A stretch of 64,000 nt of DNA, from contig NZ_VCQT01000045.1 in the NCBI RefSeq assembly GCF_005938655.1, positions 186,001 to 250,000 of the forward strand. Reading direction: 5' to 3'. This document shows positions 1-64,000 of this stretch, in pieces. This DNA comes from Alloalcanivorax gelatiniphagus (lineage in GTDB: Bacteria; Pseudomonadota; Gammaproteobacteria; Pseudomonadales; Alcanivoracaceae). The notes below the pieces were generated by a model that saw nothing but the letters and a program-made list of their open reading frames with translations, ran no database searches and was not told the DNA's origin. The stretch's first letter is position 1. Each line of letters opens with the position of its first letter. Position numbers and translations under genes: made by a program.

Positions 1-1649
1 CGCACCGGTGTGGCCAGGGCACGGCTGCATTCTACGTCGAACAGCACGTCGCTGCCCGGATTACGGCCCAACAGATCACGGGCCAGCAGCATCAGCACCC
101 GCTCCGCGGGCACGGTGGCGCCGTCGGCGGCCACCACCGTCAGGCGGGTGCCATCGGCGCTGAGCCCCAGGCCCACTTCGGCGCCGGCCTCGGGCACCGC
201 CCGGGACAGCGGGGTCTGGCCGGCCGGGGTCACCGTGCAGCCGAGTTCCTCCAGCAGGGCGGCGGCGTTGCCGTCGGCGCTGTCCACCACCACCTTCATG
301 GGGCGGGCCAGAACGATGTCATCGCCCAGGTCGCGCAGATAGCGGGGGCCGAGCTGGCGCGGCTCGCGCTGGCCCTGGCCCCGGTGGAGGCGTCCTTCCC
401 GCAGCCGCTGCCCGAGGGCGGTGAGGCGTTCATCGGTGAGGGTGTCGCCGTCCAGGCGGACTTCCAGGGTCGGATGGCCGTCGGCGTCGCCGGCCAGATA
501 CAGGCCGGCGCGGGTCTCCAGCACTTCCGTGGCGTAGTAGAGCAGCGGGCGGCTGGCGACCCCCAAATCGAGCACCTGCCGGCCGCTGGCCAGCAGGCCC
601 TCCGCCAGCGCTTCGTAGAGCGGCTCCGGGGCATGGGGCTCGCGGGCCAGGAACAGGTCGTGTTCGCCGCCATCGCCGGCCTCGCTGCCGATGGTCTGGC
701 CCAGCTGGTGCAGCGATTCCCGGTCCAACCCTGGCCCGCCGAGCCGGTCGCCGAGGAACAGATGCGCCGGCAATTCCGGCCCGGAGGGTGGCGGTGGTGC
801 GGCCACCGGCGTGGCGACTGGCTTGGAGGGTGCCGCTGGCGCCGGCGGCGGCTTAGGCGTGCCACGGGCCGGGGGCGCCTTGGCGGCGTTGGCGGCACGG
901 CGGCGGTGCAGCACCGTCAGCACCAGCCCGGCGGCCAACAGCATCAGCGCCACCGTGCCGCCCACCGGCAACAGCAGCGTCTGCCACAGCGCCGCCGCCG
1001 GCGGCACCGTGACGGTCAGGGCCAGGGGCTTGCTGGCGGCCCGTGCCCGGGCCCCGTCATCGGCGGGTTGCCCGGGGCCGAGCTTGGCCACGGTGAGACC
1101 GTCCTGCTCCAGGGTCAGGGTGGCCCCGGTGGGCAGCCGGCGGTCGGCGCCGGCAAGCCAGGCGGTCAGAGGGTGCTCCAGAATCAGGGCGCCGCCGGGG
1201 GCGGCCCGGGCCAGCAACAGGGCCGGTTGGGCGCCGCCCCGGGAGGACAGGGCGGTACTGCCCGGCTCCGCCAGTTGGCGCAGCAAATCCTGCATGACAT
1301 AGGACAGGTCCGGGTCCAGGGCGTTGGCGGTGGGCACCAGAATCAGCCGGCTGCCGCCCTCGCCCTGATCTTGGTTCGGCAAATCTTCGCTGACCAGGGC
1401 GCCACCGGCCAGGGCATCGGCGGCGCGGGGGCTGTCCGCCAGCCGCGCCAGGCGTTGCCGGTCACCGCTGACCAGGCCCCCCAGTGAGGCGGCCAGGTCC
1501 CGGGCCACGGTGTGCGATTGGCTGACCGCCTGTTGCCGTGCCTGCAACTGGAAATAATGATCCAGACCGCCGGCCAGGGCGCCGATCACCAGCGCGGCTA
1601 ACAGCAGTAGCGGCGCCGGCCCGCTGAACGGGTTCTTGTTTTGCGCCAT
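1..1649 (-). CDS. algC: AlgC-family phosphohexomutase homologue with degenerate active site (5' part; 3' end outside window)
   Basis: Only the first 549 codons are in the window. The start is ATG at 1649 (MAQNKNPFSG) behind a GGGGG ribosome-binding site. Visible order: membrane segment at about residues 10-30, an extracytoplasmic sensor-like region, a second membrane segment at about 228-245, an Ala/Pro-rich linker to about 295, then a phosphomannomutase/phosphoglucomutase-like region. This layout matches the long membrane-anchored AlgC of pseudomonads, and the dut neighbour supports positional orthology. The catalytic features are changed. Where AlgC has TGSHNP this protein reads AGDADG (residues 386-391, Asp388 in place of the phosphoserine). 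Where AlgC has DGDGDR it reads SADGTR (497-502, one of three metal-binding Asp left). Scaffold motifs such as ARPMKVVVD and RNPGSDVLFDV remain. Mutase activity is therefore doubtful; a regulatory or structural role is inference. Confidence 0.8.
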   Translation of the reverse strand, partial: MAQNKNPFSGPAPLLLLAALVIGALAGGLDHYFQLQARQQAVSQSHTVARDLAASLGGLVSGDRQRLARLADSPRAADALAGGALVSEDLPNQDQGEGGSRLILVPTANALDPDLSYVMQDLLRQLAEPGSTALSSRGGAQPALLLARAAPGGALILEHPLTAWLAGADRRLPTGATLTLEQDGLTVAKLGPGQPADDGARARAASKPLALTVTVPPAAALWQTLLLPVGGTVALMLLAAGLVLTVLHRRRAANAAKAPPARGTPKPPPAPAAPSKPVATPVAAPPPPSGPELPAHLFLGDRLGGPGLDRESLHQLGQTIGSEAGDGGEHDLFLAREPHAPEPLYEALAEGLLASGRQVLDLGVASRPLLYYATEVLETRAGLYLAGDADGHPTLEVRLDGDTLTDERLTALGQRLREGRLHRGQGQREPRQLGPRYLRDLGDDIVLARPMKVVVDSADGNAAALLEELGCTVTPAGQTPLSRAVPEAGAEVGLGLSADGTRLTVVAADGATVPAERVLMLLARDLLGRNPGSDVLFDVECSRALATPV

Positions 1650-1668
1650 GCATTCCCCCTTTTTTCTT

Positions 1669-1720
1669 TCGCGGCTGAAGCCGCTCCTACCGGAGGTGTA
1701 GGAGCGGCTTCAGCCGCGAT
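1669..1720. repeat. Inverted pair of REP elements
   Basis: Two copies of the Pseudomonas-type REP core GTAGGAGCGGCTTCAGCCGC face each other (1669-1690 reverse, 1698-1720 forward) with a 7-bp spacer, between the AlgC-like start and the dut stop. The pair would fold into a long hairpin. Confidence 0.9.
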
Positions 1721-1738
1721 GGGCGCCCCCGCGCCCCG

Positions 1739-2191
1739 TCAGTGCCGACCGCTGTGGCCGAAGCCGCCCTCGCCCCGTTCGCTGTCGGTAAAGTCGTCCA
1801 CCTGGCGCAGGGCCACCTGCATCACCGGTACCACCACCAGCTGGGCGATGCGGTCGCCGGGTTCGATGGTGAACCGGCTCTGGCCCCGGTTCCAGCAGGA
1901 GACCATCAACTGGCCCTGGTAGTCCGAATCGATCAGCCCCACCAGGTTACCCAGCACGATGCCGTGCTTATGGCCCAGCCCGGAACGGGGCAGGATCAGG
2001 CCGGCGTAGGCCGGGTCGGCGATATGGATCGCCAGGCCGGTGGGCAGCAGGGTGGTGTCGCCGGGGGCCAGGGTCAGCGGTGCCTCCACCATGGCCCGCA
2101 GATCAAGGCCGGCGGAGCCGGTGGTGGCGTATTCAGGCAGCGGAAATTCCTCGCCCAGGCGCGGGTCGAGAAGGCGATATTGCAGTTCCAC
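1739..2191 (-). CDS. dut: Deoxyuridine 5'-triphosphate nucleotidohydrolase (dUTPase)
   Basis: Hydrolyses dUTP to dUMP and pyrophosphate, keeping uracil out of DNA and supplying dUMP for thymidylate synthesis. The 150-aa product has the five trimeric dUTPase motifs in order: GSAGLDLRA (about 25-33), [10 protein letters not shown] (68-77), [13 protein letters not shown] (81-93), GDRIAQLVV (112-120) and the glycine-rich tail [10 protein letters not shown] (139-148). Length is normal. It lies upstream of the AlgC-like gene on the same strand, as in Pseudomonas, but its usual upstream neighbour coaBC is displaced by the 2.3-9.9 kb block. Confidence 0.97.
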
Positions 2192-2307
2192 GGTATCAGG
2201 GCACTCCGGTCCGGATGGCGGGGCCGGCGGCGCCGGCGTGACGCCGTTACTTTACCACCGGGTGCCCTGCTTTGCAGAGGTCGACAAAGGTCCTGGTGAG
2301 TGGCCCG

Positions 2308-3078
2308 TCACAGAGAGCCGCCGCCGCGGGTGGCCCAGCGGGTGGAGCGTCGCTCGATCAGATCGGCGATCAGGTACATCAGGATGCCCAGCACGCCCAC
2401 CACCAACAGCGCCGCGAACACCAGCGGTACCCGGAATGAAGAACTGGCGGTCAGCAGCAGATAGCCGATGCCGCCGTCGCTGGCCACCATTTCCGCGATC
2501 ACCGAGCCGACAAACGCCAGGGAAATGGCGACTTTCAGGGAAGCGAACAGATACGGCAGGGCGCGGGGCAGACCCACCTTGCGCAGTATCACGCTGCGTT
2601 TGGCGCCCAGGGAGCGCAACACGTCGGCCAGCTCCGGTTCCAGGGTGGCGATGCCGGTGGCGACGTTGGCGAGAATCGGAAAGAAGGCGGTCAGGAAGGC
2701 GGTCAGAATGGCCGGCACCGAGCCGATGCCGAACCACATCACCAGCACCGGGACCATGGCCACTTTGGGGACCGAGTTGAAGCCGATCAAAAGAGGATTG
2801 GTGGCGCGATACATGGCCTGGCTGGAGCCCACCAGGGCACCCAACGCCACCCCCACCACCAGAGCGAGGAAGAAGCCCACCAAGGTGGTGTACAGCGTCT
2901 GCATGGAAGCGGACAGAATCACCGGCCAGAACTCGATGCCGGCGCGCACCGAATCAATGGGCGAGGGCAGAATCGATTGCGGAATATCGAACGCCAGGCA
3001 GGCCACTTCCCAGATCGCGAAGAAGCCGAAGGCCGTGACCCAGGGGCTCAGGGCCTGGCGCAGTTTGCGTCGGTTCAT
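2308..3078 (-). CDS. ABC transporter permease (NitT/TauT/SsuC type)
   Basis: Inner-membrane permease of the importer formed with the next two genes. About 256 aa starting MNRRKLRQAL, with about six hydrophobic segments and the BPD_transp_1 cytoplasmic loop (near LRSLGAKRSVILRKVGLPRALP) that contacts the ATPase. The ATG at 3078 overlaps the stop of the ATPase gene by four bases (ATGA), which decides the start over an upstream in-frame extension and implies translational coupling. It is the last gene of the cluster running left from 9154. The family moves sulfonates, nitrate, or pyrimidine and thiamine precursors; the substrate here is not known. Confidence 0.92.
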   Translation of the reverse strand: MNRRKLRQALSPWVTAFGFFAIWEVACLAFDIPQSILPSPIDSVRAGIEFWPVILSASMQTLYTTLVGFFLALVVGVALGALVGSSQAMYRATNPLLIGFNSVPKVAMVPVLVMWFGIGSVPAILTAFLTAFFPILANVATGIATLEPELADVLRSLGAKRSVILRKVGLPRALPYLFASLKVAISLAFVGSVIAEMVASDGGIGYLLLTASSSFRVPLVFAALLVVGVLGILMYLIADLIERRSTRWATRGGGSL

Positions 3079-3932
3079 ACTGGGTCCTCCTGGGCATGTC
3101 CCACGTGCTGGCGGAGCTGGTAGACGGCGTCGGCGAAGGCGGGTGAAAAGCGGGCGTCCCGATCGCGCCGCAGCTCCGGGGGAATGCGTTGCGAGTGGAC
3201 AATGCGTCCCGGGCGGGCCGAGAGCACATGCACGCTCTCGGCCATGTACACCGATTCGGTGAGGTCGTGGGTGATCAGAACGGCGGTGAAGCGCTGCTCC
3301 TCCCACAGCGCTTTCATGGTGTCCCACAGGTCCTCACGGGTGAAGGCGTCGAGCGCCCCGAACGGCTCGTCGAGCAGCAACAAATCGGGCTCATGGATCA
3401 GCGAGCGGCACAGCGAAACCCGCTGCTGCATTCCCCCGGACAGCTGCCAGGGGAACCGGTCGGCCACGTCCTTGAGCCCGACCTTTTCGAACAGCGCCAT
3501 CGCGCGTTCCGCATGCCGGGCCCGTTCCTTGCGGAAGCTACGGCGGTGGGGTTCGACGATTTCCAGCGGCAGCAGCACATTGTCCAGCGAGGTGCGCCAG
3601 GGCAGCAGCGTCGGGTTCTGAAAGGCCATGCCGACGATCTTCAGTGGCTTGCTGACTTCCTTGCCGGCGACGATAACGCCGCCGCTATCGGGCTGGCGCA
3701 ATCCGCTGATCAACTTCAGCGTGGTCGATTTGCCGCAACCGGATGGGCCCACCAGAGCAGTGAACTCGCCTTGCTGAACGGAAAGGTGGAAATCCTGGAG
3801 GGCCAGCAGGCCCTCGCCGAAATCACCGTAGGTCAGGCTGACATTGGTGAGTTCGACGAAAGGGCGCTGGCCCCCGGGCACCGGTTCCTCCCGGGGCGGC
3901 GGGGGCGTATTGATCATGGCTGGGTATCCCAT
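3075..3932 (-). CDS. ABC transporter ATP-binding protein (NitT/TauT/SsuB type)
   Basis: ATPase of the importer. 285 aa with Walker A GPSGCGKST (about 62-70), Q-loop FQNPTLLPW, signature LSGGMQQR, Walker B LLLLDEPFGALD and switch histidine THDLTE. The ATG at 3932 lies four bases after the binding-protein stop; MINTPPPP at 3917 is an alternative start. An N-terminal proline-rich stretch of about 25 residues precedes the nucleotide-binding domain. Co-transcribed with the binding protein and permease. Confidence 0.93.
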   Translation of the reverse strand: MGYPAMINTPPPPREEPVPGGQRPFVELTNVSLTYGDFGEGLLALQDFHLSVQQGEFTALVGPSGCGKSTTLKLISGLRQPDSGGVIVAGKEVSKPLKIVGMAFQNPTLLPWRTSLDNVLLPLEIVEPHRRSFRKERARHAERAMALFEKVGLKDVADRFPWQLSGGMQQRVSLCRSLIHEPDLLLLDEPFGALDAFTREDLWDTMKALWEEQRFTAVLITHDLTESVYMAESVHVLSARPGRIVHSQRIPPELRRDRDARFSPAFADAVYQLRQHVGHAQEDPV

Positions 3933-3936
3933 GGGA

Positions 3937-4977
3937 TTACTGGACCGTCCAGGTCAAGGTCTCGTGGTCAGGCAGATAGGCGTCGGTATAGACGTCATCG
4001 GGGTTCGGTACCGCGATACCCAGCGCCCGGGCGGCGCCACCGGTGGTGTCGGCCAGACGTTTCGGGTCCACCTGGCTCATGCCATGTTCCACCACCCACG
4101 GGGTCGCCACGGACCAGTCCAGCGACAGCTGCAGGCGCTCCTGTTCCACCGCCTTGTCGGTGAGCGGGTCTTTTTTGGCGAGCACTTCGATGGTGCCTTC
4201 CGGGTCCCTGGCGCTTTCCATGAAGGCCTGCGCCACGCAGCCGATAAACCGTGTCAGCGCTTCCGGGTGTTCCTCGGCGAACGCCGGACGGGTGACCAGT
4301 GAGCTGCCGTACAGCGGCACGCCATTTTCGGCGTAGCGCATCACCACCAGTTGGTCCTCCGGCACGCCAGCGGCCTTGGCGCCGATATAGCCGGTGAAGG
4401 CATGGCCGGCGATGGCGTCGGCCTGCTTGCGTGCCAGGGTGCTTTCACGAAGTTCCGGTGACACGCTTTTCCAGTCCACATCGTTCTCATCGAAGTCGTT
4501 GGCTTTGGCGAGCAGACCGAATAGACGCCGGGAAGCATCGCCGGGCGGTGCCGCGATGGACTTGCCCACCAGGTCCGAGGGCCGGGTCACGCCGGTATCC
4601 TTACGGGTAATGATCGACAGCGGCGAACCGTCGTAGATCACAAAGATGGCGATCAGGGCGTCATCCGGATTGCGCGTGTTGAATTCCAGCATGGCGTTGA
4701 TGTCGGCGAAGCCCACGTCGTAGGCGCCGGTGCTGACTTTGGTGATGGTGTCGCCGGAACCGAAGCCCCGGTCGGTGACCACGTCCAGGCCGGCCTTGTC
4801 GTAACAGCCGTTTTCATGGGGCAACAAAAAGGGCGCCTGGGGACCCTGGAAGGCCCAGTCGGCGGCGAAGCGGAGATCCGCGGCGGCGGTGGCCCCGGCC
4901 ATGGTCAGGCCGGAGATCAGGGCGCCGGTGAATGCCAGCGTGTGAAAGACACGGGAAAACGGATTGTTGGAAGACAT
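3937..4977 (-). CDS. NMT1/ThiY-like ABC transporter substrate-binding protein
   Basis: 346-aa periplasmic binding protein with an N-terminal signal peptide (hydrophobic stretch about 10-32, ending near AGATAAA) and an NMT1/SsuA-type fold: LRFAADWAFQGPQAPFLLPHENGCYDKAGLD, then the hinge-region motif DLVGKSIAAPPG. The family binds sulfonates, nitrate, and N-heterocycles such as the pyrimidine precursor of thiamine. It sits directly behind catabolic enzymes that suggest a cyclic amide or ureide, so an N-heterocyclic ligand is a reasonable guess but is not shown by the sequence. Confidence 0.92.
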   Translation of the reverse strand: MSSNNPFSRVFHTLAFTGALISGLTMAGATAAADLRFAADWAFQGPQAPFLLPHENGCYDKAGLDVVTDRGFGSGDTITKVSTGAYDVGFADINAMLEFNTRNPDDALIAIFVIYDGSPLSIITRKDTGVTRPSDLVGKSIAAPPGDASRRLFGLLAKANDFDENDVDWKSVSPELRESTLARKQADAIAGHAFTGYIGAKAAGVPEDQLVVMRYAENGVPLYGSSLVTRPAFAEEHPEALTRFIGCVAQAFMESARDPEGTIEVLAKKDPLTDKAVEQERLQLSLDWSVATPWVVEHGMSQVDPKRLADTTGGAARALGIAVPNPDDVYTDAYLPDHETLTWTVQ

Positions 4978-5031
4978 GCTGCGTATACCCTCTTATGGGA
5001 AAACAAAAGTGAAAAAGGTCGGGCGCCGCTT

Positions 5032-6003
5032 TCAGTTGCGGGTGACCCGGTACTTCTCATCGCGGTATTCCCCGGACAGCACCGGTGGGTACCGGGCTTC
5101 TCCGGAGGGCGCCACACTTTCGATCAAGGCGTCATAGTTGGGGTGGTGGAAAAACCCCATGGAAATTCGTTGCGACAGGGACGCCGCGCTGGCGGGCGGA
5201 TTCACCACCCGATGCACGTTGGAGACCCAGCGATCATTGGTCCAGCGCATCAGAAGGTCGCCGATGTTGACCACGAAAGTGTCCGGCGCGGTTTCCACCG
5301 GAATCCATTCGCCATCACGTACCTGCACCTGCAGTCCACCGGGCTTGTTCTCTCCATTGAGGATGGTGAGCAAGCCATAGTCGGTGTGTTCGCCGGCACG
5401 TAATTGTCCGGGTTCCGGCGCGGTCTTCTGTTCCGGATAAAAGTTGATGCGCATGGCGGTGATGTGCCGGTCGATCTTGTCGGCGAAGAACTGTTCGTCC
5501 AGGCCCAGCGCCAGGGCGGTCAGTTCCATAAGCTGCTCCGCCAGCCTTTCCACGCGTTGGTAGTAGTCGTTGGCGGCGTCGGCAAAATCCGCTGGCCGGT
5601 CCGGCCAGCGGTTGGGAACAAAAAACCGTTGGCCTTGCTCGCTGGTGTAGTAAGGCTGGTCCGGCCAGCTCGGCCGGCCGAAGTGGTAGTACTCCTTCAG
5701 ATCCGGCGGCGTGTCGATGGTGTTGCCGTGGGAGAGTGCCTCGAAGCCGATAGCGCGGTAGCCGCGTGGCACCGAGGGGTCCTCCGGTTGCGCCAGCAGC
5801 TTTTCCTGCAAGGGCAGATTGAAGAATTGGCTGGCCCGGTCCCGCAGTCGTTCGATTACTTCCACCGGGATGCCATGACCGCGAATGGTGAAAAAACCGA
5901 CTTCGGTGCAGGCCGCATCGATCTCTCTGGCCACACGGACCCGCGCAGGGTGATCGCCATTGAGTGCGGGGGCCAGATCAATAACGGGAATAGTGGCGGT
6001 CAT
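5032..6003 (-). CDS. Isopenicillin N synthase-family Fe(II)/2-oxoglutarate-dependent oxygenase
   Basis: 323-aa non-heme iron oxygenase. N-terminal DIOX_N region (IPVIDLAPALN, FFTIRGHGIP) and C-terminal 2OG-Fe(II) core with the facial triad HTD (in GEHTDYGLLTIL) and distal His (NVHRVVNPP), followed by the RxS 2-oxoglutarate motif (QRISMGFF). All ligands are present, so it should be active, probably hydroxylating or demethylating the cluster's substrate or an intermediate. It lies 54 bp before the binding-protein gene and 15 bp after the SDR gene in the same transcript. The family includes plant hormone, antibiotic and pyrimidine (thymine) oxygenases; substrate unknown. Confidence 0.92.
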   Translation of the reverse strand: MTATIPVIDLAPALNGDHPARVRVAREIDAACTEVGFFTIRGHGIPVEVIERLRDRASQFFNLPLQEKLLAQPEDPSVPRGYRAIGFEALSHGNTIDTPPDLKEYYHFGRPSWPDQPYYTSEQGQRFFVPNRWPDRPADFADAANDYYQRVERLAEQLMELTALALGLDEQFFADKIDRHITAMRINFYPEQKTAPEPGQLRAGEHTDYGLLTILNGENKPGGLQVQVRDGEWIPVETAPDTFVVNIGDLLMRWTNDRWVSNVHRVVNPPASAASLSQRISMGFFHHPNYDALIESVAPSGEARYPPVLSGEYRDEKYRVTRN

Positions 6004-6018
6004 GGCAGGCTCCTGGGA

Positions 6019-6786
6019 TCAGTGGAAGTAGGCGCCGCCGTCCACCACCAGCGTCTGGCCGGTGATGAAAGCGGCCTGGTCGCCGGCGAAGAAATCAATG
6101 GCGCCGGTGAGGTCAGCGGGCAGCATGTCGCGGGCCAGCACCCGGTTGCGCAAGGACGGTTCCTTGACGCCGGCCACCAGATCCGGATTGCCGTGCACCC
6201 CGTCGCTCAGGGTGAAACCCGGGGCCACGCTGTTGACGGTGATGGCGTGGCTGCCCAGTTCGGTGGCCAGCGCCCGGGTCAGTGAGATCACCGCGCCTTT
6301 GCTGGCCACGTAGTGGGCCATCCACGGGTTGCCCTTGAAGGCCACGCCGGAGGAAATATTGATAATGCGGGCGTGTTCGCTGCTCTTGAGCAACGGCAGT
6401 AACGCACGGCAGACCAGGAAAATGCCCATCACGTTGACGTCGAAAACGCGCCGCCATTGGTCCACGGAAAGCGTCTCGAAGGGGGCCGGCTTCAATGACG
6501 AATAGATGCCGGCGTTGTTGAGCAGAATGTCCAGCTTGCCGTGTTGGCCGATGACGGTGTCGGCCAGAGTGTTCACCGCGTCTTCCGAGGACACGTCCAC
6601 GGTGGTGCCGTGGGCGGACAGGTCCAGCTCGCGCAAATCGGCGGCGGCCTGTTCAGCGCCTTGGCGGTCGGCGATGATCACGGTGGCGCCACGCTGTGCC
6701 AAATGTCGGGCGGCGGCGAAGCCGATCCCCATGGCGCCACCGGTGACCAACGCCACGCGCCCGGTCAGAGGGCGTTCCAGGTTCAT
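6019..6786 (-). CDS. Short-chain dehydrogenase/reductase (SDR)
   Basis: 255-aa classical SDR: cofactor motif TGGAMGIGFAAA near residue 14, NNAGIYSS in the middle, catalytic Ser in NISSGVAF and YVASKGA with Tyr and Lys of the active site. Its ATG at 6786 overlaps the stop of the DUF1116 gene by four bases. It presumably oxidises an alcohol made by the neighbouring oxygenase, or reduces a carbonyl intermediate; the direction and substrate are inference. Confidence 0.92.
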   Translation of the reverse strand: MNLERPLTGRVALVTGGAMGIGFAAARHLAQRGATVIIADRQGAEQAAADLRELDLSAHGTTVDVSSEDAVNTLADTVIGQHGKLDILLNNAGIYSSLKPAPFETLSVDQWRRVFDVNVMGIFLVCRALLPLLKSSEHARIINISSGVAFKGNPWMAHYVASKGAVISLTRALATELGSHAITVNSVAPGFTLSDGVHGNPDLVAGVKEPSLRNRVLARDMLPADLTGAIDFFAGDQAAFITGQTLVVDGGAYFH

Positions 6787-7889
6787 GCGCTACTCTCCGG
6801 AAAATCGAAAAGACTCAAGGGCGGTTGGTAGAAGCCCCGGCCGAGCAGACCGGAGGCCTCGTCGCGGCCGAGAATCGCCAGATTGATGATCGGCGGACGG
6901 CCGTCGGCGAGCAGGCGGACCGGGTCCAGCGTGCCGCTATCCGGATCGAACAGATCACGCCTTTCGCCGGCGTACCCGGGCAGGCTGTCGGCCCATTCCT
7001 CAAGCAGGGCCGGCGAGGCGCTGAGCGCCTGACCGCCCAGACCGCAGACATCGATCACCGCGCTGTCGCCGATGGCGCCGAGGGCGTTGTCCGGGTCCGC
7101 GCCGGACAGCAGGGTGCCACGCGGAGGTGCCGCCGGCGCGGTACGCCACTGGCTGGCGCCGCGCGGGCGCACGCCGAAATCCACACCGTTACCGCCGGCG
7201 GCGCAAATGGGGGCGTCCCGCAGCAGCCAGGCGCTGGCGGCCATCAACGGGGTCAGCGCGAAAGACAGATTGCCGCTCAATTCGTTTTTAACCGGCTCGG
7301 CGAGGCCCTTCAGCCGGTCGAGCAGGGCCCGGGTCAGGGCACCGGTGCGGGAATGACAGTCGTCGCCTTCGGTAAGGGCGGAGGTCACCACGGAGTGGAA
7401 GCAAATGGGATGTTTGCGGATTGCCGCCGCCAGATGGTCGGCGGCCAGCTGTGCCAGTTGTTGGAAGCGGAGCGGCCCGTCAACGGTCAGCGAACCGAAA
7501 CGCACCGCCGGCGGCGGGCCTTCCACCAACGGAGCGTAGCGAGCGGTATCACCATCACCGGCCACGACCAGCGGCATGCTGGCGCTGACCACCTGGGCCA
7601 GCGGCGTCACCACGCCGTAATCCTGGGCCGGGGCCAGGGTCAGGTGACCCTGCTTAAGCATATCCAGGGCTTCCGCCGCCCGGTTGGCCAGCCCTTCGGA
7701 CAGAGCCGCCACCACCGCGGCGTTGCGGATGGCGTTGGGGGCGGCGCCACGCAGAGGCGGGCCGGCATGCAGCAGAGTGTGATCCGGCAGGTCCGGCAGC
7801 GCCTGGCGACGGGGTATCAGGTCATGCCACAGGGCGCCGGCGAATGGCGCCGCGAACGGGTGGCCCGGGTGTTGCCTGGCGTGACTCAT
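6783..7889 (-). CDS. DUF1116 (YlbE/AllG-like) family protein
   Basis: 368 aa. Conserved family stretches are visible: LLHAGPPL (about 40), LTLAPAQDYG, SASMPLVVAGD and GDDCHSRTGALTRALLDRL. DUF1116 includes E. coli YlbE (AllG), a component of the oxamate carbamoyltransferase that acts with FdrA (AllF) and AllH in allantoin breakdown. Neither partner is in this window and the protein is shorter than usual for the family, so it probably has another partner or a stand-alone role in carbamoyl/ureide chemistry. It is translationally coupled on both sides by ATGA overlaps. Family assignment is from remembered motifs and should be confirmed by a profile search. Confidence 0.7.
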   Translation of the reverse strand: MSHARQHPGHPFAAPFAGALWHDLIPRRQALPDLPDHTLLHAGPPLRGAAPNAIRNAAVVAALSEGLANRAAEALDMLKQGHLTLAPAQDYGVVTPLAQVVSASMPLVVAGDGDTARYAPLVEGPPPAVRFGSLTVDGPLRFQQLAQLAADHLAAAIRKHPICFHSVVTSALTEGDDCHSRTGALTRALLDRLKGLAEPVKNELSGNLSFALTPLMAASAWLLRDAPICAAGGNGVDFGVRPRGASQWRTAPAAPPRGTLLSGADPDNALGAIGDSAVIDVCGLGGQALSASPALLEEWADSLPGYAGERRDLFDPDSGTLDPVRLLADGRPPIINLAILGRDEASGLLGRGFYQPPLSLFDFPESSA

Positions 7890-9154
7890 ACGGCGGCCCC
7901 CGCCAGATCCGGCAGAATCGGCGCATCGGCGTCGTAACGCACGCCATTGAGCAAACAGAACACCGGGTTCAGAAGGCGTTGTGCGTCCACCGCCGTGTTC
8001 TCGTTGTCGCGCAGCACGAAACGGCCGCGCTGGTCGTCCAGAACGGTGATGTCCGCCGGATTCCCCGGCGCCAGGGAACCCAGTTCTTGCGGCAGTCCGA
8101 AATTGGCCACCACATTGGTGGTGACCATCTTCACCACCTCCACCAACGGCAGTCCCAGAGCCAGCATGGAGGTCATCGCCGATGCCAGTGAAAAACGCTG
8201 CTTGCCGAAGAACATATGTTCCTGGTCGGTGTGTTCTTTCGGGGTGCCGGCGGGGCGCGGAACATGGGTGTTGTAGCCGTGCATATCCGCACCCAGGGTC
8301 TGCGGCACGATGCCGGCGTCCAGGGCGATGCGCGCCATCTTGAAGCTGAAATGCGAGCCGTGGCCCACGTCCACCTTCAGGCCCCGGTCCAGCGCCTCGC
8401 GCACCATCGGGTGCACCTTGCCTTGCTGGTTGACGAAGCCGCCCGGGTGGCGGGTGAAAGGATGGGCCAGGATGTCGCCGGGCTTCAGCAGAGGCACCAC
8501 GTCATCAAGCACTGAGTCCGGATCAATCGGGTGCTTGTCGGTGGGCAGCGGCCATAGCTGGCCGAAATGAATGTACAGCGGCAGGCCAGAGCGTTTGCCG
8601 ATCTCCGCGCATTGGCGCATGACATCCAGCCCCCAGCGCGACATGCCGCCGATCTCCGCATGGGCCTTGAAGCCCTTCACCAGATCCGCGTTGGCCAGTG
8701 CCGAGGTCACCGTGGCTTCAACGTCCACGCAATCCGGTTTGTACAGAGAGGGGTAGTAATGACCTTCCAGGCCGCCCACCAGATAGGTGGAAAGAAACGC
8801 GAAGGTCCGGGAACGGTGCCCATTGGCGATGTATTCCCTGAACGCGGGCAGCGTCATGCAGGAGGGGCCGCCCTGATCGATCAGCGTGGTGACGCCGGAG
8901 CGAACCCCGCACAGGTCCGGGTCCAGACCGAAACGCCCGGTCACGTATTGAAAGACATGGGCATGGGTGTCGATCATGCCGGGAATAACCAGCTTGCCGC
9001 TGGCATCGATGGTTTCCGTGGCCGACGCCGATGCCGCGCCGCCGGGTTTGACCACCGCCTCAATGCGACCGCCGGTTACCAGCACGTCGTGGGGGCCATC
9101 AATATTCTGGGCGGGATCGATCACATGCCCACCCCTTATTAGCAGATCCGTCAT
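7886..9154 (-). CDS. Amidohydrolase/deacetylase-family metallohydrolase (dihydroorotase-like)
   Basis: 422 aa, first gene of the cluster. It has the amidohydrolase-superfamily metal centre: THAHV (HxH near residue 62), a probable carboxylated Lys in LVKGFKAHAEIG, His in LYIHFGQ and ILAHPF, and Asp in LGADMHG. The N-terminal DLLIRGGHVIDPAQNIDGPHD strand and C-terminal GNPADITVLDD form the usual small beta-sandwich. Enzymes of this type open cyclic amides (dihydroorotate, hydantoins, dihydropyrimidines) or deacetylate. It is followed by the DUF1116 gene with a four-base overlap and is divergent from marR, whose product probably controls it. Confidence 0.88.
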   Translation of the reverse strand: MTDLLIRGGHVIDPAQNIDGPHDVLVTGGRIEAVVKPGGAASASATETIDASGKLVIPGMIDTHAHVFQYVTGRFGLDPDLCGVRSGVTTLIDQGGPSCMTLPAFREYIANGHRSRTFAFLSTYLVGGLEGHYYPSLYKPDCVDVEATVTSALANADLVKGFKAHAEIGGMSRWGLDVMRQCAEIGKRSGLPLYIHFGQLWPLPTDKHPIDPDSVLDDVVPLLKPGDILAHPFTRHPGGFVNQQGKVHPMVREALDRGLKVDVGHGSHFSFKMARIALDAGIVPQTLGADMHGYNTHVPRPAGTPKEHTDQEHMFFGKQRFSLASAMTSMLALGLPLVEVVKMVTTNVVANFGLPQELGSLAPGNPADITVLDDQRGRFVLRDNENTAVDAQRLLNPVFCLLNGVRYDADAPILPDLAGAAV

Positions 9155-9287
9155 GATCCGGGCTGTCCTCTAGGTCCTTTTGTTCGGGGAAAGCTGCAAC
9201 GGATATGCCAACGGTGGGGAAAATTTGAGCGCGCTTTTTTTAACCTTTTGAAAGAGAAAGGGTTTTTCCGATCAAGACTTTAGATTG

Positions 9288-9307
9288 ATAGGTGGTATGC
9301 CTCCTAT
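9288..9307 (+). promoter_or_regulatory. Putative MarR operator, left copy
   Basis: A 20-bp imperfect palindrome of the form ATAGGnGGnATnCCnCCTAT (16 of 20 positions symmetric). It shares a perfect 15-bp core (TAGGTGGTATGCCTC at 9289-9303) with the inverted copy at 9343-9357. It lies in the divergent control region between the amidohydrolase and marR genes. Confidence 0.65.
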
Positions 9308-9338
9308 ATGGTGGGACGAGTACGTACCGCCTGCCGCA

Positions 9339-9358
9339 TTAAGAGGCATACCACCTAA
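9339..9358 (-). promoter_or_regulatory. Putative MarR operator, right copy
   Basis: Second copy of the palindrome in inverted orientation, 17 of 20 bases identical to the left copy. The centres are 51 bp apart, close to five helical turns, so two dimers could bind on the same DNA face. Confidence 0.65.
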
Positions 9359-9451
9359 ATGCGTGCACTGGCACAGCGCTTGTTGCGCCCGCCCATCGAG
9401 CTGGGGTGCAATAGAGCGGATGCCGCTAATCTCTTGAAGGAATGAATATCG

Positions 9452-9940
9452 ATGGACGCTTCTTCTCAACCTGCCTCGGCGACCTCCCGGTCTTCACTCC
9501 TGGACCGGCCCGGGTTCTTGATCCGTCGGTTGCATCAGATTCACTGTTCACTGTTTCTCGAAGAAACCCGCCGCTTCAATATCACGCCGGTGCAGTACAG
9601 CTTGCTGACCGCATTGGCGGAGCGGGGAGAACTGGATCAGGTGGGGCTGGCCACGGAAATCGGGTTGGAGCGCACCAGCGTGGCGGAAGTGATACAGCGC
9701 CTGGAGGCGCGCGGGTTGGTGTCGAGGCGACGCAGCGAAAGCGACCGGAGAGTGAAGCGGGTGCGTTTGGAACGTAAGGGCCGTGCGTTGGTCAAGCGTG
9801 TGGATGAGGCCGCGCAACGGGCCCATGACCGCACCATCGAGGCACTGCCTGAGCCGGAAAGGGCGGCCCTGTTGTCGCAATTGGTGCGCCTGGTGGAGGC
9901 CAACAACGACAAAGGTCAGGCGCCCTTCCGAATGCCCTAG
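9452..9940 (+). CDS. MarR family transcriptional regulator
   Basis: 162 aa. Winged helix-turn-helix with the MarR layout: [21 protein letters not shown] (helices 2-3), a recognition helix around [17 protein letters not shown] and a wing [19 protein letters not shown]. The start is ATG at 9452 with AAGGA 11 bases upstream; the ATG at 9442 is out of frame. Divergent from the 9154-2308 cluster and probably its ligand-responsive repressor and its own. Its 3' end overlaps the convergent coaBC stop by four bases. Confidence 0.92.
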
Positions 9941-11133
9941 CCCTGGCGGATGGCAATCAGCTCGATCAGCTGCTTGGCGATCTGCGTCTTGGACGCCAGC
10001 GGCAGCACCTTGTGCCCGTTGGGCCAGATCACGGTGAGTGCGTTGTTGTCGCTGTTGAAGCCCACATCGGTGCCGGACACGTCGTTGGTGGCGATCATGT
10101 CCAGGTTCTTGTTTTTCAGCTTGCCCTGGGCGTACTCGATCACGTCCTGGGTCTCGGCGGCGAAGCCCACCGTGAAGGGCCGGTTGGCGTGGTCCGCCAC
10201 GGCGGCGATGATGTCCGGGTTCTTCACCAGGGTAAGGTGAATTTCCTCGGTGGATTTCTTGATCTTGTGGTCGGCGGTGACGGTGGGCCGGTAGTCGGCC
10301 ACGGCGGCGGTGGCGATAAAGATGTCGCAGCCCTTTTCCACCGCGTCCAGGCTGGCCTGGTACATGTCCTCGGCGCGCACCACGTTGATCCGCTCCACCC
10401 GGTTGGGGGTGTCCAGCACCACCGGCCCGGCGATCAGTGTCACCCGGGCGCCGGCTTCGGCGGCGGCGGCGGCCAGGGCGAACCCCATTTTGCCGGAGCT
10501 TTTGTTGGTCAGGTAACGCACCGGGTCGATGGGTTCGCGGGTGGGGCCGGCGGTGATCACCACATGGCGGCCGGTGAGCAGGTCGTAGTCGAACACGTCC
10601 GCCGCCTGGTGGATGATCTCATCCGGTTCCTGCATGCGGCCCGGGCCCACCTCGCCGCAGGCCTGGCCACCGCTGCCGGGGCCGAAGATGTGCACGCCCT
10701 TTTCCTGCAGGATCAGTTGGTTTTTCTGGGTGGCCGGGTCGGCCCACATTTGCTGGTTCATGGCCGGCGCCACCGCCACCGGGGCGCCGGTGGCCAGGCA
10801 CAGGGTGCTGAGCAGGTCGTTGCCATGGCCGTAGGCGAGCCGCGCCAGAAAGTTGGCGGAGGCCGGGGCGATCAGTACCAGGTCGGCCCAGCGCGCCAGT
10901 TCGATATGGCCCATGGCGGCTTCGGCGCGGGGGTCCAGCAGGTCGGTATGAACCGGGTGGCCGGACAGGGCCTGCATGGTGAGCGGGGTGATGAACTCGC
11001 AGGCGCCCTGGGTCATGACCACCCGTACTTCGGCGCCGGCGTCTTGCAGGCGGCGCACCAGGTCGGCGCTCTTGTAGGCGGCGATGCCGCCGGTCACGCC
11101 GAGGAGGATTCGCTTGTTGACCAGTCGCTGCAT
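9937..11133 (-). CDS. coaBC: Bifunctional phosphopantothenoylcysteine decarboxylase/phosphopantothenate-cysteine ligase
   Basis: 398 aa, two steps of coenzyme A synthesis. N-terminal CoaC flavoprotein: [15 protein letters not shown], the catalytic His in [22 protein letters not shown] (substrate clamp) and the active-site Cys region [16 protein letters not shown]-terminal CoaB ligase: [29 protein letters not shown] and the conserved Lys in DHKIKK. In relatives it lies next to dut; here the catabolic cluster separates them. It is divergent from radC. Confidence 0.97.
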
Positions 11134-11332
11134 GCTGTTATTCCGTACAGTATTTTGAGATTTGGCTTACACGATGGGTAGCCGATGTCGTCTGCCGTGG
11201 TGGAGGCGGCTTTGATTTAATGGGGGTCGCGGCTTTCAGGGACAGGGGCCTAGGGTAGCACCAAGGTATGGCCAAGCGTAGCGATGCCGGGGTGGAACGG
11301 AACGAAAACGGAACGAAAACAGGGAGGTGTGT

Positions 11333-12010
11333 ATGGCGATCTGCGATTGGCCCGAGGACGAGCGGCCCCGGGAGAAACTGTTGAACAAGGGGGCGGCCAC
11401 GCTGAGCGATGCGGAGCTGCTGGCGATCTTTCTGCGCAGCGGCTCCCGGGGCCGCTCCGCGGTGGACGTGGGCCGCGACCTGCTGACCCGCGCCGGCAGC
11501 CTGCGTGAGTTGCTGGATCTGCCGCCGGCGCGGCTGGCGCGGCTGCCGGCCATGGCATCGGTGAACCGGCGGGCACTGTTGCTGGGCGCCCTGGAGCTGG
11601 GCAAAAGGTACCTGGCCACGGAACTGAAGCGCGGTTTCAGCCTGGATAACCCGGAGCCGGCGGCCCGGTTGCTCACCGCGGAACTGCGCGGCGAGCCTCG
11701 GGAGGTGTTCGCGGTGTTGTTTCTGGACAACAAGCACCGGGTGATCGGCTTCGAGAAGATGTTCTACGGCACCGTGGACGGGGCCGCCGTTTACCCCCGG
11801 GAGGTGGTGCGCCGGGCGCTGGAGTACAATGCGGCCAGCGTTATCGTGGGCCACAACCATCCGTCCGGCGTGGCCGAGCCCAGCCAGGCGGACCGGGACG
11901 TCACCGATCGGCTGCGCCGCGCCCTGGAGCTGGTGGACGTGCGGGTGCTGGACCATCTGGTGATCGGTGACGGTCATTGGGAGTCGTTCAGCCGCCGAGG
12001 TTGGGTATGA
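11333..12010 (+). CDS. radC: RadC family JAB/MPN-domain protein
   Basis: 225 aa from ATG at 11333 (AGGGAGG at 11321-11327); an in-frame GTG at 11327 is less likely. N-terminal helix-hairpin-helix region ([17 protein letters not shown]) and C-terminal MPN/JAMM domain with the metal motif HNHPSG-x4-S-x2-D ([14 protein letters not shown]). Historically called a DNA repair protein; the biochemical role is unsettled. Upstream DNA holds a tandem 11-bp repeat CGGAACGAAAA. It is followed by rpmB and rpmG as in most gammaproteobacteria. Confidence 0.96.
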
Positions 12011-12024
12011 CGGCGCCTCCACGC

Positions 12025-12053
12025 TTGAACATTGCCGCGGGGGATGGTATAAA
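12025..12053 (+). promoter_or_regulatory. Sigma-70 promoter of rpmB-rpmG
   Basis: TTGAAC (12025-12030), a 17-bp spacer and TATAAA (12048-12053), starting 15 bp after the radC stop. A near-consensus promoter fits strong ribosomal-protein expression. Confidence 0.8.
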
Positions 12054-12109
12054 ACGCGCCCTTTACGGGGCTGCCCCGCCCCACAAGTTTGCATCACGGG
12101 AGCAAGATC

Positions 12110-12343
12110 ATGTCCAAGGTTTGCCAGGTGACCGGCAAGCGGCCGGTGACGGGCCACAATGTGTCCCACTCCAACATCAAGACCAAGCGCCGCTTTGAGC
12201 CGAATCTCCACTACCACCGTTTCTGGGTGGAAAGTGAAAAGCGCTTCGTGCGCCTGCGGGTGTCCTCCAAGGGCATGCGCATCATCGACAAGAAGGGTAT
12301 CGACACCGTTCTGGCCGATATCCGCGCCCGTGGCGCACTGTAA
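12110..12343 (+). CDS. rpmB: 50S ribosomal protein L28
   Basis: 77 aa starting [20 protein letters not shown], the standard L28 N-terminus, and ending IRARGAL. The start at 12110 is set by GGGAG about 8 bases upstream. First gene of the rpmB-rpmG pair, 13 bp before rpmG. Confidence 0.98.
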
Positions 12344-12356
12344 GGAGAGCTGACAG

Positions 12357-12524
12357 ATGGCCGGTCCGATTCGAGAAAAGATCCGTCTGGTGTCCTCCGA
12401 GGGCACTGGTCACTTCTACACCACCACCAAGAACAAGCGTTTGCATCCCGAGAAGATGGAAACCAAAAAGTTCGATCCGGTGGTACGTAAGCACGTGATC
12501 TACAAGGAAGCGAAGATCAAGTAA
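12357..12524 (+). CDS. rpmG: 50S ribosomal protein L33
   Basis: 55 aa from ATG at 12357 with AAGGAG in the gap after rpmB. It reads [20 protein letters not shown] at the start and [11 protein letters not shown] at the end, nearly the same as E. coli L33. It lacks the paired zinc cysteines, so it is the C-minus, zinc-independent form. Confidence 0.98.
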
Positions 12525-12565
12525 CGCTTCCTGCTTCCCGCTGCCAGCCTGGCAAGGGGCATCAG

Positions 12566-12599
12566 AAAACCCGGCACGGATATCCGCGCCGGGTTTTTT
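12566..12599 (+). terminator. Rho-independent terminator of rpmBG
   Basis: Stem AACCCGGC (12568-12575) with GCCGGGTT (12588-12595), followed by a T run. It lies 40 bp after rpmG. Confidence 0.9.
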
Positions 12600-12858
12600 C
12601 GTGTTTGATCGCGCCGGCCCGCCGGCTTCCCTCCCCGCTGTTTCAACGAATCCCGCCTGGCCAGCCATGGCCGCCATCCGCCTTCCACAAGTGTGTTGAA
12701 CCGGCCTTGATTCCGCCTGCCGGAAGAAACAAATATTTTCATAACGATACAAAGATACCCTTTTCGTTTTTACCAAGTTTGCCCATATTGAGAGTGCCCC
12801 AGGTTCCTTGGCGTAAGGAAATGGCGCCTCTTGTCCGGCCATTTCGGACGGGGGATCA

Positions 12859-12890
12859 ACCGGTTATCGCTCTGGAGGTACCGGTTATCG
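12859..12890 (+). promoter_or_regulatory. 11-bp direct repeats, probable activator site
   Basis: ACCGGTTATCG occurs at 12859-12869 and again at 12880-12890, a 21-bp period (two helical turns). TATATAACA follows at 12896-12904 and could be a -10 element. The arrangement resembles a response-regulator binding site upstream of a promoter for flp. Confidence 0.5.
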
Positions 12891-12955
12891 TGTGTATATA
12901 ACAGGTAACTCGTTGATTTGTTGGGGGAGTGAAATATCTATGCAATTCCAGACTG

Positions 12956-12973
12956 TTGTGATCAGGGTCACAA
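12956..12973 (+). promoter_or_regulatory. CRP/Vfr-type binding site upstream of flp
   Basis: TTGTGA-N6-TCACAA, a fully symmetric match to the CRP/Vfr consensus TGTGA-N6-TCACA, centred about 73 bp before the flp start codon. Confidence 0.65.
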
Positions 12974-13037
12974 AGTGCCTAGTATCCCAGAGGGAAGCGT
13001 CATTGATCGCACAAGAAAGTGCCAAGGAGAGCTCACT

Positions 13038-13277
13038 ATGAAACCGATCACTCAACTTCACTTCGGTCTCCAGAAACTGGCGGTACGGCTGTTCGGCGGT
13101 GCCTCCACCCGCGCGGACAAGCAACGTGGGGCCAGCGCATTGGAGTACATCGTTCTGGCGGCGGCGATTATCGTGATCGTTGGGGTGTTGGCTGGAACAG
13201 ACGTAGGCGCGCAGTTTAAGCAAGCGTTCACAAGCCTGTTTACTGATGCGACCAGCCCGGCACCCCCGGCCAACTAA
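13038..13277 (+). CDS. flp: Flp-type pilin (type IVb)
   Basis: 79-aa prepilin, major subunit of the Flp/Tad pilus. Basic leader, then the processing site RG/ASALEY with Glu at +5, then one hydrophobic helix (IVLAAAIIVIVGVLAG) and a short Pro/Ala tail. The ATG at 13038 has AAGGAGA about 10 bases upstream; an in-frame extension to 12975 has no such site. First gene of an 11-gene tad operon. No dedicated prepilin peptidase (FppA/TadV) gene is in the window. Confidence 0.92.
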   Translation: MKPITQLHFGLQKLAVRLFGGASTRADKQRGASALEYIVLAAAIIVIVGVLAGTDVGAQFKQAFTSLFTDATSPAPPAN

Positions 13278-13290
13278 AGAGCTGCTCAAA

Positions 13291-13740
13291 GTGGGCGTGA
13301 AAAACCACCAAGGGGCGGTGGCATTGGAATTCCTGATGCTGTTCCCCTTCGTGGTGGCCATGCTCTATGGTGCCGCCGTCTACGGCATCGTGTTCTTCAG
13401 CCAGTACCGGCTGCAGAACGTGGTGGACCGGGCGGTGGCCACGGCCCTGTACGTGGACCGTTCGGCCTATAACGCCGATGAATTGGAAACCGAGGTTGAA
13501 GGCCGTGCCCGGAATGCGCTGGTGGCCCTGCTGCAACAGCAGCCGGAACCGCTGGCGAGCATGGATCTGGACGGTGCTTCCTGTGGGGTGAAAGAGGTTG
13601 GTGGCGTAACCATGTTGCGCTGCGGGCTGACGTATAACTATGAGGAGAACCCCATCGTGCCGGTGATGAGTTTCGGCATGCTGGGCACTTTTCCCCCGGT
13701 GCCGTCCACTCTGAACGCGGAGGCGCGCGCGGCCTTCTGA
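13291..13740 (+). CDS. TadE-like pseudopilin
   Basis: 149 aa from GTG at 13291 (AAGAG 9 bases upstream). It begins with a short basic leader and the TadE-type segment HQGAVALEFLMLFPFVVAMLYGAAV, a probable prepilin-peptidase site with Glu at +5, and has two Cys in the periplasmic part (ASCG, MLRCG). TadE-like pseudopilins are minor components required for Flp pilus assembly. An in-frame ATG at 13246 overlapping flp is possible but has no ribosome-binding site. The P. aeruginosa locus lacks a gene in this exact place. Confidence 0.8.
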   Translation: MGVKNHQGAVALEFLMLFPFVVAMLYGAAVYGIVFFSQYRLQNVVDRAVATALYVDRSAYNADELETEVEGRARNALVALLQQQPEPLASMDLDGASCGVKEVGGVTMLRCGLTYNYEENPIVPVMSFGMLGTFPPVPSTLNAEARAAF

Positions 13741-13786
13741 CCTCCCCGATACGCTGTCGATGGACAGGGAAGTTTTCGGAGGGGAC

Positions 13787-14749
13787 ATGGGATCGAAACT
13801 GCTGTACACCCTGCCGGCCCTGGGGCTGGCGTTTCTGGCCCTGGTGCTGGCTCTGATTGGTCTGAGCCAGGGGCCGGAGTCGTCGGCGCCGCAGGTGACC
13901 GGCCGCAAAGCGGACACCACCGAGCAGGCCCCGGTCCATCGCTACTGGGTGGTCCGCGAATCGGTTCCCGTGGGGGCAACGCTCACCGAGGATAAGCTCG
14001 GCGTGGTGTCCTCGCCCACTCCGATTCCGGAGGCGCTGGCCGCTGATCAGCCGGTGGCCGGCAAGGAAGTGAAACGGCTCGCCCGCGCCGGTGAACTGTT
14101 GAGCGCCCATCATCTGGAAGCCGGTGGCAACCTGCCCGCCAGTCTGCCCGAGGGGCACCGTGCCATCGCCATCGCCGTGGACAACGTGGTCGGCGCCGGC
14201 GGTTTGCTCCAGCCCGGTGACCGGGTGGACGTGGTCACCGCGTTCCGCCGTTCCGACAAGGACAATCCGGTGGCGCTGGTGATGCTGCGCGGCATCACGG
14301 TGCTGGCGGTGAAAGGGGCGCTTTCCGCTGCCGAGCAGAGCGACGACAACCGCCGTAATGACACCGTGGTGCTGTCGGTGCCCGAGGAAAAAGTGTCCGC
14401 GCTGATGCTGGCCTCCTCCCAGGGGCAGGTTCGTCTGGCGGTGGTGGCCGACCAGGAACCCGCCGCCGATCAACAGCCCGAGGATCAACAACTCGCGGAT
14501 CGGCAATCCACGGATCAAGAATCCACGGAACAACAGCGCACGGCCGATACGGCGACGCCGCCGTCCCAGGTCGGACCTGCGCCCCGGGTGGTGGCCAGCG
14601 ACGAGTCCGGCCCGGACCAACCCTTCTACTTCGATGATTTCTTCCCCGAACCGTCCAAGGCGGCCGCGCCGGCGAAGCCCCGTGCCTCGCCGGGCCGGCG
14701 GGTGCAGGTGCTCGAGGGTCCGGAAATGAGGAGCACCTATGTTCGCTAG
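13787..14749 (+). CDS. rcpC: Flp pilus assembly protein RcpC/CpaB
   Basis: 320 aa from ATG at 13787 (GGAGGGG just upstream). One N-terminal membrane anchor (about 7-28), a SAF-like domain (VVRESVPVGATLTEDKLGVV), then the RcpC/CpaB periplasmic domain (GHRAIAIAVDNVVGAGGLLQPGDRVDVV). It stabilises or gates the RcpA secretin. A Gln/Asp-rich linker at about residues 228-252 is encoded by a 15-bp tandem repeat (14468-14542). It overlaps rcpA by 11 bases. Confidence 0.92.
   Translation: MGSKLLYTLPALGLAFLALVLALIGLSQGPESSAPQVTGRKADTTEQAPVHRYWVVRESVPVGATLTEDKLGVVSSPTPIPEALAADQPVAGKEVKRLARAGELLSAHHLEAGGNLPASLPEGHRAIAIAVDNVVGAGGLLQPGDRVDVVTAFRRSDKDNPVALVMLRGITVLAVKGALSAAEQSDDNRRNDTVVLSVPEEKVSALMLASSQGQVRLAVVADQEPAADQQPEDQQLADRQSTDQESTEQQRTADTATPPSQVGPAPRVVASDESGPDQPFYFDDFFPEPSKAAAPAKPRASPGRRVQVLEGPEMRSTYVR
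14468..14542 (+). repeat. 15-bp tandem repeat inside rcpC
   Basis: Five imperfect 15-bp units beginning GATCAACAGCCCGAG, encoding DQQPE, DQQLA, DRQST, DQEST and EQQRT. The unit length keeps the reading frame, so copy-number change would alter only linker length. Confidence 0.8.
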
Positions 14750-15899
14750 CCGCGTAGTTATCGCCGCTCTGGCGCTGCTCTGCAGCCTGGTGGCTCACGC
14801 CGAACCGATGGCGGGCTCTACCCGTCTGGCCCCCGGCGACCAGAAGGTACTCACCTTTCCCGCCCCGGTGACCAAAATCGCCACCTCCAACCCGGAGGTG
14901 GCGCGTTTGACGGTCAGCGGTAATCAGGAGGTGGTGCTCACCGCCATGGCGGAAGGCACCTCGGAACTGACCATCTGGCTGCGAAACCGGGAAGTCCCCC
15001 TGCGCAGCAGCGTGGCGGTGGCCACCACCCTGGGCGGCAGTCTGCCGTTCGGCACCCAGGTACAGACCGATATCCGCGTGCTGGAAGTTAGCCGCTCCGA
15101 ACTGAACAGCCTGGGGGTGTACTACGCCAACCTGTTCAACGGCGGTGAATCCGCCGTGGGCATCGCGCCTCCGGGCAGCGGTTTTCGGGGGTTCCCCGGG
15201 GCCGGTGGCGCCCAGGCGCCGATTGGCGGCGACGGTTTCAACCTGTTTGGCATCGGCAGCAATTCCCTGACCATCATTAATGCCCTGGAGAGCGGTGGCT
15301 TCGCCTACACCCTGGCGGAGCCCTCGCTGACCAGCCTGAGTGGCCAGAGCGCATCTTTTCTGTCCGGTGGTGAGTTTCCGGTGCCCACCCGCAATGACAA
15401 CAACGGCGTGCAGGTGGAGTTCAAGGAATTCGGGGTGGGCCTGAGTCTCACCCCAACCGTGATCAGCGGTGATCAGATCATCCTCAAGGTGGCGCCGGAG
15501 GTCAGCGAGCTGGACTTCTCCGCCGGCGTGGAAACCGGCGGCGTGGCGGTGCCCGGGCTGCGCGTGCGCCGGGCGGAGACCACCGTGTCCCTGGCCCCGG
15601 GAGAGACCTTCATTATCAGCGGGCTGGTCAGCCGCAGCACCATCAACAGCAGCGACCGGGTACCAGGCCTGGGTAACCTGCCGGTGTTGGGTGCCTTTTT
15701 CCGGTCCAGCCGCATTTCCCGGGACGATAAGGAATTGGTAATGGTGGTTACCCCGCATCTGGTGACGCCCCGCAAGGCGGGTCGACCGCCGGTCACCCTG
15801 CCCGGTGGCGCCTACCATGAGAGCAGCACCGGCTGGTTGGACATGGCCACGGAGCCGCGGCGCGGTTCGCAACCCATTCGCCACGGAGTGAGCTGGTAG
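14739..15899 (+). CDS. rcpA: Flp pilus secretin RcpA/CpaC
   Basis: 386 aa with a signal peptide (cleavage near AHAEP). N-terminal pilus-assembly domain (LAPGDQKVLTFPAPVTKIATS ... PEVARLTV) and C-terminal secretin domain (VQVEFKEFGVGLSLTPTV ... VPGLRVRRAETTVSLAPGETFIISGL ... VPGLGNLPVLGAFFRS). Forms the outer-membrane channel of the Tad system. It starts inside the end of rcpC, implying coupling. Confidence 0.94.
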   Translation: MFASRVVIAALALLCSLVAHAEPMAGSTRLAPGDQKVLTFPAPVTKIATSNPEVARLTVSGNQEVVLTAMAEGTSELTIWLRNREVPLRSSVAVATTLGGSLPFGTQVQTDIRVLEVSRSELNSLGVYYANLFNGGESAVGIAPPGSGFRGFPGAGGAQAPIGGDGFNLFGIGSNSLTIINALESGGFAYTLAEPSLTSLSGQSASFLSGGEFPVPTRNDNNGVQVEFKEFGVGLSLTPTVISGDQIILKVAPEVSELDFSAGVETGGVAVPGLRVRRAETTVSLAPGETFIISGLVSRSTINSSDRVPGLGNLPVLGAFFRSSRISRDDKELVMVVTPHLVTPRKAGRPPVTLPGGAYHESSTGWLDMATEPRRGSQPIRHGVSW

Positions 15900-15901
15900 T
15901 C

Positions 15902-17089
15902 ATGAGCGATAACGATATTGTTCTCTCCGTGGTCGATGACCCGGGCATCAAGAGCTGGCTGGAGCGGGCGGTGGACGATCCCTTCCGGGTGGAGTTCGTG
16001 AACCGCTCGGACGTGACCCGGGTGCTGCGCCTGCTGGAAGCCACCACCGCCCATCTGGTGCTGGTGGAAGTCAATGAAAGCGAGCTGGACCAGTCCCTGG
16101 CGATCATTACCGCGCTGACCAGCGCCCGGCCCTGGGTCACGGTGATCGCGGTGTGCGGTTACACCAACCAGGAACTGCTGCTGCAAAGCATGCGTGCCGG
16201 GGCCCGGGACTGCTTCCTGGCCGGCAACGATGCCGCCGAGGTCCGCGACCGGCTGCGCCGGCATCAACTGGTGCGTACCGGCCATTACGGCGACGAATCG
16301 CGCTCTTCGGTGAACAACCTGACCCTGGTGGCCGGAGCCGACGCCAACGTGGACACCCGCTTTCTGGCTCAGAACGTGGCCGTGGGTATCAACCGGCGCC
16401 ATCCCCAGTGGCGTTGCCTGGCCATCGATACCCAGCCCCGCGAGCGCGGGGTGTTTTATCTGGAGGCCGGCAACGACTTTACCCTGGAAAACCTGCTCAC
16501 CAGCCCGGAAACCCTGGACGAGACCCTGATTGAAACCGCCCTGGAAGAGTACCGGCCGGGGCTGCGGCTGCTGTCCGGCGGCGATGCCACGGAAAAATCC
16601 GCCGGCGATGGCAGCGCGGATTTGTTCATCGCTCTTAACCGGCTGATGCAGATGTTCGACCATATCGTGGTGAACGTGGGGGTGTTGCAAAGCCGCTACT
16701 GGGTGCGCGCCCTGGGGGTGCACACCCGGCATCTGCTGGTCGGCATGCAGCCGCGGGTGGATCATGTGCACGCCGCCCGCGCGCTGGTCCAGGACTGGGG
16801 TTCCCACCTCGGCAAGGGCGGCCAGATTGGCTTGGTGGTGGACGGCTACGACAGCGCCGTGCCTCCCGGCAAGGAAGAAATCAGTGAGACCGTGCGGGCG
16901 CCGGTATTCTCGACACTGCCGATGGACTGGCGCCACCGGCTGATGTCGATCAATACCGGGCGGCCGATTCAGGAACAGGCGCCCCGATGTGCCTATAGCC
17001 GACATCTGGGCGGTTTGCTGAACATCATGGACGGTGACGCGGACACTTCTCGAGGCCAGGGCCTGCTGACTCGCGTTCTGGGGAGATAA
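15902..17089 (+). CDS. tadZ: TadZ/CpaE-like pilus localisation protein with degenerate P-loop
   Basis: 395 aa starting two bases after the rcpA stop. N-terminal receiver-like domain (about 1-115, ending SMRAGARDCFLAG) and a C-terminal ParA/MinD-like domain. Where MinD-type ATPases have GGxGxGKST this protein reads VAGADANVDTRFLAQNVA, without the Walker Lys. It is therefore unlikely to bind ATP in the usual way. Placement between rcpA and tadA matches tadZ, which marks the pole for pilus assembly. Confidence 0.85.
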   Translation: MSDNDIVLSVVDDPGIKSWLERAVDDPFRVEFVNRSDVTRVLRLLEATTAHLVLVEVNESELDQSLAIITALTSARPWVTVIAVCGYTNQELLLQSMRAGARDCFLAGNDAAEVRDRLRRHQLVRTGHYGDESRSSVNNLTLVAGADANVDTRFLAQNVAVGINRRHPQWRCLAIDTQPRERGVFYLEAGNDFTLENLLTSPETLDETLIETALEEYRPGLRLLSGGDATEKSAGDGSADLFIALNRLMQMFDHIVVNVGVLQSRYWVRALGVHTRHLLVGMQPRVDHVHAARALVQDWGSHLGKGGQIGLVVDGYDSAVPPGKEEISETVRAPVFSTLPMDWRHRLMSINTGRPIQEQAPRCAYSRHLGGLLNIMDGDADTSRGQGLLTRVLGR

Positions 17090-17092
17090 GCC

Positions 17093-18259
17093 GTGCCGGG
17101 CCGTATCGACCAGGAATACCAGCAGCTCAAGGAGCGCGCCCACCGCTGGGTGGTGGAGCGCCTCGACGAGGAAGGTATCGAAGTGGGCCGCTCGGAACGG
17201 AGCGTGCTGGCCGAGTTCGTCAATCACCAGGTGGGGCAGTACATCACCCAGAACCGGGTGCCTCTGTCCACCCAGGATCTCAAACAGCTATCGCGGGATA
17301 CGCTGTACGAAGTGGTGGGCTTCGGCCCCCTGGAACCGTTGCTTATGGACGAGCGCGTCAACGACATTCTGGTCAACGGCCCCGAGCATGTGTTCGTGGA
17401 AGTGGCCGGTATTCTGCAGCGAGCCCACACCCGTTTTATCAACGACGATCATGTGGTGCGCGTGATCCGGCGCATGCTGGCGCCACTGGGCCGGCGTCTG
17501 GATGAAGCCAGCCCGATGGTGGACGCGCGCCTGCCGGATGGTTCCCGGGTCAACGCCATCATTCCGCCGCTGGCCCTGGACGGCCCCTCGATCAGCATTC
17601 GTAAGTTCACCGGCAACCACCTGACCGCCCGTCAGATGATCGAGAGCGGGTCCATGACCCAGGCCTGTCTGGACGTGCTGATCCGGGCGGTGGAGTCGCG
17701 CCGTAACATTATCATCAGCGGTGGTACCGGCACCGGCAAGACCACCATGCTGAACCTGATCAGTCAGTACATTCCGCGCACCGAACGGATTCTGACCATC
17801 GAGGATTCCGCGGAACTGGTATTGCACCACCCCCATGTGGTGCGGCTTGAAACCCGCCCCGCCAATACCGAGGGGCAAGGGCGTATCTCCGCCCGGGAGT
17901 TGGTGGTCAACGCCCTGCGGATGCGCCCCGACCGCATCATTCTCGGCGAGGTACGGTCATCGGAAGTCATCGAATTGCTGCAGGCCATGAACACCGGTCA
18001 TGAGGGTTCGATGAGTACCATCCATGCCAACAATACCCGCGATGCGCTGGTGCGCATCGAGACGCTGCTGGCGGTGAGCGGTTACGACGCCAGCGAGAAG
18101 GCCATTGGCCGGCTTATCGGTTCGGCGCTGGACATCATTATCCAACTGGTGCGGCGGCCGGATGGCAAAAGAGCGGTGAGTGAAGTGGTTTCCCTGAGCC
18201 CCACGGATACCGACCCCTATCACATGGATTACCTGTACCGGAGCCAGCAGGATGAGTAG
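17093..18259 (+). CDS. tadA: Flp pilus assembly ATPase TadA/CpaF
   Basis: 388 aa from a GTG start (17093) with GGGGAG upstream. Hexameric secretion ATPase of the GspE/VirB11 superfamily: N-terminal domain with [21 protein letters not shown], Walker [12 protein letters not shown] (about 208-218), Asp box TIEDSAEL, Walker [12 protein letters not shown] and His box [12 protein letters not shown]. Powers assembly and probably retraction. Overlaps tadB by 8 bases. Confidence 0.96.
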
Positions 18260-19169
18260 CGTCGCGTTGCTCGCCGCCGCCCGCACGCTGGCGATCCTGG
18301 CGCTGCTGCTGTTGGGCGCCCAATGGCTGTGGATACGCTTCCGCGAGCGCCGCTTTCTCAACGAGCGCGTGCGGCAGCGTCTGACCGTGGCGGCCAGCGC
18401 CACCACCGAGGGCGCCGCCCGCGTCCGCTTGACGCCGTTGGAGAGCACCCTGTTGCGGGCGGATATTCAACTATCCCGTTCGCAGCTGATGCTGATCGGC
18501 GCCCTGCTGGTGATTTTTCTGGTGGCGGTGCTGGTGATCAAGGGGCTGCTGGTATCACTGATCAGCGGCGTGATGATCGCCATCCTGCTGTGGATGTACT
18601 GGCGCATTCGCTTTCAGCAGCAACGCCGTCGTATCTACGAGGAACTGCCGGGCATCATCGATTCCGTACTGCGCTATATGAGCGCCGGCCGCTCCCTGGA
18701 AAGCGCCCTGGTGGAAGCGTTCCGGGAAAGCTCGGCGGTGTTCGACGCGTTGCAGTTCCGCCTGCGCAGTGCGGTGGAGTCGGGCCGTGACTACACCGGC
18801 CTGTTCGAGGATTACGCCACTTTGTACCGGGTGCCCTCCTTGGTGCTGATCTCCATTGCGCTGCGTACTTCGGCGCGGTTTGGGTCCTCCATTCAGCCGG
18901 TGTTCCGGCAGGTTTCCGAATCGTTGCGCTCCCAGCAGGAGCTGCGGCGGGAGTTTATGGCCGCCACGGCGGAAATCCGCTTCACCGCCCTGGCCTTCGC
19001 TCTGCTGCCCCTGGGCCTGGCCGCGTACATGATTCTCATGAACGAAAACTACTCCGACGTGCTGCTGAGCAGCGATACCGGACACTGGATGCTGGGCATC
19101 GCCGGCGGACTGCAGGCGCTGGGCATGATTCTGATCTGGCGGATGATCCAGGGGGTGGGACGTGACTGA
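18252..19169 (+). CDS. tadB: Flp pilus assembly protein TadB
   Basis: 305-aa polytopic inner-membrane protein with a T2SSF (GspF-like) domain: two central hydrophobic segments (LMLIGALLVIFLVAVL; LISGVMIAILLWMYW), the cytoplasmic helix bundle with ELPGIIDSVLRYMSAGRSLESAL, and two C-terminal membrane segments. It forms the platform with TadC. Overlaps both neighbours. Confidence 0.94.
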   Translation: MSSVALLAAARTLAILALLLLGAQWLWIRFRERRFLNERVRQRLTVAASATTEGAARVRLTPLESTLLRADIQLSRSQLMLIGALLVIFLVAVLVIKGLLVSLISGVMIAILLWMYWRIRFQQQRRRIYEELPGIIDSVLRYMSAGRSLESALVEAFRESSAVFDALQFRLRSAVESGRDYTGLFEDYATLYRVPSLVLISIALRTSARFGSSIQPVFRQVSESLRSQQELRREFMAATAEIRFTALAFALLPLGLAAYMILMNENYSDVLLSSDTGHWMLGIAGGLQALGMILIWRMIQGVGRD

Positions 19170-20031
19170 CGGCCTGTTTTTATTGGCATTGCTGTTCGCC
19201 CTGCTGGCCGGCTGGGTCGGGCTGTTCATGACCCCGCGCTGGATCCGGCGTACCCGGGTGCTGCGACGCCTGAATCCTGAAGGCGGAGACGATGAAGACG
19301 ACGCCCAGTTCTGGCTAAACAGTCTCGCCAAACGCCTGACGGAATCCTCACTGGCCAGGGAAGACTATCGGGAAATTGGCGAGGCCTACCAGGTAACCGG
19401 CCTTTCGCCGGAGCGCGCCCAGCTGCTCTACCTGCTGTTCTGCTGGCTGATCCCGGCGGTGGTGGTGGCGGCGGGTTTCACTCTGTTCGGCATGTTGCCG
19501 GGCATGATGATCGCCGCCGCCGCTTTCCTGCTGCCGCGCCGTACGATCCGCTCGCTCGGCCACAAGGCCGAGCAGCAGCAAAATCTGGAAGCCATCGAAC
19601 TGTGCCATATGACGCGCATGCTGATGGAAGCGGGCCTGTCCCTGGAACGGGTGCTGCGGCTGATCGCGGTGCAGGGCCGGCCCATGTTGCCGGCTCTGTC
19701 GATAAGACTGGACCGCTTCAACCGCCTGATGGAATCTGGGGCCGAGCGTACCCAGGCGCTGGATGAGCTGGGTGAGAACCGAAATATTCCGGTGCTGCGC
19801 AGCTACGTGATTCTGATGAAGCAGAGCAGCCAGATCGGTGCGGCGGTGTCGAACAGTCTCGACCATATCATCGAAGAGGCGCAGAACGTGGAGCGCAACC
19901 GTATCAGCGAACAGACCAACAAAATCGGCGCGAAGATGACCGTTATCATGATGGCCTTCATGCTGCCCGCGCTGTTCATTCTCATTGGTGGCCCGGCGAT
20001 GATCTCCATCGCCGATTCCTTGGCCCGATAA
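19162..20031 (+). CDS. tadC: Flp pilus assembly protein TadC
   Basis: 289 aa, second T2SSF-domain platform protein. Membrane segments near both ends and in the middle; the cytoplasmic motif is LEAIELCHMTRMLMEAGLSLERVLRLI, with C-terminal KIGAKMTVIMMAFMLPALFILIGGPA. Starts 8 bases inside tadB. Confidence 0.94.
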   Translation: MTDGLFLLALLFALLAGWVGLFMTPRWIRRTRVLRRLNPEGGDDEDDAQFWLNSLAKRLTESSLAREDYREIGEAYQVTGLSPERAQLLYLLFCWLIPAVVVAAGFTLFGMLPGMMIAAAAFLLPRRTIRSLGHKAEQQQNLEAIELCHMTRMLMEAGLSLERVLRLIAVQGRPMLPALSIRLDRFNRLMESGAERTQALDELGENRNIPVLRSYVILMKQSSQIGAAVSNSLDHIIEEAQNVERNRISEQTNKIGAKMTVIMMAFMLPALFILIGGPAMISIADSLAR

Positions 20032-20053
20032 AAGACAGGAAGGGAGTAGAGGG

Positions 20054-20734
20054 ATGCGTTCAACCATTTTCGGACTGGCGGTGGCAGTGGCGGTGCTGGC
20101 CTCGGGCTGCGTTCATCAGCCGCCGGCCTCCGATACCACCCAGCGGGCCGCGCCGGAAAACCTGACCTGCAACGCCCGGATTCAACCCGAGGAACAGGTT
20201 CAACTGGATCGCGTGGATACCCTGATGGCCCGTGATCACGACCATGCGGCGCTGGCGCAGTTGGAAGCACGCCCGCTCTCCACCGTCGACCACTGGGTCC
20301 GTTACGGACAATTGAAAGCGGCCACCGGTCAGCTGGATGAAGCAGAGCGTATTTTCCAGGGTCTGGTGGACCAGTGCGGTACCGGACGCAGCCATCACGG
20401 CTTGGGTATGGTGTTGCTGAAGAAAGACGAAGTGCTGGCCGCCCTGCATCACCTCAAGATCGCCCGGGAAAAAACACCGGCCTCGCCGCAGGTGCGCAAC
20501 GACTACGGCTATGTGCTGTTGATGATGGGCGAATACGACCAGGCCGCCTACGAGCTTCGCACGGCCATGGAGTTGGGCGATGGGCAAGGACCGGTACGCC
20601 AGAATCTGGCGGTGGCCTACCTGCTTACCGAGAACTGGGCCGGCCTGCAATGGATGACCCAGGAATACAACTTTACCGGCAAGGAACGGGAATACGCCGA
20701 ACGCCTTGCGCAAACGTTCAGGAGCGTGCAATGA
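20054..20734 (+). CDS. tadD: TadD-like TPR lipoprotein
   Basis: 226 aa with a lipoprotein signal (lipobox LASGC, Cys20) and tetratricopeptide repeats (DEAERIFQGLVDQCGTGRSHHGLGM; VLAALHHLKIAREKTPASPQVRNDYGYVLLMMGEYDQAAYELRTAME). A pilotin-like role for the RcpA secretin is known for the family. Its stop overlaps the next start as ATGA. Confidence 0.9.
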   Translation: MRSTIFGLAVAVAVLASGCVHQPPASDTTQRAAPENLTCNARIQPEEQVQLDRVDTLMARDHDHAALAQLEARPLSTVDHWVRYGQLKAATGQLDEAERIFQGLVDQCGTGRSHHGLGMVLLKKDEVLAALHHLKIAREKTPASPQVRNDYGYVLLMMGEYDQAAYELRTAMELGDGQGPVRQNLAVAYLLTENWAGLQWMTQEYNFTGKEREYAERLAQTFRSVQ

Positions 20735-20997
20735 AAGCCTTGCTCACGTTACTTATCCTGGTGCCGCTGGCGGCCACGGCGGAACAACCGCCCGCCCACG
20801 GTCTCTCCGGCGACATCGCCGCCGACCGCCTGCCCACCGCCACCGAACGGGCGCTGGAACAACAGCGCCGTTCGCCGCCGGCCGCGCACAGTGAAATCTC
20901 CAATGGTGTCTACGTGGATTCCCAGCGCCGCTTGAGCGACAGCTTCCGCCGGCCGATCCCGGACAGCTTCGGCAACCAGACCCGGAAAGAGAACTGA
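20731..20997 (+). CDS. DUF3613-family exported protein of the tad locus
   Basis: 88 aa from ATG at 20731, which overlaps the tadD stop. Signal peptide (MKALLTLLILVPLAATAEQ) and a short mature domain with ALEQQRRSPPAAHS and a DSFGNQ tail. A small gene of this kind stands between tadD and tadG in P. aeruginosa. Function unknown; the constant position suggests a periplasmic accessory role in pilus assembly. Confidence 0.78.
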   Translation: MKALLTLLILVPLAATAEQPPAHGLSGDIAADRLPTATERALEQQRRSPPAAHSEISNGVYVDSQRRLSDSFRRPIPDSFGNQTRKEN

Positions 20998-20998
20998 C

Positions 20999-22720
20999 AT
21001 GAGCCGGCAGCGCGGTGCCCTGACTTTTGTCGTGCCACTGATCATGGTGGTTATCGTGCTGTTCGGCACCCTGGCCATCGACGGTGCGCGCCTTTATTCG
21101 TTGCGCCAGGACATGCAAAGCCAGGTCAACGCCGCCGCCACCGCGGCAGCCGGTGCAGCGAAAGCCTGCTCGGGACCAGAGGTGGAATTGTCGGAGATAA
21201 GGCGGCGCGCTTTGATCGCGGCGCGTGAGCAAGGTTTCGATGGCGATGACGCTGACTTGGACATCGAGCCAGGGCTGATGTACGGCAATGAAGAAGACGG
21301 GACCGTTGCTTTCAAGAAAGAAGCGCAACTTGAAAAAACCAACGCGGTTTTTGTTCAGTACGAAAAGAACGTCCCTATCTCATTGTTGCTGCCTGCGGAG
21401 ACGTTCGGGACAATCCCGATCAGTGTCAACGCCGCCGTCCGTAAAGAGGTGGTAGCGACCATCAGCGCCTCCGGCGGCACCCTGCTGGTGGATTCGGGGA
21501 TTTTGGGCGGCCTGCTCGGCGCCGCACTTCAGCAGCCGGGATACTCATTGGACCCGACCAGTCTTTCCAGCTTGCGCAATACCACCGTCCTCCTTGGGGA
21601 CCTTCTGAATGAACTCGGGGTGAACAGAGTCGAGGACTTATCGCCGATTGGCGGCGCCGAACTGGCGCGCGCCTTGAGCGCCGTGGGCGCAGGTGCGTCC
21701 GGGGTGGGAAGTTTGCTGGACAATCTGGCTTCGGCGTCGGGAATCGAAACCATAAAAGTATCTGATGTCCTCAAAGTCGTGGAAAACAGCAGCGTTCCCG
21801 CGAACAGCGAATTTCCGCTTTACGATGTGGTGATCAGTCTGGCTTTGAATCTGCTGCAAGAGCTGCAGGAAAGCAACTCTGACGGTTTGGTGTACCTGCC
21901 CCTTAACGTGAATCTTGGTCTGCCGGGGGTGGCCCAGGTAAGCGCGACCGTTGGCTTGCATGTGGGGGAGCCCTCATCGGTGGCTATAGGTCCGGCAAGG
22001 CGGGACGACGATGGCGCCTGGTCCACCCGGTTCTATGCACCGGACATTAGCTTGTTGGTCGCGTCCACCGTGAAGGTTTTGTCCTTGCCGGGAACATCAG
22101 TCGGTGTGGCGGATATCGATTTACCGTTAGCGGTTGGAGCCGGTGGTGGCAGCGGAGCATTGGTGAGTGCCAGATGCGCTGAAGGCACCAAGAACGACGT
22201 GGTGTTCGGCGTGGACATAGAGCGTGAAGTGGCCAGAGTGGCCTCCGGCCGGATTGATAAGAACACGGGCAGGGTTGTTGAAGAGCCCATCAAAATTGGC
22301 TTGCTGCGCCTGTTGCCCTTACTGCCGAAGCTCATCGAAGTTACTGCGGTCATTGATGGAACAGTCCCGGCGGGTAGTGAAGAGGCTTTTCTGGAACCCG
22401 GTTACCCTCTGTACTGCTCCGAGCAGGAAGGTTGCGCCGAGGTGCATTACCAGGATTCCGGTGCGGGTGCCTCCGGATTGGACTTAAGCGTTAATTTGGA
22501 CAAGACCAAATTACTTGGGCTCGATCTTGGTTGGCTGCTTAACCCGGTGGTGAACGGATTAGTCTCCGTGCTTGACGACGTGGGCGGCTTGCTTGTCTCG
22601 GGGCTGGTTAATCCACTGCTCAATACCCTCGGGGTGGGGCTTGGCAGCATGTCGGTTACCATCACCGGCGCCAACCAGGACAATATTCAGCTGGTGGAGG
22701 GTGTGATTGTTGAGGAATAG
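20999..22720 (+). CDS. tadG: TadG-like pilus protein (Tad_N domain)
   Basis: 573 aa. Basic N-terminus, one membrane segment (ALTFVVPLIMVVIVLFGTLAIDG) with the TadG/TadE-type DGARLYSLRQDMQSQVNAAATAAAGAA helix, then a large extracytoplasmic region rich in Leu, Gly, Ser and Val without a recognisable catalytic motif and with few Cys. TadG proteins are envelope components of the Tad machine. Codon use in the second half is less GC-biased than in neighbours (AAAGTATC and similar), typical of a fast-evolving surface protein. Confidence 0.86.
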   Translation: MSRQRGALTFVVPLIMVVIVLFGTLAIDGARLYSLRQDMQSQVNAAATAAAGAAKACSGPEVELSEIRRRALIAAREQGFDGDDADLDIEPGLMYGNEEDGTVAFKKEAQLEKTNAVFVQYEKNVPISLLLPAETFGTIPISVNAAVRKEVVATISASGGTLLVDSGILGGLLGAALQQPGYSLDPTSLSSLRNTTVLLGDLLNELGVNRVEDLSPIGGAELARALSAVGAGASGVGSLLDNLASASGIETIKVSDVLKVVENSSVPANSEFPLYDVVISLALNLLQELQESNSDGLVYLPLNVNLGLPGVAQVSATVGLHVGEPSSVAIGPARRDDDGAWSTRFYAPDISLLVASTVKVLSLPGTSVGVADIDLPLAVGAGGGSGALVSARCAEGTKNDVVFGVDIEREVARVASGRIDKNTGRVVEEPIKIGLLRLLPLLPKLIEVTAVIDGTVPAGSEEAFLEPGYPLYCSEQEGCAEVHYQDSGAGASGLDLSVNLDKTKLLGLDLGWLLNPVVNGLVSVLDDVGGLLVSGLVNPLLNTLGVGLGSMSVTITGANQDNIQLVEGVIVEE

Positions 22721-22778
22721 GGGCCTTGATTCCGGGTCCGCTACAAGGAAGAACACAATGAGAAAAGGAGAAAGAGAA

Positions 22779-23399
22779 ATGAAAGTAAGAGAAAGAAGAA
22801 CTTTTGCCGCGTGGTGTGCCGGCGTTATTCCGCTCGCCGCTGTGCTGGCGTTGCCGGTCAATGCTGAGGCTCGAGAAGGCCTTTTTCTGGGCGTAGGGGC
22901 CGGCTGGTCAGGAAGTGATGTGCAACTGGACGCCGGCCCGGCGCTTGATATTGACGGTGCTGCCGCGGATGGTCTGGCGGGCATCGCCTTCGCCGGCTAT
23001 GGCTGGCGTGGTCGCCAGGGTTTCTTCGCGGTCGAGGCGAACATGGGTGCCCGCAATGCCGACGCGGACATTAATTTTTCCGGTGGCAAAATCAGTGTGG
23101 AAAGCTCAACCAGCTACGGACTCGGCGTATTGCTGGGCGGGACGTTGGAAGGCGCAACGCCCTACTTGAGGTTGGGGTGGCAGGTATCGAACTACGAAGT
23201 GAACGCTTTCCAAAGCGATGACCAGGATCACGATGGGTTTCGCTACGGTCTTGGGGCGTTGCTGCCGCTCCAGGAGGACCTTGATATGAGACTGGAGTGG
23301 ACCCAGACCCGCTATGGGGCGGAAAAATACTTCCAGGATCAGCTTGAAGTGGAGCCCACGGAGAACCTGTTTTCCGTGGCTCTTTCGCTGCGCTATTGA
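22779..23399 (+). CDS. Outer-membrane beta-barrel protein downstream of tadG
   Basis: 206 aa from ATG at 22779 (AAGGAG 9 bases upstream); an ATG at 22758 is an alternative. Signal peptide ending near LPVNAEA, then alternating amphipathic strands (LFLGVGAGWSGSDVQL, GIAFAGYGWRG, YGLGVLLGG, YLRLGWQVSNYEV) and a C-terminal aromatic strand ending ALSLRY, as in small 8-stranded barrels. It may belong to the tad transcript (58 bp gap), but a role in pili is not shown. Confidence 0.8.
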   Translation: MKVRERRTFAAWCAGVIPLAAVLALPVNAEAREGLFLGVGAGWSGSDVQLDAGPALDIDGAAADGLAGIAFAGYGWRGRQGFFAVEANMGARNADADINFSGGKISVESSTSYGLGVLLGGTLEGATPYLRLGWQVSNYEVNAFQSDDQDHDGFRYGLGALLPLQEDLDMRLEWTQTRYGAEKYFQDQLEVEPTENLFSVALSLRY

Positions 23400-23416
23400 G
23401 TCAGGCTGTGATGGCC

Positions 23417-23441
23417 GTCCGCCCGGCCAGGCCGGGCGGAC
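23417..23441. terminator. Hairpin between convergent genes
   Basis: Perfect 12-bp arms GTCCGCCCGGCC / GGCCGGGCGGAC around one base, between the beta-barrel gene and the desaturase gene. There is no clear T run, so termination is inferred from position. Confidence 0.5.
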
Positions 23442-23447
23442 TGATCC

Positions 23448-24650
23448 TTAAACCCGCGCGGCGGTGACGCGGTAACCCTTCAACGTTTGCACGAAATCCT
23501 GCAGGGCATGAATCCCGGACGCTTCCGCGTCGCGGCACCATTGCGCCAGGGCTTCCAGCATATGGGCGGAGTCACGGCTTTTCTGGCTCCAGATTTCCTG
23601 GAGGCGCAGGCGGTAGTCGTAGATCGTCGCCAGGGTTTGGTTGTGCTCGGTGAGGCGGTTCAGGTGGTGGGTGTGGCGTTTCTTGAAGAAACGCTGGTCC
23701 CGGTGCAGCAGCGTGCTGGCGCGATGGTAAAGGTCGCGGGTGGCCTCACAGGCGCGGGCCCGTTCCTGGGCGAACACCGGCTTGATCACGGTGCGGCGGT
23801 AGTGCGCCATCACCTGGAAGCGGTGCTGGAGTAGGGCGCGCAGGGTTTCCAGGTCAACGCTGGGTTTGGCGCGGGCCAGCACCGGTTTCGGCGCTACTTT
23901 CTTGACCTTGGCGAGATGCAGAATCTCTAACAGGCGAATCCAGGCCCAGCCCATATCGAACTCGAAGCGCCGCACCGACAGTTTGGCGGAGTTCGGGTAG
24001 GTGTGGTGGTTGTTGTGCAGCTCTTCGCCGCCAATCAGGATGCCCCAGGGCAGCACATTGCGGGAGGCGTCCGTGCATTCGAAGTTGCGGTAGCCCCAGT
24101 AATGGCCGATGCCGTTGATCACGCCGGCGGCGAACAGGGGAATCCAGATCATCTGTACCGCCCAGACGGTGATGCCGGCAACGCCGAACAGGGCCAGATC
24201 GATGGCGCCCATCAGGGTGATGCCCAGGTAGCTGTAGCGGCTGTAGACGCGGCGTTCGACCCAGTCATCCGGGCAGCCGGCGCCGTACTTGTCCAGGGTT
24301 TCCTGGTTGGCGGCTTCGGCCTGGTACAGCTCGGCGCCTTCGCCGAGCACCTTGCGGATACCGAGTACCTGAGGGCTGTGCGGGTCTTCCTCGGTGTCGC
24401 AGCGGGCGTGATGCTTGCGGTGGATGGCGGTCCAGGCGCGGGTGTTCTGGCCGGTGGTGAGCCACAGCCAGAATCGGAAAAAGTGCTTCAGGGCCGGGTG
24501 CAGCTCCAGGCTGCGGTGGGCCGAATAGCGGTGCAGATAGACGGTCACGCTGACAATGGTCACATGAGTCATGGCCAGGGTGATCAGCAGCAGGGTCCAG
24601 GGGCCGGGCGCGAGCAGGCCGCCGGAGAGGAAGCTCAATACATCATTCAT
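23448..24650 (-). CDS. Membrane acyl (delta-9 type) fatty acid desaturase
   Basis: 400 aa from ATG at 24650; a GTG at 24662 is possible, and neither has a strong ribosome-binding site. Integral-membrane di-iron desaturase with the three histidine boxes HRYSAH (about 40), HRKHH (about 77) and HNNHH (about 214), and hydrophobic pairs between them. Introduces a double bond into saturated acyl chains aerobically. About 130 residues after the third box are helical and charged, a C-terminal extension also seen in Pseudomonas DesB-like proteins. It lies 57 bp after the hydantoinase A-like gene on the same strand. Confidence 0.93.
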   Translation of the reverse strand: MNDVLSFLSGGLLAPGPWTLLLITLAMTHVTIVSVTVYLHRYSAHRSLELHPALKHFFRFWLWLTTGQNTRAWTAIHRKHHARCDTEEDPHSPQVLGIRKVLGEGAELYQAEAANQETLDKYGAGCPDDWVERRVYSRYSYLGITLMGAIDLALFGVAGITVWAVQMIWIPLFAAGVINGIGHYWGYRNFECTDASRNVLPWGILIGGEELHNNHHTYPNSAKLSVRRFEFDMGWAWIRLLEILHLAKVKKVAPKPVLARAKPSVDLETLRALLQHRFQVMAHYRRTVIKPVFAQERARACEATRDLYHRASTLLHRDQRFFKKRHTHHLNRLTEHNQTLATIYDYRLRLQEIWSQKSRDSAHMLEALAQWCRDAEASGIHALQDFVQTLKGYRVTAARV

Positions 24651-24707
24651 GGGAAGTAACACGGTTGCGGAACGCTCGGTTCCATTGGGTAATCGGTATC
24701 TCGGTAA

Positions 24708-26684
24708 TCAGCATTGTTCCAGGCGGGTCATCAGCAGATGACCCTTTGAGTGTACCCGAGCCCGCCAGCCCGGCGCCAGATAAACCGTGCCGACGGCCTC
24801 GAAGATCAATGCCGGCCCCGTCAGGCTCTGGTCCGGCGCGAGATCCTCTCTACGGTAGACCGGCACCGGGCCGGTCAGTTCCGCAAGCCGTGCCTGCCAG
24901 GCCGGGTCGCCGGCGCCACCGGCCAGGGCCGCCGGGGCCGGTGAGCGGGCGGCGGCCTGACAGCGCACGCGCACGTTCACGCGGCGCACCGGCAGCGCCA
25001 GCCGGTGCCCGTAGCGGCGCTCATGGAGGGCGTGGAAGGCCTGTTCACAGGCCTCCGGGTCACCGCCCCAGTCCAGCGGCAGGGTGGACGATTGGCCCTG
25101 GTAGCAGAGATCCAGGCTGATGTCGGTATGGATGTCGGCGTTGGCCACGCCCTCGGCGGTCAGCTGCGCGCGGCCGCGCCGGTCCAGGGCCGCCGCCAGG
25201 GCGTCCACGGCGGCGGCGTCGGCCGCCGACGGCAGCGCCTGGATCAGTTCCCGCTTGCGGGGGGCGTACACCAGGCCCTCGGCGGACAGCACGCCGGCGC
25301 GCACCGGCACCACCGCCCGGGCCATGCCCAGGTTCTCCGCCAGAGCGCACACATGCAGGCCGCCGGCGCCGCCGAAGCTGACCAGGGTGAAATCCGCCGG
25401 GTCGAAGCCCTTCTGGATGGAGATCACCCGCAGGGCCTGGCTCATGTGCTCGTTGGCCAGGTCGATAATGCCCCGGGCCGCCGCGTCCGGCTCCAGCCCC
25501 AGCGGCTCAGCCAGCCGCGCCACCGCCGCCCGGGCGGCCTCCACGTCCAGTTGCAGGCTGCCGCCCAGGGCGAACTCCGGCTGCAGCCGCCCCAGCACCA
25601 CATTGGCGTCGGTGACGGTGGGCGCCTGGCCGCCACGCCCGTAGCAGGCCGGGCCCGGGTCGGCGCCGGCGGATTGCGGCCCCACGTGCAGCAGGCCGGC
25701 GTCGTCCACCCGGGCCAGGGAGCCGCCGCCGGCGCCGATGGTGTGCATATCCACCATCGGCACCGCCACCGGGTAGGGGCCGATATGGCCGTCCCGGGTG
25801 AGGCGGATATCGCCGTCCAGCAGGGCCACGTCGGTGGAAGTGCCGCCCATGTCGAAGGTCATCAGGTGGTCGCGGTCCAGGTCCAGGGCCAGCCGCCGGG
25901 CGGCGCTGAGGCCACCGGCGGGGCCCGAGAGCAGCAGGTTCACCGCCCGCCCGGCGGCCTGGTCGGCGGCCACGGTGCCGCCGTGGGACTGCATGATCGC
26001 CAGGGGCGCCGGCCGGGTGTGCTCGGACAGGCGGTTCAGGTACTGGTGGATACGGGGTGCCAGCCAGGCATTCAGCCAGGTGGCCAGCCCGCGCTCGTAC
26101 TCGCCCCGGGTGGGCAGCACCTGGCTGGACAGGCTGACCGCCAGGCCGGCGTCCCGCAGGGCCCGGGCCAGGCGTTCCTCATGCTCGTCGTTCAGGTAGG
26201 AAAACAGCAAGCTGACCGCCACGGATTCAGGTTTGTGAGTGCTAACACGCGACACAATCTCCTGAATATCGGCCTCGGTGAGCGGCGCCAGCGGCTCGCC
26301 GTCGGCGTTCAGGCGGGCGTCCAGGCCTTCCACCGGGGTGTCGTGCAGGGCGGTGCGCCTTACTTGGGGGGTCAGGTTGTACAGCTCGGGCCGGTTCTGG
26401 CGGCCGATCAGGGGCACATCCTCCAGGCCCCGGTCGGTCACCAGCACGGTGCGCGCCCCCTTGCCCTCCAGGGCCGCGTTGGTGGCCACGGTGGTGCCGT
26501 GCACGATGCGCAGTTCGCCGGCGGCCAGGGCGCTGTCCAGGCCCAGTTCGCGGATGCCCTGCAGGATCGCGTGTTCCGGCGCCGACGGGGTGGACAGCAC
26601 CTTGTGAATACGGGGTTCGCCCTCTCCCAGCAGCACGAAATCCGTGAAGGTGCCGCCGGTATCCACGCCCAGCCAGTACGCCAT
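24708..26684 (-). CDS. Hydantoinase A/5-oxoprolinase subunit A-like ATP-dependent hydrolase
   Basis: 658 aa from ATG at 26684 (GGAG upstream). Hydant_A_N domain with the ASKHA phosphate loop [11 protein letters not shown] at the start, then Hydantoinase_A with [17 protein letters not shown] and [17 protein letters not shown], and the C-terminal domain. This family opens hydantoins or 5-oxoproline with ATP, normally with a HyuB partner; no HyuB gene is in the window. It is divergent from mutM. Confidence 0.92.
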
Positions 26685-26782
26685 GGTGTCTCCGTGTTCC
26701 GTGTCCACTACAATGCGAGGCCCATGTTAATGTGCCGGGCGGGTGCATGCACTCGCCCCCGACCGCGGATTCCTGCCCGACT

Positions 26783-27592
26783 ATGCCTGAACTGCCCGAA
26801 GTGGAAACCACCCGGCGTGGTATCGAGCCCCATGTGGCCGGCCGCGTGCTCACCGCCGTCACCGTGCGCGAGCCGCGCCTGCGCTGGCCGGTGGACGCCC
26901 GGGTGGGCGACCTGCGTGACCGGCCCATCCTCGCCCTGCGGCGGCGCGCCAAATACCTGCTGATGGACCTGGGGGACCTGGAGCTGGGTATCCACCTGGG
27001 CATGTCCGGCACCCTGCGGGTGGTGGAGGGCGACACGCCCCTGCGCAAGCACGACCATGTGGACCTGCACCTGGATTCCGGGTGGCTGCTGCGGTTCAAC
27101 GACCCGCGCCGGTTCGGGGCGGTGCTCTATCTGGCCGAAGGGCTGAGCCATCCGCTGCTGGCCAATCTGGGCCCGGAGCCCCTGGACGACGCCTTCTCCG
27201 GGGATTGGCTGTACGCCCGCAGCCGGGGCCGCAAGGTGTCGGTGAAGAGCTTCATCATGGACAACGCCACGGTGGTCGGGGTGGGCAACATCTATGCCCA
27301 GGAGAGCCTGTTCCTGGCCGGTATCCACCCGTCCCGCCCGGCCGGGCGTATCAGCCTGGCCCGTTATCAGCGCCTGGCGCTGTCGATCCGGGCGGTGCTG
27401 GCCAAGGCCATCGAGGCCGGTGGCACCACCCTGCGGGATTTCACCCGCGCCGACGGCCAGCCGGGTTACTTTGCCCAGCAGCTGCGGGTCTACGGCCGGG
27501 CCGGGGAGCCTTGCCCGCAATGCGGCGCGCCCCTGCGTGGCGGCCGCCACGGCCAGCGCAGCACGGTGTTCTGCGCCGCCTGCCAGCGCTGA
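26783..27592 (+). CDS. mutM: Formamidopyrimidine-DNA glycosylase
   Basis: 269 aa from ATG at 26783; Pro2 ([13 protein letters not shown]) is the catalytic residue and fixes this start. Also present are Glu3, the Lys/Met region [10 protein letters not shown], the helix-two-turn-helix with [14 protein letters not shown] and the C-terminal zinc finger CPQC-x16-CAAC. Removes 8-oxoguanine and cleaves the strand. In E. coli it directly follows rpmG; here about 14 kb (tad locus, desaturase, hydantoinase) lies between. Confidence 0.97.
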
Positions 27593-27612
27593 GGGATTAG
27601 CCGGAAACGACC

Positions 27613-27635
27613 GTAGGAGCGGCTTCAGCCGCGAT
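27613..27635 (+). repeat. Single REP element
   Basis: Exact REP core in forward orientation, 20 bp after the mutM stop. Confidence 0.88.
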
Positions 27636-27841
27636 AGCCGGTTGGCCCGGGCAATATTGCCGGTCTCAGAACAAAGCTGTAGATTGTGAAGTGCATGTCG
27701 GAAGAAGAATGTCTTAGAAACGACAATAGGTTGGGAACGAAAACAGCCGTATTACATTAACAAGCCTCCGGTGTAAGCCACTGGCGTGCCGGGGCCCATC
27801 GGCGATGCCCATCGACGATGCAGAGCAAGAGGGGAACCACC

Positions 27842-28195
27842 ATGAAGCGAGCCCTGCGCCTGGCCGCGGCCACTGCCCTCGCCTCGACGCTGTCACTGAC
27901 CGCGCCCGCCCAGGCCCGCGAGATGGACCTGGACGACGCCCGTCCGTCGGCGCTGGCCATGTTCGGCGATGCCTTGATCGTCCGCCCGGTGATGACCGTG
28001 GCCACCGTGGGCGGCGCCGCCATCTGGCTGGTGACGCTGCCGTTCAGCGTGATCGGCGGCAATCCCGGTGAAGCGGCCGACACCCTGGTGAAGGACCCCG
28101 CCGCCACCGCTTTCGTGCGCTGCCTGGGCTGCACACCCCAGCAGCACGACCGCCTGCGCGCCGACAAGCGGGTGGCGCAAGCCAACGAAGAGTGA
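27842..28195 (+). CDS. Small exported protein of unknown function
   Basis: 117 aa from ATG at 27842 (GAGGGGA upstream). Signal peptide (about 1-24, ending APAQA), then MDLDDARPSALAMFGDALIVRPVMTVATVGGAAIWLVTLPFSVIGGN with one hydrophobic, glycine-rich segment, and a C-terminal LGCTPQQHD. Similar short proteins occur widely in pseudomonads next to envelope genes. Probably an inner-membrane or periplasmic protein; no activity can be assigned. Confidence 0.8.
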   Translation: MKRALRLAAATALASTLSLTAPAQAREMDLDDARPSALAMFGDALIVRPVMTVATVGGAAIWLVTLPFSVIGGNPGEAADTLVKDPAATAFVRCLGCTPQQHDRLRADKRVAQANEE

Positions 28196-28205
28196 CCCCG
28201 TCCTG

Positions 28206-28227
28206 GTAGGAGCGGCTTCAGCCGCGA
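28206..28227 (+). repeat. Single REP element
   Basis: REP core 10 bp after the preceding stop, directly before the terminator at 28240. Confidence 0.86.
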
Positions 28228-28239
28228 GCACCCGGATCA

Positions 28240-28279
28240 AAAAAAGCCCCGCCTTGAATCAACAAGGCGGGGCTTTTTT
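28240..28279. terminator. Bidirectional rho-independent terminator
   Basis: Perfect 17-bp arms (AAAAAAGCCCCGCCTTG / its complement) with a 6-base loop, flanked by A and T runs on both sides. It separates the convergent small exported gene and RND pump gene. Confidence 0.93.
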
Positions 28280-28320
28280 GTGGCGGCGGGTTCACGGCGG
28301 GCAACCGCCCGCCGCGCCGG

Positions 28321-31300
28321 TCAGTGGGTCGCCGCCGGCTGCTCGTCGTCGTCGTGGCCTTCGTCGCGGCCCAGCAGCATGTACATGGCCGGCACCACGA
28401 ACAGGGTGAACAGGGTGCCGATGGTCATGCCGGCGGCCACCACCAAACCGATGGCGAAGCGGGCGCCGCCGCCGGGGCCGCTGGCGATCAGCAGCGGCAC
28501 CATGGCCAGCACCAGGGCGGCGGTGGTCATCAGCACCGGCCGCAGCCGCACCGCCGCGGCGTGCTCGATGGCGCGGCGCTTGCTCATGCCCTCGTCCTGC
28601 ATCTTGTTGGCGAACTCCACGATCAGAATCCCGTGTTTCGAGATCACGCCGATCAGGGTCACCAGGCCCACCTGGGTGTAGATGTTCAGGGTGGTCAGGC
28701 CCAGGCTCACGAAGATCATGGCGCCGCACACCGACATGGGCACGGTGATCAGCATGATGATCGGGTCCCGCCAGGACTCGAACTGGGCGGCCAGCACCAG
28801 ATAGATCACGATCAGCGCGAAGAAGAAGGTCAGCACCAGTTCGCTGCCCTCCTTCTTGAACTGGCGGGACTGGCCGGAGTAGTCCACCGAGTAGCCCGGC
28901 GGCAGCACTTCGTCGGCGGCTTTTTCCAACACGTCCAGGGCCTCGCCCAGGGTCACGCCAGGCCGCTGCACCCCGGAGATGGTCACCGAGTTCAGCTGCT
29001 GGAAGCGTTTCAGCTGCTGCGGCTGCACCGTTTCTTCCAGGCTGATCACCGTGGCCAGCGGCACCAGGTCGCCGGCGCCGGTGCGCACGTAATACTGCTT
29101 GAGTTGCTCCGGGGTCAGCCGGCCGCTCCGCTCCACCTGGGGAATCACCTTGTAGGAACGGTTTTCCAGGGAGAAACGGTTGGCGTAGCCGCCGGCCAGC
29201 ATGGCGCCCATCTCCCGGGCCAGCTGCTGCATGGTGAGGCCCAGGCTGGCCGCCTTTTCCCGATCGATAACGATGTTGTAGCGGGGCTTATCGATCTTAA
29301 GGTCCGAGTCCATGAAGATGAACTTGTTGCTGGACCGGGCTTTCTCGAGCACCTCGTTGGCGAACTCCTGCAGGTTTGCGGTGGGCTCGGTGGTACCGAT
29401 CACGAATTCCACCGGCAGCATGCCGCCGCCGGTGGGCAGTGACGGCGGCACGAACGAGGCCACCTGCAGGCCGGCGATGTTGTTGACCTTTTTGGATAGC
29501 TCGGCGTTCGCTTCCGCCGTGGTCTGGTCCCTTTCGTTCCAGCTTTTCAGTACGAAGCCGGCCAGCGCCGAGTTGGACGCGGAGGTGCCGGCGCCGCCGC
29601 CGATGCCGTTCAGCAGGAACACGTTATCCACCGAGGGCATGGTATCGGCGATCTGGTTGAACTCCCGGGTAAAGGGTTCCAGATAATCCAGAGTCACGTA
29701 GGGATCGGCGGTGGACGAAGTCAGCACGAAGCCCTGGTCCTCCGCCGGCTCCAGTTCGCTGGGCGAGCTGACGAACAGGAAGTAACAGGACACCAGAATG
29801 ATCACGCCGAACACATAGATCACCGGGCGGTCGTTGAGGGCGCCGTGCAGGCGCCGCTCGTAACCCTTTTCCAGCTTCTCGAAATTGCGGTTCAGCCAGG
29901 CCTCGAAGCGGTTGCCGCGATGCTCCGGGTCATGGGGCTTGAGAATCTTGGCCGCCATCATCGGCGACAGGGTCAGCGCCACGATACCGGAGAGCAGCAC
30001 GGCGCCGGCCAGGGAGAAGGCGAACTCCACGAACAGGGTGCCGGTGAGCCCGCCCATGAAGCCGATGGGCAGGTATACGGCCACCAGGGTGGTGGTCATC
30101 GCCACCACCGGCCAGGCCAGCTCCCGGGCGCCCTTGATGGCGGCGTCGAAGGGCGATAGCCCCTCCTCCACATGTCGGTGCACGTTCTCCAGCACGATGA
30201 TGGCGTCGTCCACCACGATGCCGATGGCCAGCACCATGGCCAGCAGCGTCAGCAGGTTGATGGAGAAACCCATCAGCAGCATCAGGAACAGCGCGCCCAC
30301 CATGGACAGCGGCACCGCGATGGCCGGGATCAGCACCGAGCGCAGCGAGCCGAGGAACAGGTAAATCACCAGGATCACGATCAGCACCGCTTCCACCAGG
30401 GTCTTCACCACCTCGTCGATGGAATCCTGAATGTACTCGGTGCCGTCGTAGGGAATGTCGCCGCTCATGCCTTCCGGCAACTGCGGGAAAATCTGATTCT
30501 CCAGGGTGTCGCGCACGGCGGCGATCACGTCCAGGGAGTTGGCGTCGGTGGCCACTTCCACGCCGATAAAGGTGGCCTGTTTGCCGTTGAAGGTCACCGA
30601 CGACTGGTAGGATTCCGAGCCCAGTTCCACATCGGCCACATCGCCCAGCCGCACGATGGCGTTGCCCTCGGAGCGGATGATCAGCCGCTTGAACTGCTCC
30701 GCGGAATTCAGGTCGGTGCTGGCTTTAAGGTCCAGGGCCACGTTGACGCCCTTGGTGCTGCCCACCGCGGCCAGCACGTTCTGCTGTTGCAGGGCGCCGT
30801 ACACGTCCGAGGGCGTCACGCCCAGGGCGGCCATGCGCTCGGCCTTGAGCCAGGCACGCATGGCGAAGGTGCGGTCGCCGAGCACGCGGGCGCGCTGCAC
30901 GCCGGGAATGGTGGCGAGTTTGGGTTGCACCTCGCGCACGATGTAGTCGGTGATCTGGTTGTTGTCGAGAATCTCCGACGAAAACGACAGGTACATGGCG
31001 GCGATGTCCTCGCCCACCGCCAGCTCGATGGTCGGGTCCTCGGATTCCTGGGGCAGCTCGCTGCGCATCTTGTTGACCTTGGCCACGATCTGCGTGAGCG
31101 TCTCGTTGGGGTCGGCGCCCAGGCGGATATACGCCTGAATCGAAGACGCGCCTTGCAGCGAGGTGGAAACCAGGTAGTCGATGCCCTCGGCGGAGGCGAT
31201 TTCCTGTTCCAGGGGCGTGGTGATAAAGCCCTGGATCAGGTCCGCGTCGGCGCCGGTGTACACCGTGGTCACGGTGACCACGGCGTTTTCCATTTCCGGA

Positions 31301-31410
31301 TACTGGCGAACGTTCAGCTCCGTGGCGGCGCGCAGGCCGAGCAGGAAGATGAACAGGCTGACCACGCTGGCCAGCACCGGTTTATTGATGAAAATATCCG
31401 TGAATTTCAT
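28321..31410 (-). CDS. RND efflux pump inner-membrane subunit (HAE-1 type)
   Basis: 1029 aa, proton-driven exporter. First membrane helix with FINKPVLASVVSLFIFLLGL, porter-domain sequence AEGIDYLVSTSLQGASSIQAYI, TM4 with the proton-relay pair in AIGIVVDDAIIVLEN, and the late FRDPIIM/GLVTLIGVISKHGILIVEFANKMQ segment. Full length. It follows its adaptor gene by 8 bp. No outer-membrane factor is in this operon, so it must borrow a TolC-like channel, perhaps the one at 49910. Substrates not predictable. Confidence 0.94.
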   Translation of the reverse strand: MKFTDIFINKPVLASVVSLFIFLLGLRAATELNVRQYPEMENAVVTVTTVYTGADADLIQGFITTPLEQEIASAEGIDYLVSTSLQGASSIQAYIRLGADPNETLTQIVAKVNKMRSELPQESEDPTIELAVGEDIAAMYLSFSSEILDNNQITDYIVREVQPKLATIPGVQRARVLGDRTFAMRAWLKAERMAALGVTPSDVYGALQQQNVLAAVGSTKGVNVALDLKASTDLNSAEQFKRLIIRSEGNAIVRLGDVADVELGSESYQSSVTFNGKQATFIGVEVATDANSLDVIAAVRDTLENQIFPQLPEGMSGDIPYDGTEYIQDSIDEVVKTLVEAVLIVILVIYLFLGSLRSVLIPAIAVPLSMVGALFLMLLMGFSINLLTLLAMVLAIGIVVDDAIIVLENVHRHVEEGLSPFDAAIKGARELAWPVVAMTTTLVAVYLPIGFMGGLTGTLFVEFAFSLAGAVLLSGIVALTLSPMMAAKILKPHDPEHRGNRFEAWLNRNFEKLEKGYERRLHGALNDRPVIYVFGVIILVSCYFLFVSSPSELEPAEDQGFVLTSSTADPYVTLDYLEPFTREFNQIADTMPSVDNVFLLNGIGGGAGTSASNSALAGFVLKSWNERDQTTAEANAELSKKVNNIAGLQVASFVPPSLPTGGGMLPVEFVIGTTEPTANLQEFANEVLEKARSSNKFIFMDSDLKIDKPRYNIVIDREKAASLGLTMQQLAREMGAMLAGGYANRFSLENRSYKVIPQVERSGRLTPEQLKQYYVRTGAGDLVPLATVISLEETVQPQQLKRFQQLNSVTISGVQRPGVTLGEALDVLEKAADEVLPPGYSVDYSGQSRQFKKEGSELVLTFFFALIVIYLVLAAQFESWRDPIIMLITVPMSVCGAMIFVSLGLTTLNIYTQVGLVTLIGVISKHGILIVEFANKMQDEGMSKRRAIEHAAAVRLRPVLMTTAALVLAMVPLLIASGPGGGARFAIGLVVAAGMTIGTLFTLFVVPAMYMLLGRDEGHDDDEQPAATH

Positions 31411-31418
31411 GGGCGGCC

Positions 31419-32585
31419 TCAGCTGTTACCCGGCGTCGGCGCCGGGTCGGCGGAAGGCTGCACATCGTTTTCGATGGTCACCTTGGCGTCGTTGCGCAGT
31501 TTCAGCAGGCCGCTGGTGGCCACCACTTCGCCGGGCTTGAGGCCTTCCACCACCGCCACCAGGTCGCCGCGCTGGCGGCCCAGTTTCACGAAGCGCTTCT
31601 TGACGATCTTCTGGGGTTCGCCGTTGTCCTTGCCCTCTTCCTGCTTGGCTTTGCCGTCGCTGTCCTGAAGCACGAATACGGCGTTGCCGTAGGGGGCGTA
31701 GCTGATCGCGGTGCGCGGCACCACCACCACGTCTTCCGCCTGGGGCAGCTGGATGTTCACCTTGGCGAACATGCCCGGGCGCAGCTTGCGGTCCGCGTTC
31801 TCGAAACGGGCCTGGATGTTCACGTTGCGGGTGGCCGCGTCCACGCCGGGCTCGATGGCACTGATCTCGCCTTCGAAGGTTTCATCCGGGAAGGCATCCA
31901 GCCGCACCCGCACCTTGAACCCCTGCTCCACCTTGCTCAGCTCCTGCTCCGGCAGCGAGAAGTCCACGAAAATCGGCTCCAGCTGGGTCAGGCTCACCAC
32001 CGGCGTGCCGGGCTGCAAATACTGCCCCAGGTCCACCCGGCGAATGCCGAGCCGGCCGTCGAAGGGCGCGCGCACGGTTTTGTAGTTGAGTTGTTCCTGC
32101 TGGGCCTGGGCCTGGGCCATGGACTGGTCGCGCTGGGCGCGGCGGTTGTCCAGTTCGGACTTGGAAATGCTGCCCTGCTTGAAGAGCCGCTGGTAACGGT
32201 CGAACTCCTGGCGGGACAGCCGGGCGGTGGCTTCCAGCGCATTCAGCTGGGCACGGTCGGCGGCGGATTCCAGGGTCACCAGCACATCGCCTTTCTTCAC
32301 CGTGTCGCCGGACTCGAACTCAATCTTCTGCACTTCCCCGGCCACCTGGCTGGTCACGTCCACGCCGTTCACCGCGTTGACGGTGCCCACCGCCTCCAGC
32401 ATCAGCGCCCAGTTGTCCGGTCGGGCTTCATAGGTGGACACGGCGGCGGCGGGTTGCGGCATGTTGTCGAAGTATTCGTTGATCTTCATGCCGACAAAAG
32501 CTTTCCAGCCGAAGATACCCCCAAACACGATTGCCAGGATGATCAGCATGATCACCATGCGCTTGCTGATAATGCGCTTGCTCAT
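31419..32585 (-). CDS. RND efflux periplasmic adaptor subunit (MFP)
   Basis: 388 aa with an N-terminal signal-anchor (about 10-28). Barrel-sandwich lipoyl halves (VNGVDVTSQVAGEVQKIEFESGDTVKKGDVLVTLE and TVRAPFDGRLGIRRVDLGQYLQPG) enclose an alpha-hairpin (DRYQRLFKQGSISKSELDNRRAQRDQSMAQAQAQQEQ), followed by a beta-barrel domain. Links the pump to an outer-membrane channel. First gene of the two-gene operon. Confidence 0.93.
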   Translation of the reverse strand: MSKRIISKRMVIMLIILAIVFGGIFGWKAFVGMKINEYFDNMPQPAAAVSTYEARPDNWALMLEAVGTVNAVNGVDVTSQVAGEVQKIEFESGDTVKKGDVLVTLESAADRAQLNALEATARLSRQEFDRYQRLFKQGSISKSELDNRRAQRDQSMAQAQAQQEQLNYKTVRAPFDGRLGIRRVDLGQYLQPGTPVVSLTQLEPIFVDFSLPEQELSKVEQGFKVRVRLDAFPDETFEGEISAIEPGVDAATRNVNIQARFENADRKLRPGMFAKVNIQLPQAEDVVVVPRTAISYAPYGNAVFVLQDSDGKAKQEEGKDNGEPQKIVKKRFVKLGRQRGDLVAVVEGLKPGEVVATSGLLKLRNDAKVTIENDVQPSADPAPTPGNS

Positions 32586-32746
32586 TGGTCCGGATCCCTG
32601 ATTAAAGGCGGTATTTTTTAAAGGGTTATGCCTGTAAGGGTGGGTATTCGCGGGCTTGCCTTGCAGGAAGCTCTCTCCCTGGAGCTGGCTGTCGTTCCCT
32701 TACAACGTAAAATCTGACCGCGAGCATACGACAGCGTGGCGGGATA

Positions 32747-33883
32747 TTAAACCAGCCGTTCGAACAGACGTTCGAGAACCGTATCCAGATGGCGCAGGCC
32801 CAGGGCCGTGCACGCGGCACGGTCGGTATTGTCGACCAGCAAACCCTGGGCCCGGAATGGCGCCAGAGTGTCCTTAATGGTGGCCGCCGCCACGCCGCTG
32901 CGGGCCGCCAGCGTTTCCACCGCCACGCCGTCCAGCAACCGCAAACCATTGAGCAGGGCTTCCTGAAGCGGCGCTTCGATGACCGTTTCCTGACGGCGGG
33001 CCGCCGCCGGGTCGCCCAGGTAGTGGGCCGGTTGGCGGGTTTTCTGGTAGCGCAGGCGCCGGTCCGGCAGGGTCAGTTTGCCGTGGGCGCCGGCGCCGAT
33101 GCCCAGATAATCCCCGAACCGCCAGTAATTCAGATTATGACGGCACGCCTTGCCGGGCCGGGCGAAGGCGGACACTTCGTAGCGGTGGAAGCCGGCGTCG
33201 GCGAGCAACGCGAACCCGGCCTCCTCGGTATCGGCCCGGTGGTCGCCGTCCGGTTGTTCCGGCGGGGCGCGGAAGAAGGCGGTATTGGGCTCGATGGTGA
33301 GTTCGTACCAGCTCAGATGGGTGGGCCCCAATTCCAGTGCGGCGCGCAGGTCGTCCAGGGCTTGCCCGGTGGTTTGCCCGGGCAGCGCGTGCATCAGGTC
33401 CAGATTGAAATTATCGAAGCCGGCGGCGCGGGCCTCACGGGCCGCCGCCCGCGCCTGATCCGGCCCGTGGATGCGCCCCAGGGCGCGCAGGTGATCCGCG
33501 TGGAAGCTCTGCACGCCGATGGACAGTCGGTTGATGCCGGCCTCGCGGAAACCGGCGAAGCGGCCGGCTTCCAGGGTGCCCGGGTTGGCTTCCAGGGTAA
33601 TCTCCGCGTCGGCGGCCAGGGTCAGCCGTTGGCGCAGACCAATAAACAGGTCCCGGTAAAAGTCGGCGCTCATCAGGCTCGGCGTGCCGCCGCCGATGAA
33701 TACCGTGTCCACCGTCCGGCCGGTTATCCAGGGCAGGTCCTGGTCCAGGTCGGTGAGCAGGGCGCGCAGATAGGCGTCCTCTTGCGGGTCGCCCTGGTGG
33801 GAGTTGAAGTCGCAATAGGGGCACTTGCGCACGCACCAGGGCACGTGCACATAGAGGCTCAGGGGCGGTGAGGTCATGGCCAT
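32747..33883 (-). CDS. hemW: HemW, heme chaperone of the coproporphyrinogen dehydrogenase family
   Basis: 378-aa radical SAM protein. The cluster motif CVRKCPYC (Cys17, Cys21, Cys24) is followed by DFNSH; GGGTPSLM binds SAM; the HemW C-terminal domain follows. HemW proteins keep the three-Cys motif and are heme chaperones rather than oxidases. The ATG at 33883 directly touches a REP element, so the leader and any ribosome-binding site (AGGAG at 33900-33904) come from the repeat; MTSPP at 33877 is the alternative start. Last gene of metX-metW-rdgB-hemW. Confidence 0.93.
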   Translation of the reverse strand: MAMTSPPLSLYVHVPWCVRKCPYCDFNSHQGDPQEDAYLRALLTDLDQDLPWITGRTVDTVFIGGGTPSLMSADFYRDLFIGLRQRLTLAADAEITLEANPGTLEAGRFAGFREAGINRLSIGVQSFHADHLRALGRIHGPDQARAAAREARAAGFDNFNLDLMHALPGQTTGQALDDLRAALELGPTHLSWYELTIEPNTAFFRAPPEQPDGDHRADTEEAGFALLADAGFHRYEVSAFARPGKACRHNLNYWRFGDYLGIGAGAHGKLTLPDRRLRYQKTRQPAHYLGDPAAARRQETVIEAPLQEALLNGLRLLDGVAVETLAARSGVAAATIKDTLAPFRAQGLLVDNTDRAACTALGLRHLDTVLERLFERLV

Positions 33884-33936
33884 TCGCGGCTGAAGCCGCT
33901 CCTACGATTGCCCGTAGGAGCGGCTTCAGCCGCGAT
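33884..33936. repeat. Inverted REP pair filling the rdgB-hemW junction
   Basis: REP copies at 33884-33905 (reverse) and 33914-33936 (forward), 8-bp spacer. The pair begins at the base before the hemW start codon and runs into the rdgB coding end; the rdgB TGA stop (33926-33928) lies inside the second copy. Confidence 0.9.
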
Positions 33937-34528
33937 CCCCGTTCAGGCGGGCGATCAGTTCCGCCAGGGCCCGGCCGCGATGACTGACGCGGTTTTTCTC
34001 CACCGGGTCCAGTTCGGCGGCGGTCTTGCCCAGGTCCGGCAGCAGGAAGTAGGGATCGTAGCCGAAGCCGTGCTCGCCCCGGGGGTCCAGCACGATCTCG
34101 CCCTCCCAGGTGCCCTGGCAGATCAGCGGCGTGGGGTCCTCGGCGTGGCGCATCAGCACCAGCACCGCCTGGTAGCGGGCGGTACGGGGCGCCTCCGGCA
34201 GGTCGCCAAGCATTTCCACCAGCAGGGCGTTGTTCTTGGCATCACTGGCGTCGGCACCGGAGAAGCGCGCGGAATAAATCCCCGGCGCGCCATTGAGGGC
34301 GTCCACTTCCAGGCCGGAGTCGTCGGCGATGGCCGGCAGACCGGTGTGGCGGGCGGCGTTGCGCGCCTTGAGAATGGCGTTCTCCACGAAGGTCAGGCCG
34401 GTCTCCTCCGCCTCGGGCACGTCGAAATCACTCTGCGGCACCACCTCGCGGTCCAGCGGCGCCAGAATGGCGCGCATTTCCTCGAGTTTCTTGCGGTTGC
34501 CGGAGGCCAGCACCAGGGTCGTCATCAT
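33926..34528 (-). CDS. rdgB: XTP/dITP pyrophosphatase RdgB
   Basis: 200-aa house-cleaning nucleotidase that removes dITP, XTP and related non-canonical purine triphosphates. N-terminal SGNRKKLEEM (phosphate binding), catalytic DDSGLEVDALNGAPGIYSARF and C-terminal FGYDPYFLLPDLGKTAAEL ... NRVSHRGRAL. The last residues (GDRG) and stop codon are encoded by a REP element. Two adjacent ATGs (34528, 34525) could start translation. It lies 12 bp after metW. Confidence 0.96.
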   Translation of the reverse strand: MMTTLVLASGNRKKLEEMRAILAPLDREVVPQSDFDVPEAEETGLTFVENAILKARNAARHTGLPAIADDSGLEVDALNGAPGIYSARFSGADASDAKNNALLVEMLGDLPEAPRTARYQAVLVLMRHAEDPTPLICQGTWEGEIVLDPRGEHGFGYDPYFLLPDLGKTAAELDPVEKNRVSHRGRALAELIARLNGDRG

Positions 34529-34540
34529 TGCTCTCCGCGA

Positions 34541-35170
34541 TCAGCGGGTGACACGGTAAACGGCGATTTCGCCGAACATATTGGGCCAGGCCCGGGTCAG
34601 GGCGCCGCTGCGATGGTGGCGGTTGACCACGGTGCGCTCGATGATACGAATATCCTTGCGCTGACAGTGGACCTGGAAATCCTTCACCGTGCACAGGTGA
34701 ATGTTGGGGGTGTCGTACCACTCGTAGGGCAGCGCCGAGGATACCGGCATGCGGCCCTTGAAGCCCAGATAGGAGCGCACTCGCCAGTGGCCGAAATTGG
34801 GGAAGGTGATGATCGCCTCGCGGCCCACGCGCAGCATCTCGTCGAGAATCGCGTCCGGCCGCAGCACCGCCTGCAGGGCCTGGGTCATGATCACATAGTC
34901 GAAGCGCTCGCTCTGGAAGTTGCCCAGGCCCTTGTCCAGATCCTGCTCGATCACATTGACGCCTTTCTCGAAGCAGGCGGCGATGTTGTCCTGGTCGATC
35001 TCCAGGCCATAGCCGTTCACGTCGCGCTCCTGGCGCAGCGATGCCAGCAGGGAGCCGTCGCCGCAGCCCAGGTCCAGCACCGTGGCGCCACGGGGAATCC
35101 AGTCGCTGATCAGGCGCAGGTCGTCGCGGTGGGCGGCCGTCTTGCGTGGGTCCGTGATTGCCTCAGACAT
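34541..35170 (-). CDS. metW: Methionine biosynthesis protein MetW
   Basis: 209-aa SAM-methyltransferase-like protein: motif [26 protein letters not shown], and the MetW-specific stretch [36 protein letters not shown]. The start at 35170 overlaps the metX end by 8 bases. MetW is needed for full MetX activity in some proteobacteria. Confidence 0.95.
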
Positions 35171-36317
35171 CGGCGCGCACCTCGTCCGCCACCCGGCCCA
35201 GGTAGGCGCCCAGCAGCTTGGTGTATTCAGGAATCGGCAGCAGGAAGGCATCGTGCCCCTTGGGGGTGTCGATTTCCGCGTAGCTCACATCGCGGCCCGC
35301 CTGCACCAGCGCGTTGACGATCTCGCGGCTGCGCTCCGGCGCGAACCGCCAGTCGGAGTTGAACGACATCACCAGGAACTTGCAGCGGGTCTGCTCCATG
35401 GCTTTTTCCAGGGAGTGGTCGTAGTCCCGGGCCGGGTCGAAATAGTCCAGCGCCTTGGTCATCAACAGGTAGGTGTTGGCGTCGAAGTTGCGCGAGAAGG
35501 TCTCGCCCTGGTGGCGCAGATAGGATTCCACCTGGAATTCCACGTCGAAGCCGAAGTGGAACCGTCCGGAGCGCAGATCACGGCCGAACTTCATGCGCAT
35601 GGCGTCGTCGCTCAGGTAGGTGATGTGCCCGACCATGCGCGCCAGGATCAGCCCCTGGCGGGGGTAGGTGTCATGCAGGTAATAGCGCCCGCCGTGGAAC
35701 TGGGGATCGGTGAGGATCGACTGGCGCGCCACCTCGTTGAAGGCGATGTTCTGCGCCGACAGCTTGGGCGCCCCGGCGATCACCACCGAGTGGCGCAGAC
35801 GCGCGGGGAAATCGATGGCCCACTGCATCGCCTGCATGCCGCCCAGGCTGCCGCCCACCACCGCCGCCCACTGATCGATGCCCAGGGCGTCGGCCAGGCG
35901 GGTCTGGCTTTTTACCCAGTCCTTCACCGTCATCATCGGGAAATCCGGGCCCCACAGCTCGCCGGTGTCCGGGTTGCGGGACAGCGGGCCGCTGGAGCCG
36001 TGGCAGCCGCCCAGGTTGTTGGGGCAGACCACGAAGAAGCGGTTGGTGTCGATGGGCTTGCCCGGGCCGATGCAGCTGTCCCACCAGCCGGGTCGCTTGT
36101 CGTCCTCGCCGTGATAACCGGCGGCGTGGTGATGGCCAGACAGGGCATGGCAGATCAGGATCGCGTTGGACTGATCCGCGTTGAGCGTGCCATAGGTCTC
36201 GTACACCAGATCGTAGGCGGGCAGCACACGCCCGCATTCCAGCTCAAGCGGCTGGTCCACGTGCAGGGTCTGGGGCTGGACCAGGCCCACGGAGTCCTGG
36301 GGAATCGATTCGGGCAT
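35163..36317 (-). CDS. metX: Homoserine O-acyltransferase MetX (probably succinyltransferase)
   Basis: 384 aa from ATG at 36317 ([10 protein letters not shown]); an in-frame TTG further up is unlikely. Alpha/beta-hydrolase with nucleophile GGSLGG (Ser of the triad), Asp in SDWRFAPE and His in KGHDAFLLP, plus [12 protein letters not shown] near the N-terminus. First step of methionine synthesis from homoserine. Proteobacterial MetX paired with MetW is usually succinyl-CoA dependent. No SAM riboswitch is visible in the 171-bp leader. Confidence 0.95.
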
Positions 36318-36488
36318 TTCGGCTAACCATCCAAAGGTGGGCAAAGTCTATCGACCGCCCCCCGGCCGTGCAACGCGGCCGGCCGCTTTCCGGGGCGTGG
36401 TTGTTTTGCAGTTTTTTAAGGGGTGTTGCCGGGACCCTGGCCGGGAAAGGTCTAGCATGGGCCATCATGCACGCAACAGGAGTACGTC

Positions 36489-37061
36489 ATGAACACCCAA
36501 GCCTTGAATGGAAAGCGGGTGGCGATCCTTGCCACCGACGGTTTCGAGGAATCCGAATTGTCCGTGCCCAAGGCCTCCCTGGCCGGCCACGGGGTCGATG
36601 TGGACGTGATCGCCCCGCAAGGCAAGGCCGATGGCATCCGCGCCTGGGCGGAAACCGACTGGGGCGAAACCTATGAGGTGTCGCGCACCCTGGACCAGGC
36701 CAGCGCCGCGGACTACCACGCCCTGGTGCTGCCCGGCGGTCTGTTCAACCCGGACGCCCTGCGCCTCAATGAAGACGCCCTCAAATTCGTGCGTGCCTTC
36801 TTCGACAGCGGCAAACCGGTGGCGGCGATCTGCCACGCGCCCTGGGTATTGATCAACGCCGGTGTGGTCGAGGGGCGCAAGATGACCTCCGTGGCCTCGG
36901 TGGCCCAGGACCTGAAGAACGCCGGCGCGCACTGGGAAGACAGCGAAGTGGTGGTGGACAACGGTCTGGTCACCAGCCGCACGCCCAAGGATCTGGACGC
37001 GTTCTGCAAACGGCTGGAAGAGGAACTGGCCGAAGGCCGGCATGATGGCCAGCATAGCTGA
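36489..37061 (+). CDS. DJ-1/PfpI family protein
   Basis: 190 aa. Type 1 glutamine amidotransferase-like fold with the nucleophile elbow AICHAPW (Cys near 118), the conserved Glu in GFEESEL near residue 18, and LVLPGGLFNPDALR. Closest to the PfpI/YhbO group (protease- or deglycase-like, stress protective). Start ATG has AGGAG upstream (36479-36483). Divergent from metX. Confidence 0.92.
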   Translation: MNTQALNGKRVAILATDGFEESELSVPKASLAGHGVDVDVIAPQGKADGIRAWAETDWGETYEVSRTLDQASAADYHALVLPGGLFNPDALRLNEDALKFVRAFFDSGKPVAAICHAPWVLINAGVVEGRKMTSVASVAQDLKNAGAHWEDSEVVVDNGLVTSRTPKDLDAFCKRLEEELAEGRHDGQHS

Positions 37062-37072
37062 CCCTGGAGAGG

Positions 37073-37096
37073 CCGGGGCGCCGACCGGCGCCCCGG
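37073..37096. terminator. Hairpin between convergent genes
   Basis: Perfect 11-bp arms CCGGGGCGCCG / CGGCGCCCCGG with a 2-base centre, 12 bp after the PfpI-like stop and just before the convergent gene end. No T run. Confidence 0.45.
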
Positions 37097-37104
37097 GCCG
37101 GCGC

Positions 37105-37620
37105 TCAGAACAGCGGGCTGTAGGCCCTGTCGTCGGCCTCCTGGACCGGGCGCACGCTGGCGTTCAGCACCCGGTGCACGCGCTGGCACTCCGGCTCCCG
37201 GTCCACATCCACCAGAATCAGGTATAAGCCACGGCGGATGTCCTTCATGTACGGCTTCAGATGTCGGTTGGCCTGGGAAATGCCCCACATGCCGCCGGTC
37301 CAGGCGCCCTGGGCGCCGAAGAACAGCACGCACAGCATCACGCCGAACACGCCGATATCCACGCCCCAGGGGTCGATGCCACTGAGCGCCCAGCCCGCCA
37401 GCAGGCCCAGGGCGGCGCCGAGCAACGCGCCATAGAAGCCGTTGCTCATCAGATTGGTGTCCTCCCAGGGCGTGGAGGCGTGGATGCCTTCGGCCTGGAG
37501 GCGGCCATTGTCGCGGCTCACCACCCAGACGCGGCTTTCGTCGACGCGGGCCCGTTTGAGACCGTTCAGAGCAACCTTCACCTGATCCAGGCTGCGTACC
37601 AGGTAATACACGCGGTACAT
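37105..37620 (-). CDS. Membrane protein of unknown function
   Basis: 171 aa. N-terminal 55 residues look like a small alpha/beta domain (MYRVYYLVRSLDQVKVALNGLKRARVDESRVWVV), then two glycine-rich hydrophobic segments (FYGALLGAALGLLAGWALSG; IGVFGVMLCVLFFGAQGAWTGGMWGI) and a C-terminal domain with GLYLILVDVDREPE. The layout resembles stress-type proteins with a central glycine-zipper. No function is assigned. It is divergent from the MFS gene. Confidence 0.8.
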   Translation of the reverse strand: MYRVYYLVRSLDQVKVALNGLKRARVDESRVWVVSRDNGRLQAEGIHASTPWEDTNLMSNGFYGALLGAALGLLAGWALSGIDPWGVDIGVFGVMLCVLFFGAQGAWTGGMWGISQANRHLKPYMKDIRRGLYLILVDVDREPECQRVHRVLNASVRPVQEADDRAYSPLF

Positions 37621-37763
37621 GGTGATATCCTCCTTGGAATGATGCCGGTGACCCGTTGCCGGGGCCGGCGCCTTCCTGAGTGCTCTGATCTCCTTATGGT
37701 TTCACCATGGGCGCCGGAGTACCGGGAAACAAGGGGTTTTTACGAGGTTTTAAGGGGAGACGG

Positions 37764-39095
37764 ATGAGCAATCCGGACACACGGGTGCGCTCCGGCGATG
37801 ACCGGGCCACCCTGTCGCGGCTGTACGCATTGGTGGCCAATGACGAGGACGCACGCACCTGCACGGACATCAGCGAGCAAGCCTGCCGGGAGGTGCCCGG
37901 CAATTTCTTCAAGATCATTCTGGCCAATCTGCTTTCCAAAATCGGCGACCTGCTGATCAACCCGAAGACCGTGCTGGCCTGGCTGATCGGCGCGGTGGGC
38001 GCCCCCGCCGCCCTGGCCGGGGCCCTGGTGCCGATCCGTGAATCCGGTTCGCTGATCCCGCAGTTGTTGATCGGCGCCTGGGTGCGCCGCCATCCGGTGC
38101 GCAAGGGATTCTGGGCCCTGGGGGCGGTGTTGCAGGGCCTGTGCGTGTTCGGCATGGCGCTGGCGGTGTGGCACTGGCAGGGGCTCGCCGCCGGGCTTGC
38201 CATTGTCGGCCTGCTGGTGATCTTCAGCCTGGGGCGCGGGTTCTGCTCCGTGGCCATGAAGGATGTGCAGGGCAAGTGCATTCCCAAATCCCGCCGTGGC
38301 CGCCTCACCGGCCTGGCCTCCACCCTGTCCGGCCTGGCCACCCTGGCGGTGGGGGTGTTTTTGTTCGGCTCCGATCAGGAGCCGGGCCTGCTGTTCTACA
38401 CGGTGTTGCTGGCGGCGGCGGGGCTGGCCTGGTGGTTGGCGGCGGCGGTGTTCGCCCGGGTGGATGAATTCGAGGGGGAAACCGCCGGTGGCGGCCACGC
38501 CTTCCGGGAAGCCCTGGCCAGCCTGAGCCTGTTGGTGGACGACCCGCCATTCAGGAACTTCGTGATCGCCCGAGCCCTGCTGATGACCTCGGCGCTGGGC
38601 TCGCCCTTCCTGGTGGTGCTGGCCCAGGAACGGGGCCAGGGCGCGGCCCTGCTGGGCGGCTTCCTGATCGCCTCCAGCCTGGCCAGCACCCTCAGCGCCA
38701 CGGTCTGGGGATACATGGCCGACGCCTCCAGCCGCCAGGTGATGATGCGCGGTGGCGGGCTGGCGGCCCTGGTCTGTCTGGGCGTGGCGGCGGTGGCGCT
38801 GTGGGCGCCACAAAGCGATCGCCTGGCCTGGTTCTACCCGGTGGCCTTCTTTGTGCTGTCGGTGGCGCACTCCGGGGTGCGTATCGGTCGCAAAACCTAT
38901 CTGGTGGACATGGCCGGTGGCACCAAGCGCACCGATTACACGGCGGTCAGCAACACCGTCATCGGCGTATTGCTACTGGTGGTGGGCGGCATCAGCACCG
39001 GCGTTTCGGTGACCGGCGCCCAGTGGGCCCTGGTGTTCCTGGGATTGATGGGCGCCCTCGGCACCTTCTGGTCCTGGCGCCTCAAGGAAGTCTGA
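37764..39095 (+). CDS. Major facilitator superfamily transporter
   Basis: 443 aa from ATG at 37764 (AAGGGGAG upstream). An N-terminal cytoplasmic extension of about 55 residues (ARTCTDISEQACREVPGNFF) precedes about 11-12 membrane helices; the first loop has QLLIGAWVRRHPVRKGFWALG and a later loop YMADASSRQVMMRGGG, both MFS-like. The group is poorly characterised and the substrate unknown. Followed by two REP copies. Confidence 0.85.
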   Translation: MSNPDTRVRSGDDRATLSRLYALVANDEDARTCTDISEQACREVPGNFFKIILANLLSKIGDLLINPKTVLAWLIGAVGAPAALAGALVPIRESGSLIPQLLIGAWVRRHPVRKGFWALGAVLQGLCVFGMALAVWHWQGLAAGLAIVGLLVIFSLGRGFCSVAMKDVQGKCIPKSRRGRLTGLASTLSGLATLAVGVFLFGSDQEPGLLFYTVLLAAAGLAWWLAAAVFARVDEFEGETAGGGHAFREALASLSLLVDDPPFRNFVIARALLMTSALGSPFLVVLAQERGQGAALLGGFLIASSLASTLSATVWGYMADASSRQVMMRGGGLAALVCLGVAAVALWAPQSDRLAWFYPVAFFVLSVAHSGVRIGRKTYLVDMAGGTKRTDYTAVSNTVIGVLLLVVGGISTGVSVTGAQWALVFLGLMGALGTFWSWRLKEV

Positions 39096-39148
39096 TCGCG
39101 GCTCAAACCAAACGCGATAACCGCCGGTCCCACGCCCCTCTGCGTTCT

Positions 39149-39216
39149 GTAGGAGCGGCTTCAGCCGCGATACCACCGGCCCGACGCCCCTCCGTAGGAG
39201 CGGCTTCAGCCGCGAT
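39149..39216 (+). repeat. Two REP elements in direct orientation
   Basis: Cores at 39149-39171 and 39194-39216, 45 bp apart, both forward. Other multi-copy sites in this window are inverted pairs, so this is the exception. Confidence 0.88.
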
Positions 39217-39439
39217 AAACCACCCGCCGGCCCGCCACTAATACGATCAGAAGTGCGCGCACAGGGTGAGCCCCCGCGAATCGCACACGGGCTCCTCCTT
39301 GATGCGCCGCCGTCGCGGCGATTCAGGTGGACCCCATCGCCCCCACGCCGGCCAGCGGCGAAATCGGGATTTACCTTTTATAACGTTTTTGTGTAAGTTT
39401 CGGCGCTCTTAAATAAAAAACGATGTTGGAGGGATCCCA
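39217..39439 (+). promoter_or_regulatory. Leader region of the beta-barrel gene
   Basis: About 220 bp without a gene. The last 80 bp are A+T rich (TTTATAACG, TTTTTGTGTAAG, AAATAAAAAACG) and end in GGAGGGATCCCA before the ATG. A promoter is likely here but no single -35/-10 pair stands out. Confidence 0.4.
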
Positions 39440-40036
39440 ATGAAAAAATCACTTTTGCTTGCTACCACCGCCGCCCTGGCCTTTTCGCCGCTGGCCGCCC
39501 AGGCCGAATCCAGCTTTCTGTTCGGTGCGGCCGTCGCCCGTGATCAGAGCAACGCGGACGACTTTTTCGAGGATGCGGTGAGCGGCGCGGTCGATGCCGA
39601 CTCGCCGGACGCGGAAATGGGCGGGGATGTATACGTGGGCCTGGCGGCCAACGATATCTTTACCTTCCGGTTCGGCTACCGGAAATTCGGTGACGCGGAA
39701 GCCGATGTCCTGGGCGGCATCGGTAAATTCGAGGTGGAAGCGGACGGTTTCTACGTGGCCGCCGACGCCATGTTCCCGCTGACCCCGTCGTTTTACCTGG
39801 GCGGCACCCTGGGCATCCAGAACGCGGACATTACGTTCCGCGTGCGCGGCCCGGGTGGCTCTGACAGCATGGACGACGACGCCCGGGACTTTTTCTACGG
39901 CCTGCGGGCGGCCTGGCTGCTCAGCGAACAGGCCGGGGTGACCGCTTCCTACAGCCGCTACTCCTTCGAGGCGGATGACGTCAGCGAAGACCTGGAATAC
40001 GACAGCCTGGCCGTGGGCCTGGAATACCGCTTCTAG
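39440..40036 (+). CDS. OmpA-like outer-membrane beta-barrel protein
   Basis: 198 aa. Signal peptide MKKSLLLATTAALAFSPLAAQA, then eight predicted amphipathic strands (SFLFGAAVARD, GDVYVGLAAND, FTFRFGYRKFG, FYVAADAMFPL, FYLGGTLGI, FFYGLRAAWLL, AGVTASYSRYSF, SLAVGLEYRF) and a terminal Phe. Acidic loops (DSPDAEMGG, DSMDDDARD). Monocistronic. Function unknown; small barrels of this type serve as structural or defence proteins. Confidence 0.85.
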   Translation: MKKSLLLATTAALAFSPLAAQAESSFLFGAAVARDQSNADDFFEDAVSGAVDADSPDAEMGGDVYVGLAANDIFTFRFGYRKFGDAEADVLGGIGKFEVEADGFYVAADAMFPLTPSFYLGGTLGIQNADITFRVRGPGGSDSMDDDARDFFYGLRAAWLLSEQAGVTASYSRYSFEADDVSEDLEYDSLAVGLEYRF

Positions 40037-40071
40037 TCACCCCGCCGCCTGATACGGCGCCGTGGCCCTCG

Positions 40072-40794
40072 CTACGGCGCCGTTCGTTCAAACAGCAAAT
40101 CCCACACTCCGTGGCCCAGGCCGGCGCCCCGGCGCTCGAACTTGGTTTCCGGGCGCCAGGCCGGCCGGTCCGCGAATTGGCCCGCGCCGGCCCGGTTCTT
40201 GAAGCCATCGGCGCCGGCCATCACTTCCATCATGTGCTCGGCGTAGTTTTCCCAGTCCGTGGCCATGTGCAGCACCCCGCCGGGGCGCAGCTTGCGGCCC
40301 ACCAGGGCCACCCAATCCGGCTGCACGATGCGGCGTTTGTGGTGCTTCTTCTTGTGCCAGGGATCGGGGAAATACAGCTGCACCCGTTCCAGGCTGCCGT
40401 CGGCAATGCACAGCTTGAGAATATCCACGGCGTCATCGCAGTAGCTGCGCACATTGCCCAGCCCGCGCTGCTCGATTTCGATTAGCAGCGCGCCGACGCC
40501 GGGGCGGTGCACCTCGATGCCGATAAAATCCTTGTCCGGTTCCGCCTCGGCCATGGCCGCCAGGGAGGCGCCCATGCCGTAGCCGATTTCCAGCACCCGG
40601 TCCGCGTCCCGGCCGAACACCGCCACCGGGTCCAGTTCACCCTGGCCCCGTTCCAGGCCGAAGCGCGGCCACAGGGTGTCCAGGGCGCGGCGCTGGCCGG
40701 CGGTGAGGCGGCCTTCGCGCAGCACGAAACTGCGCACCCGGCGCATCACCTTGCCGGTTTCCGGGTCCTTGTCCTGGTGCAGAAAATCGAGCAT
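40072..40794 (-). CDS. trmB: tRNA (guanine-N7-)-methyltransferase
   Basis: 240 aa, makes m7G46 in the tRNA variable loop. SAM-binding motif [32 protein letters not shown], and the TrmB signature [18 protein letters not shown] with catalytic-site basic residues. Last gene of DUF423-thiS-thiG-trmB, 30 bp after thiG, the Pseudomonas order. Confidence 0.96.
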
Positions 40795-40824
40795 GTGGGG
40801 CGATCCTTTCGATTCAAGGCTTGG

Positions 40825-41604
40825 TCAGGACACCAGGCCTTCGGAGGGCGACGACGGGTTGGCGAAAGCGCGCTTGGGCATGCGCCCGGCCAACAGGCCC
40901 TCGCGGCCGGCTTCGATGGCTTTCTTCATGGCGCTGGCCATCAGCACCGGATTGCGGGCGTGGGCGATGGCGGAGTTCATCAGGATGCCGTCGCAGCCCA
41001 GTTCCATGGCCAGGGTGGCGTCACTGGGGGTACCCACGCCGGCGTCGACGATGATCGGCACCTTGGCCTCTTCCATGATCAGCAGAATGTTGTGCGGGTT
41101 GAGCACGCCCAGGCCGGAGCCGATCAGGGAGCCCAGCGGCATCACCGACACACAGCCCATGTCTTCCAGTTCCTTGGCGACGATCGGGTCGTCGTTGGTG
41201 TAGACCATCACGTCGAAGCCGTCGTCCACCAGCTGCTGGGCGGCGCGCACGGTATGGGCGATGTTCGGGTACAGGGTTTTCTGGTCGCCCAGCACTTCCA
41301 GCTTCACCAGCTTGTGGCCGTCCAGCAGTTCCCGGGCCAGCTTGCAGGTGCGCACCGCGTCCTCGGCGTTAAAGCAGCCGGCGGTGTTGGGCAGGATGGT
41401 GTATTTGTCCGGGCTGACGAAATCGAGCAGGTTGGGCTCGCCGGCCTCCTGGCCCAGGTTGGTGCGGCGCACCGCCACGGTGACGATCTCCGCGCCGCTG
41501 GCTTCCACGGCCTGGCGGGTTTCCTCGAAATCCTTGTATTTGCCGGTGCCGATCAGCAGCCGGGACTGGTAGGTTTTGCCTGCGATATGAAGCGGGTCGG
41601 ACAT
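40825..41604 (-). CDS. thiG: Thiazole synthase ThiG
   Basis: 259 aa TIM-barrel enzyme that makes the thiamine thiazole phosphate from DXP, dehydroglycine and ThiS-thiocarboxylate. Visible: [10 protein letters not shown], the Schiff-base Lys in [22 protein letters not shown] and [11 protein letters not shown] phosphate binding. It follows thiS by 188 bp containing a strong hairpin at the thiS stop. Confidence 0.97.
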
Positions 41605-41762
41605 GGTGGGTTCCAGCGTTGGTTCGGTGATTCGGTGGTGTTCATTGTAGCGGGCGGGCGCCCGGTGTTCCCGGCGTTGTGGCTGTCCATTCTACCAGGC
41701 CGTGCCCGCCATTCCTGGCGCGGCGCCGTGCCGGTCGGAGCGCCCGGCCCGGACTTCCTGTC

Positions 41763-41802
41763 CGGTGGGTAAATCGCGCGGTGAGGCGCGATTTACCCAC
41801 CG
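41763..41802 (-). other. Perfect 17-bp inverted repeat at the thiS stop codon
   Basis: Arms 41763-41779 and 41786-41802 (CGGTGGGTAAATCGCGC and its complement), 6-base loop. The thiS TAA (41793-41795) lies in the stem. No T run follows in the direction of transcription, so it is more likely an mRNA processing, stability or attenuation element than a simple terminator. Confidence 0.75.
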
Positions 41803-41993
41803 CCAATAGCGTGCACGATCTCCACCACGTCACCGTCGTTGAGACGGTGCTGGCCGTGCTCGCTCTTGGGCACGATGTCCCGGTTCACTTCCACCGCCAG
41901 CCGGCGGCCCTGCAGCTGCAATTGAGCCACCAGGTCCGCGACGGTGGTGCCGTCCAGGGTCAGCGGGTCGCCGTTTACGGTCAGGGCAGTCAT
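41793..41993 (-). CDS. thiS: Sulfur carrier protein ThiS
   Basis: 66 aa ubiquitin-like sulfur carrier. Starts MTALTVNGDPLTL, contains VEVNRDIVPKSEH and ends in the GG needed for adenylation and thiocarboxylation (HAIGGG). ATG at 41993 chosen over an in-frame GTG at 42005 from family length. Its last codons and stop are in a perfect hairpin. Confidence 0.94.
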   Translation of the reverse strand: MTALTVNGDPLTLDGTTVADLVAQLQLQGRRLAVEVNRDIVPKSEHGQHRLNDGDVVEIVHAIGGG

Positions 41994-42032
41994 GGTCGTG
42001 CTCACTATCCGTGGTTGGGGGTGGGGTGCCGA

Positions 42033-42401
42033 TCAGCCGTGGGCGCGCCACAGGGACCAGGCCAGCCACAGCCAGCCGATGATCAGCGCGGTGCCGCCCA
42101 GCGGCGTGATCGCGCCCAGCCATTTCTGGCCGCTCAGCACCAGCGCATAGAGGCTGCCGCTGAACACCAGCGTGCCGGCGAACAGAATCCAGCCGGCGGT
42201 GACCACGCCGGCGCCGGCCTGGCGGGCCAGCAGGCCCACCAGCAGCAGCGCCAGCGCGTGGTAGAAATGGTATTGGCTGGCGGTGCCCCAGACTTCGAGC
42301 ATGCCGGCGTCGACCCGGTTTTTCAGCCCGTGGGCGCCGAACGCCCCGAGTGTGACCGCCAGGGCGCCGTTCAGGGCCCCCAGTACAAGCAGGTATTTCA
42401 T
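42033..42401 (-). CDS. DUF423 family membrane protein (YgdD-like)
   Basis: 122 aa from ATG at 42401 (MKYLLVLGALNGALAV). Four hydrophobic segments and the family stretch LGAFGAHGLK, SQYHFYHALALLLVG, FSGSLYALVLSG and PLGGTALIIGWLWLAW. Inner-membrane protein of unknown function commonly next to thiS in pseudomonads. Confidence 0.9.
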   Translation of the reverse strand: MKYLLVLGALNGALAVTLGAFGAHGLKNRVDAGMLEVWGTASQYHFYHALALLLVGLLARQAGAGVVTAGWILFAGTLVFSGSLYALVLSGQKWLGAITPLGGTALIIGWLWLAWSLWRAHG

Positions 42402-42539
42402 GGTCACCGCTGTGTTGATGGGTGGAGCGCCGATTGTACTGGAAATTGGCGCCTGGCGGGCGTCCTTCAAGCCCTGGGATCGGGGTTTAGCGGGAAGCCT
42501 CGCTCCAGCCAGGGCGCGGCTCAGGGCGCCGGGCCCTTG

Positions 42540-42603
42540 GTAGGAGCGACTTTAGTCGCGATGACGATGGCACCCAGAGGATCGCGGCTGAAGCCGCTCC
42601 TAC
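42540..42603. repeat. Inverted REP pair, one copy a variant
   Basis: 42540-42562 forward has the compensated stem GCGACTTTAGTCGC; 42581-42603 reverse has the common core. Paired base changes keep the hairpin. Confidence 0.88.
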
Positions 42604-42681
42604 AGCAATCCCCAACCCACACAGCTCCGCGTCCCGGATAGAGATCCCCCGCATCGATTTCCCGCCAAAGCGCGATGAACC

Positions 42682-42711
42682 AAAAAAAAGCCCCGGCAGG
42701 GGGGCCGGGGC
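42682..42711 (-). terminator. Rho-independent terminator of rpoH
   Basis: On the minus strand GCCCCGG, an 8-base loop, CCGGGGC, then eight T residues (plus-strand A run at 42682-42689). It lies 27 bp after the rpoH stop. Confidence 0.93.
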
Positions 42712-42738
42712 AAGGGGTACTCGGCTTCGCCGGCCGCC

Positions 42739-43605
42739 TCAGGCGGCGATGGCGTTGCGAAGCTTTTTCAGCGCGTTGTTTTCAAGCTGGCGAATCCGCT
42801 CGGCGGACACGCCATATTCATTGGCCAGCTCCTGGAGCGTGGCTTTCTGGTCGGCCAGCCAGCGGCGTTCGAGAATGTCGCGGCTGCGTTCGTCCAGGGT
42901 CATGATCGCGGAGCCCAGCTGGCGGGAGCTGCGCTCCTGGTCGTCCTGCTCGGCCACCAGATCCGCCGGGTCGCTGTTATCGCTGTGCAGATAAGCGGCC
43001 GGTGACGGGATCGGGTTGTCCTCGTCGTCGTTGGTGGGGCCGTCGAAGCTGGCGTCAAAGGCGCCCAGGCGCCCTTCCATTTCCTTCACCTGGGCCGGGG
43101 TTACGCCCAGATCATCGGCCACCCGTTGCGCTTCCTCGGTGGTGAGCCGGGCAAGACGCTTTTTCTGGCCGCGCAGGTTGAAGAACAGCTTGCGCTGGGC
43201 CTTGGTGGTGGCCACTTTCACGATGCGCCAGTTCTTGATCACGTACTCGTGAATTTCCGCCTTGATCCAGTGCACCGCGAAGCTCACCAGGCGCACGCCT
43301 TTTTCGGGATCAAAGCGTTTCACCGCCTTCATCAGGCCCACGTTGCCTTCCTGGATCAGATCGCCCAGCGGCAGGCCGTAGCCGGTGTAGCTGCGCGCGA
43401 TGTGCACCACGAAGCGAAGATGGGCCAGCACCATGTTACGGGCGGCGTCGAGATCTTCCTGGAAGTACAACCGCTCGGCCAGCTGCCGCTCTTCGTCGAC
43501 GCTGAGCACCGGCACCGAGTTGACCGCGCGGATATACGCATCCAGGTCATGTCCTGGAACCGCCAGCGGCAACGCCTGGGCCTGTTGCAGTTGTTGGGTT
43601 GTCAT
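42739..43605 (-). CDS. rpoH: RNA polymerase heat-shock sigma factor RpoH (sigma-32)
   Basis: 288 aa from ATG at 43605 (GGGAGAAGGGAA upstream). Region 2 has [33 protein letters not shown] and [20 protein letters not shown]; the RpoH box QRKLFFNLR follows; region 4 has [28 protein letters not shown]. Directs chaperone and protease transcription. A perfect CIRCE operator overlaps the start of its predicted transcript. It stands next to ftsX-ftsE-ftsY as in most gammaproteobacteria. Confidence 0.97.
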
Positions 43606-43637
43606 TTCCCTTCTCCCTGGTTCTATTGGGACGGATA

Positions 43638-43664
43638 TTAGCACTCGGGTAATAGGAGTGCTAA
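43638..43664 (-). promoter_or_regulatory. CIRCE operator (HrcA site) at the rpoH promoter
   Basis: TTAGCACTC-N9-GAGTGCTAA with no mismatch to the CIRCE consensus, beginning 33 bp upstream of the rpoH start codon and 5 bp downstream of the predicted -10. HrcA bound here would block initiation. Confidence 0.93.
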
Positions 43665-43669
43665 TAGCC

Positions 43670-43699
43670 TGAATAGTTCCCTGCCATTCGTTTCATCAA
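43670..43699 (-). promoter_or_regulatory. Predicted rpoH promoter
   Basis: On the minus strand TTGATG (43699-43694), an 18-bp spacer and TATTCA (43675-43670). Weak match to sigma-70, but its position immediately upstream of CIRCE supports it. Confidence 0.5.
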
Positions 43700-43823
43700 T
43701 GGCCCCGGGGGCAGTATCGATGGGAACGGGCACCGTTTCGGTGATGCCCATCAACATCGACTGTGAATCCCGGGAGGAATTCCCACTTTAGGGAAAAGAA
43801 GGGCCCGCGAGGGTAAAGAAACG

Positions 43824-43848
43824 CAAAACCGGCCCCCGGGCGGGGGCC
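43824..43848 (-). terminator. Terminator of ftsX
   Basis: Minus-strand stem GGCCCCC / GGGGGCC (plus 43831-43848) right at the ftsX stop codon, followed by GGTTTTGCG. Confidence 0.65.
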
Positions 43849-44828
43849 TAGAACTGGGGTTCGATGTCGCCCAGGTGACGGCTCACCGCCAGCCAGGCCC
43901 CGAGCAGCCCCAGGGTGCCGCTGAACAGCGGTAAAACAAACACGGTGGATGGGCTCATGCCGGTAAGCGAGTGTTCACTTTCGTAGAGCCGCAGCAGCTC
44001 GTCGATGGGGCCGCCCAGCCACCACAGCGCCAGGCTCACCAGGATCAGCGCCAGCACGCCGCCGGCGAAGCCCACGCAGAAGCCGCTGTACAGGAACGGG
44101 CGGCGCACGAAACCGTCAGTACCGCCGACGATCTTGATCACCACGATCTCCTCCCGGCGGCTTTCGATGGCCAGCCGAACGGTGTTCACCACCACCAGCA
44201 CCACCGCCAGGGCCAGGCCCAGGGTAAGCACGCTGATCATCCGGTCGCCCAGCTCGATAATGGCGTGCAGGCGCCGCACCCAGGCCACGTCGAGCTGGGC
44301 GTTGTCGACCTCCGGCACCGCGTTGAGCCGTCGCTGCAGGGCCTCCACCTGGCCTGGCGCCACGTTCTCCGGATAGACCACGATCAGCGGCGGCAGCGGG
44401 TTGTCGGGCAAGGCTTCCAGCACGTCGCCGAAGCCGGACAGGGTCTTGAATTCGTCCAGGGCCTGGGCGCGGGTGATCACCTCGGTGCGCGCCACCGTGT
44501 CGAACCCGTCCCACTCCCGGGCCAGGGCCCGCTGGCGGTCCTCGGCGGTGTCCAGTTTGAGGAACACGGACAGGTGCGCCTGGCCGTCCCAGCCCTTGGT
44601 GATGACGCGGGCATTGTCCATCAGCACCGCCAGCCCGGCGGGCAGCGCCAGGGCGATGGCGATCACCAGCACCGTCATCAGGGCGGCGGTGGGTGCCGCC
44701 GCCATGCGGCCCAGGGCATCGCCCAGGGAATCCCGGTGATGCTGGCGCCAGGCGGTGAGGCGGTCGCCCAGGGAGGTGCGGGTGCTGCGCGCGCCGGCGG
44801 GCCGGCGCTGGCGAGTGTTACGGGCCAC
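43848..44828 (-). CDS. ftsX: Cell-division ABC transporter permease FtsX
   Basis: 326 aa from GTG at 44828, which has GGGAGG 7 bases upstream and overlaps the ftsE end by 11 bases; a longer in-frame ORF start at 44897 lies deep inside ftsE. Long basic N-terminus, four membrane helices (MTVLVIAIALALPAGLAVL, LTLGLALAVVLVVVNTV, SGFCVGFAGGVLALILVSLAL, VLPLFSGTLGLLGAWLAV) and the periplasmic loop between the first two. With FtsE it activates septal amidases through EnvC-type partners. Confidence 0.95.
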   Translation of the reverse strand: MARNTRQRRPAGARSTRTSLGDRLTAWRQHHRDSLGDALGRMAAAPTAALMTVLVIAIALALPAGLAVLMDNARVITKGWDGQAHLSVFLKLDTAEDRQRALAREWDGFDTVARTEVITRAQALDEFKTLSGFGDVLEALPDNPLPPLIVVYPENVAPGQVEALQRRLNAVPEVDNAQLDVAWVRRLHAIIELGDRMISVLTLGLALAVVLVVVNTVRLAIESRREEIVVIKIVGGTDGFVRRPFLYSGFCVGFAGGVLALILVSLALWWLGGPIDELLRLYESEHSLTGMSPSTVFVLPLFSGTLGLLGAWLAVSRHLGDIEPQF

Positions 44829-45549
44829 GGCGGTCCTCCCGGGGGCGGGCGAAAAGGGCCAGGTCCTGGTCGCGCTGGGAGACGCCTTCCTCGCCATCGT
44901 GGATCAGCCGGCCCTCGCGCAGGGTCAGAAGGCGGTGCCGGTAGCGGGCGATCAGCGACAGGTCGTGGGTGGCGATCAGCACCGCCACGCCGACCCGGGC
45001 GAAATCGTGGAACAGGTCCATGATCTCGGCGCTCAGCGCCGGGTCCAGATTACCGGTGGGCTCGTCGGCGAGCAGCAGCGGCGGCTTGTTGACCACCGCC
45101 CGGGCGATGCCGATGCGCTGCTGCTCACCGCCGGAGAGCATGATCGGGTTGAGCTTTTCCTTGTCCAGCAGCCCCACCTTGTCCAGGGCCGCGCGCACCC
45201 GCTTGCCGATATCGGCCCGGGCGAAGCCGGCGATCACCAGCGGCAGGGCCACGTTGTCGAACACACTGCGGTCGAACAGCAACTGGTGGTTCTGATGCAC
45301 CATGCCGATCTTGCGGCGCAGGAAGGGGATATGCCGGCTGCCCACCCCGGTCAGGTTCTGGCCTTCCACGAACACCTGCCCCTGGGTGGGCCGTTCGATC
45401 ATCATGATCAGCTTCAGCAAGGTGGACTTCCCCGCCCCGGAATGCCCGGTCAGGAAGGTCAATTGCCCGGCGGGCAGCTCAAAACTGATCTGCCGCAGGG
45501 CGTCCTTGCCGTTCGGGTAGCGTTTGCCGACCCGGTCGAATTTGATCAT
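44818..45549 (-). CDS. ftsE: Cell-division ATP-binding protein FtsE
   Basis: 243 aa. Walker A GHSGAGKSTLLK (about 35-46), Q-loop MVHQNHQLL, signature LSGGEQQR, Walker B LLLADEPTGNLD and THDLSL. The C-terminal 20 residues (SQRDQDLALFARPREDRRGP) extend beyond the usual FtsE end. First gene of ftsE-ftsX; ftsY is 168 bp further upstream with a repeat element between. Confidence 0.96.
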   Translation of the reverse strand: MIKFDRVGKRYPNGKDALRQISFELPAGQLTFLTGHSGAGKSTLLKLIMMIERPTQGQVFVEGQNLTGVGSRHIPFLRRKIGMVHQNHQLLFDRSVFDNVALPLVIAGFARADIGKRVRAALDKVGLLDKEKLNPIMLSGGEQQRIGIARAVVNKPPLLLADEPTGNLDPALSAEIMDLFHDFARVGVAVLIATHDLSLIARYRHRLLTLREGRLIHDGEEGVSQRDQDLALFARPREDRRGP

Positions 45550-45564
45550 GTAGGTCCTTGGGAC

Positions 45565-45718
45565 AGTTGAAAGTTACAAGTTAAAAGTTACAACGCGAGG
45601 CAAGGGCGTAGCGCTCTCAAACGTTTCGGCTGCGCGCTGCGAGCGGGCGCGGGCACGGCCTTTCCGACCCGGCCGCCGTGCCCCGCGCCTTGTAACTTTT
45701 AACTTTCAACTTGTAACT
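45565..45718. repeat. Inverted heptamer-array element 1
   Basis: Left arm 45565-45592 is four consecutive 7-mers AGTTGAA, AGTTACA, AGTTAAA, AGTTACA. Right arm 45691-45718 is four 7-mers in reverse complement (AGTTACA, AGTTAAA, AGTTGAA, AGTTACA, read as the complement from 45697 down, then on to 45718). The 98-bp centre is very GC rich with its own partial hairpin (GCGCGGGCACGGCC against its near complement). The right arm touches the ftsY TGA stop (45718-45720). Confidence 0.8.
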
Positions 45719-46944
45719 CACCCGGCCACATCTTCGAACAACGCCTGCACGAACTCCTCGGCGTTGAAGGGGCGCAGGTCCTCGAGCTGTTCGCCGACGC
45801 CGATAAAGCGGATCGGCAGGCCGGTGCGTTTGGCCAGAGCGAACAGGATACCGCCTTTGGCGGTGCCGTCGAGTTTGGTCAGCACCAGGCCGGTGACGCC
45901 GGCGGTGTCGCGGAATTCCTGGGCCTGGTTGATGGCGTTCTGGCCGGTGCCGGCGTCCAGCACCAGCAGCACCTCGTGGGGGGCCTCCGGGGACAGTTTT
46001 TTCATCACCCGGGTGACCTTGGAGAGTTCTTCCATCAGGTTGCCCCGGGTGTGCAGCCGGCCGGCGGTGTCGGCGATCAGCACGTCGGCGCCCCGGGACT
46101 GCGCCGCCTGCACCGCGTCATAGACCACGCTGGCGGAGTCCGCGCCGGTGTGCTGGGCCACCACCGGGATGTCGTTGCGCTCGCCCCATACCTGCAGCTG
46201 CTCCACGGCGGCGGCGCGGAAGGTGTCGCCGGCGGCCAGCATCACGCTCTTGCCCTCGGCCTTGAAGCGGCAGGCCAGCTTGCCGATGGTGGTGGTCTTG
46301 CCGACCCCGTTCACGCCCACCATCAGGATCACATAGGGTTTCTTGCCCGGGTCGATTTCCAGGGGCACGTCCACCGGCTCCAGCAGCTTGCGCAGTTCTT
46401 CCTGCAGGGCTTCATAGAGGGCGTCGGCGTCCACCAGTTCCTGGCGGCCCACCCGTTCGGTGAGGTTGGCGATGATGGTGTCGGTGGCTTCCACGCCCAC
46501 GTCCGCCACCAGCAGCTGGGTCTCGATCTCCTCGAAGATCTCGTCGTCGATTTCCTTGGCGCCCACCAGCAGGTCCGCCAGGCCCTTGCCCAGGTTCTTG
46601 CTGGTCTTGCTCATGCCCTGCTTCATGCGGGTCCAGAAGCCGCCGCCCTCGTCGGCGGCGGCCGGGGCCGGCGCCTCGCGGGGCGGCGCTGGCGGCGCGG
46701 CGGGCTCGGACCGTACTGGTTCAGACCGCACCGGCTCGGGTCGGGCCGGCTCGGAGGGCGCGGATTCAGGGGCCCGCGGCTGGCCGGCGTCGGCTTCCGG
46801 TGGGCTGTCGGCATCGGGCTCCGGCCGGTCGCTGGACGGCGCCGGGTCCGGCCTGTCCTCTGGCTTGCGCCGGAACATGCGCGAGAAGAAGCCGCCTTTC
46901 TGTGCTTCCTCGTTGCGATCGTCGTCGCGGGCGTCGTCGGTCAT
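45718..46944 (-). CDS. ftsY: Signal recognition particle receptor FtsY
   Basis: 408 aa. An acidic, Pro/Ala/Glu-rich A domain (about 1-100, with a [16 protein letters not shown] repeat) precedes the NG GTPase: [15 protein letters not shown] (P-loop), [40 protein letters not shown] and the membrane-site [13 protein letters not shown]. Targets ribosome-SRP complexes to the translocon. Confidence 0.97.
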
Positions 46945-47032
46945 CGGGTCGGATCCTGTGGGGTCGAATGCGGGGCGGTCGGTATGCTACCACCATGGGG
47001 CCGGGCAAAAAACGCCGGCCGGCCGGTGGCTG

Positions 47033-48619
47033 CTAATGGGCCCCGGCCGGCGCCCCGCGTCCGGCCACGCCCCGGCGGATGATAAACACCAGCGGCACCA
47101 TGCACAGGAACAGAATCGCCATGAATTTGAACACGTCCAGGTAGCCCAGCATGCTCGCCTGGTTGAGCAGGTCATGGTAGAGCAGGCCGTGGCTGGTCAG
47201 GTCGCCGGCGCCGGTGGCCTGGCCGATCTGGTGCATCTGGTCCTGGTAGGCTGGGTTGTAGGGCGTGATCTCCTCGGCCAGCCGCGATTGATGGAACTGG
47301 CTGCGCCGGGCCAGCAGGGTGGTGGACAGGGAAATACCGATGCTGCCACCCAGGTTGCGGGCCAGGTTGATGATCGCCGAGGCGTCGTTGGATTTTTCCA
47401 TGGGCAGGCCGTCGTAGGCGGCGGTGCTGATCGGAATGAACAGGAAACCCAGCGCCGACGCCTGCAGAACCCGGGCCATCATGATGGTGTGGTAATCCGC
47501 CTGCAGGCTGAAGCCGGTCATGGTGTACAGGCCGATGCCGCTGACCAGGAAGCCGAACCCGATCAGATAGCGGGTCTGCACCTTGCCCACCAGGCGCCCC
47601 ACCAGGGGCATCAGGCAGATAATGGCGATGCCCCCGGGGGTCAGCACCAGCCCCGCCTGGGTGGCGGTGTAGCCCATCAGCTCCTGCACATACAGCGGCA
47701 GCACCGCGGTGCTGGCCAGCAGCACGAAGCCGAGAATCATCATGAACAGGTTGGCCACCGCGAAGTTGCGGTTGCGGAACAGGTGCACGTCGACGATCGG
47801 GTTGCGGTCGTACCACTCCCAGATCAGGAAGGCGATCAGGCCCACCGCCGCCAGGCAGCTCATGGTCAGGATAAAGCCGGAATGCCACCAGTCGTCCTGC
47901 TGGCCCCGGTCGAGCATGATCTGCAGGGCGCCCAGGCCCACCACCAGCAGGCTGAAGCCGATCAGGTCCACCCGGGGCCGCTTGCCGCCCCGTTTGTCCC
48001 GGGCCTGGCGCATGTAGTCCGGGTCGCGGATCAGGGCCTGCACCAGGGGAATCAGGATCAGCCCCACCGGCAGGTTGATCAGAAACACCCAGCGCCAGGA
48101 GAAATGGTCGGTGATCCAGCCGCCCAGGGTGGGGCCGATGGCCGGTGCGAACACCACGGCGATGCCGTACATGGCGAACGCCATGCCCCGTTTCGCCGGC
48201 GGGAAGGCGTCCGACAGGATCGCCTGGGACACCGGTTGCAGGCCGCCGCCGGTGATGCCCTGCAGGCAGCGGAACAGGATCAGCGTCCCCAGGGTCGGCG
48301 CCAGGCCACAGGCCAGGGAGGTGACCGTGAAGCCGGCGATGCAGATCATGAAGAAGCGTTTGCGGCCGAGCAGGTTGGACAGCCAGCCACTGATCGGCAG
48401 CACCACCGCGTTGGTCACCGTGTAGGAGGTGAGCACCCAGGTGGCCTCGTCGTGGGTGGCGGACAGGCCGCCGGCGATGTGCAGCAGGGCCACGTTGGCG
48501 ATGGAAATATCGAGTACTTCCATGAACGCGGCGATGGCCACCACCGGCGCGATCACCCAGGGGCTGACGCCCTTCTTGCCCCCCGGCGTGGCGCCGGCCG
48601 GCGCGGAGTCAACGGGCAT
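47033..48619 (-). CDS. DHA2-family MFS multidrug exporter (EmrB-like)
   Basis: 528 aa with about 14 membrane helices, the DHA2 length. N-terminal VAIAAFMEVLDISIANVALLHIAGGL carries the conserved Asp in helix 1, motif A-like SGWLSNLLGRKRFFM and motif C-like PAIGPTLGGWITD. Third gene of the operon after the outer-membrane factor and HlyD adaptor, forming a full tripartite pump. TetR regulator at 51550. Confidence 0.93.
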   Translation of the reverse strand: MPVDSAPAGATPGGKKGVSPWVIAPVVAIAAFMEVLDISIANVALLHIAGGLSATHDEATWVLTSYTVTNAVVLPISGWLSNLLGRKRFFMICIAGFTVTSLACGLAPTLGTLILFRCLQGITGGGLQPVSQAILSDAFPPAKRGMAFAMYGIAVVFAPAIGPTLGGWITDHFSWRWVFLINLPVGLILIPLVQALIRDPDYMRQARDKRGGKRPRVDLIGFSLLVVGLGALQIMLDRGQQDDWWHSGFILTMSCLAAVGLIAFLIWEWYDRNPIVDVHLFRNRNFAVANLFMMILGFVLLASTAVLPLYVQELMGYTATQAGLVLTPGGIAIICLMPLVGRLVGKVQTRYLIGFGFLVSGIGLYTMTGFSLQADYHTIMMARVLQASALGFLFIPISTAAYDGLPMEKSNDASAIINLARNLGGSIGISLSTTLLARRSQFHQSRLAEEITPYNPAYQDQMHQIGQATGAGDLTSHGLLYHDLLNQASMLGYLDVFKFMAILFLCMVPLVFIIRRGVAGRGAPAGAH

Positions 48620-48645
48620 GGCGATTCTCCTCGTTCATGCCGGGC

Positions 48646-49893
48646 TCAGGACGCCGGGGCGTCGTCGCCCCGGTTGGCGGCCAGGATGCGGGCGATCATG
48701 GCGTCCACTTCACTCTGGTCCCGTTGGTACACCGAGGTTTCAAAACGGGCGCCGCTGACCGGGCTTTCCGCCAGCATCTGGCCGTCCCGGCCCCGGGTTT
48801 CCACGGTGGCCTCCATGGACAGGCCCACGCGCAGCGGGAAGCCCTCCAGGTCCTCCGCGTCCAGGCGGATGCGTACCGGCACCCGCTGCACCACCTTGAT
48901 CCAGTTACCGGTGGCGTTCTGCGCCGGCAGCAGCGCGAAGGCGTTGCCGGTGCCGGCGGCCAGGCCGGCCACCTTGCCGTGGTAAAGGTGGTCGTCGCCG
49001 TACAGGTCGGCGGTGAGCTCCACCGGCTGGCCGATACGCACGTTGTTAAGGTCGGTTTCCTTGAAGTTGGCGTCCACCCACACCTGTTCCAGGGGCACCA
49101 CCGCCATCAGCTTGCTGGCGGGCTGCACTTCCTGGCCCACCTGTACGCCGCGCTGGGCCACATAGCCGTCGGCGGGGGCCAGGATGCGGGTGCGCTGCAG
49201 GCGCAGCCAGGCCTGGCGCAGGCTGGCTTCCGCCTGCTGCACCTGGGGGTGATCGTCCAGGGTGGTGCCGGCCACCGCCGCGCGGCTGCCGGCCAGTTGG
49301 TGGCGCGCTTCCTGGTAGGAGGCGCGGGCGGTTTCCAGTTGCGTTTCCGCGTGTTGGAAATCCTGGGTGGAGATGCCGCGTACCCGCTTCAGATCCCGGG
49401 CCCGCTGGTAGTCCCGGCGGGCCTGTTCCAGGGACGCCTTGCGCAGGGTCACGGTGGCTTCCAGGCGGTTCGCCTGGTCGAACAGCTGACGCACCTGGCG
49501 CACGGTCTGGGCCAGATTGGCCTTGGCCTCTTCCAGGGCCACCCGGGCGTCGGTGTCGTCCAGGGTGATCAGCAGGTCCCCGGCCACCACCCGGTCGGTG
49601 TCTTCCGCGTGGATCGAGACCACCGTGCCGCTGATTCGGGGGGAAATGCTGACCACGTTGCCGCCCACGTAGGCGTCTTCGGTGGTGATGTGGAAGCGTG
49701 CCCAGAGGAACCAGTAGGCGCCGTAGCCGGCGGCGGCGATCACCACCACCACGGCGAGGATCAGCAGCAGGCGTTTGCGTTTGCCCGCATTATTGTTGTC
49801 GACGTTGTTATGGTCGGTGTTGCCGTTGGGGTCTTGGGTGTCGGGGGCGTGACCGGTGTGGTCCGGGTCGGTGTGCGTGTCTTGCTCGGCCAT
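48646..49893 (-). CDS. HlyD/EmrA-family periplasmic adaptor
   Basis: 415 aa from ATG at 49893; a longer in-frame stretch upstream overlaps the outer-membrane-factor gene in another frame. His/Asp/Asn-rich cytoplasmic tail (about 1-37), one membrane helix (LLLILAVVVVIAAAGYGAYWF), lipoyl halves TTEDAYVGGNVVSISPRISG and RILAPADGYVAQRGVQVGQ around a long alpha-hairpin, and a beta-barrel domain. Pairs with the MFS exporter. Confidence 0.92.
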   Translation of the reverse strand: MAEQDTHTDPDHTGHAPDTQDPNGNTDHNNVDNNNAGKRKRLLLILAVVVVIAAAGYGAYWFLWARFHITTEDAYVGGNVVSISPRISGTVVSIHAEDTDRVVAGDLLITLDDTDARVALEEAKANLAQTVRQVRQLFDQANRLEATVTLRKASLEQARRDYQRARDLKRVRGISTQDFQHAETQLETARASYQEARHQLAGSRAAVAGTTLDDHPQVQQAEASLRQAWLRLQRTRILAPADGYVAQRGVQVGQEVQPASKLMAVVPLEQVWVDANFKETDLNNVRIGQPVELTADLYGDDHLYHGKVAGLAAGTGNAFALLPAQNATGNWIKVVQRVPVRIRLDAEDLEGFPLRVGLSMEATVETRGRDGQMLAESPVSGARFETSVYQRDQSEVDAMIARILAANRGDDAPAS

Positions 49894-49909
49894 GAAAGGT
49901 CTCCGGCGA

Positions 49910-51448
49910 TCAGGGGGCGGCCGGCGCGGCGGCCGTCCGGTCGTTCCGTTCAGGGGTGGCGTCGCGCTGGGGAGCGTCCCACCAGCCGCCGCCCAGGGCG
50001 TGGTACAGGGCGGCGGTATCCACATAGCGCTGGCGCACCGCGTCGATGCGCGACAGCAGCGCCTGGTTGTAGCGTTGCTCGGCGCTGAGCACGTCCAGGT
50101 AGCCGGCGGCGCCGGCCCGGTACTGCTTGCGCACCAGCGCCAGGCTGTCCCGGTTGGCTTCCAGGGAATGGTCGCGGGCCTCCAGGGCATCGGCATCGCG
50201 CTCGATGGCGTCGAGCACGTCGGCCACCTGCACGAAGGCGCCCAGCACGGTATCCCGGTAGCGGGCGTATTCCGCTTCCCAGGCCGCTTCGGCGGCTTTT
50301 TTGTTGGCGCGCAGGGTGCCGCCATGGAACAGCGGCGCGGTGATGTTGGCGCCCAGGCTCCAGACCTTGGCCGCCGGCTCGAACAGGGCGTCGCCGTGGT
50401 TGGCCAGCGTGCCCAGGCTGGCGGTGAGGCTCAGGCTCGGATAGAGCCGCGCGGTGGCCAGGCCCACCTGGGCGTTGGCGGCGTGCAGGCGCTCCTCGGC
50501 GGCCAGGATGTCCGGACGCTGGCGCACCAGTTCCGAGGGCAGGCTCAGTGGCAGGTCCGCCGGCAGGTTCAGGTCCTTCAGGGACAGGGGCGGGGCCTGG
50601 AAGGTGGCCGGGTCGGCGCTCACCAGTTGCGCCAGGGCGTGTTCGGTGACCGCCAGTTGGTGGCGCAGGGCGGGCAGGCCGGCGCGGGTGTCGGCCAGTT
50701 GCGCGCGGGCGCGCAGCACATCGGCGAAGGCCACCGAGCCGGCCTGCTCCTGGTCGCCGAGCAAGCTGGCCTGATCGCTTTGCAGGTTGACGATGGCCTC
50801 GCTGGCGGCGACCCGGTCGCGCAGCGCCGCCAGGCGCACGGTGGTTACCACCACGTTGTCCACCAGCGTCAGCATGCTGCCGCGCAGCAGGTTTTGCGCG
50901 TAGGCCACCTGGGCCGCCTGGGCCTCGGTCTCCCGGTCGGAGGCGCCGAACGGGTCCAGGTCGTAGCTCAGGGCCAGGCGCGTTTCATAGAGATTGAAGA
51001 CGCTGTTGAACATGGGATTGTCCTGGCCGATCCGGGCGCCGTTGGAGCGCTGGCGGGTGGCGCCGCCGGACAGGTCCAGGTCGGGCAGATCGGCGCCGGA
51101 CACCGCTTCCAGCTGGTGGGCGGCCTGGCGCAGGCTGGCCTGGCTGGCGCGCAGCGACGGGCTGTTTTCCATGGCCTGGTGGATCAGGTCGTTGAGAACC
51201 GGTGAGCCGAACAGCCGGTACCAGTCGGCGGCGATGGGCGCCCCGTCGGTAAAGCGCTGGGCCTGGCCGCCGGGGCCGTCGACATGGGCGGTGTCGCCCT
51301 GCGGGGCGGACACCTGATAGTCGCCGGCCAGATCGTCCGCCGGGGACCGGAAATCCGGCCCCAGGGTGCAGGCGGCCAGCGACAGCGCCGCCAGCACGGC
51401 GGTGGCCAGCTGGCGCCAGCGGCCGGGTGCGGAAGGAAAGTTGGGCAT
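49910..51448 (-). CDS. Outer-membrane efflux lipoprotein (NodT/OprM family)
   Basis: 512 aa from ATG at 51448. Lipoprotein signal with lipobox LAAC (Cys near 27), then CTLGPDFRSP typical of the NodT family and two OEP repeats (MENSPSLRASQASLRQAAHQLEA; RLHAANAQVGLATARLYPSLSLTASLG). Outer-membrane channel of the tripartite exporter and a possible partner for the RND pump at 28321. First gene of the operon. Confidence 0.93.
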   Translation of the reverse strand: MPNFPSAPGRWRQLATAVLAALSLAACTLGPDFRSPADDLAGDYQVSAPQGDTAHVDGPGGQAQRFTDGAPIAADWYRLFGSPVLNDLIHQAMENSPSLRASQASLRQAAHQLEAVSGADLPDLDLSGGATRQRSNGARIGQDNPMFNSVFNLYETRLALSYDLDPFGASDRETEAQAAQVAYAQNLLRGSMLTLVDNVVVTTVRLAALRDRVAASEAIVNLQSDQASLLGDQEQAGSVAFADVLRARAQLADTRAGLPALRHQLAVTEHALAQLVSADPATFQAPPLSLKDLNLPADLPLSLPSELVRQRPDILAAEERLHAANAQVGLATARLYPSLSLTASLGTLANHGDALFEPAAKVWSLGANITAPLFHGGTLRANKKAAEAAWEAEYARYRDTVLGAFVQVADVLDAIERDADALEARDHSLEANRDSLALVRKQYRAGAAGYLDVLSAEQRYNQALLSRIDAVRQRYVDTAALYHALGGGWWDAPQRDATPERNDRTAAAPAAP

Positions 51449-51497
51449 GAAGGCCTCCCCATCAAGTCGGGCAACATTCTTGAGCAGTCCAATGACA

Positions 51498-51515
51498 AAA
51501 TCAATCGATTGAATT
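51498..51515. promoter_or_regulatory. Putative TetR operator between efflux operon and tetR
   Basis: Perfect 12-bp palindrome TCAATCGATTGA (51501-51512) within an A/T-rich 18-bp symmetric block, the only such site in the 101-bp divergent gap. Confidence 0.65.
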
Positions 51516-51549
51516 AATATCGGCTGCTCCCGAATATCCGGAACCCAGC

Positions 51550-52236
51550 ATGGCCCAGCAAAGCGCCGGGTCGGGCCAGCGCCCGGCCTCCGAACCGTCA
51601 CGCAGCGAAGCCACCCGCAAACGGCTGGTGGACGCCGGCCTGCGGCTGTTCAGCCGCCAGGGCTTCGACGCGGTCAGCACCCGCGCCCTGGCCAACGCCG
51701 CCAAGGCCAACCAGGCCGCCATCCCCTACCATTTCCAATCCAAGGAAGGGCTGTACCAGGCGGTGGCCTGGCGCATCGTGGAAATGGTGCGCCCGGCCAT
51801 GGAACCGGCGGTGCTGGAAGTGCACCAGCGCCACGCCGGCGGCGTCACCGACCTGGTTCAGGCCCGCGAGGACGTGGCCCTGCTGGTGGGCGCCCTGCTC
51901 GATAAAATCCTCAGCCAGCGCCACAAGTACGAGATCGGCTACTTCCTGCTGCGCGAACAGATGCAGCCCACCGCCGCCATGGACATTCTCTACGACGAAC
52001 TGATCGAGCCGGTCCACGAGCTGCTGGCGCGGCTGGTGGGGCCGCTGCGTGGCAAGCCGGCCACCGATCCGGACGTGATCATCGAGGTGCAGGCCCTGTA
52101 TGGTGAGGCCATCGTGTTCGGCGTGCACCGGACCACCCTGATCCGGCGGCTGGGGGTAGAGGCGCTGGACGAAGATCACCTGGCGCGCATCGTGCGGGTG
52201 GTGCGCGAAACCCTGCTGCGCCAGTTTCCTCTGTAG
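51550..52236 (+). CDS. TetR family regulator (CecR/YbiH-like)
   Basis: 228 aa. N-terminal helix-turn-helix at about 20-65 (RKRLVDAGLRLFSRQGFDAVSTRALANAAKANQAAIPYHFQSKEGLYQAV) and a C-terminal ligand domain of the DUF1956 type (YFLLREQMQPTAAMDILYDELI). Divergent from the efflux operon 49910-47033, which it probably represses. Confidence 0.92.
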   Translation: MAQQSAGSGQRPASEPSRSEATRKRLVDAGLRLFSRQGFDAVSTRALANAAKANQAAIPYHFQSKEGLYQAVAWRIVEMVRPAMEPAVLEVHQRHAGGVTDLVQAREDVALLVGALLDKILSQRHKYEIGYFLLREQMQPTAAMDILYDELIEPVHELLARLVGPLRGKPATDPDVIIEVQALYGEAIVFGVHRTTLIRRLGVEALDEDHLARIVRVVRETLLRQFPL

Positions 52237-52369
52237 CCGGAAGCCGGCGCGGGGGAAACTTCCCGGCGCCGCGCCAGTCCTACCCGGTGACCCGGCGGCG
52301 GCTCGCGTCGGCGGGGCCTTACCATCATAATCGCCGGTTCCCTGACCCCGGTTGTTCAGAGGAAAGCGC

Positions 52370-53731
52370 ATGAAAGTATTGTGGATCGCCCTGGCGTTGA
52401 GTGTTCTGACGGTCTCCGCGCGGGCGGACCTGCCCACCCATGAGTTCCAGCTCGACAATGGCCTGAAGGTGCTGGTGCGCGAGGACCACCGCGCGCCGGT
52501 GATCACCGTGATGATCTGGTTCAAGGCCGGCAGCATCGACGAGGCGCCCTACGAAACCGGCGTTGCCCATCTGCTGGAACACATGATGTTCCGCAACAGC
52601 AAGCATCTGGCCCCCGGGGAATTCGCGCGGCTGGTGGCCCGCTACGGCGGCGCCAACAACGCCTTCACCAGCTACGACTACACCGCCTATTTCCAGCAGT
52701 ACGAAGCCTCGCGGTTGCCGCTGGCCCTGGAGCTGGAGGCCGAGCGGCTCAAGAATCTGCGCATCGAGGACGACGACTTTTACCGTGAGCTGCAGGTGGT
52801 GATGGAAGAGCGCCGCCAGCGCACCGACGACCAGCCGTTCGCCCTGGCCCAGGAGAAATTCCAGGCGGTGGCGCGGCCCGGCACCGGTTACGCTCACCCG
52901 ATCATCGGCTGGCGCGACCAACTGGCCCAACTGAAACCGGAACAGGCGCGCAGCTGGTACCAACGCTTCTACGTGCCCGGCAACGCCACCTTGGTGATCG
53001 CCGGTGACGTGACCGAATCCCAGGTGCGGCCGCTGGTGGACAAGTTCTTCGGCGACATGGCCGCCGGCGAAACGCCGCCGCGCCCCAAACCGACCCTGGA
53101 CCCGCCCGCCGGCGAGCGCCGCATGACCCTGCATCTGCCGGTGCGGGTGCCGGCCCTGTTCATGCAATACAACGTGCCCTCGCTGACCACCGCCGAGGAC
53201 CCGGCCACTTTCTATGCGCTGACCATGCTGGCCGGGGTACTGGACGGCGGCCTCAGCGCCCGGGTGGAAAGCCAACTGGTGCGCGGCCAGCGCCTGGCCG
53301 CCGGTGCCGGCGCCAGCTATGACGGCCTGCAGCGCGGCAACGGCACTTTCAGTTTCTCCGCTTCGCCGAATCCGGGCGTCACGCTGGAGCAGCTGGAGCA
53401 AGGCTTTGAGGAGCAGGTGCGCCGGATCGCCGAGCAGCCGCCGAGCGCCGAGGAAATGGACCGGGTGCGGGCCGGCGTGCTGGCCGGGCAGGTGTTCCAG
53501 CGGGATTCGGTGATGGGCCAGGCCATGGAGCTGGGCCGCCTGTCGGTGCTGGGCGTGGACTGGCGCCTGTCCGAACAGTTCGACGAGAACCTGGAGAAAG
53601 TAACCCCGGCGCAGGTGCAGCAGGCCGCCCGGGACTGGCTGGTGGCTGAACGCAGCGCCGTGGCCTATGTATATCCGCCGGAGCCGCCCGCCGAGGCGTC
53701 ACCATCCACCCGTCAGGAGGCGTCGCAATGA
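52370..53731 (+). CDS. M16 family zinc peptidase, catalytic subunit
   Basis: 453 aa from ATG at 52370 (AGAGGAAAG upstream). Signal peptide (ALSVLTVSARA), then the inverzincin motif HLLEH (HxxEH) about 70 residues in, with the distal Glu in EELQVVMEERRQ context. Periplasmic, pitrilysin-like. Pairs with the next gene, whose product lacks the zinc motif; the pair next to rsmD and ftsY is conserved in Pseudomonas. Confidence 0.93.
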   Translation: MKVLWIALALSVLTVSARADLPTHEFQLDNGLKVLVREDHRAPVITVMIWFKAGSIDEAPYETGVAHLLEHMMFRNSKHLAPGEFARLVARYGGANNAFTSYDYTAYFQQYEASRLPLALELEAERLKNLRIEDDDFYRELQVVMEERRQRTDDQPFALAQEKFQAVARPGTGYAHPIIGWRDQLAQLKPEQARSWYQRFYVPGNATLVIAGDVTESQVRPLVDKFFGDMAAGETPPRPKPTLDPPAGERRMTLHLPVRVPALFMQYNVPSLTTAEDPATFYALTMLAGVLDGGLSARVESQLVRGQRLAAGAGASYDGLQRGNGTFSFSASPNPGVTLEQLEQGFEEQVRRIAEQPPSAEEMDRVRAGVLAGQVFQRDSVMGQAMELGRLSVLGVDWRLSEQFDENLEKVTPAQVQQAARDWLVAERSAVAYVYPPEPPAEASPSTRQEASQ

Positions 53732-55128
53732 TCGTCTGGAAACCCTTCGCCGCCGCCCTGTGCGCCCTGGCCCTGGCCGGCTGCGCCAGCTTTCCGACCA
53801 CCGCCGCCCGGGTCGAACAGGCCAAGCCGGCGGCCCCGGAACTGACCATTCAATCCTGGACCACCGACCAGGGCGCCAAGGTGCTGTTCGTGCCCTCCGA
53901 CGCCCTGCCGATGCTGGACGTGCGCCTGGTGATGAACGCCGGCGGCGCCCGTGACGGCGACCAGCCCGGCCTGGCCTCCATGACCAGCGCGCTGCTCGGC
54001 GAGGGCGCCGAGGGGCTGACCGTGGACGATATCGCCCGGGGCTTCGAGGACCGGGGCGCCAGCTTTTCCACCGGCAGCTACCAGGACATGGGCGTGATCA
54101 GCCTGCGCACCCTGTCGCGCCCGCAATGGCGGGACGACGCGGTGAATCTGCTGGCCCGGGTGATCGGCTCCCCCAGCTTTCCCCAGGACGCCCTGGACCG
54201 GGTTCGCACCCGCGCCCTGCAGGGCCTGAAAATGGACCGCCAGGTGCCCGGGCCCCAGGTGGAAAAAGCGTTCCAGCAGGTGGTCTTCGCCGGCCACCCC
54301 TACGGCCACCCGGAGTCCGGCACCCTGGAGAGCCTGCCCGGCATCACCCGCGCCGACGTGCAGCGCTTCTACCAGCGCTACTACGCCGCCGGCAACACGG
54401 TGATCGCCCTGGTCGGCGACGCCAGCCGCGAGCAGGCGGAGGCGATTGCCGCGCGCCTGAGCGAGGCGCTGCCGGAGGGTGGCCCGGCGCCGCGACTGCC
54501 CCGTGCCCAACGCCTCACGGAGCGCACCGTGGAGCATATCGACTTCCCCTCCAACCAGACCCATATCCTGATCGGCAACCAGGCCACCTGGCGTGGCAAT
54601 CCGGACCATGTGGCCCTGTACGTGGGCAACTACATCCTCGGTGGCGGCGGCTTCGCCTCCCTGCTCACCCAGCAGGTGCGCGAGGAGCACGGCTATGTGT
54701 ACGGCGTGTCCAGCTACTTCCAGCCGATGGCCGGCGGCGGCCCGTTCCGCCTGCAATTGCAGACCGCCAACGACAACGCCGACCAGGCCCTGGGGCTGAC
54801 CATGAAAATCCTGCGTGACTTCATCGCCAACGGCCCCACCCAGGAGCAGCTCGACAACGCCAAGGCCAACATTCTTGGTCGTCGGGCACTGGAAACCGCC
54901 GACAACAGCGATATCATCGGCCAGCTCGGCGCCATCGGTTTCTACGACCTGCCGCTGGATTACCTCCAGCGCTTCAATGAGCAGGTCGAAACGGTCACGG
55001 TGGCGGACATTCGCAACGCGTTCCAGCGTGCCCTGGACGCCGATAAGCTGGCCATCGTCAGTATCGGCCCGCGCGCGCCGGACGTGCCGCAAGGCGCACA
55101 GGATGAAACCCAGGGGCAAAACCAGTAA
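53728..55128 (+). CDS. M16 family peptidase-like subunit, non-catalytic
   Basis: 466 aa, ATGA overlap with the catalytic subunit. Lipoprotein signal (LAGCAS). The position of HxxEH is occupied by QPGLASMTSALLGEG, so zinc binding is lost. C-terminal domain keeps the substrate-side RY pair region (EEHGYVYGVSSYF). Like mitochondrial processing peptidase, one active and one inactive subunit would form a dimer. Confidence 0.92.
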   Translation: MIVWKPFAAALCALALAGCASFPTTAARVEQAKPAAPELTIQSWTTDQGAKVLFVPSDALPMLDVRLVMNAGGARDGDQPGLASMTSALLGEGAEGLTVDDIARGFEDRGASFSTGSYQDMGVISLRTLSRPQWRDDAVNLLARVIGSPSFPQDALDRVRTRALQGLKMDRQVPGPQVEKAFQQVVFAGHPYGHPESGTLESLPGITRADVQRFYQRYYAAGNTVIALVGDASREQAEAIAARLSEALPEGGPAPRLPRAQRLTERTVEHIDFPSNQTHILIGNQATWRGNPDHVALYVGNYILGGGGFASLLTQQVREEHGYVYGVSSYFQPMAGGGPFRLQLQTANDNADQALGLTMKILRDFIANGPTQEQLDNAKANILGRRALETADNSDIIGQLGAIGFYDLPLDYLQRFNEQVETVTVADIRNAFQRALDADKLAIVSIGPRAPDVPQGAQDETQGQNQ

Positions 55129-55678
55129 GGGTCAGGTTCGCATCATCGGCGGTGAGCGCCGCGGGCACCGGCTGCATTTCGTCGACCAGCGCGGCGATCT
55201 GCGGCCGTCCTCGGACCGTATGCGCGAAACGCTGTTCAACTGGCTGCAAGCGGATGTGCCCGGCGCCCGGGTGCTGGACCTGTTCGCCGGCTCCGGCGCC
55301 CTGGGCGCCGAGGCCCTCAGCCGGGGCGCGGAACACGCCGCCCTGGTGGAGCGCAAACGCGAGCGCTGCGCTGACCTGAGCCGGCAACTGGCGCCTCTGT
55401 TCGGCGACCGGGTGAAGGTACACTGCGCCGACGCGCTCAAATGGCTGCCGCGCTGCGCCGACCGCTTTGACCTGGTGTTCATCGACCCGCCCTATGATCT
55501 GGGACTGGCGACCCCGGCCTGCGCCGCCCTGGAAGACCTGGGCCTGCTCGCCAACGACGCCCTGATTTACGTGGAATCCCGCCGCCAGGCGGACCCGCCG
55601 GCGGTACCGGACGGCTGGGAGTTGGTGCGCGAAAAGGACGGCGGTGACGTCCGCGCCCGGCTTTACAGAAAAGAGTAG
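55103..55678 (+). CDS. rsmD: 16S rRNA (guanine(966)-N(2))-methyltransferase RsmD
   Basis: 191 aa from ATG at 55103, 26 bases inside the preceding gene. RIIGGERRGHRL, DLRPSSDRMRETLFNWL, SAM motif VLDLFAGSGALGAEALSRGA and the N6/N2-methyltransferase motif FIDPPYD. Methylates G966 of 16S rRNA. The TAG stop is overlapped by a heptamer-array repeat. Confidence 0.95.
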   Translation: MKPRGKTSKGQVRIIGGERRGHRLHFVDQRGDLRPSSDRMRETLFNWLQADVPGARVLDLFAGSGALGAEALSRGAEHAALVERKRERCADLSRQLAPLFGDRVKVHCADALKWLPRCADRFDLVFIDPPYDLGLATPACAALEDLGLLANDALIYVESRRQADPPAVPDGWELVREKDGGDVRARLYRKE

Positions 55679-55764
55679 CTGCAAGCCACAAGCTGCAAGC
55701 CGCAAGACCGGGATACGCCAGCGGTCCGGCCAGGCTTGTCGCTTGTGGCTTTTCGCTTGTTGCT
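55677..55764. repeat. Inverted heptamer-array element 2
   Basis: Left arm 55677-55704: AGCTGCA, AGCCACA, AGCTGCA, AGCCGCA. Right arm 55737-55764 in reverse complement: AGCAACA, AGCGAAA, AGCCACA, AGCGACA. Four 7-bp units per arm and a GC-rich 32-bp centre, the same design as element 1. It starts on the second base of the rsmD TAG and ends before the Shine-Dalgarno of the next gene. Confidence 0.8.
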
Positions 55765-55781
55765 GAATTTGGAGGTGAATT

Positions 55782-56774
55782 TTGGGGCTTGCCATAGGCG
55801 CGGTGATCGCCGGGCTGATTTTGCTGATCTGGAGCGCCGACCGGTTTGTCGACGGTGCTTCCGCCACCGCCCGCCATGCCGGCATGCCGACCCTGCTGAT
55901 CGGCATGCTGGTGATCGGTTTCGGGACCTCCGCCCCGGAGATGGTGGTCTCGGCGCTGGCCTCCCTGGACGGCAATCCCGGGTTGGCGTTGGGCAATGCC
56001 TATGGCTCCAACATCACCAATATCGCTTTGATTCTCGGGCTCACCGCCGTGATCAGCCCGATCGCGGTGCACTCCACCGTGCTGCGCCGGGAGTTGCCGG
56101 TGCTGGCGGTGATCACCCTGGTGTCCGGCTACCAGCTGCTGGATGGTCAGGTGAGCTTCCGTGACGCCCTGGTGCTGCTGGCGGTGTTCGTTGGGCTGAT
56201 GGGCTGGTCCGTTTACCAGGGCATGAGCGGCAAGGGCGACCCCCTGGGTGGCGAGGTGGAAGCCGGGCAGGAAGCTGAGCCCATGCCCCTGGGCAAGGCC
56301 CTGTTCTGGCTGCTGCTGGGGCTGGTGCTGCTGGTGGTCAGTTCGCGGCTGCTGGTGTGGGGCGCGGTGACCATCGCCACCTCCCTGGGGGTCAGTGATC
56401 TGATCATCGGCCTCACCGTGGTGGCGGTGGGCACTTCCCTGCCGGAACTGGCTTCCAGCCTGGCCGCGATTCGCAAGAACGAACACGATCTGGCGCTGGG
56501 CAATGTGCTAGGCTCGAACCTGTTCAACACCCTGGCGGTGGTGGGCATTGCCGGCGCCATCACGCCGGTGCCCACGGAGCCCGCGTTGCTGTATCGGGAC
56601 TGGGTGGTGATGGCGGTCCTGACCCTGGCCCTGTTTGTGTTTGGCTACGGCTTCCGGGGCGCCGGCAGCGGCCGCATCAACCGCCTGGAAGGCGGCGTGC
56701 TGGTGGCCGCCTATCTGGGCTACACCGGTTATCTGATTTTCACCCTGGTGGTGGCCGCCGGCGCGGCCGCCTGA
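55782..56774 (+). CDS. CaCA-family calcium/sodium antiporter
   Basis: 330 aa from a TTG start at 55782 with GGAGGTGA 6 bases upstream. Ten or so membrane helices with the two alpha repeats GFGTSAPEMVVSALASLDGNP-GLALGNAYGSNITN and VAVGTSLPELASSLAAIRKNEHDLALGNVLGSNLFN, the ion-coordinating Glu in each. YrbG-like cation exchanger. Confidence 0.93.
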   Translation: MGLAIGAVIAGLILLIWSADRFVDGASATARHAGMPTLLIGMLVIGFGTSAPEMVVSALASLDGNPGLALGNAYGSNITNIALILGLTAVISPIAVHSTVLRRELPVLAVITLVSGYQLLDGQVSFRDALVLLAVFVGLMGWSVYQGMSGKGDPLGGEVEAGQEAEPMPLGKALFWLLLGLVLLVVSSRLLVWGAVTIATSLGVSDLIIGLTVVAVGTSLPELASSLAAIRKNEHDLALGNVLGSNLFNTLAVVGIAGAITPVPTEPALLYRDWVVMAVLTLALFVFGYGFRGAGSGRINRLEGGVLVAAYLGYTGYLIFTLVVAAGAAA

Positions 56775-56812
56775 GCGGTTGCGCAAGCCGGCCGCGCGGA
56801 TAAGGAGAACCA

Positions 56813-57925
56813 ATGCGTTCGCCGCTTGAACAAAAGTCCTTCCTGGCCTTGTTGCTGGTGGTGAGCATCGGCTTCCTGTGGCTGCTGAAGCCGTTCTTCG
56901 CGCCGATTTTCTGGGCCTGCGCGGCGGCGCTGATTTTCTTCCCGATGCAGAAGAAACTGCTGACCAAATGGCCCGGCCGGCACAGCCTGGCGGCCCTGGC
57001 CACCCTGCTGGTATGCACGGTGCTGGTGGTGATTCCGGTGCTGGCGGTGGCGACTTCCTTCGTCACCGAGGGCGTGGCCACCTACCAGAAACTGCAGCAA
57101 GGCAATCTGGACCCGCAGAAATACATCGACACCTTCCGCACCGGTTTCCCCTCCGCTTACCACCTGCTGGAACGGGCCGGCGTGGAATTCGGCAACCTGG
57201 GCCAGCAACTGATCGAAGGCATCAAGAGCGCCGGCCAGTTTCTCGGCAAGCGTGCCCTGGCGGTGGGCCAGAACACCTTCCAGTTCTTCATCGACCTGGG
57301 CCTGATGCTCTACCTCACCTTCTTCCTGCTGCGCGACGGCCCCAAGCTGGTGAACATGCTGATCCGGGCGCTGCCCCTGGGCGATGACCGGGAGCGGCTG
57401 CTGTTCAAAAAATTCGCGGAAATCACCCGCGCCACCATCAAGGGCAATCTGGTGGTGGCGGCGGTGCAGGGCTTGCTCGGCGGCCTGATTTTCTGGTTTC
57501 TCGGCATCCCGGCGGCGGTGCTGTGGGGCGTGGCCATGGCGTTGCTGTCCCTGATTCCGGCGGTGGGCGCCAGCCTGATCTGGCTGCCGGTGGCGCTCTA
57601 TCTGTATGCCGTGGGCGAGATCGGCGACGCGGTGATTCTGACCCTGTTCGGTGCCCTGGTGATCGGCCTGGTGGACAATCTTCTGCGCCCAATTCTGGTT
57701 GGCCGGGATACCAAATTGCCCGATTATGTGGTGCTCTATTCCACCTTGGGTGGTCTGTCCTTGTTTGGCATCACCGGTTTCGCCCTGGGCCCGCTGATGG
57801 CCGGCCTGTTCGTGGCGTTCTGGCAGATTTTCATCCAGGAATTCAACACGGAACCGGTGCCGGAAGAGCCCGGTCCCGATGATCAACAGCAAGAACAGGG
57901 AAGTAATCCCGGGAGACAACCATGA
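56813..57925 (+). CDS. AI-2E family transporter
   Basis: 370-aa polytopic protein with the YdiK/PerM layout: N-terminal helix pair (LALLLVVSIGFLWLLKPFFAPIFWACAAALIFF), soluble central region, then IKGNLVVAAVQGLLGGLIFWFLGIPAAVLWG and DNLLRPILVGRDTKLPDYVVLYSTLGGLSLFGITGFALGP. Despite the name, many members are exporters of unknown substrates or Na/H antiporters. Overlaps the next gene as ATGA. Confidence 0.92.
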   Translation: MRSPLEQKSFLALLLVVSIGFLWLLKPFFAPIFWACAAALIFFPMQKKLLTKWPGRHSLAALATLLVCTVLVVIPVLAVATSFVTEGVATYQKLQQGNLDPQKYIDTFRTGFPSAYHLLERAGVEFGNLGQQLIEGIKSAGQFLGKRALAVGQNTFQFFIDLGLMLYLTFFLLRDGPKLVNMLIRALPLGDDRERLLFKKFAEITRATIKGNLVVAAVQGLLGGLIFWFLGIPAAVLWGVAMALLSLIPAVGASLIWLPVALYLYAVGEIGDAVILTLFGALVIGLVDNLLRPILVGRDTKLPDYVVLYSTLGGLSLFGITGFALGPLMAGLFVAFWQIFIQEFNTEPVPEEPGPDDQQQEQGSNPGRQP

Positions 57926-58710
57926 ATCTGTTCTATGTCATGCCGGTTCTGGTGGCGGCGGCGGTGGCAAGCAGTTGCGGCGACGACGAGGATGGCGGCT
58001 TCGGCGGTTCCCTGCGTTCCGACGCTTCGGTGTTCTATTACAACCAGATCACCAGCAATGGCGCCGCCGATCAGAGCCTGTTGACGGTGGATGTCTCGCT
58101 GACCGGGGAAGATGACAGTGACAGCGCTTCCGGTATCGGCTATTCGCGCGGTGATGAAGGGCCGGAACTGCGGGTCCGTATCGATGACGCCAATGACAAC
58201 GATGACAACAGCGTGTCGTTGGCGGGCGAGAACAGCAGCGGTCGGCTGTTCCGCACCCGGGTCGATTTGGTGAACAACAAGAACTACACCGCCGTGTCCT
58301 ACGGTGATACCGGTTTCAATACCGATATCGCGCTGTTTGAACAGGATGGCGGTGAGGTGAGTTCCGGTGCCCGTTTCCGGGTTATCAACACGGTGGACCC
58401 GGAAGATCTGGACGCCAGAGGTTTCTCTCTGCGTTACAACGACGCCGGCACCGGCAATTACTTCTCCACTGGCTTGCGCCTGGGGCAGGCCACCGAATAC
58501 CAGAGCACCAATGCCAGCAGCCTCAATCTGGTGGTGGCGCGGACCGGCGTCAATCCGGAGGAACGGTTCGCCCGGGTGAATTGCTCGCTCAGCGGTTCCC
58601 GAACCTATGATGTGATCCTGGCCTCCGAGGATCCGTTGAATCCACCGCTCAGTGAGAGTGAAGCGGATGGTGCCCTGGTGTTGTACTGCCATCCTCAAGA
58701 GAGGAACTGA
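57922..58710 (+). CDS. Lipoprotein, possibly DUF4397-like
   Basis: 262 aa. Lipoprotein signal with lipobox ASSC (Cys20) followed by an acidic CGDDEDGG. Two related beta-rich halves: VFYYNQITSNGAADQSLLTVDVSL ... LVNNKNYTAVSYGDTG ... and ARFRVINTVDPEDLDARGFSLRY. The VRVVNxxP and NYTVxxYG pattern resembles DUF4397. Asp/Asn-rich (DDANDNDDNS), possibly calcium binding. Translationally coupled to the AI-2E family gene. Function unknown. Confidence 0.72.
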   Translation: MNLFYVMPVLVAAAVASSCGDDEDGGFGGSLRSDASVFYYNQITSNGAADQSLLTVDVSLTGEDDSDSASGIGYSRGDEGPELRVRIDDANDNDDNSVSLAGENSSGRLFRTRVDLVNNKNYTAVSYGDTGFNTDIALFEQDGGEVSSGARFRVINTVDPEDLDARGFSLRYNDAGTGNYFSTGLRLGQATEYQSTNASSLNLVVARTGVNPEERFARVNCSLSGSRTYDVILASEDPLNPPLSESEADGALVLYCHPQERN

Positions 58711-58799
58711 AGGTAACGGAACCGAGCAACCATTCCCGTCATTGTGTTTCCCGCGCCAGCGGTTAGCATGGCCCGGATCCGTTAGCCGGGGGAACCGTC

Positions 58800-59891
58800 T
58801 TGCCCGCCATTCATACCCGCGAGCCGGCGCTGATATTGCGCGCCGGCGCGCAAGCCCGACAGCACCTTCTTGATCACGGCCTGCGCGCCGAGGACGTGGA
58901 CATCGTGCCCGGCGCCGCCGGCGGACCCAAGGCGGTGGGCCTGGCCGGCCTGGACCGGGCGGTGTTCGGCGACTTCCTACCCCGGGCGCCGCGCCGGCGC
59001 ACCCTGATCGGCGCCTCCATTGGCAGCTGGCGGTTCGCCGCCGTGGCCGGCGCCCGGGACGGCCGCGAGGCGGCGCACCGGCTGGCGCGGCTGGCTGATC
59101 TCTACACCTCCCAGCGTTTTCCCAAGGGTGTCACACCCCGGGAGGTGTCCCGCCGCTGTGAGAAGATGCTGGCGGATCTGCTCGCCGACAGCGACGACCG
59201 TATCCTCACCAACCCGGATTACCGGCTGGTGGTGGTGGTGATCCGCAGCCGGGGCGTGATCCGGGGCGACCGGCCCCTGGGACTGGGGCTCGGCCTGGCC
59301 GGGGTGATCGGTGGCAACCTGGTCAGCCGCCGAGCCCTGGGCGCCTTTATGGAACGGGGCCTGGCCTACACCGGCGAACCGGAGCTGCCCCTGGAAGCGC
59401 TGCGCGACTTTACCACCCACGCCATCCCCCTGGATGTGCAAAACCTGCGCGCGGTACTGCTGGCCAGCGCCGCCATCCCCATGGTGCTGGAAGGGGTGCG
59501 CGACATCCCCGGCGCGCCGCCCGGGGTGTACCGGGACGGTGGGCTGCTGGATTACCACCTGGACCTGCCCTACCGCAGCGAGGGGCTGGTGCTCTATCCC
59601 CATTTCACCGACCGGGTGATACCGGGCTGGTTCGACAAGCCGCTGCGCTGGCGCAATGGCGACCCGGGCCGGCTGGCCCGCACCCTGCTGGTGGCGCCGT
59701 CGGCGGACTACCTGGCCCGCCTGCCCAACGGCAAGCTGCCGGATCGCTCCGACTTCAAGCGCTACCTGGGCGACGACCCGGGCCGGGAGCGAACCTGGCG
59801 CCAGGCCATCGACGAAAGCCGGCGCCTGGGCGACGAGTTTCTGGAGCTGGTGGAAACCGGCAAGCTTGCCGACCGGCTTATGCCTTTGTGA
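58800..59891 (+). CDS. Patatin-like phospholipase family protein
   Basis: 363 aa from TTG at 58800 (GGGGGAA upstream). Patatin-type Ser/Asp dyad: oxyanion loop GAAGGPKAVGL, nucleophile GASIGS (about 72-77) and DGG in YRDGGLLDYH. No signal peptide, so cytosolic or membrane associated. Acyl hydrolase on phospholipids or acyl esters; substrate unknown. Followed by a variant REP pair. Confidence 0.88.
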   Translation: MPAIHTREPALILRAGAQARQHLLDHGLRAEDVDIVPGAAGGPKAVGLAGLDRAVFGDFLPRAPRRRTLIGASIGSWRFAAVAGARDGREAAHRLARLADLYTSQRFPKGVTPREVSRRCEKMLADLLADSDDRILTNPDYRLVVVVIRSRGVIRGDRPLGLGLGLAGVIGGNLVSRRALGAFMERGLAYTGEPELPLEALRDFTTHAIPLDVQNLRAVLLASAAIPMVLEGVRDIPGAPPGVYRDGGLLDYHLDLPYRSEGLVLYPHFTDRVIPGWFDKPLRWRNGDPGRLARTLLVAPSADYLARLPNGKLPDRSDFKRYLGDDPGRERTWRQAIDESRRLGDEFLELVETGKLADRLMPL

Positions 59892-59894
59892 TTG

Positions 59895-59957
59895 TCGCGA
59901 CTAAAGTCGCTCCTACGGCGGGTCGAAAGCGCCTGTAGGAGCGACTTCAGTCGCGAT
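59895..59957. repeat. Inverted pair of variant REP elements
   Basis: 59895-59916 reverse and 59935-59957 forward, stems GCGACTxxAGTCGC. The C-G to A-T changes are compensated in both arms, so the hairpin is kept. Confidence 0.88.
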
Positions 59958-60048
59958 CTCTCCCGCCGCCGTCATCCCCCCGACCCGACGCCGATCACGT
60001 CCCCCTTCCTGTGTTAGGCTTGCCGCTCCCGTTACCGCCGGAGCCCCA

Positions 60049-61380
60049 GTGCGCCACGCCGACGCCTCCCTGACCCGTCAAATCTGGCAGCAGACCTGGC
60101 CCATGACCCTGGGCGTGATGTCGTTGCTGGGCTTCAACCTGGTGGACAGCGTGTTCGTGGCGCGCCTCGGCACCGAGCCCCTGGCCGCCCAGTCGTTCAC
60201 CTTTCCCCTGGTGTTTCTCACCATCGGCGTGCAGGTGGGCATGGGCATCGCCATTGCCGCGCTGATCTCCCGGGCCATCGGCGCCGGCCAGGGCCATCGC
60301 GCCGGCCGGCTGGGGGTGCTGGTGCTGATCGGCGGCGGCGCGGTGATGGCGGCGCTGTTGTGGCTGCTGTGGGCGATTCAGGACCCGGCGTTCGCCCTGC
60401 TCGGCGCTAGCGAACGGCTGCGCGATGTGATCCGGCCGTTCTGGAGCGTGCAGGTGTTGGCCTCATGGACCGGTGCCATGGCCTACTTCGGCTACAGCCT
60501 GTTCCGTGCCCACGGCAACACCCGTTTCCCCGGCACCATGATGATACTCACCAGCCTGGTGAACCTGGCCCTCGATCCGCTGCTGATTTTCGGTTTCGGG
60601 CCGGTGCCCGCCCTGGGCCTGGAGGGGGCCGCCTGGGCCTCGCTGGCGGCGTTCGCCACCGGTGGCCTGACCACCGCCTGGTTCCTGCGCGGGCGCGGCT
60701 GGCTGGAGCGCGACGGGGTACTGGCGGAGGCCCGGGCGTCCGCCGGGCCGTTCGCCCACATTGCCGGCCCGGCCATGGTCAGCCAGTTGATGCCGCCCCT
60801 GGCGGCGATGCTGGCCACCGGCCTGGTGGCGCGGCTGGGGGAATCGGCGGTGGCCGCCTGGGGGCTGACCAGCCGGCTGGAGAGCTTCTCCATCGTGCTG
60901 GTGCTGGGCATGACCATGGCGCTGCCGCCCTGGCTGGGCCGCTGTTACGGCGCCGGCCGCTGGCAAGAGGTGGAGCGGGTGATGGCCGCCGCCGCCCGCA
61001 TGGTGGTGATCTGGCAACTGGTGCTGGGGGTGCTGGCGGCACTGTGCGCCGCGCCCCTGGCGGCGCTGCTGGTGGAGAGCCCGGCGGTGCGTGACGCCCT
61101 CACCCAATTGATCCGCTTCCTGCCGCCCAGCTACGGCCTGCTGGGCGTATGCATGCTGGTGGTGTCGGCCAGCAATGCCCTGGGCTGGCCCATGCGCGCC
61201 ATGCTGATTTCCTTCCTGCGTTTGTTCGCCTGTTACCTGCCGCTGTTGTGGCTGGGGGCCTGGCTGGGCGGCCTCACCGGCCTGGCCATCGGCGCCGGCG
61301 CCGGCAACCTGCTGGCCGGCGCCATGGCCTGGGCTTTCTACAAGAAAGGCCTGCGCCGCCACCTCGAGACCTCCCCGTAG
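60049..61380 (+). CDS. MATE family efflux transporter
   Basis: 443 aa from a GTG start at 60049. About 12 helices in two MatE domains: WPMTLGVMSLLGFNLVDSVFVARLGTEPLAAQSF and AGPAMVSQLMPPLAAMLATGLVARLGESAVAAWGL. Cation-coupled drug or metabolite exporter. Its TAG stop (61378-61380) is the second to fourth base of a REP element. Confidence 0.92.
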   Translation: MRHADASLTRQIWQQTWPMTLGVMSLLGFNLVDSVFVARLGTEPLAAQSFTFPLVFLTIGVQVGMGIAIAALISRAIGAGQGHRAGRLGVLVLIGGGAVMAALLWLLWAIQDPAFALLGASERLRDVIRPFWSVQVLASWTGAMAYFGYSLFRAHGNTRFPGTMMILTSLVNLALDPLLIFGFGPVPALGLEGAAWASLAAFATGGLTTAWFLRGRGWLERDGVLAEARASAGPFAHIAGPAMVSQLMPPLAAMLATGLVARLGESAVAAWGLTSRLESFSIVLVLGMTMALPPWLGRCYGAGRWQEVERVMAAAARMVVIWQLVLGVLAALCAAPLAALLVESPAVRDALTQLIRFLPPSYGLLGVCMLVVSASNALGWPMRAMLISFLRLFACYLPLLWLGAWLGGLTGLAIGAGAGNLLAGAMAWAFYKKGLRRHLETSP

Positions 61381-61450
61381 GAGCGGCTTCAGCCGCGATC
61401 ACCGGTGGGTGTGATGATCAACGCCGGATCGCGGCTGAAGCCGCTCCTAC
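61377..61450. repeat. Inverted REP pair overlapping a stop codon
   Basis: 61377-61399 forward, 61428-61450 reverse. The forward copy begins GTAG, whose TAG is the stop codon of the MATE gene. Confidence 0.9.
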
Positions 61451-61528
61451 CGGGAGGGCGGTGCCGGCGTGCGCTTGGCTTGTGGCGGTGGACTGGTTAT
61501 GGTCTCCGCGAAAATCAATTCCAATAAA

Positions 61529-61548
61529 GGACCTCCGGGTCCCTTTTT
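61529..61548 (+). terminator. Terminator-like hairpin before the M20 gene
   Basis: GGACC-TCCG-GGTCC followed by CTTTTT. It could end the MATE transcript or act as an attenuator in the leader, 16 bp before the M20 start. Confidence 0.5.
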
Positions 61549-61564
61549 CAGCGAGGGAGAGTGT

Positions 61565-62908
61565 ATGTCTGTTTCATTGTCATGGCGGAAACCGCTGGCG
61601 GCGGCGCTGTTGCTGGCCACGGCGGGAGCCCAGGCGGCCAGCGGGCTGAACGAACGGGTGGCGGAACTGGCCGAAGCCCAGGGGGACCAGCTCGAGAGCA
61701 CCTTCAAGCACCTGCACGCCAATCCGGAACTGGGTTTCCAGGAAACCGAAACCGCCAAGATGGTCAGCAAGCGCCTCAAGAAGCTCGGCTACAAGGTGCA
61801 CACCGGCATCGGCGGCACCGGCGTGGCGGCGGTACTGAAAAACGGCGACGGGCCGGTGGTCATGTTCCGCAGCGACATGGATGGCCTGCCGCTGCAGGAA
61901 GACACCGACCTGGATTACGCCAGCCGCAAACAGGTGACCCTGGACGACGGTAGCAAGGTGCATGTGGCCCACGCCTGTGGCCACGATGCCCACGTGAGCT
62001 GGTTGCTGGGCATCGCCAAGGTGATGCGCGATACCCGGGACGACTGGTCCGGCACCCTGGTGCTGGTGGCGCAGCCGGCGGAAGAACTGCTGGAAGGCGC
62101 CCAGGCCATGGTCGACGACGGCCTCTATGACCAGGTGCCCAAGCCGCAACTGCTGATCAGTGCCCACGTCTTCCCGGCCTGGCCCTCGGGCACGGTGGCG
62201 GTGCGCGCCGGTCGTCGCATGGCCGGCAGCGACCAGCTGGATGTCACCCTGCACGGTGTCGGCGGCCACGGCTCCACGCCGCAGCTCACCATCGACCCGG
62301 TGGTGATGGGCGCCCGCTCGGTGATGGCCTACCAGACCATCGTCAGCCGCAACGTGGACCCGCAAAAACCGGCGGTGCTCACCGTGGGCGCCAGCCAGAT
62401 CGGCGAAGCCAATAACGTGATCTCCGCCAGCGGTGTGCTGAAACTGAACCTGCGCTGGTACGAAAAATCGGTGCGCGATCAGATGATCGAAGCGATCAAA
62501 CGGGAAACCAACGGCATCGCCCTGGCCGCCGGCGTGGCCGACGACAACATGCCGGAGTACACCTTCAAGGGGTACTCCGAGCCGGTCTACAACGACGAAG
62601 CGCTGGCCAAGCATGCCCAGCAACTGCTGGCCGCCGGTCTTGGCAAAGGCGCGGTGATGCCCGGCTTCCCGCCGGTGATGGGCTCCGAGGACTTCCCCAT
62701 GCTGGTGGCCGGCATCGAGGACACCCAGACCCTGTTCATGGAAGTGGGCGGCGGGCCCGCGGACGTGGTCAAGAACTACATGGCCACCGGCAAACTGCCG
62801 CCGATGAACCACAATCCCAAGTTCGAAATCATCGACCCCCGCCGGGTGATCACCACCGCCATCGAGGCCAACAGCCTGCTGCTGCTGGACGCCCTGGCGC
62901 CGCAATAA
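61565..62908 (+). CDS. Exported M20 family amidohydrolase
   Basis: 447 aa from ATG at 61565 (GAGGGAGAG upstream). Signal peptide (LAAALLLATAGAQAAS), then the M20D/hippurate hydrolase fold: HANPELGFQETETAK, FRSDMDGLPLQED (metal Asp), ACGHDAHVSWLLG (metal His), QPAEELLEGAQAM (catalytic Glu pair) and PPVMGSEDFPML. Dimerisation domain LHGVGGHGSTPQ. Cleaves N-acyl amino acids or similar amides in the periplasm. Substrate not predictable. Confidence 0.93.
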   Translation: MSVSLSWRKPLAAALLLATAGAQAASGLNERVAELAEAQGDQLESTFKHLHANPELGFQETETAKMVSKRLKKLGYKVHTGIGGTGVAAVLKNGDGPVVMFRSDMDGLPLQEDTDLDYASRKQVTLDDGSKVHVAHACGHDAHVSWLLGIAKVMRDTRDDWSGTLVLVAQPAEELLEGAQAMVDDGLYDQVPKPQLLISAHVFPAWPSGTVAVRAGRRMAGSDQLDVTLHGVGGHGSTPQLTIDPVVMGARSVMAYQTIVSRNVDPQKPAVLTVGASQIGEANNVISASGVLKLNLRWYEKSVRDQMIEAIKRETNGIALAAGVADDNMPEYTFKGYSEPVYNDEALAKHAQQLLAAGLGKGAVMPGFPPVMGSEDFPMLVAGIEDTQTLFMEVGGGPADVVKNYMATGKLPPMNHNPKFEIIDPRRVITTAIEANSLLLLDALAPQ

Positions 62909-62967
62909 CCGACGGACCCGGGCCGGGCGGTTTCCGCCCGGCCGCATCCACGGCTCTTGCCGTTACC

Positions 62968-63042
62968 GTAGGAGCGGCTTCAGCCGCGATCCGGCGTTTG
63001 ATCATCATGCCAACGCCGGATCGCGGCTGAAGCCGCTCCTAC
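62968..63042. repeat. Inverted REP pair with an extended stem
   Basis: 62968-62990 forward and 63020-63042 reverse. The 29-bp spacer is itself partly symmetric (CCGGCGTT ... AACGCCGG), so one hairpin of about 75 nt is possible. It abuts the 13-bp tandem repeat. Confidence 0.9.
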
Positions 63043-63115
63043 AACCATCCCCGCGAACCATCCCCGCGAACCATCCCCGCGAACCATCCCCGCGAACCAT
63101 CCCCGCGAACCATCC
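63043..63115. repeat. 13-bp tandem repeat (minisatellite)
   Basis: Five exact copies of AACCATCCCCGCG plus an 8-bp partial copy, directly after a REP element and 7 bp from the fghA stop. Confidence 0.95.
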
Positions 63116-63121
63116 GTGCTT

Positions 63122-63979
63122 TCAGACGCTGCGCAGATGATGCGCGTGGTAGCGCAGGTGGTCGTCGATAAAGCTGGCGATAAAGAAGTAGGAATGGTCG
63201 TAGCCGGGGCGCAGTTCCAGGGTCAGCGCAATGCCGGCCTCCTGGCAGGCCGCTTCCAGCGCTTGCGGACGCAGCTGACCGTCCTGGTAGAAGTTGTCCG
63301 CCTCACCCTGATCCACCTTGATCTCACCCACCCGGGCGCCGGCGGCGATCAGTTCGCAGGCATCCCACTGTTTCCAGCTTTCCCGGTCATTGCCCAGGTA
63401 GCCGCCAAACGCCTTTTCGCCCCAGGGGCATTGGGTCGGGTTGGCGATGGGCGCGAACGCGGACACCGAAGTGTAGCGGTCCGGGTTCTTGAGCGCGCAG
63501 ATCAGCGCGCCATGGCCGCCCATGGAATGCCCGCTGATCGCTTGCCGGCCATTGAGCGGGAAGTGCTCGTGCACCAGCGCCGTCAACTCCTCGGTGACGT
63601 AGTCGTACATCCGGTAGTGCTTGTTCCAGGGCGCTTGCTCGGCGTTCAGGTAGAAGCCGGCACCGGAGCCGAAGTCGTAGCTGTCGTGCTCACCGGGCAG
63701 GTCGGTGCCGCGCGGGCTGGTGTCCGGACACACGAACGCCAGACCCAGCTCCGCCGCCACCCGCTGGGCGCCGGCTTTCTGGGTGAAGTTCTCGTCCGTG
63801 CAGGTCAGCCCGGACAGCCACCACAGCAGCGGCACCTCATGCTCCTCCGCCGCCGGCGGCAGAAAGATGGCGAACACCATCTCGCAACCCAGCACCTTGC
63901 TCTGATGCTTGTAGCGCTTCAGCCAACCGCCGAAGGATTTGTTGGCCGAAACCAGTTCCAGTTCGTTGGAGGTCGTCAT
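63122..63979 (-). CDS. fghA: S-formylglutathione hydrolase
   Basis: 285 aa. Esterase D-type alpha/beta hydrolase: WWLSGLTCTDENF (oxyanion loop), nucleophile GHSMGGHGAL, Asp in DQGEADNFYQ and His in YDHSYFFIASF. Hydrolyses S-formylglutathione to formate and glutathione in formaldehyde detoxification, usually behind a glutathione-dependent formaldehyde dehydrogenase gene, which would lie just past the window edge. GGGAGT is upstream of the ATG at 63979. Confidence 0.95.
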   Translation of the reverse strand: MTTSNELELVSANKSFGGWLKRYKHQSKVLGCEMVFAIFLPPAAEEHEVPLLWWLSGLTCTDENFTQKAGAQRVAAELGLAFVCPDTSPRGTDLPGEHDSYDFGSGAGFYLNAEQAPWNKHYRMYDYVTEELTALVHEHFPLNGRQAISGHSMGGHGALICALKNPDRYTSVSAFAPIANPTQCPWGEKAFGGYLGNDRESWKQWDACELIAAGARVGEIKVDQGEADNFYQDGQLRPQALEAACQEAGIALTLELRPGYDHSYFFIASFIDDHLRYHAHHLRSV

Positions 63980-64000
63980 CGGTGACTCCCTTGGTCATAT

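Follow-up and report, generated by a model that had tools for sequence, protein, structure and literature searches.

The analysed DNA, a 64-kb stretch of the Alloalcanivorax gelatiniphagus genome referred to here as the window, carries the heat-shock sigma factor gene rpoH downstream of ftsX, the gene order also found in E. coli K-12. The rpoH ATG lies at 43605-43603 on the minus strand and the stop codon ends at 42739. The product scores 395.5 bits against TIGR02392 rpoH_proteo (cut-off 323.1), and its nearest named records are from Alcanivorax, with 89, 86, and 76% identity (L063-L065). In the region between the minus-strand genes ftsX and rpoH, a motif scan of the window finds a perfect CIRCE, TTAGCACTC-N9-GAGTGCTAA, matching 18/18 arm positions at 43638-43664. 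A gap of 32 nt separates it from the rpoH ATG, which is preceded by a purine-rich ribosome-binding stretch. The main elements are:

42739..43605, minus strand: rpoH, heat-shock sigma factor sigma32, 288 aa (TIGR02392, 395.5 bits; sigma70 regions 1.2, 2, and 4)
43638..43664, minus strand: CIRCE, predicted HrcA operator, a perfect match; numbered 1-27 in rpoH sense, from 43664 to 43638
43848..44897, minus strand: ftsX, upstream neighbour of rpoH (Pfam FtsX_ECD and FtsX)

The original prediction of a perfect CIRCE at rpoH is confirmed by these matches. The site is the only CIRCE in the window, both at 0 mismatches and at up to 3, and none appeared in 100 dinucleotide shuffles (0 expected). It combines an inverted repeat, an hrcA gene in the same genome and a heat-shock gene downstream. 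Another palindrome, the REP-like GTAGGAGCGGCTTCAGCCGCGA, is present in the window in 16 copies from 1669 to 63042 (e.g., 42540-42603) at up to 3 mismatches, with 0 expected; many of these copies form opposed pairs.

The same prediction placed rpoH under the HrcA repressor, and the genome (4.2 Mb in 50 contigs, scanned in full) does encode it. One copy of hrcA is present (G000:C1), scoring 309.4 bits against TIGR00331 (cut-off 197.2), and its product has both the winged-helix domain PF03444 and the C-terminal domain. It is followed by grpE. A single rpoE gene exceeds its family cut-off, with 304.1 bits. CIRCE with up to 3 mismatches occurs genome-wide at just two places, rpoH and groES, so dnaK and grpE have no CIRCE of their own; of the additional genes proposed for scanning, groES was found to carry the operator and dnaK and grpE were not. 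Control of the hrcA-grpE-dnaK genes by CIRCE was considered and rejected, as neither the genome scan at this threshold nor a reading of the hrcA upstream region gave a site there. A conserved sigma32 promoter for hrcA was also rejected after alignment of 11 family members, several rows of which aligned poorly and in which only a LexA-like block was clearly kept; RpoH feedback on hrcA is therefore not claimed. This block, ACTGT-N8-CAGT, is the clearest conserved feature among the 11 aligned hrcA upstream regions and is located between hrcA and a divergent recN-like frame (L001, about 1015-1035, with 10 family relatives in alignment A1).

All 36 genomes of the family, including the present one, encode hrcA. 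CIRCE with up to 2 mismatches lies within 300 nt upstream of the rpoH match in 35/36, the remaining genome having no rpoH match, and upstream of groES in 34/36. Of the two genomes without a groES-linked CIRCE, one has no groES match; in the second, the site lies on another contig, close to its end. Altogether 71 of the family's 73 CIRCE sites are found at rpoH or groES. In this family, HrcA looks like a two-target repressor, acting on the chaperonin and on the heat-shock sigma factor.

The survey was extended to wider samples by counting CIRCE with up to 3 mismatches in about 500 nt upstream of rpoH, mostly in 561-nt stretches. The order sample of 126 genomes includes 125 with rpoH and 37 with hrcA; CIRCE precedes rpoH in 36/37 hrcA-positive vs. 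3/88 hrcA-negative genomes, and the hrcA-positive sites with 0, 1, 2, and 3 mismatches number 23, 8, 4, and 1. The class sample holds 149 genomes, mostly one per family as judged by family labels, with rpoH in 138 and hrcA in 110; 135 of the rpoH-bearing genomes are new relative to the order sample. Here the site is present in 94/102 hrcA-positive vs. 5/33 hrcA-negative genomes (49, 32, 8, and 5 of the former at 0, 1, 2, and 3 mismatches). Both samples together give 130/139 hrcA-positive genomes vs. 8/121 without detected hrcA (Fisher p = 7e-52, with relatedness ignored), and a reversed-pattern control matched 0/274 upstream regions. Across the sampled class, the presence of hrcA strongly predicts a candidate CIRCE at rpoH. 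The site is thus conserved before rpoH in the family and, among hrcA-keeping genomes, in the order and class as well. The accompanying view that the two heat-shock systems are usually separate in gammaproteobacteria does not hold for the sampled lineages that keep hrcA.

Exceptions run in both directions. Nine hrcA-positive genomes have no site by the rule applied (G129, G168, G181, G191, G219, G254, G261, G288, and G291), one of which, G254, contains a CIRCE-like repeat whose arms are 8 nt apart. Eight others have the site with no hrcA detected (G051, G112, G115, G171, G222, G238, G268, and G275), and some of these may be drafts missing the gene. G129 (C34:4874-5689), the sole hrcA-positive genome of the order sample lacking CIRCE at rpoH, also has the lowest primary rpoH score there, 358.1 bits. 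A second RpoH-like gene is found in G038 (C22:351243-352031); it scores 315.7 bits, below the cut-off, has no CIRCE and shares a contig with hrcA at a distance of about 10 kb. Among 80 named loci, CIRCE at 0-1 mismatch stands before rpoH in 16, including those of Alcanivorax, Haliea, Halioglobus, Luminiphilus, and Ketobacter, and in none of those titled Pseudomonas, Halomonas, Marinobacter, or Endozoicomonas.

The sequences around the operator were compared in a logo of 149 rpoH-linked sites, consisting of 15 from the family, 35 from elsewhere in the order and 99 from the class, of which 140 come from hrcA-positive and nine from hrcA-negative genomes. The block GGAAC(T/C)TTT is conserved at positions -15 to -7 before CIRCE. 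We take it to be a sigmaE -35 on the basis of the sigmaE consensus, and the E. coli P3 promoter shows the same element. GAAC begins 14-16 nt before CIRCE at 112/149 sites (15/15 in the family, 33/35 in the rest of the order and 64/99 in the class), whereas control windows average 1.9 of 148 and reach at most 7; as the class figure shows, CIRCE can be present without the sigmaE box. The corresponding -10 would fall inside the operator, at the usual spacing of 16 nt. The window reads GGAACTA-N16-TCCTA, which fits the E. coli P3 type of sigmaE-dependent rpoH promoter (GGAACTT-like -35, about 16 nt, TCnnA -10). Position 12, which is outside the CIRCE arms, is A at 118/149 sites, whereas its mirror position 16 is T at only 41/149.

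A second promoter is predicted from the arms themselves. The TAA of the CIRCE right end runs on as AAT to give an extended sigma70 -10, TGCTAAAAT, with TG at positions 22-23, and this element sits 18 nt from TTAGCA at the opposite end of the operator. Position 30, outside CIRCE, is T at 136/149 sites and its mirror position is A at 22/149. The left arm carries the variant TTG (TTGGCA) at 27/149 sites vs. two of 149 with the mirrored CAA in the right arm; as a sequence change, TTAGCA to TTGGCA reads as an improved -35. A symmetric protein-binding site would require T30 and A12 to be mirrored, so their asymmetry supports the reading as a composite with promoter elements. The predicted promoter elements in the window are:

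43674..43680, minus strand: predicted sigmaE (RpoE) -35, GGAACTA; GAAC position conserved at 112/149 sites
43653..43657, minus strand: predicted sigmaE -10, TCCTA (TCnnA), CIRCE positions 8-12; A at position 12 in 118/149
43659..43664, minus strand: predicted sigma70 -35, TTAGCA, CIRCE positions 1-6; 18-nt spacing to the -10
43635..43643, minus strand: predicted extended sigma70 -10, TGC-TAATAT (TGCTAATAT), CIRCE positions 22-27 plus 3 nt; T30 conserved
43627, minus strand: approximate predicted sigma70 transcription start (A), placed by spacing; A reaches 0.48 at position 38 of the logo

The rpoH CIRCE is accordingly predicted to overlie two overlapping promoters, covering the sigmaE -10 and both sigma70 hexamers. 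GAAC, A12, and T30 occur together at 10/15 family, 30/35 other order, and 53/99 class sites, which makes the composite common but not universal. The original prediction had set CIRCE 5 bp downstream of a -10; the conserved promoter elements are instead in and around the operator, not upstream of it. Its overall interpretation therefore stands as regards hrcA, the CIRCE at groES and the association of hrcA with the operator, and falls on the position of the -10 and on the supposed rarity. Autoregulation of rpoH by sigma32 was rejected, as the logo has no CTTGAAA-like block upstream of CIRCE.

An exact form of the composite, GAAC-N10-12-TTRGCACTC-N9-GAGTGCTAA, was sought in 397 genomes of the phylum, with no arm mismatches except A/G at position 3. 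It occurs in 11, once in each and all within the same class, and the reversed control listed none among the 397; because the pattern is so strict, its absence outside the class is weak evidence. Nine of the 11 copies lie upstream of rpoH, one upstream of groES and one upstream of a ClpB-like frame. The last, identified by reading, is in G219 (L404, 1501-1542), where the genome's own rpoH has no CIRCE.

The layout at groES is different. Of thirty loci with the pattern, 28 were of sufficient length, and nine of these carry groES. In the family, each of the nine CIRCEs at groES directly follows a TTGACT promoter without a preceding GGAACTT, and T is found at position 30 in 0/9 (read by eye). With the groES operator behind a conventional promoter, the rpoH layout is no general property of CIRCE. 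In one genus, tandem CIRCE-like sites sharing four bases are present before groES (G016 C11:6946-6995 and G022 C27:194298-194347).

What the sequences show directly is where the sites lie, how they are arranged, how far they are conserved and that they go with hrcA; from this we infer HrcA binding, repression of both promoters, dependence on GroE and the order of events that follows. Most probably, the HrcA operator is superimposed on a dual sigmaE/sigma70 promoter of rpoH, such that HrcA kept active by free GroE blocks both promoters and stress releases them. In the unstressed cell, GroE-activated HrcA on CIRCE would keep RNA polymerase, with either sigma factor, off both promoters. Titration of GroE by unfolded proteins, or inactivation of HrcA by heat, would then free the operator and derepress rpoH and groESL together, after which the other heat-shock genes would be switched on by RpoH. 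Repression would return as GroE rises, closing a feedback loop, and the sigmaE envelope-stress input would reach rpoH only as far as HrcA permits. HrcA in Bacillus subtilis, Chlamydia trachomatis, and Helicobacter pylori is described as stimulated by GroE and losing DNA binding once unfolded proteins titrate GroE; in H. pylori, HrcA lies over core promoter elements and is heat-sensitive in its own right (PMC6032397). By analogy, HrcA of the present genome would sense GroE load too. A review reports that nitrogen starvation in Xylella raises hrcA more than 4-fold and rpoH 2-fold (PMC11764788). The joint rise would fit simple repression poorly, if Xylella has the site.

HrcA might bind with minor effect, CIRCE only trimming basal transcription and RpoH being set mainly after transcription, through translation and DnaK/FtsH-dependent decay, as in E. 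coli. Sigma32 activity and stability in E. coli are described as chaperone-controlled (PMC6032397), and the title of a paper on Agrobacterium assigns RpoH and HrcA differential and independent roles. However, the arms are perfect (18/18) in 72/139 hrcA-positive genomes (23 in the order, 49 in the class) despite a variable spacer, a pattern implying that selection for HrcA binding has been sustained; this makes a minor effect unlikely. The sigma70 promoter could alternatively lie upstream, with CIRCE downstream of its -10 as a transcribed roadblock, an arrangement that would repeat the one at groES in the same family and for which weak TTGATG and TATTCA-like words can be picked out by eye upstream in the window. 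Yet in the 45 nt upstream of CIRCE at the 149 sites, the sole conserved block is the sigmaE -35, GGAAC(T/C)TTT, with no conserved sigma70 hexamers, and it is TAAnnT at the 3′ edge of CIRCE that is conserved. The mechanical sigma70 scan listed no promoter upstream of rpoH either, at a threshold that the embedded promoter, with 8/12 hexamer matches by manual count, also falls below. Taken together, this renders an upstream sigma70 promoter very unlikely. It is scarcely credible that the palindrome is kept only because it serves as promoter sequence or folds into an RNA hairpin: most arm positions do overlap promoter hexamers and hrcA-negative relatives retain part of the arms (left 3.4/7 against 1.7 in shuffles, right 5.2/9 against 4.3), but CIRCE at up to 3 mismatches tracks hrcA (130/139 vs. 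8/121), and the sigma70 start predicted from the logo lies beyond CIRCE, leaving that transcript without the hairpin, so that a hairpin role is set aside.

The superimposed operator and dual promoter have partial counterparts in known systems. The class I regulon of the B. subtilis type, comprising the groESL and dnaK operons, shares with the present one the operator, the hrcA gene and the groESL target. In contrast, the second target here is the gene of the heat-shock sigma factor rather than the dnaK operon, and the operator forms one element with a predicted dual sigmaE/sigma70 promoter. In Geobacter sulfurreducens, a perfect CIRCE was predicted at -51 from the rpoH start codon (Rodionov et al., 2004; PMC545781, Table 8), upstream of rpoH as here and by the same logic. 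That case concerns a single deltaproteobacterium in which CIRCE is also present at hrcA-grpE-dnaK-dnaJ, and the passages on it describe no sigmaE composite (PMC545781). The rpoH P3 promoter of E. coli is transcribed by RpoE (PMC8103513). In the K-12 sequence, P3 reads GAACTT-N16-TCTGA between ftsX and rpoH, a place matching that of the sigmaE box in the window, but the E. coli rpoH upstream region has no CIRCE, its best match having 8 mismatches. A search for the HrcA family gave matches in 7/14 control genomes, E. coli not among them. The literature searched, by title, abstract or selected passages, contains no report of CIRCE at a gammaproteobacterial rpoH or of its fusion to a sigmaE promoter. 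The operator is known, and its target is known in one distant genus; here it belongs to a composite promoter conserved across much of the class. The predicted linkage of HrcA to RpoH is well supported by the genome sequences.

If the composite works as read, the repressor- and sigma-based heat-shock systems would be joined into a single cascade across much of the Gammaproteobacteria, in which GroE load gates the synthesis of the master sigma factor. The E. coli view, in which HrcA is absent and RpoH is set mainly after transcription, may be a derived state. It is a tentative possibility, a little short of an even chance, that sigma70, sigmaE, and HrcA acting on one 45-bp element were the ancestral control of rpoH in Gammaproteobacteria, with HrcA gating even the sigmaE promoter. 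After the loss of hrcA, in Escherichia and Pseudomonas for example, the promoters would have survived as relics while control of RpoH shifted to translation and proteolysis. Under such an ancestral three-input switch, a full rise of RpoH in envelope stress would require GroE overload as well.

The simplest history would be an ancestral composite in the class, with CIRCE lost wherever hrcA was lost. A sigmaE box (6/7 match, with TCnnA) is found in 47 of 114 hrcA-negative regions without CIRCE, where shuffles lead to an expectation of 1.25, and it is in these 47 regions that the partial arm matches given above were counted. Such residual matches can mean decayed operators or a shared promoter constraint. 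Repeated hrcA loss also provides natural comparisons. In the mixed family f23, G119 has hrcA and CIRCE, and G057, G092, and G142 have neither; in f45, G096 has both, and G123 and G146 neither. Two of the 47 regions, in G089 and G102 (L175 and L210), have near-perfect CIRCE arms with spacers of 10 and 8 nt, perhaps an early stage of operator decay.
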